Origin: Candidatus Saccharimonadota bacterium
GTDB lineage: Bacteria; Patescibacteriota; Saccharimonadia; Saccharimonadales; Saccharimonadaceae
Direction: 5' to 3'
Assembly (NCBI GenBank): GCA_017510425.1
Contig: JAFWNJ010000029.1
Location: 1-57,744 of the forward strand
DNA length: 57,744 bases
The notes below the pieces were generated by a model. It had not been told where the DNA came from, did not search any database, and saw only the letters and a program-made list of their open reading frames with translations. Below, in pieces: positions 1 to 57,744 of the stretch. Numbering within the stretch: the stretch's first letter is position 1; every line of letters begins with the position of its first letter. Position numbers and translations under genes: made by a program.

Positions 1-1
1 A

Positions 2-523
2 ACAGGCAACATCCCTGAAAAAATTATCGGTAATCCCGATGAAGCTTCGCTCATAGTTTATGAATACGCCGACTACGGCTGTTCACATTGTGCCGATTGG
101 AATAGACAAATGAATGAATTGGTTAAAAAGCATGGCGGTAAACTTGCCATAGTGTTTCGTGGGTATAACTTAGGATTCCAAAATGGATTAGGTGCCGCCA
201 ACGCTGCCACCGCCGCACAAATTCAAGGATATTGGAAAGAATACAAAGATTTACTATTCGCCAATCAATCGGAGTGGATTTATGCCGAGAAAAAAGATGC
301 GAATGATTTATTCATTGAGTATTTTAAAGAAGCGTCAAACGATGCCGGCGACACCGAAAAGTTCAAAGACGACATGAATAGTTCGGACGTCAAGAAACGA
401 TTAGACTTTGAACAAAAAATGGGTAAAGAAGTTAATTTACAAGGTACGCCACTATTTAGAATTAACGGCAAAAATGTGTCGGTAGGTGATTTGGTTAAAA
501 CTATCGAAAAACTAATTCCGTGA
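2..523 (+). CDS. DsbA-like thioredoxin-fold oxidoreductase (5' partial)
   Basis: The reading frame is open from base 2, so the start lies outside the window and only the last 173 residues are visible. A CSHC motif (codons at 80-91) sits in the context YADYGCSHCADW, which is the CxxC active site of DsbA/thioredoxin-like proteins. Near the C-terminus LQGTPLFRING is the cis-proline loop typical of the same fold. The stretch before CSHC (GNPDEASLIVYEY) matches the usual beta strand leading into the active site. The family makes or breaks disulfides in exported proteins. The signal or anchor segment must be upstream and cannot be checked. The first ATG inside the frame (110) lies after the active site and is not the real start. 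Confidence 0.85.
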   Translation, partial: TGNIPEKIIGNPDEASLIVYEYADYGCSHCADWNRQMNELVKKHGGKLAIVFRGYNLGFQNGLGAANAATAAQIQGYWKEYKDLLFANQSEWIYAEKKDANDLFIEYFKEASNDAGDTEKFKDDMNSSDVKKRLDFEQKMGKEVNLQGTPLFRINGKNVSVGDLVKTIEKLIP

Positions 524-584
524 TATAATAAGTTTGACAGTATATATTAAACAAAAACAAAATAATAAAAATTGAAAGGACAAT

Positions 585-1007
585 ATGGCAACAAAAGCTA
601 ACAGAACCGAAACTCGTGTATGTGTTAATACGGGGTTATTTATAATTGCGGCAATTCTGTTTATTGTCGTGGCGTTTTGCGGAACACAAAGAATTGGGGT
701 ATATCAAAGAAGTATGGTTGGAATATCTGATGCACCTGGTTTATGTTTTGATAGTGAAGCGTATGAGAAAAACAATCATGAAGTCATACAGGATGCTTAC
801 CCATGTAAAACCGAGATAGATGAAAACGGTGAAAACATCCCAGCTGATAGCCAAAATGATCAAACTATGTTTTTATATGATCGGATGAGCCTAGTTGGTT
901 CGCTAACATCAATAGAAATTCAAGCGGCAATTATGACGATTGGATGTTTGTTATCAATGGCAAGTTTCATTGGCGGTATTATTTATTGGAATCACAATAG
1001 AAAATAA
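585..1007 (+). CDS. Small two-TM membrane protein, function unknown
   Basis: 140 residues. The start is supported by a GAAAGGA Shine-Dalgarno eight bases before ATG. Two hydrophobic segments are visible, about residues 17-35 and 112-132, enclosing an outer loop of roughly 75 residues that carries three cysteines (LCFDSE, YPCKTE and one near the first helix). The tail after the second helix is short and basic. I do not recognise the family. It follows the DsbA-like gene by 61 bases; the loop cysteines together with an oxidoreductase next door suggest, as inference only, that it could be a substrate or partner. Confidence 0.6.
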   Translation: MATKANRTETRVCVNTGLFIIAAILFIVVAFCGTQRIGVYQRSMVGISDAPGLCFDSEAYEKNNHEVIQDAYPCKTEIDENGENIPADSQNDQTMFLYDRMSLVGSLTSIEIQAAIMTIGCLLSMASFIGGIIYWNHNRK

Positions 1008-1115
1008 AAATCGTACTATAAACGCTATATTTCCATTTATCTTATAAACAGATGGTGATATGCTCGGCAATAAAAAATGCGCTTACGCGCGAAGATCCTG
1101 AGTTTTTTGCTATAA

Positions 1116-1202
1116 TGGTGGGCGGGAAGGGAATCGAACCCTTACGACCTTGCGGTCACCAGATTTTGAGTCTAGCGCGTCTACCAGTTCCGCCACTCGC
1201 CC
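1116..1202 (-). tRNA. tRNA-Leu (anticodon CAA), CCA encoded
   Basis: On the minus strand the 87-base sequence folds as a class II tRNA: acceptor GGGCGAG/CCCGCCC (one A-C mismatch), anticodon stem CTAGA/TCTGG with loop CTCAAAA giving CAA, a long variable arm, and T arm AAGGG-TTCGATT-CCCTT. The 3' CCA is encoded (1116-1118). Upstream on the same strand TGATATAAT (the -10 box is 1212-1217 on the + strand) is a likely promoter. Confidence 0.95.
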
Positions 1203-1211
1203 AGTGTTGCC

Positions 1212-1217
1212 ATTATA
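1212..1217 (-). promoter_or_regulatory. -10 box for tRNA-Leu
   Basis: TGATATAAT on the minus strand, an extended -10 about nine bases before the tRNA 5' end. Confidence 0.6.
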
Positions 1218-1238
1218 TCATAATTTAGCTGGATATGC

Positions 1239-1250
1239 TATAATTGGCTT
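1239..1250 (+). promoter_or_regulatory. Leaderless-type promoter of the sortase gene
   Basis: TGC-TATAAT (TATAAT at 1239-1244) is followed by exactly six bases and then ATG at 1251. There is no Shine-Dalgarno. The A of ATG falls where transcription should start. Confidence 0.7.
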
Positions 1251-2495
1251 ATGAATCCTAAAGATGGTGGGCAATCATCCAGCGAAGTGCAAAGACAGAC
1301 AGCAGCCACAATCGCCAGACGGAAGGTCTTGGCAGCTTATGCTGAGTCGGCCCAAAAATCCTTAAGGGAGGCTCAACAACAAAACCTACGTATAAAAGAT
1401 GAGCCAATCTCTCAAAAGGTTAATTCTGAATCGTGGAGAAGGTATCATTCGGCTTGGCAGAACTACTACCAGAAGTATTATAGCGATTATTACTCAAGAG
1501 CCGCCAAAGACTACATCGCAAGAGAGCGCATGAAGGATGCACGCGAAAAAGCTGAAGAGGAAATCATGAGTTCATTTGATCCTTCCAGTAAGCAGACTGA
1601 CAGAAAAGCTGGGCTGAGCTTACATCCAGAAAAGGGGGAACAGTCGAAGAAGGAAACTCAATCAGAAAATCAAACTCAGAACACCAATGAAAGATCGAAA
1701 AACGAGGATCGGGTTGCCAATTCTCTAAAGCAAAGAATCCAAAAGCTAACCACAGAGAAAGCCAGAAGATCACGCCGGATGAAGCGCCTCGTCCCAATCA
1801 TAGCCGGAATTACCGTAATGTTGATGATTTTATTCTTACAATATAACCGTCTAATTTTTGCACCAATTATGGCCTATGTGTCGCCGGGAAATGTGCCAAT
1901 ATCCCAAATTGAGGCAATCGACCCGACTATTACACAAGAAATCTCCCCTGAGCCGCGACTAATAATTCCTAAACTAAATATTGATGTGCCAATTAATTTT
2001 GGGGCCTCACTTGATCAGGTAATGGATGCAATGATAAGTGGTGTCGCCCATTATCGTATTGCGGGGGCAAGCGCTTATCCGGGCGAAATAGGAAATTTCG
2101 TAATAACTGGCCATTCTGCAGGAGACATCTATAGTTCTCACCCATATAAGTATATCTTCTCTGGGCTTGAGAGACTAGAAGATGGTGACTTAATCTACGT
2201 AAATTATAACTCAGTTAGATACACATACAGGATCGTGAAAAAAGAGGTAATTGAGCCTTCCAATGTCGCGGCACTCGTTTATGACACAGATAAACCCTTA
2301 ATCACATTGGTAACCTGTACACCGCTCGGCACATCACGCTATCGCTTGCTAGTCATCGGTGAACAGATTTCACCAAGTTATGACAATGCTTCAGAGGCAA
2401 ACGAGGTAGCTCCGGTCACTTCAGAGCCTGATACTCTACCATCAAACGAACCCTCCTTTTTCGAAAGAGCTTGGAATTCTTTATCTGGACAATAA
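1251..2495 (+). CDS. Sortase with long cytoplasmic N-terminus
   Basis: 414 residues. Residues 1-178 are highly charged, rich in Q/K/E/R and probably helical or disordered in the cytoplasm. A transmembrane helix follows (about 180-205), then an extracellular sortase beta-barrel. The catalytic triad is visible: His288 in ITGHSAG, Cys356 in TLVTC, and Arg365 in the TSRYRLLV strand. The TLVTCTP...R-LLV spacing is closest to class C/D/E sortases. Sortases cleave a C-terminal sorting signal and join the protein to a cell-wall amine or pilin. A candidate substrate lies nearby (6407-7399). The N-terminal extension is much longer than in the usual family, which has only a short cytoplasmic tail. The gene is convergent with the next one, separated by 5 bases. 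Confidence 0.9.
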   Translation: MNPKDGGQSSSEVQRQTAATIARRKVLAAYAESAQKSLREAQQQNLRIKDEPISQKVNSESWRRYHSAWQNYYQKYYSDYYSRAAKDYIARERMKDAREKAEEEIMSSFDPSSKQTDRKAGLSLHPEKGEQSKKETQSENQTQNTNERSKNEDRVANSLKQRIQKLTTEKARRSRRMKRLVPIIAGITVMLMILFLQYNRLIFAPIMAYVSPGNVPISQIEAIDPTITQEISPEPRLIIPKLNIDVPINFGASLDQVMDAMISGVAHYRIAGASAYPGEIGNFVITGHSAGDIYSSHPYKYIFSGLERLEDGDLIYVNYNSVRYTYRIVKKEVIEPSNVAALVYDTDKPLITLVTCTPLGTSRYRLLVIGEQISPSYDNASEANEVAPVTSEPDTLPSNEPSFFERAWNSLSGQ

Positions 2496-2500
2496 TTAGA

Positions 2501-3913
2501 TTAATGCTTAACTATCCACTCGCGCACTAGATAATCATCACTAAAATAATATAGCCATTTGTTGTCTGTAATAGTAACCGGAAAATGGCTAGAAACATTC
2601 TCGGCTAGATGACGACGGTTAAGGCCATCGTAGTCGTAGACAAACAAATTGCCGCCATCTACATCATACAACATATCATAATCAAGCCAATTATAGCCAT
2701 CATTATCAGCTATCCATTCGAAAACGTCACCCGCCTCCATATCAATTGCTGCCAGGTGAACACCAGATGATAATAAAATAAAGTTCCCATGGTGGCCAAC
2801 CTCCATATTGTCGGGTTTAAAACTTGTTATATAATCTATGGCTTCTTCAAGATTCTCTCTATCATAGAGAGTAACAGTATTGCCTTCGAGAACCGCTAGG
2901 TATTTCTTGTCATAAAATTGAATTTGGGCGACTTTGACTGGCCCGGCGACCTGAAAAAGGGAAGTCCTAGTCTTGTCTCCAATTTTAGTGACTCCGATTT
3001 CGTAAGACGTTGTTAGCGCATCGTTAGACTGCTCAGCAACAAACAGTATTTCATTATTAGAAACATAGTAGTCTATTATTTTTTCTATGAGGACAGCCGA
3101 AAGGGATTTGTTCGGCACATCAATCTTGTGCAGATTATTATTCTGAATTACCAAAAGATTATTAGCGGAATTATCTAATATCTGAATATCCGAAAAATCA
3201 CTATCGAATTCTCGCGTGATATTAACACTCTTCTGTGGATTGCTGACATCTAATAGTAACCACTCGATCCGAGAATCAGTTTGAACCTGACAGAGAACAT
3301 GCGCCCCATCATGGTCCCAGCTTGCATTTAGAATATTGCCAGTAAATAGACCACTCATCTGGTCCGGCGTAGACTCAGTTGACTGAAATAAACTAGAAAT
3401 ATCTATAGTGCGCGGCTTCGGATTCTCTTCGGTCAGATTAATTAGGAGCCAATCAGTCGTATTGTTAGCAATAAGTAGTAAATCGTATTCTGGCGATACG
3501 GTAGCATAAGTAGTTTCTGGTAGATAATAGTACTCCTCTGGTGTTCTTTCTTTCAGGAATAGGCGAGGGTAATGCAATCTATACAGTAAACCTTCGGTGA
3601 TATTGATGATCTTCGACCAAGAATCATAATCTTCTTTAGTTAGAGTTACGGTATGCTCACCACTAACTAGTATTTTTGAGGTATTTGTTCGTTGTCGCCA
3701 GGACGTTTCACCGTCAATGACAACACTGGCGCCGGTGGGAATTGATGACACCTGGAGCATGCCTTGTCTTTCAACTTCAAAATCAGAATTAACCCAATAC
3801 CCCGATACAACTAGTGCCAATATTATAACGGTCACCACGACGATTAGCACCATTATGGCTTCAGAAATGATTACTTTTAAGTTTTTAAGTCTCTTTATTC
3901 TGTCGAGATCCAT
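2501..3913 (-). CDS. PEGA-domain membrane protein with propeller-like C-terminal region
   Basis: 470 residues. One N-terminal transmembrane helix (about residues 14-36) is followed by a PEGA-type beta domain (about 50-110: VSSIPTGASVVIDG ... GEHTVTLTKEDY). The remainder has repeated strand-turn patterns such as VSPEYDLLLIANN and ASWDHDGAHVLCQVQ, typical of TolB/WD40-like propellers, with aromatic and Asp-rich turns. This would be an anchored extracytoplasmic protein binding a carbohydrate or protein partner. The start has a leaderless-type promoter and no Shine-Dalgarno. Its function is not known to me beyond the domain calls. Confidence 0.75.
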   Translation of the reverse strand: MDLDRIKRLKNLKVIISEAIMVLIVVVTVIILALVVSGYWVNSDFEVERQGMLQVSSIPTGASVVIDGETSWRQRTNTSKILVSGEHTVTLTKEDYDSWSKIINITEGLLYRLHYPRLFLKERTPEEYYYLPETTYATVSPEYDLLLIANNTTDWLLINLTEENPKPRTIDISSLFQSTESTPDQMSGLFTGNILNASWDHDGAHVLCQVQTDSRIEWLLLDVSNPQKSVNITREFDSDFSDIQILDNSANNLLVIQNNNLHKIDVPNKSLSAVLIEKIIDYYVSNNEILFVAEQSNDALTTSYEIGVTKIGDKTRTSLFQVAGPVKVAQIQFYDKKYLAVLEGNTVTLYDRENLEEAIDYITSFKPDNMEVGHHGNFILLSSGVHLAAIDMEAGDVFEWIADNDGYNWLDYDMLYDVDGGNLFVYDYDGLNRRHLAENVSSHFPVTITDNKWLYYFSDDYLVREWIVKH

Positions 3914-3926
3914 ACATAATATTATA
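3914..3926 (-). promoter_or_regulatory. Leaderless-type promoter of the PEGA gene
   Basis: On the minus strand TGT-TATAAT (3921-3926) is followed by seven bases and ATG at 3913. Confidence 0.65.
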
Positions 3927-4003
3927 ACATAATTATTATAAAAATTAATACTTGCGCTTTTCTTTTAAAGAGTGTATGATGATAGTAAGAATAAGCGAGG
4001 TAA

Positions 4004-4885
4004 ATGATGCAAAGAACCGATAATGATACGACAGCCAAGGTGGTTCGTAGGCAAGTGAGACAATCCACTACCTTGAATCGGCGTTACGTAAAGCGCCCTG
4101 TTAGGTGTACCGACATTTCCGCTCCAGTAAAGAGAAGTCAAAAAATCACACATTTTCGCACCGAGATGGCAAACAGTGATGTTTGTACTAATAAGACTAA
4201 CTACGACATGAAGCCTGCCGTTTCACACCCGATGCAAGATCTAGCAAACCAACGAGTAAGAGCAATGCGAAACACGACAAACAGCCAGATAAACGATAAG
4301 ACTGGATTGGTGTCGCAAAAAACTGCAAAACAGTTAAAGGACGAGGCCATCAAAAAGGCTCTCGCTACCACTTTGAAACAGGACAAAGAGCAGAGTGCAG
4401 CGAAAAGTGAGAACAGATTACATTTTGGATTCGGGAGGGTACTGCTGGCCTTATCTTGTGCCGCCGTGGCCGTGTTTGCGATTGTTTATTTCGTAAATCT
4501 TAATATGCCAGATATTTCTCTGCGGGTGGCTGCAATGCAAACTGGCATTGAGGCTTCATATCCTTCATATGTTCCACGTAATTATGTATTATCAGATATT
4601 ACATCCGAGAATGGCAAGATTACGCTCAGCTTTAAGAATAGCCAAACCGATAGCGTGATGACATTAGAAGAAGAGAAGACATCTTGGGATTCCAATGCCT
4701 TGCTGATGAATTATGTTAAGAGTGAGTACTCCAGCAACTATACTACCATTCGGGAGCAGGGGCTAACGATTTTTGTTGATGGTAGCAATGCGACATGGGT
4801 GAATGGTGGGATTGTCTATAGGTTAGTCTCACTAAATAATGAATTAACCAAGAAACAGATAAAATCTATCGCTACTTCTCTTTAG
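4004..4885 (+). CDS. DUF4367-like single-pass membrane protein
   Basis: 293 residues. A basic, Gln/Thr-rich cytoplasmic region (1-140) is followed by one transmembrane helix (about 148-170) and an extracellular domain of about 115 residues. Within it, YPSYVPRNYVLSDITSENGKI, the central FKNSQTDSVMTLEEE segment, the IFVDGSNATWVNGG stretch and the final helix resemble the DUF4367 fold found with anti-sigma and lipoprotein families. The start ATG is preceded by GCGAGG as Shine-Dalgarno; two consecutive ATGs make the exact start uncertain by one codon. It is the same architecture (charged tail, helix, outer domain) as the sortase and YerB-like proteins nearby. Confidence 0.65.
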   Translation: MMQRTDNDTTAKVVRRQVRQSTTLNRRYVKRPVRCTDISAPVKRSQKITHFRTEMANSDVCTNKTNYDMKPAVSHPMQDLANQRVRAMRNTTNSQINDKTGLVSQKTAKQLKDEAIKKALATTLKQDKEQSAAKSENRLHFGFGRVLLALSCAAVAVFAIVYFVNLNMPDISLRVAAMQTGIEASYPSYVPRNYVLSDITSENGKITLSFKNSQTDSVMTLEEEKTSWDSNALLMNYVKSEYSSNYTTIREQGLTIFVDGSNATWVNGGIVYRLVSLNNELTKKQIKSIATSL

Positions 4886-4918
4886 TATAAATATTTTTAT
4901 ATCACAAGTTGATTGCCG

Positions 4919-6358
4919 CTAGATTGCTCTTGCGACGGAGTTGAGACGCGCTAAAGTCACCTCACGTCCCAGGACATCCATAGTAAGATTTAAGGCAGGG
5001 CTAAACGGAGCAAAACTAATCGCGATACGGATTAGACTAAAGAGCTCAGCTGGCTTCTTGTTGGTCTCGGACAATAATTCATTCAGCACATCTTGCAGAG
5101 AGTTCGCATCCCAAATTTCTATAGCAGCTAGTTTCGTAACGGTTTGTTTTAGTAAAGATTCAATCTCTGCCTCGGAAAGCTTTTTAATAAACTTATTCTT
5201 GAGCAGGAAATCGAGATCGATAGCGGGCTCAGAAAAGAAATATTCTGTCATAGTGCGAAGATCTGAAAGTGTTTTAAGGCGATCATAAATAATGGAAAGA
5301 ACTTTGATTTTATATTCCTCGTCGTAGTTATCTGCCTTTTCTGGCCAGAAACCCTTCGTGCGCTCATAGAGAGCTCTCGGTCCCTGCTCATCAAAGATAC
5401 GACGTAACCACTGGCCATTAATCCATAATAGCTTCGTCTCATCATAGCGAGCACCAGAATTTTGGATACGATCAAGGGAAAACTTGCCGATTAGTTCGTC
5501 TTTGGTAAAAATCTCTTGCTCGGTGCCGTCATTCCAGCCGAGACAAGCTAGATAGTTCAACATGGCTTCGGGCAAGATACCGTCATCGCGATATTCGGTA
5601 ACTGACTTGGCGCCGTCGCGCTTGCCGAGCTTCTTGTTGCCCTGAGGAGCCAAAATGTGCGGCAAAGAGACAAGCTTAGGACGTGGCAAATCCAAAGCTT
5701 CATATAAAGCTAGGTAGTTTGGTGTACTGGATAAGTATTCAACGCCACGCATAACGTGGGTAACGCCCATCTCGGCATCATCCACAATGTGGGCAAAATT
5801 ATAGGTAGGATAACCATCCTTCTTGATTAAAATGATATCGTCCAGAACCTCCGGGCCAGTTTGCATATCACCCATCACTTCATCATGCCACTTATAGGAT
5901 TTCGGCTCTGCTTTAAACCGGAGTGGAATACCAGGTTCCCATTCTGGCGTATCGGTAGGACGAAAATTGCGATAAAGAAATGGAATCTTCTTCTCGTGGC
6001 ATTGCTTTCGGTATTCTTCGATTTGCTCTGGCGAAGTAGGATCGGCATAAGCTCGCCCAGCTTCAATAAGCTTGCGTGCCCATTTGTGATAAATATCCAT
6101 CCGTTCGCTCTGAAAATAAGGGGCATTTGGGCCACCAACAATGGGGCCTTCATCCCATTCAATCCCTAACCACTCCAGGGTGTCCTCGATCAGCTCAGTA
6201 GCGCCCTCTACGTAACGAGCACGGTCAGTATCCTCAATGCGCAGGATAAATTTGCCATTTCCTTGACGTGCTAATAAATAAGGGTAGATAGCCGAGCGCA
6301 CATTACCGATATGGATATATCCGGTAGGGCTAGGTGCAAAACGTGTTACAATTTCCAT
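4919..6358 (-). CDS. gltX: Glutamyl-tRNA synthetase
   Basis: 479 residues, normal for bacterial GluRS. The class I HIGH signature appears as HIGN at residues 16-19 after FAPSPTG. The KMSKS loop appears as KLGKRDG (243-249). Other family marks are LRIEDTDRARYVEGA, the DDAEMGVTHVMRGVEYLSS stretch and the anticodon-binding C-terminal helices. It charges tRNA-Glu; a tRNA-Glu gene lies at 8826. In many reduced bacteria this enzyme also mischarges tRNA-Gln for GatCAB, but that cannot be decided here. A -10 box lies seven bases before ATG and there is no Shine-Dalgarno. Confidence 0.97.
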   Translation of the reverse strand: MEIVTRFAPSPTGYIHIGNVRSAIYPYLLARQGNGKFILRIEDTDRARYVEGATELIEDTLEWLGIEWDEGPIVGGPNAPYFQSERMDIYHKWARKLIEAGRAYADPTSPEQIEEYRKQCHEKKIPFLYRNFRPTDTPEWEPGIPLRFKAEPKSYKWHDEVMGDMQTGPEVLDDIILIKKDGYPTYNFAHIVDDAEMGVTHVMRGVEYLSSTPNYLALYEALDLPRPKLVSLPHILAPQGNKKLGKRDGAKSVTEYRDDGILPEAMLNYLACLGWNDGTEQEIFTKDELIGKFSLDRIQNSGARYDETKLLWINGQWLRRIFDEQGPRALYERTKGFWPEKADNYDEEYKIKVLSIIYDRLKTLSDLRTMTEYFFSEPAIDLDFLLKNKFIKKLSEAEIESLLKQTVTKLAAIEIWDANSLQDVLNELLSETNKKPAELFSLIRIAISFAPFSPALNLTMDVLGREVTLARLNSVARAI

Positions 6359-6371
6359 GGCATTTATTATA
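6359..6371 (-). promoter_or_regulatory. Leaderless-type promoter of gltX
   Basis: On the minus strand TGT-TATAAT (6366-6371), seven bases, then ATG at 6358. Confidence 0.65.
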
Positions 6372-6406
6372 ACACCGATTCAGAGGTTGGTCAAAATCCT
6401 TAATTA

Positions 6407-7399
6407 TTATTGGTTTTCTTCTTCGTCATCGTCTTTCTTGCGCTTGGCTAGAATGAAGAATACTACACCAGACGTGGCAGCGACTGCTGAGGTGACAGCT
6501 AGTCCAGTAGCCAGGGAATTGTCGCCTTCATTGATTTCTTCCGTAGTGGTGCGACGATTAGTGACACCCTGTGGTGGCGTATAACCTACGTAAGTGTTAC
6601 GATTGTCTCCATCGCTAACTTGAGTGGTCGTGGTAGTAGTGGCGGTCGAACCGGAACCATATGACCTAGTATATGTATAGGTAGTAGCGCCATTTGTCGT
6701 GCCGCCAGTAGTGGTGTTTGCACCGCTATACTGTGGCGTTTCTTCTGGATTGGCCGGGGTGGCTGGATCTACTGGAGTAGTCGGATTGTATCCTGGGTCG
6801 GTTGGGTCTTCCTCAATCACACCTGTGACGACACTGATTACAATCGTATTAGAATAGGTACCAGATGCCTTTGTAATATCAGCTTTTGCTCCGAAATAAA
6901 TATCTCTTGAGCTAATGCTACTGCTCTCTGCACTAGATATTAAGGAAATTGGTGAAACGCTACCAACCCCCACAAGAGCTTTATAAGTACTAGAGTTATT
7001 ACCCGCATCGGTATCATTAATTGAATATCCCCAATAGTTCGTCGGGAATGAGTTCTTCACGTAATCATTGTCCAAAGTTGGAATGGTGCCTTTGTTTTGA
7101 GCATGACTCAGAGAAGTATCTTCAGTCTTCGTAGTCATGGAGGCAACAAAGCTTGTAGCGTTAGTATCTACACTGACATTAACCTTATTACGCAAAAAAG
7201 TATCAATGTCGCCGGTTGCATATTGGGACGGAGTAGTAATAGAAACAGCTAGAGATTCTCTCACGTTGACTTCAAAATTAACCGATGATGGACTCGGGTT
7301 TGCCGCCGCTGCGATTTGTGTTTGTGTTATGTAGCTCGATAGCATAACTGCTATGCTAAGAAAACTTACCGAGCTTACTATGACCTTCTTTGTAAGCAT
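6407..7399 (-). CDS. Secreted surface protein with C-terminal membrane anchor, possible sortase substrate
   Basis: 330 residues. A signal peptide (about 1-32, ending ...QIAAA) leads into a 160-residue beta-rich domain (VNFEVNVRESLAVSITTP ... YFGAKADITKASGTYSNTI). Then comes a Pro/Thr linker with PTTPVDPATPANPEETP and a Gly/Thr/Ser-rich low-complexity stretch. The end is a hydrophobic helix followed by KRKKDDDEEENQ. The segment NSLATG just before the helix has the position and tripartite layout of an LPXTG sorting signal but lacks the proline. The organism has a sortase gene at 1251, so wall anchoring is plausible. The beta domain is loosely similar in pattern to the N-terminal modules of the proteins at 31740 and 39941. 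Confidence 0.75.
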   Translation of the reverse strand: MLTKKVIVSSVSFLSIAVMLSSYITQTQIAAAANPSPSSVNFEVNVRESLAVSITTPSQYATGDIDTFLRNKVNVSVDTNATSFVASMTTKTEDTSLSHAQNKGTIPTLDNDYVKNSFPTNYWGYSINDTDAGNNSSTYKALVGVGSVSPISLISSAESSSISSRDIYFGAKADITKASGTYSNTIVISVVTGVIEEDPTDPGYNPTTPVDPATPANPEETPQYSGANTTTGGTTNGATTYTYTRSYGSGSTATTTTTTQVSDGDNRNTYVGYTPPQGVTNRRTTTEEINEGDNSLATGLAVTSAVAATSGVVFFILAKRKKDDDEEENQ

Positions 7400-7411
7400 A
7401 AGTTGATTATA
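7400..7411 (-). promoter_or_regulatory. Leaderless-type promoter of the 6407-7399 gene
   Basis: On the minus strand TGC-TATAAT (7406-7411), six bases, then ATG at 7399. Confidence 0.7.
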
Positions 7412-7513
7412 GCATATGTTTTTATTTTGTGAAGGTTTTTTTGCAATTTTGTACCAAATTGTGGAAAAAGTTATGGTTATTTTGATATAATAGTAGAAAA
7501 GTGGAGTGAAAAA

Positions 7514-8764
7514 ATGGATAAAAAAACCGAATTAGATTTACGTGAGAGTTTGCCGCCTGAAGTTAAAAATGCGCCTTCTGACACAGAAAATGTCATAAAA
7601 AAGCCGAAACGTACTTGGTTGGTTTTTTTAATCGCAGGCTTGCTGGCTTTGGTTGCTGGAATGGGGTGTCTATTGTGGGTATTTCTATTAAAACCTCAGC
7701 CAGAAATTGCTTTAGTTGATTATCCCACTGTTCCAACCGCAAAGGACGAAGCGGCAGCCTATAGTGCCCTGACTGGACAACCACTAGCCGATGCCTCTAA
7801 ACTAAATGCCCCTACTTATTGCATTCAAACCCCTAATGGCACCGATGGGGCGCGCCCCCAAGTGGGCTTAACGACAGCGGGCGTGATATTTGAAGCTATC
7901 GCCGAGGCTGGCATTACTAGGTTTGCGGCGATTTATCAGGATCCGACTTCGGCCGTCATTGGCCCAATTCGGTCTTTGCGTATTTATTATTTACAATGGG
8001 ATACCCCCTTCGATTGTACAATCGTCCATGCTGGTGGATCCGGTGATGCCCTGGAAGCTCTCTGGGCGGGTGGTTATAGAGATTTGACCGAAAATTACGC
8101 ATATATGTATCGTGGAACGGCGGGAGGCAGACTTTGGAATAATCTTTTTACAACATCTGAATATCTGAAACAATTTAATTCAAATAATGGATATAATGAG
8201 TCGAATATTAAGGGGTTTGCCAGAATGACACCCGAGGAGTCGAAAAAATCCCGAGTTGATAGCTTGGTCACGGAGCGACTCAGTATTACTACCCCTACTG
8301 CGAAGAACACCGCAGAGCTTCAGCCTAGGGTGACCGAAATCGGCCTAAGATTCGGAGGATACTACAGCTTCAATGTAGATTATAAATATGATTTAGCTTC
8401 AAATAGGTATTTGCGCAGCTACGAATCTGGCTATTCTCATGACGTTTACAGCTGTCCAGATCAAGATTTGGGCGAACGTAACCCTGAAGAGGTTTGCGAA
8501 CTAACCCAAATGGCGCCAGACGTGGTAATTACAATGGTCGTATCTGAACACCGAGCTTCGGATAATTATCACGAAGACATCGCAGCCATTGGTGCCGGTG
8601 AAGCATATATTTTCCAGAACGGCCTCGTACAAAAAGGCACCTGGAATAAGGCATCGACGGAAGAGCAAATCCGATTTTTGGACGAAAACGGCGCTGAAAT
8701 TAAGTTAGCTCCAGGGCAGACGATTATTTCTGCTGTACCTGAGTATGGTAGTGTTGATTTTTAA
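7514..8764 (+). CDS. YerB-like DUF3048 membrane-anchored protein
   Basis: 416 residues. A short charged N-terminus is followed by one transmembrane helix (about 33-58) and then the DUF3048 (YerB) domain. Recognisable parts are the RPQVGLTTAGVIFEAIAEAG motif, ITRFAAIYQD, IGPIRSLRIYYLQWD and HAGGSGDAL, followed by the second DUF3048 half near residues 290-410 (DVVITMV, YIFQNGLVQKGTWNK, LAPGQTIISAVPE). The family is extracytoplasmic and of unproven role, often beside cell-envelope genes. Unlike many neighbours it has a leader: TATAAT about 25 bases upstream and GGAGTG as Shine-Dalgarno. Confidence 0.88.
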   Translation: MDKKTELDLRESLPPEVKNAPSDTENVIKKPKRTWLVFLIAGLLALVAGMGCLLWVFLLKPQPEIALVDYPTVPTAKDEAAAYSALTGQPLADASKLNAPTYCIQTPNGTDGARPQVGLTTAGVIFEAIAEAGITRFAAIYQDPTSAVIGPIRSLRIYYLQWDTPFDCTIVHAGGSGDALEALWAGGYRDLTENYAYMYRGTAGGRLWNNLFTTSEYLKQFNSNNGYNESNIKGFARMTPEESKKSRVDSLVTERLSITTPTAKNTAELQPRVTEIGLRFGGYYSFNVDYKYDLASNRYLRSYESGYSHDVYSCPDQDLGERNPEEVCELTQMAPDVVITMVVSEHRASDNYHEDIAAIGAGEAYIFQNGLVQKGTWNKASTEEQIRFLDENGAEIKLAPGQTIISAVPEYGSVDF

Positions 8765-8776
8765 AAAATAGCGTGC

Positions 8777-8782
8777 TATAAT
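8777..8782 (+). promoter_or_regulatory. Extended -10 for tRNA-Glu
   Basis: TGC-TATAAT; the expected start is near 8789, inside the left arm of the hairpin at 8785-8818. Confidence 0.6.
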
Positions 8783-8784
8783 GG

Positions 8785-8818
8785 AGATGTGGACCTAACC
8801 CCCCTTGGGTCCACATCT
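8785..8818 (+). terminator. Perfect 11-bp hairpin between yerB-like gene and tRNA-Glu
   Basis: AGATGTGGACC pairs with GGTCCACATCT around a C-rich loop. There is no U run, so it may be a processing signal in the tRNA leader or a weak terminator for the upstream gene. Confidence 0.5.
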
Positions 8819-8825
8819 TGTATCT

Positions 8826-8902
8826 GGCTCCTTCGTCTAGTGGTCCAGGACGTCTGGTTCTCATCCAGAAAATCGCGGGTTCGACTCCCGCAGGAGTCAC
8901 CA
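8826..8902 (+). tRNA. tRNA-Glu (anticodon CTC), CCA encoded
   Basis: Acceptor GGCTCCT/AGGAGTC, anticodon stem TCTGG/CCAGA with loop TTCTCAT, T arm GCGGG-TTCGACT-CCCGC, and an encoded CCA at 8900-8902. Confidence 0.96.
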
Positions 8903-8945
8903 GTGTATGAAAAGAAGCCCGAAGGGCTTGTTTTTTATTCTGTGG

Positions 8946-8957
8946 TATAATAGTGTT
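8946..8957 (+). promoter_or_regulatory. Leaderless-type promoter of der
   Basis: TGG-TATAAT (8946-8951), six bases, ATG at 8958. This decides the start: an in-frame ATG at 8907 lies upstream of this promoter and is not used. Confidence 0.75.
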
Positions 8958-10295
8958 ATGAAGAAAATGTCGATTGTAGCATTGGTTGGTCAGACAAATG
9001 CTGGAAAATCCAGTATTTTTAATCGTTTGGCAAGGAAAAACATTGCCATCGTGGCCCGTGAAGAGGGTACGACCAGGGACAACGTCATCACGAATATTGA
9101 TGACAAGTTTCTGTTGATTGATACAGCTGGACTTAAGAAACCAACCGACGATTTCGAGATGACAATCCAGGAACAGGTGGCTGATGCGGTCGAATCCGCC
9201 GACATTATCCTACTGGTGCTTGATTCGACGAAGTATTTCGACCACCGTGATACCAAGCTAGCTAAAAATGTACTTCGCTCTGGCAAGAAGGTTTATTTGG
9301 TTTTAAATAAGGCCGATCTGGCTGAATCTTTACCGATTAATGAATTCCGGGCTCTTGGTATCGATCCCACTAACACTTTCTATGTTTCCGCAACCACTGG
9401 GCAAGGTTTTGATAGATTGGTTTCGGTGCTGCCAGACGAAAAGATAAATACAGAACACACTGAACTAAAAATTGCCCTGATTGGCCGCCCTAATGTAGGT
9501 AAATCATCGCTATTTAATACACTTGGGAAGAAACAACAAGCCGTGGTTAGCTCTAAACAGGGAACGACAAGGGACATTAATCGCTTTAATATTAAATATA
9601 AGGGCAGGCAAATCGAGATTCTGGATACTGCGGGCCTAAGAAAACCTGGGAAGCGGGAGGTTGGGATTGAAAAATTCTCTGCGATTAGGACTCTTTCGGC
9701 TATCGAGGAGTCGGATATCTGCTGCCTTTTAATTGACTCCACTGAGCCACATTCTAAGCTAGACCAGGCCCTGGCTGGACAAATTGTCGAAGCTGGCAAG
9801 GGAATTATGGTCGTTGTGACAAAATCGGATTTGCTAGAAAATGCTGAACCGACTAATTATTTTGGCGAGGAGAACGTCAAAAATCGAACCGCGGCGGATT
9901 TCTTGATTGATGCTCTGGAGAAGGATTTTGATTTTCTACCGTATGCGCCGGTGGTACTTACCTCATCTGAAACTGGTAAAAATGTCACTCAAATCTTTGA
10001 GCTGGCTTTAGAAATTGACAGCGCCAGGCACACTGAGATCAAGACATCAGAGCTTAATAAAATACTGAATGAGGCGATTATTTCTCATACCCCAGCTGGG
10101 CTAAAAAACACTCACCCAAAGCCTAAATATATCGTACAAACCGACACTTGCCCACCCTGGTTCGTAGTACACGGGCACGATTTGGAGCTATTGCATTGGT
10201 CGTGGAAACGTTTCTTGGAACGCAAGATTCGGGAGAAATACCCGTTTATCGGTACTCCGATTAAATTCTCTTACCGAAACGACGGGAAAGATTAG
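8958..10295 (+). CDS. der: Ribosome-assembly GTPase Der (EngA)
   Basis: 445 residues with two tandem GTPase domains and a C-terminal KH-like domain, the Der layout. The first P-loop is GQTNAGKS (11-18), the second GRPNVGKS (176-183). Both have DTAGL switch motifs and NKAD/TKSD G4 motifs. The end (PKYIVQTDTCPPWFVVHG ... FIGTPIKFSYR) is the KH domain. Der matures the 50S subunit. The start at 8958 begins MKKMSIVALVG and is preceded by a -10 box at leaderless spacing; a longer frame from 8907 would overlap the promoter. It is followed by a strong terminator. Confidence 0.97.
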   Translation: MKKMSIVALVGQTNAGKSSIFNRLARKNIAIVAREEGTTRDNVITNIDDKFLLIDTAGLKKPTDDFEMTIQEQVADAVESADIILLVLDSTKYFDHRDTKLAKNVLRSGKKVYLVLNKADLAESLPINEFRALGIDPTNTFYVSATTGQGFDRLVSVLPDEKINTEHTELKIALIGRPNVGKSSLFNTLGKKQQAVVSSKQGTTRDINRFNIKYKGRQIEILDTAGLRKPGKREVGIEKFSAIRTLSAIEESDICCLLIDSTEPHSKLDQALAGQIVEAGKGIMVVVTKSDLLENAEPTNYFGEENVKNRTAADFLIDALEKDFDFLPYAPVVLTSSETGKNVTQIFELALEIDSARHTEIKTSELNKILNEAIISHTPAGLKNTHPKPKYIVQTDTCPPWFVVHGHDLELLHWSWKRFLERKIREKYPFIGTPIKFSYRNDGKD

Positions 10296-10319
10296 AGCCT
10301 TACTAGTAGGGCTCTTTTT
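10290..10319 (+). terminator. Rho-independent terminator of der
   Basis: AGAGCC ... GGCTCT stem around TTACTAGTAG, followed by TTTTTT. The left arm overlaps the der stop codon. Confidence 0.85.
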
Positions 10320-10385
10320 TGTTTCACAACGTTAGCCGTGAAGTTTGGTTACAGAGGTAGATTTGACTAATAAGCATAACCGTGT

Positions 10386-10451
10386 TATAATAATAAGATT
10401 ATAGCATTTTATCAGTTTTTTGTGATAAAATGAGCTTAGGCGGGAGTAAAC
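10386..10451 (+). promoter_or_regulatory. Promoter and leader of the PIN-PhoH gene
   Basis: Two possible -10 boxes, TATAAT at 10386 and TGATAAAAT near 10421-10429. The leader holds GGCGGGAGTAAA (10439-10450), the exact reverse complement of 12230-12241 just after the gene. Confidence 0.45.
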
Positions 10452-10495
10452 TATAAAACCTAGTAGTTTATGCACTTTAAAAAGGAGGGAACACC

Positions 10496-12226
10496 ATGCA
10501 GGGAGGAAAAAAAGCATTTCAATTGAAGATTCCACACGCGAAGAGGAGACTGGCTCCACCTGATGGATGCCAGTACCAGCATTGGCCCACAATGAGCACT
10601 ACTACACTGGGCACCAGAGTCTTTTACGTAGTAGACACCAACATCATCGTTGACTATGTAAACATCTTGCCTGGTTCTTACGATTATGAACCAGAGGAAC
10701 CAACGATTGACTTGCGTGGAGCACATCTTGTAATTCCGACCGCAGTAATCCGGGAACTTTCTTCTTTCAAGAAAGAGAAGAACGATCGCGGCAAAGCAGC
10801 ACGAATTGCATTAAGGAGGCTGAGAGAGATGTTTGAGGGCTGGATTTGCGACATTGAGGATGTCTATAGCCTGCAAGCACCGCTTTTGGTCACTGAGCGC
10901 GAGCAGCTCGTCTCGGTGATGCCAGTGCACAAAAATTTCAAGGACTGTCTGCCTTTCAACCCATCGGACGACGATATGGATGGGCAGATTATCCTGGCAA
11001 CTATGGCAGTGGCGTTTGCAGCAATGGGATTACCGATTGATGGAACCGCATCAAAACGAGATGTAATGCGCTTCTCCACCAGACGAATGTATGCTCCTAA
11101 CTCTAACAACTTTTTCAAACTTGGCTGGCAGGTAGTCCTACTGACCAACGATAATGGCTTAGCCATCCGTGCCAGAGAGCGGGGACTGATGACCGAACGT
11201 TACGGCTACAAGCTTCCCGAGCCATACACTGGCAGACGCGACGTCGTTGTTCCGAAGGAGATTTTTAATGAGTTCTACAATACTCAGAGAATTGACATCG
11301 GGATGTGGGAAGAATACATGCCGCTGCAGCCAAAATTAGTCGCAAACGAATTCATCATCATGACATTGAAGAACGAAGACGATTATCCGCGCGATTATGA
11401 TTCACACAACGATCCTTATTTCTGCAACATCGGTAAATACGATACTTACGAAAAAGCCATCGTGAAACTGAAATACGCGAATAAGTTTCCAGTCAGGCTG
11501 CAGAACGCTGGTCAGGCCATCTATGCAGAAGCATTGATGGATCCGCATATTGCGGCAGTGCTGTGCCGTGGGCCCGCAGGTTCTGGTAAAACCTACATGG
11601 CAACCGTCTATGGTTACAATGCTTGTAAGAACGGCGATTATATTGGCGTTACGGTAGTACCGTGTGAATCTCGTAGTGATCTCGGGGCCTTACCAGGCGA
11701 CCTCGATGACAAAATGGACCCGCAGGTCCAGCCCATCAAAAATGCTCTCCGTAATTATATCCTCAAGGAGGACTCAAAACTGCGTAAGGACTTGGAAAAC
11801 CTTCGGAAATTCGGCACCAAGAATGATGGCGACGAACACGAAGGTGGTAAGAGCCTCAAGCAGAGAATGAACGAGAGAGTAGATTTGATTTGGAGTAACT
11901 GGTTTTCTAATATTCCAATCGAGGACGCCCGAGGTCGCGATTTCAGTCATGAGCTCGCAATCTACGATGAGTTCCAGGATCAGACCACCAAACAGGCCGA
12001 CACCTTGATTAAGCGTCTGGGCGAAGATGGCAAAATAGTCATCACTGGTGACATCAACCAGATTCATGCTCCTTACATTGATGCGGCGAGCAGTGGTCTT
12101 GAATTCGCCTCCAGACAGTTGTACGATATTCCGCTGGTGGCGCAGGTTTGCTTTACTGAAGAGGAAGTCGTAAGACACCAATTAGTAAAGTTAATTGCGC
12201 GTCGTCAGCATGCCAAAAAGGGTTAA
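10496..12226 (+). CDS. PIN-PhoH (PhoH2-type) RNase/ATPase
   Basis: 576 residues. An N-terminal PIN nuclease domain starts near residue 43 with FYVVDTNIIVDYVN (Asp47 is the first acidic ligand) and continues through IPTAVIRELSSFKK and LLTNDNGLAIRARE. A PhoH ATPase follows: Walker A GPAGSGKT (359-366), Walker B AIYDEFQDQT and the sensor motif VITGDINQIHAPY. This fusion is the PhoH2 type, proposed to unwind and cut RNA. The start has a strong Shine-Dalgarno, AAAGGAGGG six bases before ATG. The gene is longer than single-domain PhoH (about 350). It ends 34 bases before a terminator. A 12-base complement links the 5' and 3' untranslated regions. Confidence 0.92.
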   Translation: MQGGKKAFQLKIPHAKRRLAPPDGCQYQHWPTMSTTTLGTRVFYVVDTNIIVDYVNILPGSYDYEPEEPTIDLRGAHLVIPTAVIRELSSFKKEKNDRGKAARIALRRLREMFEGWICDIEDVYSLQAPLLVTEREQLVSVMPVHKNFKDCLPFNPSDDDMDGQIILATMAVAFAAMGLPIDGTASKRDVMRFSTRRMYAPNSNNFFKLGWQVVLLTNDNGLAIRARERGLMTERYGYKLPEPYTGRRDVVVPKEIFNEFYNTQRIDIGMWEEYMPLQPKLVANEFIIMTLKNEDDYPRDYDSHNDPYFCNIGKYDTYEKAIVKLKYANKFPVRLQNAGQAIYAEALMDPHIAAVLCRGPAGSGKTYMATVYGYNACKNGDYIGVTVVPCESRSDLGALPGDLDDKMDPQVQPIKNALRNYILKEDSKLRKDLENLRKFGTKNDGDEHEGGKSLKQRMNERVDLIWSNWFSNIPIEDARGRDFSHELAIYDEFQDQTTKQADTLIKRLGEDGKIVITGDINQIHAPYIDAASSGLEFASRQLYDIPLVAQVCFTEEEVVRHQLVKLIARRQHAKKG

Positions 12227-12259
12227 TATTTTACTCCCGCCAGAGGATTATTAATCCCG

Positions 12260-12290
12260 AAACCCCGTCCCAGGACGGGGTTTTGTCATT
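12260..12290 (+). terminator. Rho-independent terminator of the PIN-PhoH gene
   Basis: AACCCCGTCC/GGACGGGGTT with a CA loop, followed by TT-rich sequence. Confidence 0.85.
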
Positions 12291-12314
12291 TTGAATAAAC
12301 CAAGATTAGTCTGA

Positions 12315-12326
12315 TATAATATTGAT
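12315..12326 (+). promoter_or_regulatory. Leaderless-type promoter of pth
   Basis: TGA-TATAAT (12315-12320), six bases, ATG at 12327. Confidence 0.72.
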
Positions 12327-12854
12327 ATGAAACTAATCGTGGGGCTTGGCAATCCAGGCACAAAGTATAACTTCACTAGACACAATACTGGCTTTTTGGC
12401 GCTCGATTATTATGCTAAGGCGACCAGTCTTAGATGGAACGAAACATCGAAATTCAATGCTATATGGGGGCGTACTGGGGATACGATATTTATCAAGCCA
12501 CAAGGCTACTATAACGATTCGGGGACAGTGGTGGCGAGCTTTTTGCATTATTATAAGATTGATATTTCTGACCTTTTGGTAATTTGTGATAATTTTGATT
12601 TAGCACTCGGCCTGGTAAGATATCGTGCGACTGGCTCGGCCGGAGGCAATAATGGGCTTAAGTCCATCGATAAAGCCCTCGGGACAAACGATTACGCCAG
12701 AATTAGGGTCGGAACAGGGAACGATGAGCTCCGTAGCAAGATGGGGGACATTGATTTCGTGTTGTCTAAATTTACGCCAGAAGAGAAAGAAAAACTACCG
12801 AGTATCTTATCGGAGGTTCTGAATAGGATAAACGTTTTTATCGGTGCGGAATAA
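12327..12854 (+). CDS. pth: Peptidyl-tRNA hydrolase
   Basis: 175 residues, slightly shorter than the usual 185-195. The N-terminus MKLIVGLGNPGTKYNFTRHNTG is diagnostic, with catalytic His19 in RHNTG. PQGYYNDSG supplies the substrate-binding Asn (TFMNLSG in E. coli), and CDNFDLALG replaces the usual HDDLDLPPG while keeping the key Asp. RYRATGSAGGNNGLKSI is the family glycine loop. The enzyme releases peptides from prematurely dropped peptidyl-tRNA. The gene is convergent with dprA. Confidence 0.95.
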   Translation: MKLIVGLGNPGTKYNFTRHNTGFLALDYYAKATSLRWNETSKFNAIWGRTGDTIFIKPQGYYNDSGTVVASFLHYYKIDISDLLVICDNFDLALGLVRYRATGSAGGNNGLKSIDKALGTNDYARIRVGTGNDELRSKMGDIDFVLSKFTPEEKEKLPSILSEVLNRINVFIGAE

Positions 12855-12938
12855 AAACTACTACAATTGACATGACGATTAAAACGAGTAAGCAGATGCG
12901 ACAGTATTTTGCAATTTTAGGTTTATGTTATTGTCTGT

Positions 12939-13865
12939 TTAGATAAGACTCCAAGTATTCATCCCTAAGGAACGGACACGAGATTTGATTTCGAGGATAG
13001 TAATTGTCTCGTTAAACAACTCTGGCGGAAGCAGAGAATGAGCCATAATTTCTTCACCAGAACGGCAACCAGAGGCGAGAGCCTGAATGATTTTGGTTTC
13101 GACATCAGTATCACCTATTAAGCTCTGCTGATGAAGTTTTTTGCGTTTTTTGAGGTAGTTCTCCGGAAAGAGTTCTCTTAAGATATCATCTGGCTCAGTA
13201 TAGGGAATGGCACCTTGCTTAATGAGCTTATTACAGCCCTGAGAATAGGGGTTCGTAATATTGCCAGGTACGGCAAAAACAGTCTTGCCCTGATCGATGG
13301 CGTGAGTAGCGGTATTAAGCGAGCCAGACTGTTCAGCCGCTTCGACTACCACGACTATATCTGATAGACCAGAGATTAAGCGATTTCGCTCTAAGAAGCT
13401 AGTTTTGGGAAACGGTCTAGTGTCAGGAGCATATTCAGAGATAATGGCGCCGTTTTGCGCGATAATCTTGCGTGCCACTGGCTCGTGGGATTTAGGGTAA
13501 ATGTTGTTAATAGCCGTGCCGAGTATCGCCACTGTGATCCCGCCAGCATCTAAACAGCCACGATGCGCGATGGTGTCGATACCAAAGGCAAGGCCAGAAA
13601 CTACTACTACACCACGTTTTCCTAACTCGTAGGCAAGCTTATAAGCAATTTCTTCTCCGTATTTAGTATTGTGTCTACTGCCGACAATAGCGACAGTTTT
13701 TGGTCGCCCCTGTTTACCATTTTTTGACATGTTTTGTGGCATTTTACCACGAAAATACAATGTTTTAGGCTTAAGCGCAATAGCTGTTAATTCCTCTGTA
13801 AAAATGTGCTCTTGGGGTGTAATTTGGTTGATTTTTACAGAAAAGTCTGTAGAAAGTGTTGACAT
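12939..13865 (-). CDS. dprA: DNA processing protein DprA (Smf)
   Basis: 308 residues. A Rossmann-like DprA domain spans about 50-260: VAIVGSRHNTKYGEE, VVVSGLAFGIDTIAHRG, ISEYAPDTRPFPKTSFLERNRL, VVVVEAAEQSGSLNTATHAI and VFAVPGNITNPYSQGCN. A small winged-helix domain follows at the C-terminus. DprA loads RecA on incoming single strands during transformation. The start at 13865 (MSTLSTDF) is chosen because ACAGGAG lies eight bases upstream; an ATG 60 bases further out has no such site. DprA fits with CPR cells depending on taking up foreign DNA. Confidence 0.95.
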   Translation of the reverse strand: MSTLSTDFSVKINQITPQEHIFTEELTAIALKPKTLYFRGKMPQNMSKNGKQGRPKTVAIVGSRHNTKYGEEIAYKLAYELGKRGVVVVSGLAFGIDTIAHRGCLDAGGITVAILGTAINNIYPKSHEPVARKIIAQNGAIISEYAPDTRPFPKTSFLERNRLISGLSDIVVVVEAAEQSGSLNTATHAIDQGKTVFAVPGNITNPYSQGCNKLIKQGAIPYTEPDDILRELFPENYLKKRKKLHQQSLIGDTDVETKIIQALASGCRSGEEIMAHSLLPPELFNETITILEIKSRVRSLGMNTWSLI

Positions 13866-13935
13866 AATTTCTCCTGTGTGATATAATAAGGTCAGTTGGG
13901 GCTTCAAAAAGGCTCCACACCGCACCTAAATAAGT

Positions 13936-13941
13936 TATAAT
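13936..13941 (+). promoter_or_regulatory. -10 box for the structured RNA locus
   Basis: TATAAT at 13936-13941; the expected start is near 13948. It overlaps an imperfect hairpin (about 13939-13973) whose arms are AATTTC..GAAATT and GCTATAC..GTGTAGC. Confidence 0.45.
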
Positions 13942-13947
13942 TTCAGC

Positions 13948-14206
13948 TATACTTTTTATAGTGTAGCAGAAATTGCGAGCTTTTGAAACCCTTTCGAGCT
14001 TTAGAATTTCTTCATGGTTCTTTAGTTTATAAGTATTACCTCCACTTTTGAAAGGAACATTTCGAAGGCTTAGCAATCCCTCTAACCGGCGGGCCCCGAT
14101 TTCGTGTGAGGTGGGTCGCGCTTCCGGGGTCTACCCGGTATCGTAGAGAAGCGTTAGAGGGCCAAAATACCCTCAGGTGATGCCCACCCTATCCTGAGGG
14201 TTTTTT
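13948..14206 (+). ncRNA. Structured non-coding RNA candidate upstream of topA
   Basis: About 255 bases without a plausible ORF, preceded by TATAAT and ending in a strong terminator. A perfect 9-bp stem CCCTCTAAC (14078-14086) / GTTAGAGGG (14153-14161) closes a GC-rich domain containing CCCCG/CGGGG pairing. GGTGGGT (14110-14116) inside that domain is complementary to GCCCACC (14182-14188) in the loop of the terminator hairpin, which would make a pseudoknot. The topA promoter is separate and downstream, so this is not simply its leader. I compared it by eye with SRP RNA, 6S, tmRNA and RNase P signatures and found no match. Confidence 0.5.
14170..14206 (+). terminator. Terminator of the structured RNA
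   Basis: CCCTCAGG (14170-14177) / CCTGAGGG (14193-14200) then TTTTTT. The 15-base loop carries the CCCACC complement of the upstream domain. Confidence 0.85.
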
Positions 14207-14230
14207 GGTGTTTATGCTTGCGCGGTGTGA

Positions 14231-14243
14231 TATTATATTATAT
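14231..14243 (+). promoter_or_regulatory. Leaderless-type promoter of topA
   Basis: TGA-TATTAT (14231-14236), seven bases, ATG at 14244. This places the start after the in-frame ATG at 14205. Confidence 0.6.
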
Positions 14244-16598
14244 ATGGCAAAAAATTTAGTAATAGTTGAGAGCCCGGCAAAGGCACATACGATCGAAAAA
14301 TACCTCGGTAAGGATTTCAAGGTTTTGGCTTCAGTAGGGCATATCCGCAAGGATACTAAGGTTGACAAAACAACTTTTGATGTTACTTATGAAATCGATC
14401 CAGAGCATCGCTCGATTATTGCTGGGCTTAAGAAAGAGGCCAGTAAGGCTGACAAAATATGGCTCGCAACCGATGAAGACCGCGAGGGAGAGTCGATTTC
14501 TTGGCACTTGTGTGAGGTACTAAAGCTACCAAAGAATACCGCGCGGATTACTTTTCATGAAATTACTAAGCCAGCCCTTGATGAGGCAATCAAACACCCC
14601 CGTACTGTGGACATGGACATGGTTTCGTCTCAGCAAGCGAGACAAACTCTGGATATGCTTGTAGGCTATGATTTATCCGATATCGTGCGGAAGAAGGTGC
14701 CTGGGGCAATTTCGGCTGGACGCGTGCAATCACCGGCACTGCGACTAATCGTGGAGCGCGAGAAACAGATTGAGGAGTTCGATACGAAATCTACTTATAA
14801 GATTATGGGGAATTTTGCCACTGCTAGAAACGATGGCAACTCGTCTGCCCAGACTTTAGTCGCAGCCTACGATAACAAGGCCCCCGAGACCGAAGAACAA
14901 GCCAAATCTCTGCTAGAATCACTAATCAAGACCGACTATGCCGTAATAGATGTCGAAGAGGCAGAAGGGAATAAAGCCAATCCAGTACCCTTCACGACCG
15001 CGGCACTCCAAATTGAAGCCAACGCCAAACTTGGCTTTTCGTCCCGCACTACGATGAGCGCGGCGCAGGGCCTCTATCAGGCAGGCCTAATTACCTATCA
15101 TAGAACCGATTCTTTAAATCTATCTTCTCAGGCAGTCGGAGCTATTGCTAAATATATAGAGGAGACTTTTGGTAAGAATTACCTTAAAGTACATCATTTC
15201 AAGACCAAGGATGCGCAGGCTCAGGAAGCACACGAGGCTATTCGGCCGACTGATGTGTTTAGAACTACGGCCGGTAAGAATAATTACGAGAAACGACTTT
15301 ATAATTTAATTTGGTCTAGGACTGTAGCGACGCAAATGGCTAACGCCAAGATCGCCAAAACCACCATTCGTATCGGAGCTAATAACACTAACCCTCAAGC
15401 TACTTTCACTGCTAAGGGGGAAGTGGTAATCTTCGATGGATTCTTGAAGGTTTATGGTAAATCTAAAGATCTTGAACTGCCAAAAGTTAAAAAAGCTGAC
15501 AAGCTTGATTGTCTGGAACTTACTGCAAGGCAAACTTTTGCAAAACCACCGACAAGATATACCGAAGGTTCGTTAGTGAAGAAACTCGAGGAGCTTGGCA
15601 TTGGACGACCATCAACCTATGCCACAATCATGACGGCCATTCAAGCGCGTGGATATGTAGTAAAAGGCGAATCGGAAGGAGAAGAGCGGGAAACAGTAGA
15701 ACTGAAAGCGCGGGCTAGTAATAAAATAACGCGGTCAATCGTGAAGGAGAAATATGGCGCCAATAAAGGTAAATTAGTGCCAACGTCGATCGGTGAGCTG
15801 GTGTCAGAGTTTCTGACAGATAACTTTAAGAATATCGTAGATTATAAATTCACCGCCAACATTGAAAAGGATTTAGACTTAGTAGCGGATGCCAAGCTGG
15901 AGCGAGTGAAGATGCTTAGAGATTTCTACGGCCCGTTTAGGGATACTGTATTAATTGCGAATGGAGCAGAACGATATAATAATGCCAGATTGCTCGGCCA
16001 TCATCCAGAGACTGGTCAGCCAATCTATGCCAAAATTGGGAAACAGGGCGGCTTTATCCAATTAGGAGACAATAGTGGTAAAAAGGAAGACACGAAGCCG
16101 CGTTTTGCGCCCCTGCCTAAGCGAAAAACCGTCAAAACGGTTACCTTAGAGCAAGCATTGAAACAGTTAGAATTACCTTCTCTTCCGCGCCTGCTCGGGA
16201 AAGCCCCAGATGGGGTCGAAATAATTGCCGCCAGTGGGCCATTTGGGCCATATCTAAAAGGAGGCAAGTATAATATCGCTGTCAAGGATATGGATCCGTA
16301 CACTATTACTCTCGAGGAAGCTTTGCCATTTTATCAGTCTAAGATTGACTCGATTATTGCAGATTGGGACGATGTAATGATTATCAATGGAGCCTATGGA
16401 CCATATGTAAAGGGGCCAGGGCGCCGTAATAACGTAAAAATCCCTAAAGACATTAATCCAAAGAAGATTACAGAGCAAGAAGCTCGCAAAATGCTCGAAG
16501 AAAAACCCAAAACTAAAACCAAAGCCAAGACCAGAAGGGGAGTGCGTGGCGGCAGGAAAAAGACCACAAAAACGTCTAAAGCCAAGAAAACTAAATAG
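14244..16598 (+). CDS. topA: DNA topoisomerase I
   Basis: 784 residues. The TOPRIM domain begins at residue 1 (AKNLVIVESPAKAHTIEKYL) and includes the acidic WLATDEDREGESISWHL motif. The catalytic tyrosine is Tyr285 in LITYHRTDS. The core continues through YTEGSLVKKLEELGIGRPSTYA. Instead of zinc ribbons, the C-terminus carries topoisomerase C-terminal repeats (GPFGPYLKGGKYNI and GAYGPYVKGPGRRNN) and a Lys/Arg-rich tail that probably contacts DNA. It relaxes negative supercoils. The start at 14244 gives MAKNLVIVESPAK, the family N-terminus. Confidence 0.97.
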   Translation: MAKNLVIVESPAKAHTIEKYLGKDFKVLASVGHIRKDTKVDKTTFDVTYEIDPEHRSIIAGLKKEASKADKIWLATDEDREGESISWHLCEVLKLPKNTARITFHEITKPALDEAIKHPRTVDMDMVSSQQARQTLDMLVGYDLSDIVRKKVPGAISAGRVQSPALRLIVEREKQIEEFDTKSTYKIMGNFATARNDGNSSAQTLVAAYDNKAPETEEQAKSLLESLIKTDYAVIDVEEAEGNKANPVPFTTAALQIEANAKLGFSSRTTMSAAQGLYQAGLITYHRTDSLNLSSQAVGAIAKYIEETFGKNYLKVHHFKTKDAQAQEAHEAIRPTDVFRTTAGKNNYEKRLYNLIWSRTVATQMANAKIAKTTIRIGANNTNPQATFTAKGEVVIFDGFLKVYGKSKDLELPKVKKADKLDCLELTARQTFAKPPTRYTEGSLVKKLEELGIGRPSTYATIMTAIQARGYVVKGESEGEERETVELKARASNKITRSIVKEKYGANKGKLVPTSIGELVSEFLTDNFKNIVDYKFTANIEKDLDLVADAKLERVKMLRDFYGPFRDTVLIANGAERYNNARLLGHHPETGQPIYAKIGKQGGFIQLGDNSGKKEDTKPRFAPLPKRKTVKTVTLEQALKQLELPSLPRLLGKAPDGVEIIAASGPFGPYLKGGKYNIAVKDMDPYTITLEEALPFYQSKIDSIIADWDDVMIINGAYGPYVKGPGRRNNVKIPKDINPKKITEQEARKMLEEKPKTKTKAKTRRGVRGGRKKTTKTSKAKKTK

Positions 16599-16730
16599 TT
16601 TTACATAATCGTTTTTGTACCTGACAATTATTTTACAATGTTTTTCTGATTATGTTTATGTTTTAAATATTTTTTTTAATATTTGTAAAAAATATGCTAC
16701 AATATTGGAAGGGAAAAATGAATATTATAG

Positions 16731-16759
16731 TTGACATATTATTTAAAATATGTTATTAT
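16731..16759 (+). promoter_or_regulatory. Consensus promoter with overlapping inverted repeat
   Basis: TTGACA (16731-16736), 17 bases, TATTAT (16754-16759). An inverted repeat ACATATT/AATATGT lies across the spacer, a possible operator. The leader then runs about 40 bases to GGAAAG and the ATG at 16806. Confidence 0.7.
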
Positions 16760-16805
16760 AGTAATAAGTGATAACATTAACAGGGGAAAATAAGGAAAGA
16801 TACCG

Positions 16806-17834
16806 ATGGATCAAAATGCAGAAATCTTGAAAAAAGCAATTTCTGGAAGCCTGAAAATCATAGAACAGGACCGAGAAAAAGAAATTATATCTCGTCGCTT
16901 TGGCCTGACCGGCAGGAAAGAGACACTCGAACAAATTGGCGAAATGCTTTCTATTACCAGGGAACGTGTCAGACAACTAGAAAAAGCTATCTTGATTCGC
17001 CTACAGATTACTGCTGAAGAAAACCAAATCCCCGAATTAAATGCCGCTGAGAAATTACTAATTCGCAATCTCACTGAAATGGGCAGAATTGCCAGGGTTT
17101 CGGCCCTAGCCGATAAGATTTATGGGCGTAAGGCAACTAACCGCGAACAGACCGGCATTTTTTTCATAGCTACTTTCTCCAAGAACCTTACGATTATTGA
17201 TGAAAATGATAAATATTTCGCCTCGGTTGGAATCGCTGATTACGGTAATAGTCTAGAGGTCAGGACGAAGGTTGACGAGATCGTTAAGCTAATCAAGGCC
17301 AACAAGGAACCTATGACACTTGACGAGCTGGACGAGAAGCTAAACTACGAACATCCAGATTATATTAAGGCTATGGCTTCAATTTCCAAGTTACTGGCGC
17401 ACCTAAATGACCGCTGGGGTTTGGCAAAATGGCCTTCAGTGAACCCCAAGAATATCAGGGATAAAATTTATGTTATCCTAGAGACCAAGAAAGAACCGAT
17501 GCATTTTTCTGATATTGCAAAAGAGATTAAAGAATCAAACTTTAAGCGCAAAAACGTCACAGTGCAAGCAATTCACAACGAGCTCATCAAAGATGCTCGC
17601 TTTATATTGATTGGACGGGGAATTTACGCGTTAGCTAGCTGGGGCTATAAAAAGGGAACGATTGCCGACATCATTAGATTAATTCTAGAAAAATCCGAAA
17701 AGCCGCTAACCAGAGAAGAGATTGTAAAACAAGTTTTACACATGCGAAAGGTAAAAGAAACGACTATACTACTTAATTTGCAAAACAAAAAGCTATTTAA
17801 GAAAGTAGACAAAAACTTATATACTCTAGCGTGA
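16806..17834 (+). CDS. Sigma-70 region 4 / HARE-HTH fusion regulator
   Basis: 342 residues. Residues about 25-65 (EKEIISRRFGLTGRKE ... IGEMLSITRERVRQLEKAIL) match sigma-70 region 4, including the -35 recognition helix. There is no region 2 or 3. Two winged-helix units follow; the one at about 225-285 (MHFSDIAKEIKES ... AIHNELIKDARFILIGRGIYAL) matches the HARE-HTH domain known from the RNA polymerase delta subunit, and a third HTH closes the protein. It could dock at promoters or polymerase as a delta-like factor. It has one of the few full TTGACA/TATTAT promoters here. The next gene starts 19 bases downstream with its own -10 box. Confidence 0.75.
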   Translation: MDQNAEILKKAISGSLKIIEQDREKEIISRRFGLTGRKETLEQIGEMLSITRERVRQLEKAILIRLQITAEENQIPELNAAEKLLIRNLTEMGRIARVSALADKIYGRKATNREQTGIFFIATFSKNLTIIDENDKYFASVGIADYGNSLEVRTKVDEIVKLIKANKEPMTLDELDEKLNYEHPDYIKAMASISKLLAHLNDRWGLAKWPSVNPKNIRDKIYVILETKKEPMHFSDIAKEIKESNFKRKNVTVQAIHNELIKDARFILIGRGIYALASWGYKKGTIADIIRLILEKSEKPLTREEIVKQVLHMRKVKETTILLNLQNKKLFKKVDKNLYTLA

Positions 17835-17841
17835 TATATGA

Positions 17842-17853
17842 TAAAATAGAAGC
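17842..17853 (+). promoter_or_regulatory. Leaderless-type promoter of the VirD4-like gene
   Basis: TGA-TAAAAT (17842-17847), six bases, ATG at 17854. Confidence 0.6.
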
Positions 17854-20835
17854 ATGGAAGCGATTTTACATTTTATTTTAATGCCAGTATTCTGGGTTCC
17901 AGTGGTAGGCATCTTGGGGGTTTTGACATTTTTGAATTATCGGAAGTTGCATAAGTTAAAAGTATTAAATGTCGACTCGGTCCTATTAATGCTAGAGATA
18001 CCTCGCACCAACGACAAGAAAGAGCTGGCCGCAGAGCAGCTATTCGCCTCACTACATGGTATTTTGCGCGATAAACAAGAGCTGAGAAGCTCTGGTGGAA
18101 TACAAGAGCATTTATCCTTTGAGATTGTGTCTACGGCTGGACAGATTCGTTTCTATGTGTGGGTACCAAAAATCCTACAGAGCTTTGTAGAGGGGCAGAT
18201 TTATTCCCAATATCCGACCGTGCAGATTTATAAAATGGATGATGACTATGTCGATAACAGGGAAAAGTACCCTGTTGCATATTCGGCAGAATTGGGACTG
18301 ATAGATAACGATGCCTTGCCGATTAAGACTTTCGAAAACTTTGAGGTTGATCCTTTGGCTGGTATTACTGGGACTCTGGCGAAGCTGAGCCCTGACAACT
18401 CAGAAGAATTATGGATTCAGATATTAATTAGGCCAATCCCCGATGACTGGCACAAAAACACCACCGATAAGTGGATTAGACGAGTTAAGTCCGGAACGAG
18501 GTCACTACTCGGTAGCACCGGGATCGATTGGACTTACATGGGAGAAATTCTCTTAGCCCTCTTCCGTCCACCAGCAGGAGGCACTGATTCTGAGGTAAAG
18601 GTTGAGTTATCTGAACGCGACAAGACCCGTATTGCAAAGGCCGAAGAGAAGGCGACTAAGCTTGGTTATGAAGTTAAGATTCGTTTGGCCTATTTAGGCC
18701 AGAACGAAACCGATGCCAGGCTCAATATGCAAGCCCTGGTCGGAACCTTTAAACAATTTAATTCTACCAATCTAAACGGCTTTAAGCAGCTCGGTGGAAG
18801 CTTCAATAAAAACGACTTAGATGCTTATAAAATGCGACAATTTTCTAACCGTGGCTTCATTCTCAATATCTCGGAGCTTGCCTCGGTGTACCATTTGCCA
18901 CATACGTCGGTCGAGACACCAAATATCGTCTGGGCCTCATCGAAAACCGCAGAGCCACCAGCGAAGCTTCCTCTACTAACCGGCGACGTATCTAACGATG
19001 AGAACATCTCGGCGTTTGGCCTGACTAATTTCCGCGGCATTAATCACCAGTTTGGGTTATTGCGCCGCGATCGTTCACGTCATATCTACATTATCGGACA
19101 GACTGGGGCCGGGAAAAGTGGTCTACTTGAGCTCTTGGCGCTCTCAGACATATTTTACAATCAGGGATATTGTATCATTGATCCGCATGGGGATTTTGCG
19201 ATTGATAATCTAAGGTTTGTGCCGGAGTCGCGCGTGAAGGATGTAATATATTTCAACCCGGCAGATACGGCTTTTCCGGTAGCCTTTAATCCACTTGAGG
19301 TGACCGACCCATCTAGGAAACCTAATATCTGTTCCGAGGTAATTGGGGTGCTAAAACGAATGTTTGGCGACTCGTGGGGACCGAGACTAGAGCACATATT
19401 GCGCTATACTCTACTGGCCCTGCTTGACCGACCTTCGACTACGCTTCTGGATATTTCTAGGTTACTTACCGATAAGGATTTCCGCAAGGAAACCCTGGAC
19501 TACTGTCAAGATGTGACGGTTCTACAATTCTGGAAACACGAATTTGGCCAGTGGAACGAGAAGCAGGTTAATGAATCGATTGCTCCAGTCCTAAATAAGG
19601 TCGGGGCCTTCACGGCTAATCCGATTATTCGTAATATCATTGGCCAGCCTAAATCATCGTTTAATATCCGCAAAATTATGGATGAAGGTAAGATTTTAGT
19701 AGTTAATCTATCTAAGGGTCTTATTGGTGAGGATAATGCTGCTATTCTGGGGGCATTTCTCGTCACCAAGGTACAGCTTGCTGCTATGTCGCGCTCAGAC
19801 ATCCCTGACGTAAAAGACAGGCGGCCATTCTATCTGTATGTGGACGAGTTTCAGAACTTTGCCACCGAATCATTTGCAGTGATCCTATCTGAAGCACGTA
19901 AATACGGCTTAAATCTTACGGTGGCAAACCAATATGTGGCACAGATGACCGACGAAGTACGCGATGCGGTATTTGGCAACGTGGGTACGACTATTTCATT
20001 CCGAGTCTCAGCCGATGATGCACCGATGCTTGTAAAGCAATTCGAACCGACCTTTGAGGAATCTGACCTGATTCAGCTCAACAATCGCCACTTTATCATC
20101 TCAATGATTATCAATGGCGAAAAAGCGCCGGCTTTCTCTGCTACTACCCTCTCGATACCAGATACGCCATCTGATAACTTCGATACTATCGTCGCTCATT
20201 CTCGAGAATACTATGCCAGACCAAGGCTCGAGGTCGAGCGTGAAATTCGCGAGACGATTGAGCAATCCGAGAAGTACAAGAAGGAGTTAGCTGATTCAGG
20301 GCGACAGGGAAGTGAACCCAAATTAGTAATTAATTCTAAAGCTAAACCAGCTCCAGGGGCGACTAGACAGAAGACAAAGAGCTCTACCGAACACATACCG
20401 AACACTAATTCTCCAAAGTCGCGGGCAGATTTAGTAAAGTCTGGGCTAAGTCCGAATGCTGCTGAAGGTAGAAGCAGCATGGGATTAAAAGATCTTGCTA
20501 ATCTAGTCGCAGAAAAAACTGAATCCGAAAAGGAAACTGTCAATAAACAAGAGTCCGCTAGCCAAGCCAACCCGGATAAGGAAGGGAAGCAAACTGATAA
20601 AAAATCCCATGCCAAGAGGAAGAAAAAGCATCGCAATAAGAAGACCACCCCTGTTGATAGCAAGAATTCCCCTTCTTCTTCCCCTGTTCGTCCAGAGATA
20701 GAATACCAGGAGAAGTCGACCGTCACTATCAACCCGTCCCATCAGGCTCTAACCCTGTCTACCCCTGTTAAGCGAACTGAGGACTTCGCACCTAAAGATA
20801 ATTCGGTTGACGGATTCTTAAGTGTAAAACACTAG
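17854..20835 (+). CDS. VirD4/TraG-like membrane ATPase
   Basis: 993 residues. One N-terminal hydrophobic helix (about 5-27) is followed by a 350-residue region rich in strands and an ATPase domain. Walker A is GQTGAGKS (415-422); Walker B is YLYVDEFQNF with Asp664-Glu665. CIIDPHGDFAID and VANQYVAQMTDEVRDAVFGNVGT are typical of the HerA/TraG/VirD4 coupling-protein group, which pumps DNA or protein across membranes using ATP. The last 200 residues are low-complexity and Lys/Ser-rich, probably disordered. Proteins of this kind are common in CPR genomes, where the rest of the type IV system is often reduced; no other secretion genes are seen here. Confidence 0.85.
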   Translation: MEAILHFILMPVFWVPVVGILGVLTFLNYRKLHKLKVLNVDSVLLMLEIPRTNDKKELAAEQLFASLHGILRDKQELRSSGGIQEHLSFEIVSTAGQIRFYVWVPKILQSFVEGQIYSQYPTVQIYKMDDDYVDNREKYPVAYSAELGLIDNDALPIKTFENFEVDPLAGITGTLAKLSPDNSEELWIQILIRPIPDDWHKNTTDKWIRRVKSGTRSLLGSTGIDWTYMGEILLALFRPPAGGTDSEVKVELSERDKTRIAKAEEKATKLGYEVKIRLAYLGQNETDARLNMQALVGTFKQFNSTNLNGFKQLGGSFNKNDLDAYKMRQFSNRGFILNISELASVYHLPHTSVETPNIVWASSKTAEPPAKLPLLTGDVSNDENISAFGLTNFRGINHQFGLLRRDRSRHIYIIGQTGAGKSGLLELLALSDIFYNQGYCIIDPHGDFAIDNLRFVPESRVKDVIYFNPADTAFPVAFNPLEVTDPSRKPNICSEVIGVLKRMFGDSWGPRLEHILRYTLLALLDRPSTTLLDISRLLTDKDFRKETLDYCQDVTVLQFWKHEFGQWNEKQVNESIAPVLNKVGAFTANPIIRNIIGQPKSSFNIRKIMDEGKILVVNLSKGLIGEDNAAILGAFLVTKVQLAAMSRSDIPDVKDRRPFYLYVDEFQNFATESFAVILSEARKYGLNLTVANQYVAQMTDEVRDAVFGNVGTTISFRVSADDAPMLVKQFEPTFEESDLIQLNNRHFIISMIINGEKAPAFSATTLSIPDTPSDNFDTIVAHSREYYARPRLEVEREIRETIEQSEKYKKELADSGRQGSEPKLVINSKAKPAPGATRQKTKSSTEHIPNTNSPKSRADLVKSGLSPNAAEGRSSMGLKDLANLVAEKTESEKETVNKQESASQANPDKEGKQTDKKSHAKRKKKHRNKKTTPVDSKNSPSSSPVRPEIEYQEKSTVTINPSHQALTLSTPVKRTEDFAPKDNSVDGFLSVKH

Positions 20836-21592
20836 TTTCTTTAGAATCATACGAGAAGAGAAAAAGAATTAAGAATTAGGCTTTGAAAAGTCAGAATTTT
20901 GGAGGCAAAAATCAGCCGCGACATGCTTCATTACAATTATGGTTTTAATGTCGCACAATACACATTTTTAGACATAAGCACTTTGGGTTTGGGACGGTTA
21001 AGTTATCGTGAGTCGTGATAGCAAGTGGTCTTTGATAGGTTATTTAAGAAACTAAACAAGATTTGTTATGTTGTGATTATTATCAAAATCCCAGTGCATG
21101 AGCGCCTTACTCGTTGACCATTTTATCCTCTCAATATCATCAATTTAAGCATACCCAACAACAAAGTACTTTCAGGACACGCTCCGGGCCGCTCTGGCCA
21201 AGTCCTCATGTTCCTGAAAGCACTTTGTTTGTTGGGCTTAAAATATGCTTAAATTGATGATATTAAAACACCCTATCAAAGACCCTACAATTATTCGATA
21301 ACTCCTTAAGGGTTCACGGTCGTATTTAGTCGGCTTTTGGCCATTTTTGCCAAATTCCGCCAGATTTTGCTGAATTTGACTTTTCCCCGTTTTTATTTCC
21401 CTATTTGTCTTTTTTCCCTGTTTTTGCTTATGCCTGACATATTAATATCTATCGAGGCTCGAAAAAGTTAGAACAAAAACCGAACATAAAGCAGGGCATT
21501 ACGGAATTACACTCTAGAACAAAAACCGAACACTGCCCTGGCTGACGAATATACCATTTGTCTAGACTGATAAGGTTCAGCGCGCTAGTTAA
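20836..21592 (+). other. 757-bp gene-free region between convergent genes, rich in nested palindromes
   Basis: I see no credible ORF. The region holds palindromic element A1 (21133-21264). Around A1 are two further inverted pairs, GGTCTTTGATAGG (21027-21039) with its complement at 21272-21284, and AGTTATCG (21001-21008) with CGATAACT (21296-21303). Further right, AGAACAAAAACCGAACA occurs twice, at about 21471 and 21513, within an outer AGCAGGGCA/TGCCCTGGCT pair. Confidence 0.6.
21133..21264 (+). repeat. Palindromic element family A, copy A1
   Basis: 132 bases. The outer 21-bp arms (21133-21153 and 21244-21264) are perfectly complementary. They differ from other copies (ATCAATTTAAGCAT instead of TTAACTTAAGCAT) but keep the pairing. 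Inside is the shared core CCCAACAACAAAGTACTTTCAGGA and its partner, around a loop with CACGCTCCGGGCCGCTCTGG. The right arm carries the copy-conserved bulge TTAAA. Confidence 0.9.
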
Positions 21593-22213
21593 CTATTTCC
21601 AATATGCCTTGCCGTCGATACGGAGATCGATGTATTCAAAATCGACTATTCCCTGTTCTTCCAGATAGTGGAGCATGCGGTCAGCATCTTCGGCAGTGAC
21701 ACCGGCGCCACGATCGATGATGGTTTTTAGGTAGCCAGTGTAATGCTCCAGATAAATATCGACTTCACGAATACTATGAAGCCGAATGACGGCCTTGATT
21801 GGCTGATAGCCTAGTTCCTTTAGATCATATTCAATCTGGCCAATGTATTCCCTCATGCGACTCGTGATACTGCCGCCAGAGGCGGAAGCTTCGTCTATGA
21901 TTTCGATGCTGGGGCTATAATCAATCACACCAGTATTAGTATCGGTAGGCTCGCCTTCGGACGGTTCTTTGCTCTGACTAATGAAGTGAATCAGAAGACT
22001 AATGATTGTGATGATAATGACGACGAAGATTAAGGTGACAATGATAAAACGAAGGACTTTCTTTCGCTTGTCTTTCTTGCGGGCAGCGGCGCGCTCGTTA
22101 GAGGTCTCGAGCTTTTCTCTTGCCTCACCAATAGTGCGACCCAAGCGGAGAGTAGACTTCTTGTGCTCGTGACGACGAGCTAGTTTAGGGGGCTGGTCAG
22201 TAGACTCTGGCAT
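21593..22213 (-). CDS. FtsQ/DivIB-like division protein (reduced)
   Basis: 206 residues. A basic cytoplasmic region (1-67) is followed by one transmembrane helix (about 68-92) and a short outer domain ending FEYIDLRIDGKAYWK. That ending resembles the FtsQ C-terminus (…DLR…G…K). Its position as the last gene after murG fits the usual murG-ftsQ order. It is smaller than typical FtsQ (about 250-280), and a full POTRA domain is not obvious. FtsQ links FtsL/FtsB to the divisome. The start lies three bases after the murG stop, so it is co-transcribed. The call rests on context plus the C-terminal motif. Confidence 0.6.
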   Translation of the reverse strand: MPESTDQPPKLARRHEHKKSTLRLGRTIGEAREKLETSNERAAARKKDKRKKVLRFIIVTLIFVVIIITIISLLIHFISQSKEPSEGEPTDTNTGVIDYSPSIEIIDEASASGGSITSRMREYIGQIEYDLKELGYQPIKAVIRLHSIREVDIYLEHYTGYLKTIIDRGAGVTAEDADRMLHYLEEQGIVDFEYIDLRIDGKAYWK

Positions 22214-22216
22214 TCC

Positions 22217-23443
22217 TTAAGCTTCCTCCAGAATAATGCGCGCTAAATGCTTTGCGGCTCCAATTTTAGCTTCGGTTGCGAGTTTATCAGCCATATCGGC
22301 CCGGAGGCGGGGTGATTTGATTAGGTGATGAATCTCTTGCAAAAGCAGGTTGGGTTCTTCCATCATCTTAGCATCACCAATTACTGCTGCAGCACCGAGT
22401 TCTTTGAGGCGCTCGGCATTCTTGACCTGATGTGCACCAGGGAGACGTTCAAACGGCACCAGAATCGTGGCTTTGCCTAGCGCCGCCATTTCGGCGATTG
22501 TAGTGGCCCCAGCGCGAGACACGACCACATCGGCTGCACCCATTAACTCGTTCATAGTGGTATTAAATTCCCACATCCGGAAGTTAGATTCCAGGTTGGC
22601 GTTCTCCCAGTTCTCATATTGTTTAAGGTCAATCATGTCTTCGTAATGCTTGCGACCAGCCACCAGGCCAACTGATGTAAACTGAAGCAGCTCTGGCAGG
22701 ATGGCCCGCGTGGCTTCGTTGAGATTCTCTGAGCCTTGAGAACCGCCAGTAATTACAACGAGTGGTTTCTCAGGATTAAAGGAAAAGGCTTCCTTATAGG
22801 ACATCTGTTTCATAAGGCTGACTTTCTTAAACTCTGGACTCACTGGAATGCCGGTCCAGATATAGTTTGGATGCTTTTCCTGCATTTCCCTAGAAATAGG
22901 CATGCCGAAAGCGACTTTTCTAGCCTTCTTCATCAAGATACGGTTGGCAAGGCCAGCCACAGCATCGGACTCGTGGATGATGTAGGAGATTTTAAAACAT
23001 CTGGCCGCTAGACCCACCGGCAAACAAACATAGCCACCCTTCAAGAAAATTACATTCGGCCTGGTGTTTTTATGGGCAAGGCGACAGAATGCGACAATTA
23101 GGCCAGACAAAAACCCGAGAAAACCGAGAAAATTCCCCCAGACTAAATCCTTCAAAGTAACACCTAAATGGATGAAATAATCCTTAAATTTCCAATTAGA
23201 ATACCGGTGGAACTTCCCGGCTGGGATGCGACGGACACGAATGTATGGAGTCTTTTTATGACGTACTTCTTCACCCCATTCGACACCGATTTCGGTGGTG
23301 AGCTTGGTGACATTCTTATAATACTTAAAGTCGGTCCAAAACTCGATTTCGGCACGCGGTTTCAGATTGATTATTTCACGAACTACGGCGACGGCTGGCG
23401 TGATGTGTCCCCCTGAGCCGCCTCCGACTACTAATATCTTCAT
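22217..23443 (-). CDS. murG: UDP-GlcNAc transferase MurG
   Basis: 408 residues. MKILVVGGGSGGHITPAVAV is the diagnostic glycine-rich N-terminus. The C-terminal sugar-nucleotide site is seen in VVITGGSQGSENLN, VVSRAGATTIAEMAALGKATILVPF and the GAHQVKNAERL helix. It converts lipid I to lipid II at the inner face of the membrane. It is longer than E. coli MurG (355), mainly through an insertion around residues 55-110. Its start lies inside the 3' end of ftsW, with a 68-base overlap, so translation is probably coupled. Confidence 0.95.
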   Translation of the reverse strand: MKILVVGGGSGGHITPAVAVVREIINLKPRAEIEFWTDFKYYKNVTKLTTEIGVEWGEEVRHKKTPYIRVRRIPAGKFHRYSNWKFKDYFIHLGVTLKDLVWGNFLGFLGFLSGLIVAFCRLAHKNTRPNVIFLKGGYVCLPVGLAARCFKISYIIHESDAVAGLANRILMKKARKVAFGMPISREMQEKHPNYIWTGIPVSPEFKKVSLMKQMSYKEAFSFNPEKPLVVITGGSQGSENLNEATRAILPELLQFTSVGLVAGRKHYEDMIDLKQYENWENANLESNFRMWEFNTTMNELMGAADVVVSRAGATTIAEMAALGKATILVPFERLPGAHQVKNAERLKELGAAAVIGDAKMMEEPNLLLQEIHHLIKSPRLRADMADKLATEAKIGAAKHLARIILEEA

Positions 23444-24602
23444 GCTTGATTACCTCTCTACTAGTATAACACGAAAGTTGCAAAACGAGACCGATTGCGA
23501 ATGCAACAAATAGCATACTGGTGCCACCATACGAGATTAACGGCAGAGTAATGCCAGTAACTGGAACTAGGCCGGTCATCGCCATGATGTTCACCACGAC
23601 TCCGGCTAAGACCCAGGAAAAAACGCCAACAATGATTAATTTGCTGTCGTCCGAATCAGCATGCTCGGCGACTTTTAACATGCGGAGTAAGATGGCGGTA
23701 AAAGCTAGCAAAATCAAAAGTAATCCAATAAAACCAAAAGTCTCACCCATAATGGCAAAGACTGAGTCGTTGATAGACTCTGGTAAATAACCGGTGGCCT
23801 GGACGGAATTGCCGATTCCGACACCGAAGAATCCACCTGTACCGATAGCTAGCATTGCATTGTCGACATGATAGGTCGAGTCGGACGATTCCCCATTGGT
23901 TAGTGTTGATAGCCAGGCATCCACTCGTGCCATACGGTGGCTCGATGTGGCGACGGCTCCGACCGCAAAAACAATGGTCAGTGCGAGCATGATTAGATAT
24001 TGATATGCAGGCACACCGGATATCAGTAACATGCCGAAGATAATTGACACCAGTGTTACACCAGTGCCCAAATCACCCTGCGCTATAACTACTAGAAATA
24101 ACGATAATCCACATACAATTAAGAGCGGTAGCCAGAATTCTTTCCATTTACCGATACTACCTTCGGATTTTTTGCGCGACAAGAAGTCGGCCAGGTAAAT
24201 AACGGTGGCCAACTTAAGAAACTCGGCGGGCTGAAAACTAAGATTGCCGAGATTGAACCAGCGACACTCACCTAGCTCACATCTTGCCAGGCTGGAGCCA
24301 GTCAGAGCGAGCAGCCAGAGTAAACCAGACAAAACTAGCGCCACAACCATAATCGGCTTAGCGTATTTTTGCAGATATTTGTATGGTATAACTTTAAAAG
24401 CGATGAAAAAGGCGACCAGCGATAGAACGACAGAACGTAATTGTCCAATAAAGAAGTAGTTCGGGTCATAGTCAGTACCATAAGTATTATTTAACACATT
24501 GGCGCGCATTGGGCCGATAGCGTAAATAATGATTAGACCGATGGCCATTAGAATGATAGTTGAAAACAAAATTACCAAATCTGATTTGTGTTTGCGATTC
24601 AT
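23376..24602 (-). CDS. ftsW: SEDS glycosyltransferase FtsW
   Basis: 408 residues with about ten membrane helices. The signature PVTGITLPLISYGGTSMLF near the C-terminus and the ECRWFNLGNLSFQPAEFLKLA motif are those of SEDS proteins (FtsW/RodA), which polymerise lipid II with a partner PBP. Position between mraY and murG favours FtsW. The start overlaps the mraY stop as TAATG, an arrangement for reinitiation. The last residues are Ser/Arg-rich and are encoded within the overlap with murG. Confidence 0.93.
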   Translation of the reverse strand: MNRKHKSDLVILFSTIILMAIGLIIIYAIGPMRANVLNNTYGTDYDPNYFFIGQLRSVVLSLVAFFIAFKVIPYKYLQKYAKPIMVVALVLSGLLWLLALTGSSLARCELGECRWFNLGNLSFQPAEFLKLATVIYLADFLSRKKSEGSIGKWKEFWLPLLIVCGLSLFLVVIAQGDLGTGVTLVSIIFGMLLISGVPAYQYLIMLALTIVFAVGAVATSSHRMARVDAWLSTLTNGESSDSTYHVDNAMLAIGTGGFFGVGIGNSVQATGYLPESINDSVFAIMGETFGFIGLLLILLAFTAILLRMLKVAEHADSDDSKLIIVGVFSWVLAGVVVNIMAMTGLVPVTGITLPLISYGGTSMLFVAFAIGLVLQLSCYTSREVIKHEDISSRRRLRGTHHASRRRSS

Positions 24603-25624
24603 TAGATAGCGCCTCCGGTGGCGGCGATAAAGATACCCAGAATAGCGCAGACACCGGCAACAATCCAGAAACGCATGACGATTTTAGCTTCACCCCAACC
24701 TAGGGCTTCTAGATGGTGGTGGAGTGGGGCGGAAATGAAAACTTTACGATGAAAAAACTTCTTCGAAGCCAGCTGAATCAAGCTGGAGCCAGCCTCAATC
24801 ACGAACGGAAGACCAATAATCGGTAACAAAAGAAAAGCATTAGTCATCATGGAGACCACACCCAGCCCAGCACCAAGCGCGAATGAACCGGTATCACCCA
24901 TCATAAAGCGTGCGGGCGGCACATTGAACCAAACATAGGACAAAAGCCAGCCCACAACAGTGAGACAAAAGCCAAATAGCAGCACATTGCCCTGTAAGAG
25001 CGCAATTACGCCGTATGCTGCATAAGATATCATGGAAAGGCCACCAGATAGACCATCTAGACCGTCTGAGATATTAACAGCATTGGACGTAGCTACCACG
25101 GCGAAGGCAAAGATAATAATCATCCAAACCGTACCGATGTCGAAATCGCCGATGAATGGCACCCTAATATCCGTCCAGCCAAGCTTGACCGAGAAGAACC
25201 AGCCCAGAGTCAGGCCTACTATTGTGATTAGTAAGAATTTCACCGGGCCACGTAGGCCAGCGGCCCCACGCCCACTACCAAAAATATTAATTACATCGTC
25301 AATTACGCCGACCAAAGCGCCGCCGAGGAAACCGATTAAAGGTAGCCAGGTCTGGCCGCGATCAAGGTTAAAAAGCCAAGTCACCGCAGTAACTGCTATA
25401 ACACCTATGAGCCCGGCCATGGTTGGGAAAACGTGTTTAAACTTGTGCGCATGAAGTCTACGCATGACTGGCAAATCTTTGCCATCAACCGTGGTTTGTT
25501 TTTGTTTCTTCCAGAATTTATACTTGTATGCAAAGTGAGTGTAGAACGGAGTTAATGCCATTGAGAATAGGAATCCGCAAAGAGCTAGTAAGAGTCCGTG
25601 AAAAATATCATCATTCATTGTCAT
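24602..25624 (-). CDS. mraY: Phospho-MurNAc-pentapeptide transferase MraY
   Basis: 340 residues, about ten helices. Diagnostic segments are SNAVNISDGLDGLSGGL, the RFMMGDTGSFALGAGLG aspartates, and APLHHHLEALGW near the end. It transfers phospho-MurNAc-pentapeptide onto undecaprenyl phosphate to make lipid I. The start at 25624 (MTMNDDIFHG) is set by a -10 box six bases upstream; a longer frame to 25642 would run through that promoter. Confidence 0.96.
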   Translation of the reverse strand: MTMNDDIFHGLLLALCGFLFSMALTPFYTHFAYKYKFWKKQKQTTVDGKDLPVMRRLHAHKFKHVFPTMAGLIGVIAVTAVTWLFNLDRGQTWLPLIGFLGGALVGVIDDVINIFGSGRGAAGLRGPVKFLLITIVGLTLGWFFSVKLGWTDIRVPFIGDFDIGTVWMIIIFAFAVVATSNAVNISDGLDGLSGGLSMISYAAYGVIALLQGNVLLFGFCLTVVGWLLSYVWFNVPPARFMMGDTGSFALGAGLGVVSMMTNAFLLLPIIGLPFVIEAGSSLIQLASKKFFHRKVFISAPLHHHLEALGWGEAKIVMRFWIVAGVCAILGIFIAATGGAI

Positions 25625-25636
25625 AAGCCTATTATA
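25625..25636 (-). promoter_or_regulatory. Leaderless-type promoter of mraY
   Basis: On the minus strand TGG-TATAAT (25631-25636), six bases, ATG at 25624. It provides an internal promoter within the division cluster. Confidence 0.7.
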
Positions 25637-25661
25637 CCACATGTCGACATATATTTTTTAC

Positions 25662-25712
25662 TGGACGGGTCCTGTCGGCGCTTTCTTCCCCCTTCAGCGC
25701 CGTCACCCGTCC
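25662..25712 (-). repeat. Palindromic element family B, copy B1 (short form)
   Basis: GGACGGGT/ACCCGTCC outer stem, conserved CCTGTC and GTC bulges, inner stem GGCGCT/AGCGCC and loop TTCTTCCCCCTTC. It lacks the inner C/G hairpin of B2 and B3; the difference equals a deletion between two CCCCC repeats. It lies between the ftsI stop and the mraY promoter. Its sequence is written here as on the + strand. Confidence 0.8.
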
Positions 25713-25725
25713 ATATGAAATACTA

Positions 25726-27576
25726 TCAAGCATCACCAGGTTTAATCTTATAATAATCAATGACATAATTCGAGACGCGGTCGAAGAGGTCCATAGCTTC
25801 GCCAGAGCCGATGGATTCGCCTTCGCCCCACATTTTAACCATGACGACATACTCTGGCATGCCACCGCTCGGAGCGATGAAGCCAATATAAGAACCAACT
25901 AGCTCTGCAAAGGAATCATCATAGGCACCATCTCTTACGACCTGGGCGGTACCGGATTTGCCGCCAATGTCGTAACCAAGCCGATCAACGCCTTGTCTGA
26001 CCTTGTAGTTACGGTTATGAATTAGCATTTCGCGCATCATGGCAGAGGTTTCGTCGGACAGAATCTTATCTTCGATAGGCTCTGTTAATTCTTCTCCTTG
26101 AGCGGGTCCTGCCGTCTTCTCTTCCCCCGCTCGGCTCTCGCGGGGGACCCCCTTCGAAGACGTCACCCGCTCTAAAGCAGATTCATCGTCACCCGCCCAT
26201 GCGATATCTTTCACCACCACTGACGGGGTGCGCCAAGTGCCACCATTCACTACAGCTGAGAAGGCGGTGGCGGTTTGGAGCATGGTGATGCCTAAGTTTT
26301 GGCCGAAGGTGATGTTTGCGTAGGTGGAGTCGCGGCCCCAGCCTTCATTAGGATCAGGGATGTAGCCTTCGGCTTCAAACAGCTCGAAGCCAGTAGTGTT
26401 ACCTAGGCGGAATTTATTATGGTAATAATCAAACAGCCTTTCCCTACCCTGCTGAGTGATTTGGTTAGGGTCATCGCCGAGTAGTTTTAGGGCGTAAATC
26501 GAGCCGGTGTTAAGTGACCAATACAGAGCATCTCGCATCGTTAGTGTACCGTACAGACTAGCACGAGTCTCGGCATTCCAAATCTTCCAGCCATCAATTT
26601 CCTCGTAATGCTGATTAAAATAGGTGGTTTCGGGAGTCATTTTGCCTTCATTAATTGCGGCCGAGAAAGCAAAAGTTTTACAGATCGATGCCGGCTCATA
26701 TGGCATGTCTACAGTGTAATTATTAAAAACAGATGCATCCTCAACGCTACTATAATTAGCGGGATCATAGTTAGGCAGATTTGCCATGGCGAGAACCTGA
26801 CTCGTATTAGGATCCATCACTAGCACCGAGGCGTTACTGGCTGGAGTATTATTAATTGCATCTAGGGCAAGGTCTTCGACGCCCTTTTCTAGGCCGCGAT
26901 CGATTGTCAAGACGATGTTTTCGCCATCCTCGGCAGGGATTTTGGTGTTTTCGTTCCCTATTGACAAAGCGACTTTATTAACGTCAGCTGTGGTTTTTAA
27001 AAGCCCGTCTTTACCCGCTAGAATCTGATTCAGAGACCCCTCGACACCGTATTGGCCTTGGCCATCGGCATTGACAAAACCAAGCAGCCCGGAGGCCAGT
27101 TCACCTTCTGGGTAGACACGCTGATTGGTCTTCTTTAACCAAATCGCTGGAGTCTCAGTGGCGATGATTTTTTCAGCGGTTTCGCGCGGTACGTTCTTCG
27201 CTACGATGGCATACCTTAATCCTTCATGGCTATAGATATCATCCAAATCGACGATCTGATAATCCTTGGCATACTCATTTAAAACATTCGTGATGTCTTC
27301 TTGCTTAGTGATAGCCGGGTCAATAATGATTTGATAAGTGGTTTGATTTAGGACCACAGCAACTGGTTCGCCATGATCCATCATATATATTTCACCGCGC
27401 TTCGCGACAATAGTCTCCAGGAGCGTGTGCTGCTCACTGGCCTTAGCCACCCAGGCGTCATGTTCGATAATTTGAATAAAAAATAACCTAGCTGCAATTA
27501 TAAGCATAGCAACTAGGACTAGGTTTCTTAAAATATGGAATCTGCGCTGGGTAGATTTGTAATTATTCTTTGACAT
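25726..27576 (-). CDS. ftsI: Division-type penicillin-binding protein (FtsI/PBP2)
   Basis: 616 residues. One N-terminal transmembrane helix (about 14-30), then a class B PBP dimerisation domain with KRGEIYMMDHG, then the transpeptidase. The active site has Ser297-x-x-Lys300 (PASICK), Ser354-Leu-Asn356 and Lys540-Ser-Gly-Thr (GGKSGTAQ). It crosslinks septal peptidoglycan with FtsW. Residues about 468-492 (KGVPRESRAGEEKTAGPAQ and flanks) are encoded by palindromic element B2 and lie between the SxN and KSG motifs, so the protein carries a repeat-derived loop. It overlaps the ftsL-like gene by 14 bases. Confidence 0.94.
   Translation of the reverse strand: MSKNNYKSTQRRFHILRNLVLVAMLIIAARLFFIQIIEHDAWVAKASEQHTLLETIVAKRGEIYMMDHGEPVAVVLNQTTYQIIIDPAITKQEDITNVLNEYAKDYQIVDLDDIYSHEGLRYAIVAKNVPRETAEKIIATETPAIWLKKTNQRVYPEGELASGLLGFVNADGQGQYGVEGSLNQILAGKDGLLKTTADVNKVALSIGNENTKIPAEDGENIVLTIDRGLEKGVEDLALDAINNTPASNASVLVMDPNTSQVLAMANLPNYDPANYSSVEDASVFNNYTVDMPYEPASICKTFAFSAAINEGKMTPETTYFNQHYEEIDGWKIWNAETRASLYGTLTMRDALYWSLNTGSIYALKLLGDDPNQITQQGRERLFDYYHNKFRLGNTTGFELFEAEGYIPDPNEGWGRDSTYANITFGQNLGITMLQTATAFSAVVNGGTWRTPSVVVKDIAWAGDDESALERVTSSKGVPRESRAGEEKTAGPAQGEELTEPIEDKILSDETSAMMREMLIHNRNYKVRQGVDRLGYDIGGKSGTAQVVRDGAYDDSFAELVGSYIGFIAPSGGMPEYVVMVKMWGEGESIGSGEAMDLFDRVSNYVIDYYKIKPGDA
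26100..26172 (-). repeat. Palindromic element family B, copy B2, inside ftsI
   Basis: 73 bases (described as on the + strand): GAGCGGGT/ACCCGCTC, bulges CCTGCC and GTC, inner stem GTCTTC/GAAGAC, then a hairpin CCCCCGC/GCGGGGG with loop TCGGCTCTC. The central 36 bases are the same as in B3. The reading frame of ftsI stays open through it. Confidence 0.88.
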
Positions 27577-27910
27577 AACCAGTTACCGTGGCATCTTCCA
27601 TTGCGGCTGCAACGGTACTGTTTCTGGCGGTCGCAACTGAATTAAGACGTGCTTTTTCGACCGCAAGGTCATCCTTCAATACGGTCATTTCGTTAATTTC
27701 GGATTCAACCGATGATATTTCATAATCATAACTAGTGGCCTTGGTGCCTTCTGCAACATAAATGAGGCCAAATACTATAGTTAGCATACAAATAATGGCG
27801 ATTTGTGAAATCGAGCCGAGACTTTTCTTGGTATAGCGGACGGTATTGCGATTACGGGCAAAGCCATTGTAGATGGACTCTCTCCTGGTAACATAAGTCT
27901 GACTGATCAT
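27563..27910 (-). CDS. FtsL-like division protein
   Basis: 115 residues: short basic N-terminus, one transmembrane helix (about 35-55) and a heptad-like segment (YEISSVESEINEMTVLKDDLAVEKARL) that would form a coiled coil outside the membrane. Size, topology and position just before ftsI match FtsL, which has little sequence conservation. FtsL with FtsB/FtsQ activates FtsWI. The start is preceded by GCGAGG at a normal distance. It sits downstream of a 235-base structured leader. Confidence 0.7.
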   Translation of the reverse strand: MISQTYVTRRESIYNGFARNRNTVRYTKKSLGSISQIAIICMLTIVFGLIYVAEGTKATSYDYEISSVESEINEMTVLKDDLAVEKARLNSVATARNSTVAAAMEDATVTGYVKE

Positions 27911-28146
27911 TTTTATTATTTCCTCGCTTTTTGTTTTATTATTAAATGTTTTTGATTCTTGATTCTTAGTCCGGGGTCTTTCTATAAGCAGAGCTATAAG
28001 TAACTTATAGTAGTGTCCCCGGGAAGGTCATACATTTTTTCACACTCTCTGTGAAAACTCTTTTTGGTAGGCCACACTCTGGCCCATATCACTAGCCCGG
28101 AAGGTTCTAGGTGAATACTTGCTACCCACCTAGAACTTAAGGGAGA
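27911..28146 (-). ncRNA. Structured leader RNA between the 21-codon ORF and ftsL-like gene
   Basis: Four hairpins can be drawn (positions on + strand): GTTCTAGGTG/CACCTAGAAC (28104-28136), GGCC/GGCC (28070-28084), TTTTCAC/GTGAAAA (28037-28057), and a long one closed by CCGGGG/CCCCGG (27971-28022) containing CTATAAG/CTTATAG. Between the last two lies AATGTATGACCTT (minus strand), also found at 54969-54981 in a similar setting. No U-run terminator is obvious, so it may be a cis-regulatory leader or a processed RNA within the division operon. Confidence 0.5.
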
Positions 28147-28212
28147 CTAGCGGAAATTTACCTTAACTGTTTGCTTGCGAGACTTGTTCGCAACTACGAT
28201 TTGTTTTGGCAT
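28147..28212 (-). CDS. 21-residue basic peptide ORF
   Basis: A short frame beginning MPKQIVV and ending VKVNFR, 21 residues, with seven Lys/Arg residues. The initiation region is very strong: AAGGAGG six bases before ATG. It lies 29 bases after the rsmH stop and before the structured leader. It could be a tiny conserved protein or a leader peptide controlling the downstream RNA fold. I do not recognise it. Confidence 0.5.
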   Translation of the reverse strand: MPKQIVVANKSRKQTVKVNFR

Positions 28213-28241
28213 ATTTGCCTCCTTTTTATGTTTTTATTTTA

Positions 28242-29117
28242 TCAATTCCGCTTGGCTAGGCGCAGCTTTGCGCTCCTGGCGCGCGGGTTGATAACTAATT
28301 CACTGTTGTCTGCGATAATTGGCTTCTTGGTGATGATGGTTAATTCGGATTCTTCGCCGTGACTGGCGGCTTCTTTGAAGTAATCCTTGACTAGACGATC
28401 CTCCAGGCTATGGAAGGTAATGATTCCGACTCGGCCATTCTTGTTCAGAATCTTAGGAAGTAGCGGCAGAGTTTTTTCAATCTGCTCTAGTTCCTTATTG
28501 ACCTCGATACGAACCGCTTGAAACACCTTCGTAGCTGGATGATGTTTAAAATAACCATGAATACGAGTCTGGATAAGGTCAGCGAGTTGCTTGGTAGTCG
28601 TTATCGGACGATGATGCACGATTATCATTGCAAATGCTTTGGCGGTACCTTCCTGCTCCTCACCGTACTTTACGAACAATTCGGCGAGTTCTCTTTCGCT
28701 GTACTTATTAATCACATCCGCCGCAGTAAGCTGCTGCCTTCTATCCATCCGCATATCGAGGGGGGCATCATATTTGAATGAAAAGCCACGCTCGCCTTGA
28801 TCCAATTGCGGAGAAGAAACTCCAAAATCGGCTAGTATCATGTCAAAAGTTTTTCCACACTCGAAAAGTTGCAGCACTGCACTATAAAAATCCTGGTGCA
28901 ATATAGTAAGCTCGGATGGAAAAATGCTCTTTAAATGATTAATGGCATATTCATCACGATCTACCAGCACAGAATCCTTATAGTTCTGTGTCACAGCCAA
29001 AATTTCGCTAGCGTGTCCGCCATAACCGGCAGTCAAATCCAAATACGACTCGCCTGACTTAGGGTCTAGACCTGCTAGAACTTCTGACAATAATACAGGG
29101 ATATGTAGTTTCTCCAT
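28242..29117 (-). CDS. rsmH: 16S rRNA (cytosine1402-N4)-methyltransferase RsmH (MraW)
   Basis: 291 residues. HIPVLLSEVLAGLDP opens the family; the SAM site is DLTAGYGGHASEIL; further marks are DMILADFGVSSPQLDQGERGFSF, DAPLDMRMD and the ending NPRARSAKLRLAKR. It methylates C1402 of 16S rRNA. The start at 29117 (MEKLHIPVL) is favoured over 29165 because a -10 box lies six bases upstream and the family starts there. It heads the division cluster; mraZ is not seen before it. Confidence 0.96.
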   Translation of the reverse strand: MEKLHIPVLLSEVLAGLDPKSGESYLDLTAGYGGHASEILAVTQNYKDSVLVDRDEYAINHLKSIFPSELTILHQDFYSAVLQLFECGKTFDMILADFGVSSPQLDQGERGFSFKYDAPLDMRMDRRQQLTAADVINKYSERELAELFVKYGEEQEGTAKAFAMIIVHHRPITTTKQLADLIQTRIHGYFKHHPATKVFQAVRIEVNKELEQIEKTLPLLPKILNKNGRVGIITFHSLEDRLVKDYFKEAASHGEESELTIITKKPIIADNSELVINPRARSAKLRLAKRN

Positions 29118-29129
29118 GTATATATTATA
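29118..29129 (-). promoter_or_regulatory. Leaderless-type promoter of rsmH
   Basis: On the minus strand TATAAT (29124-29129), six bases, ATG at 29117. This is the only one of the set without an extended TGn. Confidence 0.6.
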
Positions 29130-29741
29130 CATCTTTTTGTCTGTGTTTTGTTTGAGACCGTTCAACTAGAAACTTCAACGTTTTTGTTTCTGCTTTGATT
29201 TTTGTTTAGTGACACAATGAATCCACCACGATTTACCAGCGCGAAGCTAATCTTATAATCGCAGCCGTTGAGAGACTTATTGTGTTTAGACCATATAGAG
29301 TTTTATTGGGAGGTGTGTTTTAGGGAAAGGAGCACACGATTGTTTTGACGCATCTCGCTTAAAATTTAATGCGCGCGAAGCTCCTAGATGGTCGGCCTCA
29401 AACTGTTTTTAATGTACTTGCCTTCAAGGCTTTTTGTTTAGCGTTTTTATTTATTGTTTCGCTTGAAATGATTGTATTATGTTTTTGATGAAAATGCAAG
29501 TGGTTTTTTAAAGATTTTTGACAAGTTCTTAGATTTGAGGCGAAATAATGTTGGTTACAGGGGTGGTGTTCGGTTAATTATACTTGGTCGTTATAGAGTT
29601 TTCCACAGGTGTGGAAATTGTACTTATGATTTTACCGAACACGGGTGACTTTAGAAACCGAACAAATTGACTTGACTTTGTATATTTTCATGTTTTAATA
29701 TGTCATTCCCTATCCTTCTTTGTAGATCTAGGAGAGGTGGG
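29130..29741 (+). other. 612-bp gene-free region upstream of rsmH
   Basis: No credible ORF. There is a weak GCCTTCAAGGC-TTTTT hairpin near 29421-29436 that could end a + strand transcript. Three CCGAACA-type motifs occur between 29560 and 29670. There are A/T-rich tracts and nothing I can name. Confidence 0.4.
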
Positions 29742-29882
29742 CTCAATGTCATTAACTTAAGCATACTTTAGGCCCAACAGACAAAGTACTTTCAGGAACA
29801 TGAGGACTTGGCTCAAAAGCGGCTCCGGAGCGTGTCCTGAAAGTACTTTGTTGTTGGGCATGCTTAAGTTAATGACGTTGAG
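29742..29882 (-). repeat. Palindromic element family A, copy A2 (reverse orientation)
   Basis: 141 bases with outer arms CTCAATGTCATTAACTTAAG and complement (one G-T wobble). The core CAAAGTACTTTCAGGA and its partner are as in the other copies, but the loop differs (GGCTCAAAAGCGGCTCC). It sits between divergent rsmH and the KwaB-like gene. Confidence 0.9.
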
Positions 29883-29940
29883 GTGGGTTGCCGATTTACT
29901 GATAGTTAGGTATAATGAAAGAAATAAGTGGAGATAATTT

Positions 29941-30945
29941 ATGGAAAAAACTGATAATAGTGGGGCTATGGACGGTGAACCGTTTGACGTGTTTCTTTGG
30001 GCGAATGAAATTGATGAGGTAAAGAACAATGTGTCAGCGGAGCTGTTTCTGTTTAATAAGAATTACACCCCTTTTAAGATAAAGTATTCTGATAAGCTGA
30101 CTGGTGCCGTGAAGGCGATGTTCATGCAGGAAGCAGTGTCTTACATTATTAAAGAGGCCGATAAGGGACTAGATTGTCGCGAGTACGAGAAGGCTGACGG
30201 TGAGGAGAAGGTAATTTATCGTACTTCCCTTTCTAAAGTGGGGCGAGCCGAGACTTTGATTCATTTGATTGAAAATGAGTATAAGGACATCGATTATTTT
30301 TCCGAGAATGAATATGATTTTAAGAAAGTAAAAGGTATCATAGCGCGGTTTACTTATCCGGGCGAAAGCGGAATGAAGGCTTTCTATATTGCCAAAATCC
30401 TGCCAGCCTCAGCGGCACTTAAGGGTGCGACCTCATGGGAGATTAACGGGGAGTCATTTGAGCCTTTCTCGGCTGAAATTGCGCTGAAAATGCCAGATGA
30501 TAATCAGGTAGCAATAGTTGACGGCAATATTATCGTATTTAACCAAGCGAAGTTCGAGAATCTGTTCCAATATGATTATAAGTCTCAGGTGATTGCAGAT
30601 GCGAAGGCCAAAGAGTTAACTGAGAAATACAAGCTGTCGCTATCTGAAGGACTAACCCTGGATGGACTACTCGCTGACAAGAAACCCATACTAAAGAAGG
30701 TACAGGCGATGGATATCGCAGAAAGTATGCCACAGGATAAGCTGTTAGACTATGCAGACGAAATGCAGCTTGATTTAATGACGGATGACGATGGGTCAAT
30801 TATTATCATGGATGACAAGGATCTCACGATGTTTGTAAACCTATTAAATGAAGATTATTATGTCTCGCCGGTGAATGGTAAGCGATACGAGATTAAGTCG
30901 AAGAAATTGCTAGGCGAACCTGATGGTGAACCACCGAGAGGATAA
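29941..30945 (+). CDS. KwaB-like (DUF4868) protein
   Basis: 334 residues, soluble. The C-terminal half (FNQAKFENLFQYDYKSQV, the LSLSEGLTLDGLLADKK helix, DLTMFVNLLNEDYYVSP and the final RYEIKSKK) has the pattern of DUF4868, the domain of KwaB in the Kiwa anti-phage system. The N-terminal half is the variable beta region seen in that family. No four-helix KwaA partner is adjacent, so it is an orphan. TATAAT lies near 29911 and GGAGA precedes the ATG. A family A palindrome lies directly upstream. Confidence 0.65.
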   Translation: MEKTDNSGAMDGEPFDVFLWANEIDEVKNNVSAELFLFNKNYTPFKIKYSDKLTGAVKAMFMQEAVSYIIKEADKGLDCREYEKADGEEKVIYRTSLSKVGRAETLIHLIENEYKDIDYFSENEYDFKKVKGIIARFTYPGESGMKAFYIAKILPASAALKGATSWEINGESFEPFSAEIALKMPDDNQVAIVDGNIIVFNQAKFENLFQYDYKSQVIADAKAKELTEKYKLSLSEGLTLDGLLADKKPILKKVQAMDIAESMPQDKLLDYADEMQLDLMTDDDGSIIIMDDKDLTMFVNLLNEDYYVSPVNGKRYEIKSKKLLGEPDGEPPRG

Positions 30946-30955
30946 AACCCTTATC

Positions 30956-31025
30956 TGAACTGTAATCATTATCTTCGCTCGCGACAACTTCACGCCATGT
31001 TAATTTTTACAAAGATTACAGTTCA
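30956..31025. terminator. Inverted repeat between convergent genes
   Basis: TGAACTGTAATC (30956-30967) and its exact complement (31014-31025) flank a 46-base loop. The right arm overlaps the stop codon of the CYTH gene, so it could act as a bidirectional stop signal, although U runs are weak. Confidence 0.45.
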
Positions 31026-31546
31026 AAATAGGGCTTGTCTACGAAGCTGGATTCGCCGAGGGTGCGAAAGGTCTTCTCGAGATCGTCGCGGACAGCTTCA
31101 ACGGAATCATTCGGTTGAAGTACGGACTCTATCTTCGCATAATAGCCGGGCTTACCATCAATCTTATCTAGATAAATAATAGTTCCCTCTCCCATGTCGA
31201 GCTCCTGGCGACGGCGAGAAACTTCAGCGATCGCTTTAAAACCAAGCTGAAAGATAATATTAACAAGTTTTTCGTAGTCGACAACTTCGGTGGTTTCGGT
31301 AATGTCAACGCCGGAATCCTCGATGTGGCGCCTCAAAATAAAATAATACTTCGCTGGCTTATCGACCGCCCTCATTTCAGTGCGCATAATCAGGCGTGGA
31401 TAATTTGAATTCGGTTGGTAATTCTTTGGTGCATAAATCCGATCGTGCTGCCAGTAAAGTGGTGAAAAATCAAAATCAATTTCTGAGAGTTTTTGCTCGA
31501 AGCCATCACGGGACTTTAGTTTGCATTTTAAGATAATTTTTTTCAT
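31016..31546 (-). CDS. CYTH-domain (CyaB-like) protein
   Basis: 176 residues. The pattern of alternating charged strands fits the CYTH tunnel fold: MKKIILKCKLKSRDGFEQKL at the start, LIMRTEMRAVDKPAKYYFILRRHIED, VVDYEKLVNIIFQLGF, RRRQELDMGEGTIIYLDKIDG and GYYAKIE. CYTH proteins act on triphosphate substrates (class IV adenylyl cyclase, thiamine triphosphatase, tripolyphosphatase). The usual N-terminal ExExK signature appears altered to KCKLK, so metal binding may differ. The start has AGGGAA upstream and TATAAT about 30 bases before. Confidence 0.7.
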   Translation of the reverse strand: MKKIILKCKLKSRDGFEQKLSEIDFDFSPLYWQHDRIYAPKNYQPNSNYPRLIMRTEMRAVDKPAKYYFILRRHIEDSGVDITETTEVVDYEKLVNIIFQLGFKAIAEVSRRRQELDMGEGTIIYLDKIDGKPGYYAKIESVLQPNDSVEAVRDDLEKTFRTLGESSFVDKPYFEL

Positions 31547-31601
31547 AATTATTCCCTGCTATATGTGTATTATAGCATTGATTGAAGGGTTGGGAAAGGT
31601 G

Positions 31602-31690
31602 CTACCTAATTACTACCGGGCGAGACAACGCACTATTCCCGGTGGAACCAGAACCATAATAGCTACCTACAAAAGGGGGCGCAGTTATTA
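31602..31690 (-). pseudogene. Possible remnant of a surface-protein C-terminus
   Basis: Just downstream of the BspA-like gene, the minus strand in another frame reads APPFVGSYYGSGSTGNSALS followed by RPVVIR and a stop, without a start. The Gly/Ser/Tyr composition is like the ends of the modular surface proteins nearby. Short and uncertain. Confidence 0.25.
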
Positions 31691-31739
31691 TTAGTATTAC
31701 GACTTATTAGCAATACTCGGTTATGTCATTAACAAAGCT

Positions 31740-33668
31740 TTATGGCTGGGCGATGGTGAAGGATTTACCAGATGGTGGAGCTGCGTATTTAGATGTAGTT
31801 TGTCCATAAAGACGGCTAGTAGTATTGTTAATACTATTCCCGTTTGTTTGAGGGATGATTACAGACCAGGTGATGGCGGAGTAGCCGGCATAATAGAACA
31901 TTCTGTTCATGCTTATCACACTAGAAGTGTTCCAGGAGGAAAGATTCAAAGTAAAGGTGGTGGCGGAGTAGCCGGCGCTAAAGAACATGTCACTCATGTT
32001 TGTCACGTTGGAAGTATTCCAGGAAGAAATATCACCGATAGACCAGGTAGTGGCGGAATGACCGGCGCCAGAGAACATGTAGCTCATGTCTGTCACGCTA
32101 GAAGTATTCCAGGATGAAAGATTGCCCACAGACCAGGTGGTGGCGGAGTTGCCGGCAGAATTGAACATGTAGCTCATATCTGTCACGTTGGAAGTATTCC
32201 AGGAAGAGAGATCGCCAATAGACCAGGTGGTGACGGAGTAGCCGGCGTAATAAAACATTCTTCTCATATCTGTCACGTTGGAAGTATTCCAAGAGGAGAG
32301 GTCGCCGATAGACCAGGTGGTGGCGGAGTAGCCGGCGTTAAAGAACATGTAGCTCATGTTTGTCACGTTAGAAGTATTCCAGGAGGAGAGATCGCCGATG
32401 GACCAGGTGGTGGCGGAGCTGCCGGCGTTCATGAACATATAGCTCATGTCTGTTACGTTAGAGGTATTCCAAGAAGAGAGAGCTAAAGTAAAGGTGGTGG
32501 CGGAGCTGCCGGCGTTATAGAACATGTAGCTCATGTTTGTCGCGTTGGAAGTATCCCAATCGGAAATACCAGAAATCTCAGAAAGATTATTAAACATATA
32601 GAACATAAAGGATGAATCAGAGGGCAGGAAGATTTTTTCTCCTTCTGTATAGAAATGCATAATACCAGCATCGTTAGTATTATCAAAGACGATATAAATC
32701 GGCTTCTTAGATGCTGTAGACGAGATAGTGTTCATTTCGGAGGGAGTGAAATCTACAGGAGCAGAGGTTTTAAGATGAACGCTAATAGATTTGATATATT
32801 CATCGCGTGCATCACCCCAATCATAATCACCGCCCGGATCAAATTCTGGAGTAATGGTGGTTTCTTCACCATTTACAATCGTAGCGGCAAGAGATTTCAA
32901 TTTAGAGTTAACTACTTTTCCGGTATCTAGCATAGCAGGGTTAGCGATGGGGGCATCATGACTGCTTGGATGAACCAGAGTATAAATAACCTGTCCACTA
33001 TACGTATCCGCAGCTTGAGTCTTGGAAATGTAGGCAGCATATGTAGTAGTAAGCTTTACTCCACCAGTAGTATTAGTCATATCAGTAGCGGCAGTTTTAT
33101 GAGCGACTTTAACGTATTCATTTGGAACTACATGATAGCTACTAAATGAAGCAGATGTGGTTGACTGTTCTGCTTGACTTGGAAGATCTACATTTGGAGC
33201 AGAATCAATGACAAAAGCATTGGTTTCTGATATGTCACCAGAATCTTGTGTAATTGCTAGTTTCATTGCCCAGTTAGATATATCAGGATTACCAGTTGTT
33301 GTAGCTAGGCCTGATTCTATGGTACTATTTCCACTTGCATTTGTTCCGACTAGTTTATTACTATTCTCTCCACCTATTTCATCTCCTGTATATCCTGCTG
33401 CATAGATAGCGAACCCTTCATTATCATTACAGAATACATGCATAGTAGTAGTACCAATGTCTGGTGTATAGGTACCATTATTAATATTAGTGTTATGGCT
33501 ATCCATACCAGTACCGGACATAGTACAAGACATAGGTACAGTAATACTAATTTGATCTACAGTAGAATTATCATCGGCTGAGACATAAGTAGATGCTAGA
33601 ATCGTAGCCATCATTAGTATAGTTATAATTGGTAAACTTAGTAGTGTTTTACTATATAGCGATTTCAT
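31740..33668 (-). CDS. Secreted BspA-like (DUF285) repeat surface protein
   Basis: 642 residues. A signal peptide (about 1-31, ...YVSA) leads to an N-terminal module of about 210 residues (VDQISITVPMSCTMSGTGMD ... VFCNDNEGFAIYAAGY ... AYISKTQAADTYSGQVIYTLVHP) shared with the protein at 39941. The C-terminal 300 residues are seven to eight DUF285 repeats, each with WNTSNVTDMSYMF. BspA-type repeats bind host proteins in other bacteria. No LPXTG-like motif or C-terminal helix is present, so attachment is unexplained. The initiation region has AAAGG and a promoter some 30 bases upstream. Confidence 0.88.
   Translation of the reverse strand: MKSLYSKTLLSLPIITILMMATILASTYVSADDNSTVDQISITVPMSCTMSGTGMDSHNTNINNGTYTPDIGTTTMHVFCNDNEGFAIYAAGYTGDEIGGENSNKLVGTNASGNSTIESGLATTTGNPDISNWAMKLAITQDSGDISETNAFVIDSAPNVDLPSQAEQSTTSASFSSYHVVPNEYVKVAHKTAATDMTNTTGGVKLTTTYAAYISKTQAADTYSGQVIYTLVHPSSHDAPIANPAMLDTGKVVNSKLKSLAATIVNGEETTITPEFDPGGDYDWGDARDEYIKSISVHLKTSAPVDFTPSEMNTISSTASKKPIYIVFDNTNDAGIMHFYTEGEKIFLPSDSSFMFYMFNNLSEISGISDWDTSNATNMSYMFYNAGSSATTFTLALSSWNTSNVTDMSYMFMNAGSSATTWSIGDLSSWNTSNVTNMSYMFFNAGYSATTWSIGDLSSWNTSNVTDMRRMFYYAGYSVTTWSIGDLSSWNTSNVTDMSYMFNSAGNSATTWSVGNLSSWNTSSVTDMSYMFSGAGHSATTWSIGDISSWNTSNVTNMSDMFFSAGYSATTFTLNLSSWNTSSVISMNRMFYYAGYSAITWSVIIPQTNGNSINNTTSRLYGQTTSKYAAPPSGKSFTIAQP
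31850..32585 (-). repeat. Tandem ~96-bp repeats encoding DUF285 units
   Basis: Seven to eight near-identical units. Each contains GACCAGGTGGTGGCGGAG and TCTGTCACGTTGGAAGTATT (+ strand) with small variations. High DNA identity implies recent expansion or gene conversion. Confidence 0.85.
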
Positions 33669-33781
33669 GTATAGACCTTTCTTATATAACTATAATAACA
33701 TAGTTTTTATGGTTTTATGAAAATAATACAAGAAGATCTATTCTAGATTCAAGCTCATAGTGGCAGGAACCGCAGGTAGTT

Positions 33782-35407
33782 TCAGTTTTGAAGAATATCG
33801 AGATCGAGGAGGCGGGCTTCGACGGATTTGACGCCATTAAAATCGTTTTCAGTGAGCCTGATAAGGGGTTCGATACGATCGAACTGGGGATCGAGATTTA
33901 GCCACTGCTCAGGGGCGTAGAAAGCGACAAGTTTGAGGTATTTACCGTTTTTATCGCGAAGATCGAGGCGGAGATGGTTACGGTCGGTACCCATGCGGGT
34001 GACATTTGTAAGGTTGATGTTTTTGAGGCGAAAAATAGGCTCTTCGTTCCCTGGCCCGTAAGGCTCTAGTTGTCTTAATTCGTCAAGAAGATCTAGGTTT
34101 ATCTCTGAAAAATCATCTAGAGTGAGGTCGGCGTGTTGCTTTAGGTAATCTGTTTGGTTGGTTAGGTGTAGCGAGCGGTAATATTCGTTGATTTGTTCAC
34201 GGAATTTATAGAGATTCTCTCTTGAAACCTTGACCCCGGCAGCCGCAGCGTGGCCACCACCGCCGATAATGCTATCTTTAGCAAAGCTCAAGGCATCGGC
34301 GAGGTTAAAATCCCCAAAGCTACGGCCGGAACCTTTAAAAACGTTCTCTGTAGTCTCGGTTAAGACAAAAGCCGGCCTATGATAGGTCTCGACTAGGTGT
34401 CCCGCCACGATTCCGAGTATGCCTTCGTGCCATTTGCCGGTCTCGATAATCACTGGATCATCACTGATGCCGCGTTTTTCGATTTCGCGCATAGCTTGGG
34501 TTTGCTCGGTTTTGCGTTTTTTATTGAGCTGCTCGAGCTTCTCGGCGATAGGGGCCGCCTCAATTGGATTATTAGCACAGATAAGATTCAGAGAAAGGTC
34601 GGCGGTGTCAAGGCGACCGGCGGCATTGAGGCGAGGGCCGATCTGAAAACCAATGGATTCTGAATCTAAGCATTTAACTCCAGCCCTAGTCATTAGCTCA
34701 ATCAACCCCGGACGACGAGTTTTTGCTAAAACTTTCATACCGTAAAAACCTAAGCGGCGATTGTCGCCAGTTAGTAGCATACTGTCGCAGATGGTGCCAA
34801 GCAGGACGAGATCGAGCAGCCATTTTTCTTGACCAGCCTTAATCATATGCTTATCCACCAGCGCCTCGGCAAGCTTATAAACCACCCCTACGCCAGCGAG
34901 GTTTTTTAAGGAGTCGGTGGGATTATCCTTACGATGTGGATTGATGACAGCCACCGCATTTGGCATCCTCTCGTCGGTCTCATGATGATCCGTGACGATA
35001 GTGTCAATCTTAAGCTCATTTAATTCATCAATGATAGTGTGGTTGCGCGAGCCGCAATCTACGGTAATAACGAGCGAAGCACCCTGTTTCTTGGCATGCT
35101 TGATTAACTTGGGGCTCATACCATAACCATCAGCAAAGCGATCTGGTAACATGACTTCGATATCGTCTGGGTTAATACCGACGTTAATAAGAGATTCCCT
35201 CATCGCTGCACTAGAGGTAACCCCGTCGACATCATAATCGCCGTAGATTAGGATTTTTTCGCGATTCTCCTGAGCTAGCTTGATGCGCTCGACCGCCTTG
35301 TCCATATCGGCTAGTTCAAATGGATTAATCCCTGCCTCATACTTGGGATGCAAAAAGTCTTGGTCAAAATGGCGTTTTTTTAGTAGTTGTTCAAAAATAT
35401 TACTCAA
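33782..35407 (-). CDS. recJ: Single-strand DNA exonuclease RecJ
   Basis: 541 residues. DHH motifs are visible: ILIYGDYDVDGVTSSA, VITVDCGSRNH, TIVTDHHETDE and GPRLNAAGRLDTADLS. The DHHA1 motif appears as GGGGHAAAAGVKV and an OB-like C-terminal domain follows. It degrades 5' single strands in recombination and repair. The predicted start is TTG (35405-35407), with an AGGGG-like site just upstream, 12 bases after the stop of the small HTH gene, suggesting an operon. An N-terminus a little shorter than in E. coli (577) is normal. Confidence 0.95.
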   Translation of the reverse strand: MSNIFEQLLKKRHFDQDFLHPKYEAGINPFELADMDKAVERIKLAQENREKILIYGDYDVDGVTSSAAMRESLINVGINPDDIEVMLPDRFADGYGMSPKLIKHAKKQGASLVITVDCGSRNHTIIDELNELKIDTIVTDHHETDERMPNAVAVINPHRKDNPTDSLKNLAGVGVVYKLAEALVDKHMIKAGQEKWLLDLVLLGTICDSMLLTGDNRRLGFYGMKVLAKTRRPGLIELMTRAGVKCLDSESIGFQIGPRLNAAGRLDTADLSLNLICANNPIEAAPIAEKLEQLNKKRKTEQTQAMREIEKRGISDDPVIIETGKWHEGILGIVAGHLVETYHRPAFVLTETTENVFKGSGRSFGDFNLADALSFAKDSIIGGGGHAAAAGVKVSRENLYKFREQINEYYRSLHLTNQTDYLKQHADLTLDDFSEINLDLLDELRQLEPYGPGNEEPIFRLKNINLTNVTRMGTDRNHLRLDLRDKNGKYLKLVAFYAPEQWLNLDPQFDRIEPLIRLTENDFNGVKSVEARLLDLDILQN

Positions 35408-35419
35408 TTTATACCCCTG

Positions 35420-35710
35420 TTATCCGATGGTTTTGGACGGTTTATTGCCTCTTTGACTTTTAATGACAATGGATTGCAATTCTTTTAAAATTGGGAATTG
35501 TTTGTTGGTCTGATAGATCTTCGTTTTACCCTTTTTGGTGACGATTAGAAACCCGCCTTTTGCCATACGCTCTAGCTCTCTTTGAATATTGCCGGGGTCC
35601 TCTTTGATGAGTTTGGCTAGACCCCTGACATGAGTCTTAAAATCTGGATATTTAGCAAAAACCACGATAATCTTGCGGCGCACTCTAGATGTGACAAATA
35701 TTTCTAACAT
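35420..35710 (-). CDS. Small winged-helix DNA-binding protein
   Basis: 96 residues. The segment VRRKIIVVFAKYPDFKTHVRGLAKLIKEDPGNIQRELERM followed by a GGFLIVTKKGKTKIYQTNK wing is an ArsR/MarR-like helix-turn-helix. No metal-binding cysteines are present. It is upstream of recJ by 12 bases and may regulate it. Its start has GCGAGG upstream. Confidence 0.7.
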   Translation of the reverse strand: MLEIFVTSRVRRKIIVVFAKYPDFKTHVRGLAKLIKEDPGNIQRELERMAKGGFLIVTKKGKTKIYQTNKQFPILKELQSIVIKSQRGNKPSKTIG

Positions 35711-35851
35711 ATCTCCTCGCTTTAACTTCCCCCATTATAACAAGGTTTGGTTTTTTTTACAACGATTTTATGATTCTATAATTCTTCTTCAATCCGCTTA
35801 TGCTTGAAAGACAAAAGCGATTTAGTATAATAAAGGAAAACGGAGGTATAA

Positions 35852-36457
35852 ATGAAAATAATTAGGCGATATGCTAATTTGATTAGATTGTCTACAGGGG
35901 CGAGTCTTTTGATTGGATTGGGTGATTATGTGCTCTTAAAAATTGGTGAACCGATTGGGCCATTCCTGTTTGCTTTTGGATTACTGGGAGTATGTGCTCT
36001 GGGCTTAAACCTTTTTACAGGGAAATGTGGATTCTGGATTGAAGATGGAATACCGATTGTTGATCTTTTAATTATCCTAGCAGTTAATCTGGTGGCTGGG
36101 TATGGATTTGGGCTGTTATTTAGTATTGTAGATAGTAGCATTGTGGCGGTAGCCGAAGGGAAAGTGGCCGGATGGAACCTTGACCTAGAATTCTTCTTTA
36201 AATCAGTAATGTGCGGAGCAATTATGTATCTAGCGGTAGAGTTATACCGACGAGGGACGACACTGGGGGTATTAATTGGGGTGCCGCTATTTATCTTCTG
36301 TGGTTTTCAGCACTCAATCGCAAACGTGATTACGATGGGGGTGGCGGGAGCGCTGAGCTGGACGGTACTACTGTGTGCATTGGGTAATTTTGTGGGAGCT
36401 ATTGCGGCTTGGGCGCTATGTTGCAAAGTTGTAATAGAGCCTAGCAAGAAGAAATAA
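35852..36457 (+). CDS. Compact formate/nitrite transporter (FNT) family channel
   Basis: 201 residues with six hydrophobic helices. LGLNLFTGKCGFW matches the family motif after TM2, and CGFQHSIANVITM matches the second conserved loop, where the histidine gates the pore. The family exports or imports small monocarboxylates such as formate, acetate, lactate or nitrite. It is about 70 residues shorter than most members, chiefly in loops and termini. It could serve to release fermentation acid. CGGAGGT is a strong Shine-Dalgarno. priA starts 33 bases downstream. Confidence 0.8.
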   Translation: MKIIRRYANLIRLSTGASLLIGLGDYVLLKIGEPIGPFLFAFGLLGVCALGLNLFTGKCGFWIEDGIPIVDLLIILAVNLVAGYGFGLLFSIVDSSIVAVAEGKVAGWNLDLEFFFKSVMCGAIMYLAVELYRRGTTLGVLIGVPLFIFCGFQHSIANVITMGVAGALSWTVLLCALGNFVGAIAAWALCCKVVIEPSKKK

Positions 36458-36490
36458 GGTAAAGTTTATAGTTTATAAGGGGTAGATGAG

Positions 36491-38599
36491 GTGATGTTCT
36501 ATGAGGTAATACCTGAAGGTAAGGTGGAAGCACTAACGTACCACTATGATGGCGGCGGCGACAATGGCGATGATAATAGCGATTCCCTTTTTCCTGGACA
36601 AATCGTGACGGTGCCGGTCGGACGACGAATAGTTCCGGGTGTAGTAACTAAAAAAGTTGCACAACCGGATTTTAAAACAAAAGCCATAATTAAAAAATTG
36701 TATTCAAGGCCACTGCCAAAACATTTGTTGGACACGGTGCGGTTTATACATGAATACTACTTGGCCCCATCCGGCTCAGCCTTGTCGCTAGTTTTACCGC
36801 GAGGGGTTGAGAAAAAACGGAGGAAAACCGAACAAATGTTCGGTAGTTCTCTGTTGGGCGCAGGTGACTCCCACGCTTCCTCTCGGGGCGCGTCCAAAAC
36901 CCCTGTCGCCACAGGGGTTTTGGCGCTACCTCTCGCCTTGCCAGGCTCCGAACCCCCTTCGATGAAGCGTGGGAGTCACCTGCCGACTACAGCAAAAACC
37001 GAACATGGCTCAGTTTCGCCCGAAATTCGATTGAATGAGGCGCAGAAAAAGGCGCTTAAAGGCCTCCAGAAGGCTCCAGGAGCCACGAAACTGCTGTTTG
37101 GCGTTACTGGTAGTGGTAAAACCAATATATACCTCAAAATGGCTAAAAATGCGCTAGAACGGCATTTGTCTACTGTGCTATTGGTGCCAGAAATCGCTCT
37201 AACCGGACAGCTGGTGCGGGTGTTTAATGAGCGCTTTGGTGAAAGGGTGATAATGATACATTCTAGGCTGACTGAGGCGGAAAGACATCTGATTTTTGAG
37301 AAAATTCTGATGACGGACGAGTCTCTAATCGTGGTTGGGGCGAGATCGGCATTGTTTGCACCAGTGGCCCACCTTGGATTAATCATAATCGACGAGGAAC
37401 ACGAGGGGACCTATTATCAGGAGAATACACCGAAGTATTCAGCAATACGAGTGGGGAGCTTTATAGCGAAAGCATCAGGAGCTTCCCTGGTGCTTGGTTC
37501 AGCTACTCCGACCGTGGAAGACTATTATCTTGCTTCTAGACAAGAGTCGGTGGTGACTCTGACTAAGAAAGCTAAGTCCTCGGCGATAAAGCCCGCCATA
37601 AGCATTATCGATTTTAAAGATAGGGACAACTTTACCAGGAATAAGTATTTCTCTAATTCCCTACTTACGGCGATTTCGGCTAACCTAAACCAGGGCCAGC
37701 AGACACTGATTTTTCATAACCGTCGGGGGTCAGCACCACTGACAATCTGTGAGAACTGTGGCGAAGAGATTCTCTGTCCGAACTGTTTTTTACCCCTGAC
37801 CCTGCATGCGGATGAGTATGTATTACATTGTCATACATGTGGGTTTTCGGAAAACGTACCTGCTGCGTGTCCGAAATGCGGAACACCAAATTTGGTGCAT
37901 AAGGGATTTGGGACGAAATTGCTAGAGTCAGAGCTTTGTAAGCTTTTCCCTGGAGCGAGAATTAGACGATTCGATGCGGATAATAAAAAGGGCGAAGGTA
38001 TGGATGCCCTATACTCAGCAGTGCGAGACGGCGAGGTCGATATCCTGGTCGGAACCCAAACACTGGCGAAGGGGTTGGATTTACCGCGGCTGGCGACGGT
38101 AGGGGTGGTACAGGCAGATGCCGGATTAGCACTACCGGATTACATGGCGGAAGAGCGCTGTTTTCAGCTGCTAACCCAGGTAATTGGACGGGTAGGGCGA
38201 GGGCATTTGGCCAAGGCGGAGGTGTTTATCCAGACCTTTCGGCCGGAGCATCCGGTGTTAAAACTCGCAGCTGATGAAGATTATCTGGGGTTTTATAAAT
38301 ACTTGATTGCTAAGCGAAGGCGGGCAGGATTTCCGCCGTTTCGGTTCGTAATGAAACTAGAAATTACTATGAAAACAGAGGCGATAGTACTACGAAAAGT
38401 GCGAGAACTCGTGAAACGACTAACTAAAGATGAGAGGCTAATGATTTCCCCACCCCAGCCAGGGTTTCATGAACGAACGGCCAAGGGCTACACTTGGCAA
38501 ATTATCGTCAGGTCGCGCTCGCGGAAAGCTTTACTAGAGGCGTGCGAAGGGCTAGATCAGAGTTTCAAGATAACATTAGATCCGATGGGACTTTTATAG
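36491..38599 (+). CDS. priA: Primosomal helicase PriA with palindrome-derived insertion
   Basis: 702 residues. The N-terminal DNA-binding domain is followed by a helicase with Walker A FGVTGSGKTNIY and the DEAH-type box IIIDEEHEG. A zinc-binding region follows (CENCGEEILCPNC, HCHTCGF, CPKCGT), then the second helicase lobe (LVGTQTLAKGLD, TQVIGRVGRG). PriA restarts stalled forks. Residues about 123-165 are encoded by a 124-bp palindrome (36860-36983) and form a low-complexity linker between the two main domains. A perfect CCGAACAAATGTTCGG palindrome lies just before. GTG at 36491 and ATG at 36494 are both possible starts. Confidence 0.95.
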   Translation: MMFYEVIPEGKVEALTYHYDGGGDNGDDNSDSLFPGQIVTVPVGRRIVPGVVTKKVAQPDFKTKAIIKKLYSRPLPKHLLDTVRFIHEYYLAPSGSALSLVLPRGVEKKRRKTEQMFGSSLLGAGDSHASSRGASKTPVATGVLALPLALPGSEPPSMKRGSHLPTTAKTEHGSVSPEIRLNEAQKKALKGLQKAPGATKLLFGVTGSGKTNIYLKMAKNALERHLSTVLLVPEIALTGQLVRVFNERFGERVIMIHSRLTEAERHLIFEKILMTDESLIVVGARSALFAPVAHLGLIIIDEEHEGTYYQENTPKYSAIRVGSFIAKASGASLVLGSATPTVEDYYLASRQESVVTLTKKAKSSAIKPAISIIDFKDRDNFTRNKYFSNSLLTAISANLNQGQQTLIFHNRRGSAPLTICENCGEEILCPNCFLPLTLHADEYVLHCHTCGFSENVPAACPKCGTPNLVHKGFGTKLLESELCKLFPGARIRRFDADNKKGEGMDALYSAVRDGEVDILVGTQTLAKGLDLPRLATVGVVQADAGLALPDYMAEERCFQLLTQVIGRVGRGHLAKAEVFIQTFRPEHPVLKLAADEDYLGFYKYLIAKRRRAGFPPFRFVMKLEITMKTEAIVLRKVRELVKRLTKDERLMISPPQPGFHERTAKGYTWQIIVRSRSRKALLEACEGLDQSFKITLDPMGLL
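36860..36983 (+). repeat. Long palindromic element inside priA
   Basis: 19-bp perfect arms GCAGGTGACTCCCACGCTT (36860-36878) and complement (36965-36983). Within is a 13-bp perfect hairpin (36894-36906 / 36911-36923) and a GCCTTGCCAGGC element. It shares CCCCCTTCGA with family B but is otherwise different. The frame remains open. Confidence 0.85.
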
Positions 38600-38624
38600 C
38601 GTAATGAGATTGAAGAACCAAATT

Positions 38625-38766
38625 AACTCAATGCTATTAACTTAAGCATGCCCAACAACAAAGTACTTTCAGGACACGCTCCGGGCCGCTCTGGCCAAGT
38701 CCTCATGTTCCTGAAAGTACTTTGTCTGTTGGGCTTAAAGTATGCTTAAGTTAATAGCATTGAATT
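38625..38766 (+). repeat. Palindromic element family A, copy A3
   Basis: Outer arms CAATGCTATTAACTTAAGCAT and exact complement. Core and loop are nearly identical to A1. It lies between the priA stop and the choloylglycine hydrolase gene. Confidence 0.92.
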
Positions 38767-38827
38767 GTGCTAGCGTTTTAATGCGATTATGATAAAATGA
38801 AGTAAATATTTAAAAATAGGAGGTAAA

Positions 38828-39775
38828 ATGTGCACAGGGGTGAGATTTAGTGATAATGCCGGAAATATGTATTTCGGGCGCAACTTAGATTGGTCCTGCG
38901 GCTACGGGCAAAAAGTAGTAATCACGCCGAGAGGATATAAGTATAAATCAGCATTCCTAGGCGAAATGGCGAACTCACCGGCCATCATCGGTATGGGAAT
39001 TGTGGCTGAAAACACGCCGCTGTATTTCGACTGCGCAAATGAGCATGGGTTGGCCGTGGCGGGGTTAAACTTCCCTGGTTATGCTGCGTATGCACCCACC
39101 GCAGTGGACGGCAAAACCAATGTAGCAGCATACGAATTCCCGCTCTGGGTGGCGCTGAATTTTAAGACTGTGGACGAAGTCGAAAAAGTTCTCCAGAATG
39201 TCGCGATTGTGGCAAAACCAATCAATGAGCAGTATCCCGTATCGCAACTACACTGGATTATTGGTGATGCCAAGAGGTCGATAGTAGTAGAATATACCGC
39301 TAACGGAATGGAAATTTTTGAAAATGACGTAGATGTTCTGACCAATCAGCCTGGTTATGGTTGGCATAAGGAGAATCTGCGTAACTATATGAATCTGGAT
39401 TCAGAGATGCCGAAGGAAGTCAAGTGGGAGAAAGCTAAAATGACAGCGTTTGGTTCTGGGTCTCTAATGCGCGGGCTGCCCGGTGGGTTCTATTCCACTG
39501 ACCGTTTTATCCGTGTGGCCTATCTCAATACCCATTATCCAGTACAATCTGATGAGGCTTCCAACGTATCGCGCCTATTCCATACTCTAACTGGGGTAGC
39601 GATGATTGATGGCGGTGCTGCGATGGCAGATGGGCAGTTTGAGAAGACGGTTTATACTGGTGGATATTCGACAGCGACACAAACTTATTACTACAATACC
39701 TATGAGGATCCGACGATTCAAAGTGTGGCGATGAATGATTATGAGCTGGATTCGGGTGAGTTGATAACTGCCTAA
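38828..39775 (+). CDS. Choloylglycine hydrolase family enzyme (bile salt hydrolase type)
   Basis: 315 residues, the normal length for bile salt hydrolases. It is an Ntn hydrolase: removal of Met1 exposes Cys2 as nucleophile (MCTG). The other active-site residues are all present: Arg18 and Asp21 (GRNLDW), Asn81 (AGLNFPGYAAY), Asn173 (LTNQPGYGW) and Arg226 (STDRFIRVAY). The family deconjugates bile salts or opens penicillin V and N-acyl-homoserine lactones; substrate cannot be decided from sequence alone. No signal peptide, so cytoplasmic. Strong AGGAGGT upstream. It sits alone after a family A palindrome, which suggests acquisition by transfer. Confidence 0.92.
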   Translation: MCTGVRFSDNAGNMYFGRNLDWSCGYGQKVVITPRGYKYKSAFLGEMANSPAIIGMGIVAENTPLYFDCANEHGLAVAGLNFPGYAAYAPTAVDGKTNVAAYEFPLWVALNFKTVDEVEKVLQNVAIVAKPINEQYPVSQLHWIIGDAKRSIVVEYTANGMEIFENDVDVLTNQPGYGWHKENLRNYMNLDSEMPKEVKWEKAKMTAFGSGSLMRGLPGGFYSTDRFIRVAYLNTHYPVQSDEASNVSRLFHTLTGVAMIDGGAAMADGQFEKTVYTGGYSTATQTYYYNTYEDPTIQSVAMNDYELDSGELITA

Positions 39776-39810
39776 TGTCATTAATCGTTTGAAATCGGTT
39801 TGGCAAATTA

Positions 39811-39835
39811 GCCCCACAGAGTTTACCTGTGGGGC
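39811..39835 (+). terminator. Hairpin after the choloylglycine hydrolase gene
   Basis: GCCCCACAG/CTGTGGGGC with a 7-base loop, followed by ATATTGAATATC rather than a U run. Probable terminator. Confidence 0.6.
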
Positions 39836-39940
39836 ATATTGAATATCCTGAATTGATGTGCGTAATCAGAGTCTGGTATCTGAATTATTCTTAATTCTTT
39901 CAGGTTTTATGTCATTTTTTGAAGGTGCTATACTATTAAG

Positions 39941-41533
39941 CTAATTGCGCACTAAGCATCGAATTGTATACATGTTTTCACGACTTGAACCCTGTGATGG
40001 GTTTATCAACCCAGAAGTTGCGGATAATATATAAACTGCGTCCGGACCAGAGCGAGTAGATGACCACCAATAACCGTTTGACTCTTGATCTATTGGATAG
40101 TTCGAAGTACCACTGCTATAATAATAGTATCGACCCGACAAAGATGTAGATAAATTATACTGCAAGCTAGCCGAGTTTGAGGCGCTTTGGGTAGTATCGT
40201 AATAAGAAGAAAGGGCAGTGTATTCTCCCGTGCTACCACCAGTAGGCATATGCCAATTGGCTGGGCAAACGTCTTGTGGAGCGTCTATGATAGTATCTGG
40301 CAAATCAACATCAGCCCCAATATCATAACAATAGGTACCGACAGATGCAGCACAGTAGTTGTAATAAATACCTACCTTAGCTTGATTGTTAACAGAAGCT
40401 GGACCGTAGCTAGTAACTAACGTATTTAGGCTTTGGTTGTTTATAAATGGGCTATTAAACCACATTGTATAATGATCGGGATCATGACTAATCACGCCAG
40501 ATACTTCATATTGGCTCCATCCGGCCACTACGCTACCACCGTTCAGATAATTAGAGATAGCTTCCGCCGTAGCGTTAGTATTGGCTGCACTCATATTAGC
40601 AGCAGTAGTAGAATCGGTTGGGTCTAGAGCTAGATTATCTAACATCCAACAATTATTATCAGCAAGTTTGGCAATATGATAGATATTGTTATCGCGAACA
40701 TCTATAACTTCTGCTATACCATCACTACCGTATTGGTTGGCATTGGCACAGATAGTGGAAGCTATGTCTTGGATTTTATAATAGCCGTTGTATTTTGTCT
40801 TGCCGGCTGCGTTGAGGGCATCTTCAATGGAAATTGGGATTTGCGGTGCAGCGGTGTCGTGCGGATGGACTAGGGTGTACTTGACTTGACTAGTATAGGT
40901 ACCGGCAGGTTGGGTTTTAGATATGTAGGCTTGGTAGGTGGTGGTGAGAGTAGTTCCTTCGGCATTGGTGCCGGTATCGGTGGCTGATGTGCGGTAGGCA
41001 ACTTTTTCGTAGTCGTCTGGGACTTCTTGGAAGGTGGAGTAGTCTGGGTCACCTTGCTCTTTTAGTGAGTCTTCGGTACTACCGGCGATGACGACTGGAT
41101 AAGTTGGAGTGGGGGAGGTGAGTTTGGTTAGCTTCATAGCCCACTTAGAATCATTACCAGTGATTGCTGTGCCGGTTGTTATATCATATGTACTACCTAA
41201 TGTAGAATTAGTTAAGACATTCTTCCCTTCTTCGTTGTCAGTATAACCAATAGCATAGATAGCAAAGCCTTCGTTGTCATTACAGAAAACTTTTAATGTA
41301 GTTTCGCCAATGGCGGAATTATAAGTGCCATTATTTATCTCTGCATTATGAGTGTCCATACCAGTACCGCTGAGAGTACAGGATAATGGAACAGTAATGT
41401 TTATTTCATCTACTACGGAATCGTCTGCGGAGACGACAGATGAAACTAAGATAGTGCCAGCAAGGATAGTGAGACTTGCTAGGCTTAGTGGGATTAGATT
41501 TAGTTTATTCATATTCATTATATGACTTTTCAT
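39941..41533 (-). CDS. Secreted modular surface protein with FISUMP-like C-terminal domain
   Basis: 530 residues. Signal peptide about 1-36 (...VSSVVSADD). Residues about 38-235 repeat the N-terminal module of the 31740 protein (VDEINITVPLSCTLSGTGMD, VFCNDNEGFAIYAIGY, AYISKTQPAGTYTSQVKYTLVHP). The C-terminal half (NCWMLDNLALDP, CPANWHMPTGGSTGEYTAL, NGYWWSSTRSGPDAVY, YTIRCLVR) matches the Fibrobacter major paralogous (FISUMP) domain, a C-type-lectin-like fold. Likely an adhesin. No sorting signal is visible. The start used has TATTAT seven bases upstream; a second in-frame ATG at 41518 is also possible. Confidence 0.85.
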   Translation of the reverse strand: MKSHIMNMNKLNLIPLSLASLTILAGTILVSSVVSADDSVVDEINITVPLSCTLSGTGMDTHNAEINNGTYNSAIGETTLKVFCNDNEGFAIYAIGYTDNEEGKNVLTNSTLGSTYDITTGTAITGNDSKWAMKLTKLTSPTPTYPVVIAGSTEDSLKEQGDPDYSTFQEVPDDYEKVAYRTSATDTGTNAEGTTLTTTYQAYISKTQPAGTYTSQVKYTLVHPHDTAAPQIPISIEDALNAAGKTKYNGYYKIQDIASTICANANQYGSDGIAEVIDVRDNNIYHIAKLADNNCWMLDNLALDPTDSTTAANMSAANTNATAEAISNYLNGGSVVAGWSQYEVSGVISHDPDHYTMWFNSPFINNQSLNTLVTSYGPASVNNQAKVGIYYNYCAASVGTYCYDIGADVDLPDTIIDAPQDVCPANWHMPTGGSTGEYTALSSYYDTTQSASNSASLQYNLSTSLSGRYYYYSSGTSNYPIDQESNGYWWSSTRSGPDAVYILSATSGLINPSQGSSRENMYTIRCLVRN

Positions 41534-41546
41534 TAATTTAATAATA
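41534..41546 (-). promoter_or_regulatory. Leaderless-type promoter of the FISUMP-like gene
   Basis: On the minus strand TGC-TATTAT (41541-41546), seven bases, ATG at 41533. Confidence 0.5.
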
Positions 41547-41666
41547 GCATAATCGTTATGTTAATACTAGCCCCCCTCCGCGAAGATATCAAGCAAAACA
41601 CAACACGATTCTTCGCTATTCTATGGTCTGATTAGGGGCTATCTTTAATTTACCTCTAATATGTGG

Positions 41667-41678
41667 TATAATAGGCTT
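41667..41678 (+). promoter_or_regulatory. Leaderless-type promoter of def
   Basis: TGG-TATAAT (41667-41672), six bases, ATG at 41679. Confidence 0.72.
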
Positions 41679-42260
41679 ATGAAAATAATTACCACGCCAG
41701 ATGCAAGGCTCAGGGAGAAGTCGGAGAAAGTGCGCGAAATCGATGATGAGATTCGCGACATTATTGCTGATATGCGAAAATTGTCGCTGGACTGGGAGAA
41801 GGAACACCCCTATGAGCTCTCGGCGGCGATGGCAGCTCCACAGATGGGAGTGAATAAACGCATTATCATCATCCGCGATGACATGGAAGATAAATCGAAG
41901 GCTACCTTTACGGCCCTTATCAATCCAGAGATAATTCGAGCGGAAGGCAAGATTAAGACTGATTATGAGGGTTGCCTCTCGGTGCCATCGGTTTATGGTA
42001 TGGTTCCCCGGGCGACTAAGGTACGGGTGAAGGCTCGCCTTGAGGACGGTACAGAGGTCAGGATTAAGGCGACAGATGAGCTGGCACGAACACTTCTGCA
42101 TGAGATTGACCACCTGGATGGAATCTTGTTTATAGATCATATCAAGGGGGTGAAGGATGCATTTTACGAAATGAATAGTAAAGGCGATTTGATTCCGGTG
42201 GATTATGATAAGAAAATCGCAAATAATACTAAGCTATGGGGTGAGGAATGCAGAAAGTAA
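41679..42260 (+). CDS. def: Peptide deformylase
   Basis: 193 residues. Three family motifs are present: AAMAAPQMGV (motif 1), EGCLSVP (motif 2, with the metal-binding Cys) and HEIDHLDG (motif 3, HExxH). It removes the formyl group from nascent proteins. The start at 41679 (MKIITTPD) follows a -10 box at leaderless spacing. It overlaps the fmt gene by 13 bases, the classical def-fmt pair. Confidence 0.97.
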   Translation: MKIITTPDARLREKSEKVREIDDEIRDIIADMRKLSLDWEKEHPYELSAAMAAPQMGVNKRIIIIRDDMEDKSKATFTALINPEIIRAEGKIKTDYEGCLSVPSVYGMVPRATKVRVKARLEDGTEVRIKATDELARTLLHEIDHLDGILFIDHIKGVKDAFYEMNSKGDLIPVDYDKKIANNTKLWGEECRK

Positions 42261-43024
42261 TTTTCTTCGGAAATGGCCCCTTAGCGGAATATGCATTAGC
42301 AGTCATAGAGCGAGAGTGCCAAGTGATTTTTCATGCGCGGACTCGTGATGATTTAGAAACAGTAAAGAGGCTTAAACAAGAAAATCCTGAAGCACATGGA
42401 GTGTTGGCCTCATTTGGGGTAATCATTAAATCTGATGTGCTGGATTTGTTCGAATCAGAGGGGATTCTTAATATTCATCCTTCTCTACTACCTCTATACA
42501 GGGGCGCCTCACCGATAGAATCGACAATACTAGCAGGAGACTCCGAATTCTCGGTGTCAGTAATGAAACTAGTGAAAGCGATGGATGCGGGGCCGATTTA
42601 CTATCAGACAACCCTGAAGGATTTGCCGCTTGTCAAGGATGAAATTTATAAAACTTTAGCAGAGGCAGGGGCAGAATGGATAGTAAAAAACCTGGCAGAT
42701 TTGCCTCAGCCGACCCTCCAAGATGACTCCAAGGCGACATTTTGCGGCAAATTAGAGAAATCCATGGGTGAATTAACTCCAGCAACAGACACAGCAGCGC
42801 AAACTTTCCGCAAAATCGTGGCGTTTCAGGGGTTCCCGAAACCAAAATTTACGTTCTACGGTGTAAAATGCATTATTCTAGAGGCGCATATATTGGAGCA
42901 GGGTGAGACAGCGGCTCTGACAATTCCCTGTGCTGACGGTGCTTCCGTGGCCATTGACAGATTACAGCCAGAGGGGCGTAAAGCGATGGATGCGAAAGCA
43001 TTCCTGAACGGATATAGAAAATAA
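42248..43024 (+). CDS. fmt: Methionyl-tRNA formyltransferase (short)
   Basis: 258 residues, about 50 fewer than typical. The catalytic segment is clear: LNIHPSLLPLYRGASPIEST, with Asn and His of the formyltransferase triad and the Asp in AMDAGPIYYQ. The C-terminal OB domain is present but reduced (LTPATDTAAQTFRKIVAFQG ... ASVAIDRLQPEGRKAM). The N-terminal Rossmann part starts directly at MQKVIFFGNGPLAEYAL. It formylates initiator Met-tRNA, the substrate later undone by def. Translation is likely coupled to def through the 13-base overlap. Confidence 0.92.
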   Translation: MQKVIFFGNGPLAEYALAVIERECQVIFHARTRDDLETVKRLKQENPEAHGVLASFGVIIKSDVLDLFESEGILNIHPSLLPLYRGASPIESTILAGDSEFSVSVMKLVKAMDAGPIYYQTTLKDLPLVKDEIYKTLAEAGAEWIVKNLADLPQPTLQDDSKATFCGKLEKSMGELTPATDTAAQTFRKIVAFQGFPKPKFTFYGVKCIILEAHILEQGETAALTIPCADGASVAIDRLQPEGRKAMDAKAFLNGYRK

Positions 43025-43043
43025 TCGCTGAATAATAATTGTA

Positions 43044-43346
43044 TTAAGATTGCGGAGCGCCGACAAGGCGAGCGCGGTTAGCGCGAATTTCGTCTTTCAT
43101 CTCTTCGATAGTGCGGTTGACGATTTCGCGATAGTCAGGGCGGTTCTTTTCAAGCCATTTGGCGGCTTCCGCTGGATCGGTGATAGTATCAAACTCGCTT
43201 AACTGAGCCTCTGTCAGACCTTTACTGATACGCTCGCCGATACGAACTTCCAATTCTTCCTGTACATAATCCAGGAACTTTTGTTTTTGATCCTCTGGCA
43301 TAGCCGAGAGACCCATTTCTTGTAAAAACTTGTCGTCAAATTGCAT
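43044..43346 (-). CDS. DUF5663-like small protein
   Basis: 100 residues, acidic and helical. The layout FDDKFLQEMGLSAMPEDQKQ followed by a long amphipathic helix resembles DUF5663, often seen in CPR genomes; I am moderately sure of the name. The start is placed at 43346 because AAGGAG lies seven bases before it; the ATG at 43352 is only one base from that site. Convergent with fmt. Confidence 0.6.
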   Translation of the reverse strand: MQFDDKFLQEMGLSAMPEDQKQKFLDYVQEELEVRIGERISKGLTEAQLSEFDTITDPAEAAKWLEKNRPDYREIVNRTIEEMKDEIRANRARLVGAPQS

Positions 43347-43422
43347 AATCATACTCCTTATGGATTGATTATATCACAACTAGATGAGACCTACCAAACA
43401 TACATTTCTCTCTGGGCGGGTC

Positions 43423-45189
43423 TTACAGAGTACGTTTTTTAGTCTCACGCGTAAAGAGTTTCAGTCGGTCACCGATTTGTAGGTCAATTTTAGAGGTGGT
43501 TTTAAGCGCCAAGCCACCAGTCTCACCTGAGACTAGTTCTTTCACGTCCATTTTTTCTTTCTGAACAGAGGTAACTTCAGCCTCGCCAAGGAATCTCTTA
43601 TCACGGACTACTCTTACGAGATAGCCAGGCTTTACGTCACCTTTTAAAGCTTCGCCACCAGCAATAATACTGGTCTTCTCAGTACGGAAAACGCCGAGGA
43701 CCTTCAGTTCCCCCTTATCCTCCTCGATAATTTCGGCATCTAAGAGATTCTCCATCTCGTGCTTAGCATCGTCGAGTAGTTCATAGATAATACGATAGGT
43801 GCGAATCGGAACATTGTCGCGCGCTGCCATCTTACTAATATTAATCGGAACAGAGACATTGAAGCCATAGATTATAGTGTTCTCTCCGGCGGCCATGTAG
43901 ACATCGTTCTCATTAATGTCGCCAACACCGGTAGAAACGATGTTGAGCGTGATTTCGCCGTGGGTATCAATCAGACGGAGGCTATCGACCACACTGGTAA
44001 CGGAGCCGAGCACATCGCCCTTGACGATGACATTGAAGGTCTTACTATTGTCGGCAACATTCATCATGCGAAGGAGATCGGAGCTGGTGACGTTAGCATC
44101 GGCCGACTCATTAGCAATCGCCTGAGCATTGAGAAGAGCCATTTTGCGAGCGGTCTTTTCGTCTTTTACCTCAATAAACCTGTCGCCGAAATTCGGAAGC
44201 TCCTTAAAGCCAGTAATAGTAACTGGAGTAGAAGGGGTGGCTTTACCCTTGGGTTTACCCTGCCAATCTAGCATAGTGCGAACCTTGCCATAGCTGGAGC
44301 CTGCCACGATAAACTCACCCGTCTTTAGCTCCCCGCCAGTAACCAGCAAATTAACGACCGAGCCCTTACCGGTCTCCATATGAGACTCAATCACGAGCCC
44401 TTCGGCAGGGATATCAATGTCGGCCTTAAGCTCTTCAATGTCGGCAGTGAGGAGAATCATATCAAGGAGCTGGTCGAGATTCTGATTAAGCTTAGCTGAA
44501 ATCGGAACCATAACGATATCGCCGCCCCATTCCTCGGGTTGTAATCCGTTCTGGCTCAGATCAGCCATAGTACGATTAACATCGGCACCCTCACGATCTA
44601 TTTTATTGATCGCAACTATAATCTTAGCATTGGCGGATTTAGCAAAGTTAATAGCCTCGACCGTCTGTGGCTTGACGCCATCATCGGCGGCGACTACAAT
44701 CACAACGATGTCGGTCAACATAGCACCATGCTGGCGAATGGCCGCGAAGGCCTCGTGGCCTGGAGTATCAAGAAAAGTGATTAATCTATCATCGTGTTTC
44801 AACTGATAAGCCGAGATGTGCTGAGTAATACCACCGGCCTCATCGTCGACGGTCTTCTTATTGAGCAAGGTATCTAGGAGGGTGGTTTTGCCATGGTCGA
44901 CATGCCCCATCACCGCAACAACCGGAGGGCGTAAAACTGCCTTGTCTGATAGTTCCCTATGAAGGTCAGAAGTCTTAGTTGAGGTATTCTTGCGCTCCAG
45001 TTTAACATTCTTAAGACCAAGCTCGTCAATAATAATACTGGCAGTTTCAAAATCGAGTCTCTGGTTAATGGTAGCGACAATGCCATTCTTAAAAAGTGTA
45101 CCGATTAATTCGGTCACAGAAAGACCAAGGGCTTTAGATAGCTCATCTACCGTAATAGAACCAGCAATTTGAATCGTTTTTTCTTCCAT
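43423..45189 (-). CDS. infB: Translation initiation factor IF-2 (short form)
   Basis: 588 residues. It has one N-terminal IF2N domain (ITVDELSKALGLSVTELIGTLFKNG), then the GTPase with G1 GHVDHGKTTLLD, G3 DTPGHEAF, G4 NKID and G5 SAK, and C-terminal domains including VKGDVLGSVTSVVDSL. The long N-terminal extension of E. coli IF-2 (890 residues) is absent, as in other reduced genomes. It delivers fMet-tRNA to the 30S subunit. A half-copy of the family B arm (TGGGCGGGTC, about 43413-43422) touches the stop codon. Confidence 0.96.
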   Translation of the reverse strand: MEEKTIQIAGSITVDELSKALGLSVTELIGTLFKNGIVATINQRLDFETASIIIDELGLKNVKLERKNTSTKTSDLHRELSDKAVLRPPVVAVMGHVDHGKTTLLDTLLNKKTVDDEAGGITQHISAYQLKHDDRLITFLDTPGHEAFAAIRQHGAMLTDIVVIVVAADDGVKPQTVEAINFAKSANAKIIVAINKIDREGADVNRTMADLSQNGLQPEEWGGDIVMVPISAKLNQNLDQLLDMILLTADIEELKADIDIPAEGLVIESHMETGKGSVVNLLVTGGELKTGEFIVAGSSYGKVRTMLDWQGKPKGKATPSTPVTITGFKELPNFGDRFIEVKDEKTARKMALLNAQAIANESADANVTSSDLLRMMNVADNSKTFNVIVKGDVLGSVTSVVDSLRLIDTHGEITLNIVSTGVGDINENDVYMAAGENTIIYGFNVSVPINISKMAARDNVPIRTYRIIYELLDDAKHEMENLLDAEIIEEDKGELKVLGVFRTEKTSIIAGGEALKGDVKPGYLVRVVRDKRFLGEAEVTSVQKEKMDVKELVSGETGGLALKTTSKIDLQIGDRLKLFTRETKKRTL

Positions 45190-45258
45190 TTGTCCCCAAT
45201 CTCCATTAATTTTATCACAAAATGAGAAAATATGCTATAATGGGGATACGTTCATTAT

Positions 45259-45333
45259 TCCCGGGTAGCTCAATGGTGGAGCAAGAAGCTGTTAACTTCG
45301 AGGTTGCTGGTTCGAGCCCAGTCCCGGGAGCCA
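45259..45333 (+). tRNA. tRNA-Asn (anticodon GTT), CCA encoded
   Basis: Acceptor TCCCGGG/CCCGGGA, anticodon loop CTGTTAA, T arm GCTGG-TTCGAGC-CCAGT and CCA at 45331-45333. TGC-TATAAT lies about 20 bases upstream. Confidence 0.95.
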
Positions 45334-45444
45334 ATTATTCAAGTTGAAAGGCGCCATCTCGGCGTTTTTTCGTGTTCGCTCGTCCACCAAGACGCGCTTC
45401 ACGCGAAGAAAACACCAATCTGGCGCCTTTCAATCTTGAATAAT
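45334..45444 (+). repeat. Long palindrome abutting the tRNA-Asn 3' end
   Basis: Arms ATTATTCAAG-TTGAAAGGCGCCA (45334-45356) and complement (45421-45444, one extra base). A weaker inner pairing (GGCGTTTTTTCG with CGAAGAAAACACC) follows. CGCC-ATCTC-GGCG-TTTTTT (45351-45371) in the left part probably terminates the tRNA transcript. Confidence 0.8.
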
Positions 45445-45523
45445 CAGCGTGCTCCAGTGGACTAGATAGGAACCGTCTAAAGGTCCTCCGGGCTTTTTTA
45501 GGCTCGAACCTTAAGATGCAATT

Positions 45524-46012
45524 CTATCCACCAAACAGAACTTTGAAAAATCCGAGCGAAATGGCGAGCATGATGAGACCGGCAAGTAGGACACCAGCAA
45601 TGATAGCGACCATGGTTTTCTTAAAATCAAGATTTAGGATGCTGGCGGCCAGAGTGCCAGTCCAGGCGCCTGTCCCCGGAAGTGGGATGGCGACAAATAG
45701 AAACAATGCAAAATACGTACCGTATTTCCCTGTTTTCTGCAGCAGCTTCTGCCCACCCTTCTCACCTTTTTTGAGACAAAAATCACAGAACTCTTTAAAT
45801 GGTTTCCATTTGCATTTACTCCCCCATTCCAAAACCATACGAGCGAAAAAGAAAATAATCGGCACTGGGATAACATTGCCAATAATGGCAACTATTAGCA
45901 CTAGCCATTCAGGAAGACCGAGATCCATACCGACGGCAACCGGAATCGCTCCGCGAAGCTCGATAAGTGGCACCATGGAAATAAATAATACTATAAGAAT
46001 TTTCCAGAACAT
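45524..46012 (-). CDS. Small multidrug-export-type membrane protein (COG2426)
   Basis: 162 residues with four or five hydrophobic segments. VPLIELRGAIPVAVGMDLGLPEW, the GNVIPVPIIFFFARMVLEW segment and IPLPGTGAWTGTLAASIL are the conserved parts of the small multi-drug export family (Sm_multidrug_ex), which is related to the DedA fold. Substrate unknown. The start follows TAAAAT at leaderless spacing. Confidence 0.88.
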   Translation of the reverse strand: MFWKILIVLFISMVPLIELRGAIPVAVGMDLGLPEWLVLIVAIIGNVIPVPIIFFFARMVLEWGSKCKWKPFKEFCDFCLKKGEKGGQKLLQKTGKYGTYFALFLFVAIPLPGTGAWTGTLAASILNLDFKKTMVAIIAGVLLAGLIMLAISLGFFKVLFGG

Positions 46013-46024
46013 GGTTTTATTTTA
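46013..46024 (-). promoter_or_regulatory. Leaderless-type promoter of the 45524-46012 gene
   Basis: On the minus strand TGG-TAAAAT (46019-46024), six bases, ATG at 46012. Confidence 0.6.
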
Positions 46025-46090
46025 CCACATGTGTAAAGTTATTATGCAGTTTGGGCTGAGATAAAACCTGACAGGCTTTCCTCCTCTTAA

Positions 46091-46654
46091 TCAGCGTAAC
46101 GGCAAAAGGCTCCGATAAGCTGATTCGGTAAGATAGAGGATATTATCTAGTATTAGTCCAATATCTTGCCTGGAAAGACCCTGCTTATTCCATTCTTCGA
46201 TAATCCCCATGATTTCGTTTTTATAAACTTTGTAAACCTTATCTGGGTTACTAGCAGCACACCAGTCCTGAGTAGTTCTGGGCCTCAAATAATCAAGTAT
46301 CTTCTCGACGATTCCTTTATGGTGCGCCCTAAAAAGGGCCTGAATTATCTCTCTATTGCAGTGAATAAAGACCAGCGTGCGTAGAAACAGGGTCTTGATG
46401 GGAACATCTTCAACAAGATAATGCCTGATTGTTTCTTTATATGTCCTAAATAGAAAATCCTCGTAATCTACGGGGATAGCTTGGATGATTTTGTGATGTC
46501 GGTAAAGTGTAGTGCGGGATACACCGGCGGCGTGAGCAAGTTTTTTAGCGCCGGGGTAGTCTTTGAGCTTATAATAGGCGGCCAGAATGGCTTGTTCGTT
46601 CTTTCTGAAGCGCTCGTTAGCCATTCTCTTTTTTGTCAACCCACTCGTTTTCAT
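46091..46654 (-). CDS. TetR/AcrR-like regulator
   Basis: 187 residues. The N-terminal HTH is clear (AILAAYYKLKDYPGAKKLAHAAGVSRTTLYRHHKII), followed by an all-helical ligand-binding domain of typical size. The usual TetR first helix has a basic extension, MKTSGLTKKRMANERFRKNE. It lies downstream of, and divergent from, the family A copy A4, and upstream of the export protein, which it could control. Two starts are possible: 46654, or the internal Met at MANERF. Confidence 0.7.
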   Translation of the reverse strand: MKTSGLTKKRMANERFRKNEQAILAAYYKLKDYPGAKKLAHAAGVSRTTLYRHHKIIQAIPVDYEDFLFRTYKETIRHYLVEDVPIKTLFLRTLVFIHCNREIIQALFRAHHKGIVEKILDYLRPRTTQDWCAASNPDKVYKVYKNEIMGIIEEWNKQGLSRQDIGLILDNILYLTESAYRSLLPLR

Positions 46655-46708
46655 GTTGTTTGTTATTCCTTAATAGCTAATGATTATTTTAGCACTTTTA
46701 CGACGTGA

Positions 46709-46851
46709 AATGTAGTGTTATTAACTTAAGCATGCCCAACAAACAAGATATCTTCAGGACACGCTCCGGGCCGCTCTGGCCAAGTCTTCATGTTCCTGAA
46801 GATATCTTGTTTATTGGGCTTAAAGTATGCTTAAGTTAATAACACTGCATT
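46709..46851 (+). repeat. Palindromic element family A, copy A4
   Basis: Outer arms TGTAGTGTTATTAACTTAAG and complement (one G-T pair). The inner stem reads CAAGATATCTTCAGGA on one side and its exact complement on the other, where the other copies have CAAAGTACTTTCAGGA: a double-sided, compensatory change. Between divergent genes, 35 bases before the ATG of the 46886 gene. Confidence 0.92.
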
Positions 46852-46872
46852 CTTGTCCAAGAGTCCCTGTGA

Positions 46873-46885
46873 TATAATATAAGAT
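46873..46885 (+). promoter_or_regulatory. Leaderless-type promoter of the 46886 gene
   Basis: TGA-TATAAT (46873-46878), seven bases, ATG at 46886. Confidence 0.65.
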
Positions 46886-48820
46886 ATGAAGGCCGTTCGA
46901 ATCACTAAGAAAGTTTTACAAGCCATTAAGCCAGAGAGCATTCTTTATGCTGAGTTTGCGGAAGAAGGTGCGATGGGGGCGTGTGGGACGGCGAGAATCT
47001 TCACATTGGAAGATGAGAAACTAGAATTCTACTTGATTGACGATATATTTAACAATAAGAACAATCTTAAAATCTACGGTGAGACGATTGAATATCTAAA
47101 GAATCTAGAGAAAAATGGAGCGTTAATCTTGGAATATGCTGGATATGGCAATTATGCCTATAAAACATCAGCGCCACAGGTAAAGTTCTCGCGCGATGAT
47201 GATCATGCTACGTTTATCTACAAGGATACGAAGAAAGACACCTATAAGATTCCGGCTTCCTGCATGGGGGTGTATGACCATGTTGTGGCAAAATTTGCCG
47301 AGCGAGAGGTGTCAATTGAGTTATTAGAGGACTATTTTAATCAGAACCAGTTCAGGCTTTCGAGTGATGAAGCATATTTCTACGAACAGTACTGCCAACA
47401 AATCCGACGAAACGATGCAGGGGAGAGATGGATAGATATCACAGCGCTTGACTATTATAAAGCCGTGCAGTGCCTCCGACATCTTTCCGGTGAAGATTAT
47501 ATTTTAAACAATCAAGACCTCACGGATGGAGCGAGGGCGCTTTCTAAGTATCGGCTGAAATATATTTCCGAAAAGCTTGGCTGGAACAAATTGGATAAAA
47601 TATTTGCTCAGATGGTACATAAGAAGACTATAGATTTATCTCAACGAATTAAGAAATCCCTAGGGGAAGGCATCGAAGAAATCTACTCCATACTCCAGAC
47701 CGTCGTGCCGAATCATGTCACTACGAGAGTTTTTGAACCAGAAAGCTTAGAAAAATTGTTCGACCAGCCAGTGTTGGTAGAGTTCTCCAAGGCTGAACAT
47801 ACTAAAATTATCAAAGAAATTCTGGAGAAATCAGCTAACTCATTCAACCCAGACGGCAAAGTGGTGGCTTTTTATCTGGCAAACTATCTCCTAAATGAAG
47901 ATAAGCTTCCCTTCTCTGATATACTACCAGCCGTCGTGCGCATAGTGGAGGTAATGCCAAATGATGACTTCAATCATACACATACTGATGAACTATTTTG
48001 GCTCTCTGGCGAGATTCTCGACCGCGCTTGGCGTTACCTCGAGGAAAATGAGAAGACACAGGAGAAATACCGTGACATGATGTATGCGATATACTGGCCA
48101 AGAGTGGGGAGCCTATGGCCGATACTGCATAGAGATGAAATCGAGTTCAAACATGAGTCGGCGAGCAAGATTTTCGATGATGCGCTGAGCTTCGTGATGA
48201 GCCTTGATGATATTACAGAGCGCAATCAAGAGATCAAGTCTTTCCTGGATGCTAATGCTCGGCATATAGGTTATAAAGCTGGGAGTCTGGGGCGGCGAGC
48301 TTTTGTTTATACCTTGAGGGGACTGAGCGCGAAACAAGAGTTTGAGACGATTCTAAAGACAATCGAGCCGCAGGATTACTGCAGCTATCTGTCCTATCCT
48401 TCTGGCATTAAAGAGGCGGAGCTGCTACTTGATGAGCTATTCCGCACAGATACAGGAGCACGAATAAATGGAGTTCCGAGACTGGCGACCTTCGAGTCAC
48501 TGCTTATAACACCTAACACTATTGGCGTGGGTGAGTTTATTTTGGGGTATATTGATGAGCATTTCGATGATTTTGCACAAATCGTCTCCACCGAGGCGCT
48601 AAATCTTGGCGCAGAGCCGATTGGTACCCTAACGGATATGTTCATAGCCATGAGTAAAGGCATTACCGAGGAGAACGAATTCCCTGCCCTGAAGAACATC
48701 AAGATGAAGCTGTTAGAGCTTGGTTGCGATAGCGAAAAACTGACCAATGCCGAAAAATACGCCCGCCATCATCGTCGCACCATACTCTTCCAGAGGTCAG
48801 CCCTACAGAAACTGTTTTAG
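46886..48820 (+). CDS. Large protein of unknown function in palindrome-bounded cassette
   Basis: 644 residues, soluble, no signal peptide. I do not recognise it. The first 130 residues look beta-rich (GACGTARIFTLEDEKLEFYLIDD, GALILEYAGYGNYAY); the rest is mostly helical with regular acidic/hydrophobic patterning, possibly helical repeats. No NTPase, nuclease or HTH motif can be seen. It is followed 64 bases later by a PDDEXK nuclease gene in the same direction, and both lie between inverted family A copies. A pairing of a large helical protein with a nuclease is reminiscent of defence modules, as inference. Confidence 0.6.
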   Translation: MKAVRITKKVLQAIKPESILYAEFAEEGAMGACGTARIFTLEDEKLEFYLIDDIFNNKNNLKIYGETIEYLKNLEKNGALILEYAGYGNYAYKTSAPQVKFSRDDDHATFIYKDTKKDTYKIPASCMGVYDHVVAKFAEREVSIELLEDYFNQNQFRLSSDEAYFYEQYCQQIRRNDAGERWIDITALDYYKAVQCLRHLSGEDYILNNQDLTDGARALSKYRLKYISEKLGWNKLDKIFAQMVHKKTIDLSQRIKKSLGEGIEEIYSILQTVVPNHVTTRVFEPESLEKLFDQPVLVEFSKAEHTKIIKEILEKSANSFNPDGKVVAFYLANYLLNEDKLPFSDILPAVVRIVEVMPNDDFNHTHTDELFWLSGEILDRAWRYLEENEKTQEKYRDMMYAIYWPRVGSLWPILHRDEIEFKHESASKIFDDALSFVMSLDDITERNQEIKSFLDANARHIGYKAGSLGRRAFVYTLRGLSAKQEFETILKTIEPQDYCSYLSYPSGIKEAELLLDELFRTDTGARINGVPRLATFESLLITPNTIGVGEFILGYIDEHFDDFAQIVSTEALNLGAEPIGTLTDMFIAMSKGITEENEFPALKNIKMKLLELGCDSEKLTNAEKYARHHRRTILFQRSALQKLF

Positions 48821-48884
48821 GCTACCCGCCTACCAGAAAAGAGGGATTTTTGGTATAATTATAGTAATTAAATCAGGAGACAAA

Positions 48885-49751
48885 ATGACAGAGCTAATAA
48901 ATCTTGAGAGGATTAGCCTGAAAAACGATCCTCGCATTAATGAAGACATGATACAGCGCTATCTTTACGAGAACCCTAGCGTACTTGGACTGGGCGATCT
49001 CGTGCCGATTCAGCGTGAGAAGATCCAGACCGCTGGTGGGCGATTGGATCTACTATTCATGAACGATAGTGGTACACGCTATGAGGTAGAAGTACAACTG
49101 GGGCCAACCGATCCTAGCCATATTATCCGAACGATTGAATACTGGGACAATGAGCGCAAGCGGAACCAACAATGTGACCACTGCGCCGTAATTGTGGCCG
49201 AAGAGATAACCGGTAGATTCATGAATGTAATTTCACTTTTCAATGGACATATCCCGCTAATTGCAATTCAGTTGGCAGCCCATAAAGCGGAGAATGGCAA
49301 CGTGTCGCTGACCTTCACTAAGATTATTGATCGCATCACAATGGATGAAGACGAGACAGAGATTGAGCCAACCGATCGTACATATTGGGAGAAGCGTAGT
49401 TCGGCGAGCAAATTAAAAGAGGTAGATAAAATTTTCAGCGATCTTTCTAGTTTGCTAGAGGGTTACGAACTGAAATACAATAAGTTTTATATCGGTACCG
49501 TGAAAGATGGTAAAGTAGAAAACGTAATTAATTTTAAGCCTAAGAAGAAATTTATCAAAATCAACATGCGCGGCAAAGATCATGGCGCTTTACTTGAGAA
49601 ATTAGAAGATGCAGGGCTAGATGCCAGCTACGACGACCGTATCAATATGTACGAACTAAAGATTGATTCGTTTGATGAATATCTAAAGAATCGCGAGATA
49701 ATCACTGAACTGGTAAAGAAGTCCATTGATTATTATAATGGCGGTGATTAA
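48885..49751 (+). CDS. PDDEXK-type nuclease
   Basis: 288 residues. Residues about 35-80 contain the motif GGRLDLLF ... RYEVEVQLGPTDPSHIIRT, a PD-(D/E)xK active site with Asp in RLD, then ExQ in place of ExK, as in RecB/NucS-like nucleases. AVIVAEEITGRFMNVISLFNG follows. The C-terminal 100 residues are a separate domain with Lys-rich strands. The start at 48885 (MTELINLER) has AGGAGA upstream and TATAATT at about 48854. A longer frame from 48747 would overlap the preceding gene. The stop codon is inside the arm of element A5. Confidence 0.78.
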   Translation: MTELINLERISLKNDPRINEDMIQRYLYENPSVLGLGDLVPIQREKIQTAGGRLDLLFMNDSGTRYEVEVQLGPTDPSHIIRTIEYWDNERKRNQQCDHCAVIVAEEITGRFMNVISLFNGHIPLIAIQLAAHKAENGNVSLTFTKIIDRITMDEDETEIEPTDRTYWEKRSSASKLKEVDKIFSDLSSLLEGYELKYNKFYIGTVKDGKVENVINFKPKKKFIKINMRGKDHGALLEKLEDAGLDASYDDRINMYELKIDSFDEYLKNREIITELVKKSIDYYNGGD

Positions 49752-49888
49752 TATGTCATTAACTTAAGCATACTTTAAGCCCAACAGACAAAGTACTTTC
49801 AGGAACATGAAGACTTGGCCTGAGCGGCCCGGAGCGTGTCCTGAAAGTACTTTGTTGTTGGGCATGCTTAAGTTAATGACATTGTAAT
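49747..49888 (-). repeat. Palindromic element family A, copy A5 (reverse orientation)
   Basis: Outer arms ATGTCATTAACTTAAGCAT and complement, extended by ATTA/TAAT across a two-base mismatch. Core as in A2, loop close to A4. It begins at the stop codon of the nuclease gene and ends four bases before the stop of the acyl-CoA ligase. Confidence 0.92.
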
Positions 49889-49892
49889 AATA

Positions 49893-51614
49893 CTATTTCT
49901 TGTTTTTCTCTTCTTTTTCAAGCTCCCGGAAGGCGACCTTGCCAATCTTAGTGGTAGGAAGCTTGTCGCGGAATTCGTAAGCGACAGGAAGTGCATAGAT
50001 TGGGACGTTGCGTTCTAGTAGTTCCCTGATTTCGCGCTCTAGGCGCTTGCCTGGCTTGTAGCCTGGCTTTAACACCACAAAGGCCTTTGGTACTTGACCC
50101 TTGTAATGATGATCAATACCGATAACGGTAGAGGTGAGGACGGCTTCGTGGGAATTAATGACGGATTCGAGGTGGGTTGGATAGATATTGTAACCAGAAG
50201 AAATGATAATACGCTTCAGGCGCTGAGCGAAGTAAATTAACCCGTCATCTCCCAGATAACCAATGTCGCCCGTGTGGAGCCAAAGCTTACCGTCATCATG
50301 TAAGCGAATAGTCTGAGCGGTCTCAGCATCATCGCCAAGATACCCCATCATTACTAGTGGACCAGAGATACAAATTTCACCTTCTTCGCCAGCCTTCAAT
50401 TCCTTAAAAGTGTCGTTCTTTGTAATCTTGAAATCCATATCTGGAAACGGCACTCCGATAATGCCGTCTTTGAAGGTGTTCTCTGGCGAAAGGCAAACAG
50501 CACCTGATCCTTCAGTTAATCCATAGCCAACGCGGATTTTAGCGTTTGAGCCGTGGCTACTTAGGAATTCATTGACTTTGTCGCGGAGAGTCTGGTTCAA
50601 AGCATCACCACCACAAATAACGGCGGTCACCGACTTGAGGTCATCGGGCTTCAACTTGGTATTAATCAGGGCTTCAAACAGGGTAGGCACTCCGACGATA
50701 AAGTTGGGTTCGTTCTTTTTAATAATATCAGCAAACTGCTTATGGGAAAAGGCCGGAATCAGGATACAGCCCATACCTCTACAGAGCGGAGTGTGAATAC
50801 AGACACCTAGCCCGAAACAATGGAACAGAGGCAAGATGGAAAGCACCGTAGCTCCTGGGACGACTTGGCGAATCATGGCACCGTCACAGATGGACTCTGC
50901 ATTGATGTTAAGATTTGACAGCATGACGGCCTTCGGAGCACCGGTGGTGCCACCAGAGTACATGATAACGGCAAGGTCATCGCCGCCGCGCTCTTCGTGA
51001 TAGTTCCCCTGGTAGAAATAAGAGTTCGCGATAAAATCTTCCCACAGCACAACCCTGTTATCGTTTAGCGGGAGGCGTACCTTCTTGATATGTAGAGTGT
51101 TGTAAAGTTTTTTCTTCAAGAAACCTAGACCATCAGAAGGGCGAACCACAATAATCCGCTCCAACCCAGCTGTGTCACGGAGCTTATAAATTTTATCAAA
51201 AACAGCATCGATGACGAGTACATACTTGGACTCAGCGACTTTAATATAGTATTCCAGCTCTTTTTCAGAGGACAGTGGATGAACCATATTACAGATGGCA
51301 CCAACCATATTAACAGCGTAGACCATCGTAATACCCTCGGGAGTATTGGGCATACAGATAGTAACCCGATCGCCCTCTTTAACGCCGTAATTCTTCAAGG
51401 CGCGGGCGGTTTTCTCGATTTTACGGACGAAATTCTTATACGAGACTTTGTGACCGTAATAAATATAGGCGGTATTATCTGGCCATTTCTCGGCTGATTG
51501 CATGACCATGTCCACCATGGAACAATCTGGATAGTCGATATTACTAGGGATTCCTTCTTCGTCGTAGTATTTGAGCCACGGTTTGGCGCTGTATTCTTTT
51601 TTATGGTTTTTCAC
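49893..51614 (-). CDS. AMP-forming acyl-CoA ligase (long-chain type)
   Basis: 573 residues. The AMP-binding P-loop is IMYSGGTTGAPKAVM; also GYGLTEGSGAVCLS, LWLHTGDIGYLGDDGLIYF, LKRIIISSGYNIYP (the A8 hinge) and the C-terminal PTTKIGKVAFRELEK with the catalytic lysine. Members activate fatty acids with ATP and CoA. No other lipid genes are in the window, so it may activate host-derived fatty acids. The start is GTG at 51614 with AAGGAG eight bases upstream. Confidence 0.92.
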   Translation of the reverse strand: MKNHKKEYSAKPWLKYYDEEGIPSNIDYPDCSMVDMVMQSAEKWPDNTAYIYYGHKVSYKNFVRKIEKTARALKNYGVKEGDRVTICMPNTPEGITMVYAVNMVGAICNMVHPLSSEKELEYYIKVAESKYVLVIDAVFDKIYKLRDTAGLERIIVVRPSDGLGFLKKKLYNTLHIKKVRLPLNDNRVVLWEDFIANSYFYQGNYHEERGGDDLAVIMYSGGTTGAPKAVMLSNLNINAESICDGAMIRQVVPGATVLSILPLFHCFGLGVCIHTPLCRGMGCILIPAFSHKQFADIIKKNEPNFIVGVPTLFEALINTKLKPDDLKSVTAVICGGDALNQTLRDKVNEFLSSHGSNAKIRVGYGLTEGSGAVCLSPENTFKDGIIGVPFPDMDFKITKNDTFKELKAGEEGEICISGPLVMMGYLGDDAETAQTIRLHDDGKLWLHTGDIGYLGDDGLIYFAQRLKRIIISSGYNIYPTHLESVINSHEAVLTSTVIGIDHHYKGQVPKAFVVLKPGYKPGKRLEREIRELLERNVPIYALPVAYEFRDKLPTTKIGKVAFRELEKEEKNKK

Positions 51615-51642
51615 GAAAATAACTCCTTATTATAGTCAATTG

Positions 51643-51779
51643 TATTGCTACAGAATTCATCATATCTCGGGAGCTTCGCGATGTGATAATAAATTTTATC
51701 ACATCGCTCCGCCTCTACAGCGGCAAAATGTAAAATTTTGCCTTTATGTCCCTCGATATTAATGAATTCCGTAGCAATA
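51643..51779 (+). other. Branched inverted-repeat structure (three-way junction)
   Basis: Outer arms TATTGCTACAGAATTCAT (51643-51660) and its near-complement (51762-51779, one mismatch), a second imperfect pairing inward, and two hairpins: GCGATGTGATAA/TTATCACATCGC and GGCAAAAT..ATTTTGCC. It lies just upstream of the acyl-CoA ligase gene and could be a cis-regulatory RNA or a DNA element. Confidence 0.65.
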
Positions 51780-51825
51780 GCGTACTTTGATTATATCATA
51801 AGCAAGAATATTTTGGTAGAGATAT

Positions 51826-51852
51826 AAAAATAGCCCGAATGGGGCTATTTTT
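51826..51852 (-). terminator. Terminator of rpsA
   Basis: AAAAATAGCCC/GGGCTATTTTT with a short loop, symmetrical, with a U run on the minus strand. Confidence 0.85.
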
Positions 51853-51865
51853 ATGCGTTACTATG

Positions 51866-52936
51866 CTATTTCTTAGCGATTGAGAGTGAGATCTTGCGAC
51901 CTTCTTTGTCAATGTCAAGCACTTTGAAACTCTTGCGCTCGTTAAGAGTGAAAATTTTCTCAGGATCTACGTCGGAGCCTTCACCCAGCTCGGAGACATG
52001 AACCAAAGCTTCCACGGCTGGAGAGATCTGCACGAATGCACCAAACGGGGTAATCCTTGTGACTGTACCCTCGACTTTGGCGCCCTTCTTAAGATTTTCA
52101 ACCTCTGAAATCCAAGGGTCTTCGACTAATTGCTTCATCGAAAGAGACAGGCGCTCCTTATCAATAGCAATAATCTTGGCTTCAATGATATCGCCAACTT
52201 TGACGTAATCCGAAGGATTGCTGACACGCTCCCATGAGATTTCTGAGATGTGAATAAGTCCCTCAATGCCGTCGACATTCACAAAAACGCCAAAATCAAC
52301 GACACCGGTAACCACACCTTTGACCACATCGCCAACTTTAAGTTCAGCGAATCTCTCGGCTAGTCCGTCTTTGATGGCTTCTTTCTCAGAAAGGATTAAC
52401 TTATTTTCCTTCTTGTTGGCATCTAGGATGCGAGCTTTAATAGTCTTCCCTACTAGAGAATTGAGTCTCTGCAAAATCTCATCCTTATCCGAAGAGCCAA
52501 CCCGTGGGTAGTGCTCAGCCGAAAGCTGTGAGACTGGCAAGAAACCGCGAATACCTTCGTACTCCACCAGTAAACCACCTCTGTTCGCATCAAACGGAGT
52601 GACATCTATCGTCTCGTTATTCTCGAGCTTAGATAAAATCTCGTCCCAACCCTTGTCTTTAACGGCTTTGCGAAGAGAAAGCAGGACATATCCGTCGTCC
52701 ATTTCGGCCTCAATCACTGAAACCGTCACCTCATCGCCTACGTTAAGATTCTTGACGAAAGAAGCTTCACGACGTGGAATTAACCCTACGCCCTGAGCGC
52801 CTAGATCGACTAGAATCTCGTGCTTTTTAACAGATAACACCTTACCTGTTACAGTGTCTCCTGCGACTGCTTTTTTGAATGAGTCCTCGTTCTCCGCAAG
52901 GAGATCATCCATTGTTGTTTTTTTGGCATCTGCCAT
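51866..52936 (-). CDS. rpsA: 30S ribosomal protein S1 (four S1 domains)
   Basis: 356 residues with four S1 RNA-binding repeats, starting near residues 25 (GDTVTGKVLSVKKHEILVDLG), 110, 200 (GDVVKGVVTGVVDFGVFVNVDGIEGLIHISE) and 285 (GAKVEGTVTRITPFGAFVQI). E. coli S1 has six; four is common in Gram-positive and CPR bacteria. The start has AAAGGA upstream at normal distance. S1 helps unfold structured mRNAs; here many mRNAs appear leaderless and would not need it. Upstream is the long inverted repeat around B3. Confidence 0.93.
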   Translation of the reverse strand: MADAKKTTMDDLLAENEDSFKKAVAGDTVTGKVLSVKKHEILVDLGAQGVGLIPRREASFVKNLNVGDEVTVSVIEAEMDDGYVLLSLRKAVKDKGWDEILSKLENNETIDVTPFDANRGGLLVEYEGIRGFLPVSQLSAEHYPRVGSSDKDEILQRLNSLVGKTIKARILDANKKENKLILSEKEAIKDGLAERFAELKVGDVVKGVVTGVVDFGVFVNVDGIEGLIHISEISWERVSNPSDYVKVGDIIEAKIIAIDKERLSLSMKQLVEDPWISEVENLKKGAKVEGTVTRITPFGAFVQISPAVEALVHVSELGEGSDVDPEKIFTLNERKSFKVLDIDKEGRKISLSIAKK

Positions 52937-52953
52937 AATTAAAAAATCCTTTC

Positions 52954-53132
52954 TTTAGATTCACTCATCAGTACTTGATAAACCTTATCAGTCATGCGCT
53001 GGGCGGGTCCTGCCGCTTTTTTCTTCCCCCGCTCGGCTCTCGCGGGGGACCCCCTTCAAAAGCGTCACCCGCCCATGCGTTGCTCTGCTGGAGCATATAC
53101 CCATCAATTAACTACTGATGAGTGAATCTAAA
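52954..53132. repeat. Inverted repeat enclosing element B3
   Basis: 20-base perfect arms TTTAGATTCACTCATCAGTA (52954-52973) and complement (53113-53132), locus-specific, bracketing B3 between the divergent rpsA and ROK genes. Confidence 0.8.
53000..53074 (+). repeat. Palindromic element family B, copy B3
   Basis: GGGCGGGT/ACCCGCCC, bulges CCTGCC and GTC, inner stem GCTTTT/AAAAGC, hairpin CCCCCGC/GCGGGGG with loop TCGGCTCTC. Same core as B2, different inner stem but still paired. Confidence 0.88.
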
Positions 53133-53162
53133 ACTACGATTAATTATAGCAAATTTCTGTGC

Positions 53163-53174
53163 TATAATCAAGGT
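53163..53174 (+). promoter_or_regulatory. Leaderless-type promoter of the ROK gene
   Basis: TGC-TATAAT (53163-53168), six bases, ATG at 53175; an upstream in-frame ATG at 53118 lies within the inverted repeat and is not the start. Confidence 0.72.
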
Positions 53175-53963
53175 ATGTATCTTGCGATAGACATTGGAGG
53201 CACTAAGACGTTGATTGCGCTGTTCTCGAAGCGAGGTAGGGTGGTTAGACGTCGGAAGTTTCAGACTGCACAGGGGTCTAGGACTTTTATTAATGACCTA
53301 ACTGAGGCGTTGCAGCAGTTTAGGAGGTATAAAATCAAGTCGATTGTCGTGGCGATTCCTGGGCTTGTACAAAAAAATTATTCAGTCAAGTTTGGCAATC
53401 GTAATTGGGATGGGATTGATATTTTTACCCCTGTAAACGAGTTGTTCGGTTGCCCAATTTGGTTTGAAAACGATGCTAATCTAGCCACACTTTATGAGGG
53501 CCATAGGATTCCTGGAAGGACTGTTTTTCTAACCTTTTCGACTGGGATTGGCGGCGGAATTGTCGAGAAAAATACCATTCTTCCCCTCTCTAATGATTTT
53601 GAGCCGGGACATTGGCTATATGATTATGATGGAAGTCGTTTGGAATGGGAGGACATAGCTGCTGCTAGGGCTCTTGAGAGGCACTATCATGTTGATTATG
53701 CCACTAATCTACGCAAGAAGGCCATCCTTAAGGATATTGCCGCACGGGTTAATCTAGGACTTCCTGATGTCATCCAAAAGTATCACCCTGACACTATCGT
53801 ATTAGGGGGGCCACTTGGGAAAATCTTTAAGTTATATGTGAAGTTCCTACCCAAATATCCTGATGTGAAGCTAAAGAGGCCGAAACGCCCGAATGAATCC
53901 GTAATTTATGGCTGTTATCTATATGCCAAACAACAGAATGATACTAGTGCAGCTTCCAAATGA
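53175..53963 (+). CDS. ROK-family sugar kinase-like protein
   Basis: 262 residues. The ATP-binding start is MYLAIDIGGTKTLIALF; WFENDANLATLYEGH and FLTFSTGIGGGIVEKN are the ROK substrate and phosphate motifs. The usual zinc-binding CGxxGCxE cluster is missing, and the protein is about 40 residues short. Activity as glucokinase-type enzyme is plausible but not certain. Its stop overlaps the next start as ATGA, so the two are coupled. Confidence 0.85.
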   Translation: MYLAIDIGGTKTLIALFSKRGRVVRRRKFQTAQGSRTFINDLTEALQQFRRYKIKSIVVAIPGLVQKNYSVKFGNRNWDGIDIFTPVNELFGCPIWFENDANLATLYEGHRIPGRTVFLTFSTGIGGGIVEKNTILPLSNDFEPGHWLYDYDGSRLEWEDIAAARALERHYHVDYATNLRKKAILKDIAARVNLGLPDVIQKYHPDTIVLGGPLGKIFKLYVKFLPKYPDVKLKRPKRPNESVIYGCYLYAKQQNDTSAASK

Positions 53964-54373
53964 ATGAAAAGTTATTAGAACAGATTAAACTAGACTATCC
54001 AGAGTTCAGATTTGTCTCTGGTAAGCGGTTCTCTTTCCGACCGCCTAGGACGATCGTCGTTGGCACGGAAGAGGCCAATTGGGAACCCCAATTACTGCAT
54101 GAACTGGCACATGCACTGCTTAAACATCGCTCTTTTGACACCGATATAAAAAGGCTCCGAATGGAGGCCGATGCCTGGGAAAAGGCCCAGGAGCTCGCGG
54201 CTCATTACTTTATTAAAATAGATGAGAATTTCATTCAGACGGAACTGGACACTTACAGGGATTGGCTGCACAAAAAATCGCGTTGCCCGGAATGCGGGTT
54301 AACACGATTTCAGACACCAGATGGTCGATATCATTGCCCGTCCTGTGAAAACTTCAAAAACAACAAAAAATAG
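53960..54373 (+). CDS. HExxH zincin-like protein with C-terminal zinc ribbon
   Basis: 137 residues. A metallopeptidase motif, LLHELAHALLKH, lies at about residue 50; a downstream Glu (RMEADAWEKAQ) could be the third ligand. The C-terminus has two CxxC pairs (CPECG ... CPSCE), a zinc ribbon. It resembles ImmA/IrrE-type or SprT-like small zincins. It overlaps the ROK gene by four bases. Role unknown. Confidence 0.75.
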   Translation: MNEKLLEQIKLDYPEFRFVSGKRFSFRPPRTIVVGTEEANWEPQLLHELAHALLKHRSFDTDIKRLRMEADAWEKAQELAAHYFIKIDENFIQTELDTYRDWLHKKSRCPECGLTRFQTPDGRYHCPSCENFKNNKK

Positions 54374-54404
54374 CATTATTCTTTTAACAAGTTCTGTCTA
54401 TCTC

Positions 54405-54487
54405 TGGGCGGGTCCTGTCGCCGTCTCCTCCCCCAAAAATGACACATGCATTTTTGGGGGACCCCCTCCGACGACACCACCCGCCCA
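54405..54487 (+). repeat. Palindromic element family B, copy B4
   Basis: GGGCGGGT/ACCCGCCC, CCTGTC bulge, inner stem with one mismatch (GCCGTC/GACGAC), and hairpin CCCCCAAAAATG/CATTTTTGGGGG. Outer flanks AAAATAGCATTA (54367-54378) and complement (54511-54522) extend the fold up to the stop codons of both convergent genes. Confidence 0.85.
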
Positions 54488-54524
54488 TGAGATGATACTC
54501 GTTTCAAGCGTAATGCTATTTTAA

Positions 54525-54728
54525 TTAGGCAGCTTTCTTAGCTGGGCCACGACGGGAGATACGACCACCCTTGGCACCTGCAATACGTGCAAGAGCAGGG
54601 TTGGCAGCAAATCCGCCGGTGTGACCATTTTGGCCACCTTTTTTACCAATACGAGCATAGAATTCTTTGCCGTATTTAGCTTTGTTAGTAGCAGCAGCTT
54701 TCATGCCGCCAGCTTTAGTTCCAGACAT
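54525..54728 (-). CDS. KGG-motif small basic protein
   Basis: 67 residues, Lys/Gly/Ala-rich. Two KGG-type motifs are visible, FYARIGKKGGQNGH and ARIAGAKGGRISRRG, the pattern of the stress-induced KGG family (PF10685-like). Possibly a nucleic-acid-binding protein. The start has TAGGAG upstream. Confidence 0.75.
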   Translation of the reverse strand: MSGTKAGGMKAAATNKAKYGKEFYARIGKKGGQNGHTGGFAANPALARIAGAKGGRISRRGPAKKAA

Positions 54729-54896
54729 CTAGAACTCCTATCTGCCCACCAAAATGTTAAATTAATAACTATGAGCTTATTATACCATAGTGCTTATTAT
54801 TTGTCAATATGCTAATTCTTTAAAATATGTTGTAATATTGTGGAAAAAGCCGAACAGATTTTAAGTACTTTTTTACACATTTTGTGGAAAAAGCTA

Positions 54897-54925
54897 TTGA
54901 CAATATGCATTTCGTGAGATAAAAT
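54897..54925 (+). promoter_or_regulatory. Consensus promoter of small RNA
   Basis: TTGACA (54897-54902), 17 bases, TAAAAT (54920-54925). Confidence 0.8.
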
Positions 54926-54931
54926 GGGGTT

Positions 54932-55019
54932 AGTTTTGAGTAGGTAAACTGCGAGGACTACTCAAAATAATGTATGACCTTGGAACCGCCCCCTAAACAC
55001 CGGGCGGTTCCGCTTTTTT
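54932..55019 (+). ncRNA. Small structured RNA, two hairpins
   Basis: About 88 bases. Hairpin 1 is TTTTGAGTAG/CTACTCAAAA (54934-54967, 14-base loop). Then comes AATGTATGACCTT (54969-54981), shared with the division-cluster leader at 28024-28036 (minus). Hairpin 2 is GGAACCGCCC/GGGCGGTTCC (54982-55011), followed by TTTTTT as terminator. It could also encode MYDLGTAP as a leader peptide. The following ABC gene has its own promoter. Confidence 0.65.
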
Positions 55020-55038
55020 GTGCTTTGATAGTTGGTGG

Positions 55039-55050
55039 TATAATAATAAT
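55039..55050 (+). promoter_or_regulatory. Leaderless-type promoter of the ABC operon
   Basis: TGG-TATAAT (55039-55044), six bases, ATG at 55051. Confidence 0.72.
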
Positions 55051-55758
55051 ATGATAGAGATAAAAAATGTTAGTAAGTTTTATGGGACTAAGAAAGCGCT
55101 AGACAATGTGTCTTTTGAGGTTAATAAGGGGGAGATTTTTGCGTTTATCGGGCATAATGGCGCTGGTAAAACCACTCTGATTAAGTCTATTTGTGGGATT
55201 TTGGATTTTGAGGAGGGGGAGATACTGATTGACGGTAAGTCGATCCAAGAAGACCCCTTAGAATGCAAGCGAAAAATGGCCTATATTCCAGATGATCCAG
55301 AGTTATATGAAGACATGAAAGCTATTAAATACATTAATTTCATCTGCGATATGTACGATACCCCGTCAGAGGTAAGGGAGCCAAATATCCGACGCTATGC
55401 CGAGATGTTTAATATGGAGAGTGAGCTTAGCAATACCATTCGATCCTTCTCGCATGGCATGAAGCAGAAAATAGCCCTAATTGCTGCGCTTTCGCATGAA
55501 CCAAAAATCCTTATTATGGATGAACCTTTTGTAGGGTTGGACCCGAAAGCAATTTTTGACATGAAGGAGGTAATGAGGGGAATAGTAAAAAATGGTGGAA
55601 CGATATTCTTCTCTACTCACATCCTGGATATGGCCGAAAAATTGTGTGACAGAGTAGCTATTGTGAAGAAAGGCCAGATTGTGAAAGTAGGCGACATGAA
55701 AAAGATTCGTGGTGATAAGTCGCTTGAGAAAGTATTCCTGGAGCTTGAGGGTAAATAA
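55051..55758 (+). CDS. ABC transporter ATP-binding protein
   Basis: 235 residues. Walker A GHNGAGKTT, signature FSHGMKQKIAL, Walker B ILIMDEPFVGLDPKA and the switch His in FFSTHILD are intact. It is the ABC-2-type exporter class. The start at 55051 is set by the upstream -10 box, excluding 55018. The stop overlaps the permease start as TAATG. Confidence 0.93.
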   Translation: MIEIKNVSKFYGTKKALDNVSFEVNKGEIFAFIGHNGAGKTTLIKSICGILDFEEGEILIDGKSIQEDPLECKRKMAYIPDDPELYEDMKAIKYINFICDMYDTPSEVREPNIRRYAEMFNMESELSNTIRSFSHGMKQKIALIAALSHEPKILIMDEPFVGLDPKAIFDMKEVMRGIVKNGGTIFFSTHILDMAEKLCDRVAIVKKGQIVKVGDMKKIRGDKSLEKVFLELEGK

Positions 55759-57371
55759 TGAATAAGCTTATTTCCCTACTTAAAGCATTGATGTCAAGTG
55801 GGGTGCAACTTTTTAACTATCGCGGCAAGACTGAGCGTTCTAGGCGCGTGATGCCTTTTGTGCTGGGCGTATTTATGGGGATACTGATGCTTCTTAGCGG
55901 AAATGCAACGATGGCGGAGCTGAAAGAGACTGGGGCTGAGACAACGATTCTTTCAATATATACTATGATCACAACACTCATTATCGTAATGGAGGGCAGT
56001 TATAAGGCCATAGATTTATTGTTCAAACCACGCGATAACGACACGCTGCTCGCTATGCCAATTAAGAAATCTACTATTATTTTTGCGCGAATGATCAAGT
56101 TTTATTTATTTGAGATGATATATTGCTTAATTTTCCTTTTGCCTGCTGTTGTTGCTTACGCAACGAACGTAGATGTTGGAATGTCGTTCTACCTGGTGGC
56201 GGTGACCATGTTAATACTAATACCAGTAATACCAATGGCGGTGGCCTGCCTTATCGGACTAGTAATTGCAGCTGCATCAGGAAGGTTTAAACACAAGACT
56301 TTTCTCCAAGTTGTATTCTCTTTCGTAGTGATGTTTGCTTCAATTGGGCTGGTTTTCTTACTTGACTCGTCTCCCGATATTGACGGTGGTGGAATGGTGG
56401 CGTTTTCCAACAAAATTACAGAATACTATTACCCGGCATCGACTTTCATCGACCTTGTAACGAAGTTCGATGTGCTGAAGTATTTGATTTTCATCGCGAT
56501 TAATCTTGTAGTACTGGCGCTGACGGTGTTTATAGTCAGCCGGTACTGCTTCCGAATCATTTCACGACTCAATATAGCAAAACGAACCGAAAGCATAAAG
56601 GCAAAGTATTCCTTCGTGCGACACAGTCAAACTTCTGCAATGGTCAGAAAGGAGATTACACGCTATTTTAATACTCCTGTACTGCTCATGAACACGGCGA
56701 TGGGATTAGTGTTTTTTGCAATAGCAACAGGAGTTCTTTGTTTTAATTTTGACGATATGGCCAATTCGCTTTTATCTTCAACCGACAAATTCCCACTTAC
56801 TGTTGAACAGATGAAATCATTCTTGCCTGGAATGACATTTGCGATGGTAGCGTTTGCTAGCCTGCTAACTTGTATTACAGCGACAATGATTTCGTTGGAG
56901 GGTGGAGCCATTAATATCCTCAAGTCTCTACCAATTAGCGGAATTAAGGTGATTATGACCAAAGTGCTAACCGCAATGATTCTAATTGTACCCGTGACAG
57001 CACTCGGTAGCCTAGTGATGGCGATAAGATTTCAGTTTGGAGTACTAGAGACAATTCTGGTCCTAGTCGGTGTGATACTGTTCCCACTAGTGACGGAGTT
57101 AATTGGTATCTTGATTAACCTCAGATATCCGCGATTTGATGCTGATAACGATACTGTGGTAGTGAGGCAGAGTGCGAGTGTCATGACAGCGACATTTCTC
57201 GGACTCGGGATGGTACTTTTGACCGTTTCGCTAATATTTACCACAATTTTCCTGGCAGGACAAATAGCTGGATTATTAATCATTAATGCAGTATATCTAA
57301 TTATTGCGTTATTCCTATACTTCGCAATCGCAATGCGTGGCGAAGAAAAGTTCTTAAAACTGACGGCATAG
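55758..57371 (+). CDS. ABC transporter permease
   Basis: 537 residues with about twelve hydrophobic segments. Two halves are separated by a hydrophilic part (about 270-300). LFKPRDNDTLLAMPIKKSTI near residue 92 is typical of ABC-2-type exporters of the putative ABC exporter family. The partner is the ATPase before it. Substrate unknown. Confidence 0.85.
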   Translation: MNKLISLLKALMSSGVQLFNYRGKTERSRRVMPFVLGVFMGILMLLSGNATMAELKETGAETTILSIYTMITTLIIVMEGSYKAIDLLFKPRDNDTLLAMPIKKSTIIFARMIKFYLFEMIYCLIFLLPAVVAYATNVDVGMSFYLVAVTMLILIPVIPMAVACLIGLVIAAASGRFKHKTFLQVVFSFVVMFASIGLVFLLDSSPDIDGGGMVAFSNKITEYYYPASTFIDLVTKFDVLKYLIFIAINLVVLALTVFIVSRYCFRIISRLNIAKRTESIKAKYSFVRHSQTSAMVRKEITRYFNTPVLLMNTAMGLVFFAIATGVLCFNFDDMANSLLSSTDKFPLTVEQMKSFLPGMTFAMVAFASLLTCITATMISLEGGAINILKSLPISGIKVIMTKVLTAMILIVPVTALGSLVMAIRFQFGVLETILVLVGVILFPLVTELIGILINLRYPRFDADNDTVVVRQSASVMTATFLGLGMVLLTVSLIFTTIFLAGQIAGLLIINAVYLIIALFLYFAIAMRGEEKFLKLTA

Positions 57372-57519
57372 CTACTACTTATTGTTTGATGATGAATGCA
57401 GAGTACTAAAAAATCGGCCAAATGCCGATTCATATGCAATCTGGTGATGGTAAATTGGGCAGTCATTAATAATCTATAGAGAGGATAACAAGGCGAGACT
57501 ACTGGATTACTATAAAAAA
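57372..57519 (+). other. Intergenic stretch after the ABC operon
   Basis: Contains AATCGGC-CAAAT-GCCGATT (about 57413-57431), preceded by A-rich sequence, a possible terminator. No ORF seen. Confidence 0.4.
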
Positions 57520-57563
57520 GAAGTTCCCGTCTCAGCGAATGCTTCGCCCTCGTGAACTTCAAT
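57510..57563 (-). ncRNA. Very short RNA (about 54 bases) on the minus strand
   Basis: A promoter TTGACA-17-TAAAAT (57570-57598, minus) leads directly into GAAGTTC/GAACTTC (57520-57560), enclosing GCGAA-TGC-TTCGC, then a T-rich run. The transcript would be mostly the hairpin and its terminator. Confidence 0.5.
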
Positions 57564-57569
57564 ACTTTT

Positions 57570-57598
57570 ATTTTACCTCAGAAGGCTATTAATGTCAA
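57570..57598 (-). promoter_or_regulatory. Consensus promoter for the short RNA
   Basis: On the minus strand TTGACA (57593-57598), 17 bases, TAAAAT (57570-57575). Confidence 0.7.
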
Positions 57599-57744
57599 TA
57601 GCTTGTATGCGTCCATAACATATTAGACTTTTCCTGATCCAATTTTAGCATATAAATATAAGCTCTTAATGGCGGAATTTGTACGTTTTTGTTTTCTGGA
57701 TTACGATGATTAAAATGAGGTCTTTTGGTATTGTAAAAGATACA

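Follow-up and report, generated by a model that had tools for sequence, protein, structure and literature searches.

A palindromic repeat, here designated family B, lies within the coding sequence of the ftsI gene of a Saccharibacterium, and we consider it very probable that this repeat is a non-autonomous mobile palindrome that has been inserted repeatedly into one loop of FtsI and has been kept where it was in frame and tolerated. Repeated insertion into ftsI is likelier than one inherited insert, since the bearers are scattered on the FtsI tree and the ftsI copies are closest to copies outside ftsI; the number of gains remains uncertain. The evidence comes from the window, i.e., the whole stretch of DNA analysed (57,744 nucleotides, contig JAFWNJ010000029.1 of assembly GCA_017510425.1), from the rest of the source genome, and from other genomes of the same genus.

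The palindrome in ftsI and its family

The host gene encodes an uninterrupted protein of 616 residues that Pfam identified as a penicillin-binding protein (PBP) dimerisation and transpeptidase protein. An earlier note on this DNA had placed a palindrome of 73 bases within this gene and had described it as an insert of about 25 residues between the SxN and KSG motifs. Its coordinates proved exact (Table 1), the open reading frame (ORF) is intact, the palindrome belongs to a multicopy family, and residues 469–493 do lie between S354-L355-N356 and K540-S541-G542. The further claim that the insertion does not break the frame holds for the ORF but not for the element taken by itself, as its 73 bp are not divisible by three; the frame is kept because the whole local length change is a multiple of three, this region being 30 residues longer than the usual span of 97 residues and 38 residues longer than in the nearest relative.

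The palindrome folds at −41.3 kcal/mol, compared with −27.3 kcal/mol in shuffles (z = −4.6). The partial copy that adjoins it is putatively what is left of an older family-B element, an inference from the match of its sequence to intact 3′ arms. The loop formed by residues 469–493 is inferred to be surface exposed from the variable length of the corresponding loop in PDB homologues (~4–20 residues) and across the genus. An AlphaFold model of FtsI, based on an alignment of two sequences only, had a pLDDT of 33.5.

Table 1. Positions within the window of the ftsI host gene, the family-B copies and the palindromes of a third family
Feature	Positions	Strand	Basis
ftsI (penicillin-binding protein), 616 aa, intact, host gene	25726..27576	−	uninterrupted ORF and Pfam
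Family-B palindromic element, codes for FtsI residues 469–493 (ERVTSSKGVPRESRAGEEKTAGPAQ)	26100..26172	+ (opposite to ftsI)	covariance-model match 26096–26176, 77.4 bits
Partial family-B copy, 3′ arm CGTCACCCGCCCATGC, read A-W-A-G-D in ftsI, adjoins the full copy	26187..26202	+	matched to intact 3′ arms; remnant inferred
Short 50-bp family-B copy without inner hairpin, between ftsI stop and mraY	25663..25712	+	covariance-model match, 56 bits
Family-B copy, intergenic, ~90% identical to the ftsI copy	53001..53074	+	
Family-B copy, intergenic, inner hairpin variant AAAAATGACACATGCATTTTT	54406..54486	+	
Third-family palindrome	21130–21282		
Third-family palindrome	29727–29882		
Third-family palindrome	38594–38797		
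Third-family palindrome	46709–46851		
Third-family palindrome	49747–49891		

The covariance model recognises 23 family-B copies in the source genome (840 kb) and, across the 174 genomes of the genus, 631 copies spread over 90 of them; at least 20 palindromes of the 840-kb genome have CGGGTCCTG and GTCACCCG arms. The genus is assigned to Saccharibacteria because element loci of named records (L120, L125 and L148) are identical to those of its genomes G144 and G280; the window itself was not the basis of this assignment. The conserved ends in an alignment of 38 copies read CGGGTCCTGYCR on one side and YGTCACCCG on the other. Outside these ends lie three to four bases that vary among copies and stay complementary, inside them comes another stem, variable in sequence yet still complementary, and the innermost part is a C-rich/G-rich hairpin that is missing in some copies. 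Terminal inverted repeats, which are among the criteria for a MITE, are present.

In the stems of the same alignment, 97.0% of the cells are standard pairs versus 75.4% in shuffles, cells with double changes number 123 versus 36.6, and the covariation score is 0.572 versus 0.167 after shuffling and at most 0.13 in slid controls. The shuffle count cannot be taken as a probability because the copies are related, a relatedness that the slid controls retain and with which they also fail. As the stems pair far above both shuffles and slid controls, the palindrome is maintained, be it by selection for the hairpin, by copying from arm to arm, or by both. The flanks beyond the element are complementary to their own partners with a mean score of 12.6, versus 9.6 ± 0.22 when they are paired with the flanks of other copies. 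With the covariance models of Rfam 15, only tRNAs were detected in the window and no known RNA family for the element. Nested copies occur at G000:C12:6994-7127, where a full copy is preceded by two partial 5′ arms and followed by decayed 3′ arms, as if elements had inserted into older elements.

Other in-frame copies of family B in the source genome are found in ileS, polA, prmC and a gene for a THUMP-type methyltransferase, and near the end of tdk (gene names were taken from the translated sequences, for ileS also from a PDB match). In alignments with relatives, the ileS insert is absent from most and the polA linker is variable. Across the genus, a long ORF spans 30 of 52 sampled copies, a figure that reflects an ORF criterion and does not establish a gene for every copy. 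Both in ileS and in a gene for a probable cysteine desulfurase, the same sites are used in several species. In the latter gene (L237, L239, L247 and L258), family B sits at the same site in four species and always forward, whereas the ftsI copies are always reversed.

FtsI loops across the genus and rival explanations

FtsI homologues were compared in 40 and then in 174 genomes, and 107 FtsI loci were examined for the loop. A copy recognised by the covariance model lies within the loop in 14 of these loci, two further loops (L211 and L218) look by eye like decayed copies, and the insert is absent from the other 91. The expectation of the earlier note that the loop would be lacking in some relatives was thus borne out: it is missing from most, including the closest one (G271, L209; 87% identical over residues 2–455), in which FtsI reads ...GGTWRTPSILAEKKLTESVEDKILSDETS. 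Long loops in relatives consist almost always of this repeat family and not of unrelated DNA; the condition that the earlier note had named as refuting the idea was that all relatives carry the same loop with unrelated DNA. Most non-bearers have a loop of 21–24 residues. All inserts have a single orientation relative to ftsI and they occur in two reading frames (RVT... and TGD...).

The 16 bearers are dispersed over an FtsI tree from which the loop was left out, with 15 state changes of which at least 11 are forced by well-supported branches; the tree was obtained by a quick search and several branches are only modestly supported. None of the 10 most distant rows has an insert. For 12 of the 12 ftsI copies compared, the closest match is a copy outside ftsI; the copy of the source genome best matches its own tdk copy, and that of G144 another copy in the G144 genome. 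A single origin of the inserts is disfavoured by the two frames, the tree and the kinship of the copies.

We regard it as unlikely, though not to be set aside, that the ftsI loop received inserts only once or twice, long ago, followed by vertical inheritance, many losses by internal deletion and the overwriting of survivors by gene conversion. Footprint-like residues are found in several short loops of non-bearers (e.g., L280 ...DSTSPVERI and L299 ...TDDAENK), which implies that part of the scatter is loss, several copies in the b frame have the common flanks ACATSGACGGGTGAC...GTCGAGAR, and gene conversion among copies could mimic an independent origin. However, the two frames and the slightly shifted positions require at least two insertions, the loops of most non-bearers are normal in length, as are those of most of the 10 most distant rows, and the ftsI copies best match copies elsewhere. 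In addition, a full ftsI copy adjoins an older partial one not only in the source genome but also in three others. Among the sequences compared, no near-identical strain offered a clean empty site; the closest filled/unfilled pair (L216/L299, 91% DNA identity) was rejected as such because the footprint is kept in L299.

A co-opted role, in which the hairpin in the ftsI mRNA or the G/E/R-rich FtsI loop serves expression control or contacts between division proteins and is selected at this site, seems improbable to us. If 631 copies were scattered at random, ~0.09 would be expected in any one 100-bp site, and the matches at the ftsI site are far above this value, which assumes independence and is a yardstick only; the single orientation in ftsI and the paired changes that keep the stems even in coding copies also fit with a function. 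Most species of the genus nevertheless lack the insert, the two frames give different peptides, family B and a second family strike many unrelated tolerant loops, and the orientation looks site-specific at other loci too.

Mobilisation of family B as a REPIN by a RAYT (REP-associated tyrosine transposase) has very little to recommend it. The repeat is palindromic, multicopy and dispersed like REPs (PMC3116915, PMC3733652), but no Y1_Tnp, the only transposase family searched for, was found in the source genome, the enzyme is present in 8 of the 174 genomes of the genus versus 90 with the repeat, and the consensus of 38 copies has no GTAG tag. A RAYT was rejected as the mobiliser because the gene is missing here and in most of the genus. 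There was no match that would indicate carriage of the element by a phage or plasmid, and its exact pattern was present in 7 of 2.9 million viral contigs. Ordinary variation in loop length or an assembly artefact without any mobile repeat, for which the general variability of the PBP loop and a draft assembly with 5% estimated contamination could be cited, is refuted by a multicopy family whose copies elsewhere in the genome are ~90% or more identical to the insert and by similar inserts in independently assembled genomes, and can practically be excluded.

According to the preferred reading of repeated insertion, family B would be a short (~45–95 bp), REP/MITE-like, non-autonomous element that has multiplied in this genus of Saccharibacteria and can insert both between and within genes. 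Intragenic inserts would persist if they are in frame, give a reading without stops and fall in a loop tolerant of extra residues, and the FtsI loop between SxN and KSG may be such a tolerant place that has been struck repeatedly. The source lineage would have received one insertion after its split from the nearest sampled relative, beside the remnant of an older copy. We infer that the element moved as DNA, that a mobilising enzyme is supplied in trans and that the element is retained because it is harmless; no movement was observed, no such enzyme was identified, and a target-site duplication of family B was not identified either.

Other palindromic families and their outer arms

Family C, with the core CCCGTAACGACGGG, is represented by 21 exact cores in the source genome and by none in a reversed-pattern control, and 16 of the 20 copies examined are located within long ORFs. 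The genes in which it sits in frame, many of them essential, include obg (two copies), argS, valS, alaS, mnmA, gatA, gatB, typA and ychF (named from their sequences, obg also by a PDB match). A third palindrome family, ~140 bp long and very stable, has TTAACTTAAGCAT arms and no copy inside a long ORF (Table 1). The window further encodes a protein of 649 residues (31743–33689, − strand) with six imperfect 30-residue repeats of the SSWNTSNVTDMSYMF type, which have a period of 90 bp in the DNA.

The long outer arms of family C vary from one locus to the next. Within obg, DLIADLT is encoded by the right arm and aligns with a conserved motif of known Obg structures, and the left arm is the inverted complement of the right arm and falls in an extra segment. 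In ileS, the left arm GCGGATTCAG is also present in the insert-free G399, with CTGAATCCGC on the other side of the insert. These arms suggest either that host DNA was copied in inverted form during insertion or that the two arms were later corrected against each other by template switching, which has not been shown for the ftsI copy; in view of deletion footprints (e.g., in G271), the derivation of the arms from the host is not proven.

We put forward only tentatively, as a possibility short of a probable one, that the coding palindromes of Saccharibacteria, together with palindromes of related core from Omnitrophota and other CPR, form a new class in which hairpin- or replication-templated insertion duplicates neighbouring host DNA as an inverted arm. 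If this were true, outer stems would be host-derived and locus-specific, sites and orientation would recur across species, and essential proteins would repeatedly gain new peptide segments. The locus-specific and apparently host-derived arms, best seen in obg and ileS, point towards an as yet unresolved chemistry of insertion.

Among the matches listed, the core pattern is found in further phyla as well, and complementary outer bases are seen in 7 of 9 matches from Omnitrophota, in 5 of 6 from Saccharibacteria and in 2 of 37 from Actinobacteria, Proteobacteria and others; the listed matches from Rokubacteria have an extended sequence of their own in common. Those in Omnitrophota and Saccharibacteria look real, and most of the actinobacterial and proteobacterial ones are probably due to chance. 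In Omnitrophota (L088, L094, L099, L116 and L131) and other CPR (L115 and L092), the CGGGTCCTGYCR...YGTCACCCG core is accompanied by extended, locus-specific outer stems.

Comparison with known palindromic repeats

Family B resembles GTAG REPs and REPINs in being made up of dispersed palindromes with stems that are variable yet paired, but it does not meet their definition, as the 38-copy consensus has GTAG at neither end and the genome has no RAYT of the family searched for. Like QMITE of Coxiella and other bacterial MITEs (PMC5896051, PMC10969869), it is non-autonomous, has inverted ends and is sometimes found in ORFs; unlike these, it is shorter, and neither a target duplication nor a parental insertion sequence was identified (only Y1_Tnp was searched for). 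CGTC-tagged REPs, which include RPE-4, RPE-6 and dRS3 of Neisseria (Di Nocera et al. 2013, PMC3733652), are defined by an unpaired CGTC at the outer end, a stem of 8–9 bp that starts with AT/AT, a loop of 4–5 nt and a CCA-like tail; intragenic copies are known, and a dedicated transposase is not (PMC3733652). Family B shares with them a CGTC beside a GC-rich stem and a CC-rich tail on the partner strand. However, its CGTC and CCTG are inside the hairpin, i.e., the arrangement is inside-out, the element measures ~73–95 bp, and the stem does not start with AT/AT, the pair next to A-T being C-G. A search of 394 loci gave no case of the conventional arrangement, and family B does not fit the definition of a CGTC-REP.

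The earlier note drew a parallel with Rickettsia palindromic elements (RPE; Ogata et al. 2000, 2002, cited in PMC5896051 and PMC3733652), which is apt and even stronger than was claimed, because many such in-frame inserts are present in essential genes of this genome. Both systems consist of palindromic repeats of tens to ~150 bp that belong to several families, lie in spacers as well as in frame within functional and often essential genes, and are carried by a small host-dependent bacterium. Family B differs in its unrelated host lineage (Saccharibacteria, CPR), in striking the same loops (ftsI, ileS and cysteine desulfurase) in several species, and in stems that reach into locus-specific flanks; no relationship in sequence is claimed. 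As a multicopy, dispersed palindrome that lies in frame in intact genes and is absent from the orthologues of relatives, family B satisfies these criteria of an RPE-like functional class, whose further mark, a tolerant and surface-exposed position, is only inferred here, and, by analogy, it behaves functionally like the coding palindromes of Rickettsia.

The view that such elements are rare and undescribed in CPR needs qualification in its first part, given that in-frame intragenic REPs have already been reported in several bacteria outside CPR (PMC3733652); as to its second part, no report of such elements in CPR was found in the literature searched, the coverage of which was incomplete. With 174 genomes of one genus that differ in presence or absence at the same loops, one can ask how palindromes enter genes, whether sites are targeted or only tolerated, and whether new protein segments originate by this route. 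In the annotation of these genomes, in-frame inserts within conserved proteins are to be expected. Coding palindromes, so far a curiosity known from Rickettsia and a small number of other bacteria, are found here in a CPR bacterium, a gut Saccharibacterium, where they belong to more than one family and lie in many essential genes, and the same FtsI loop is used in many species.
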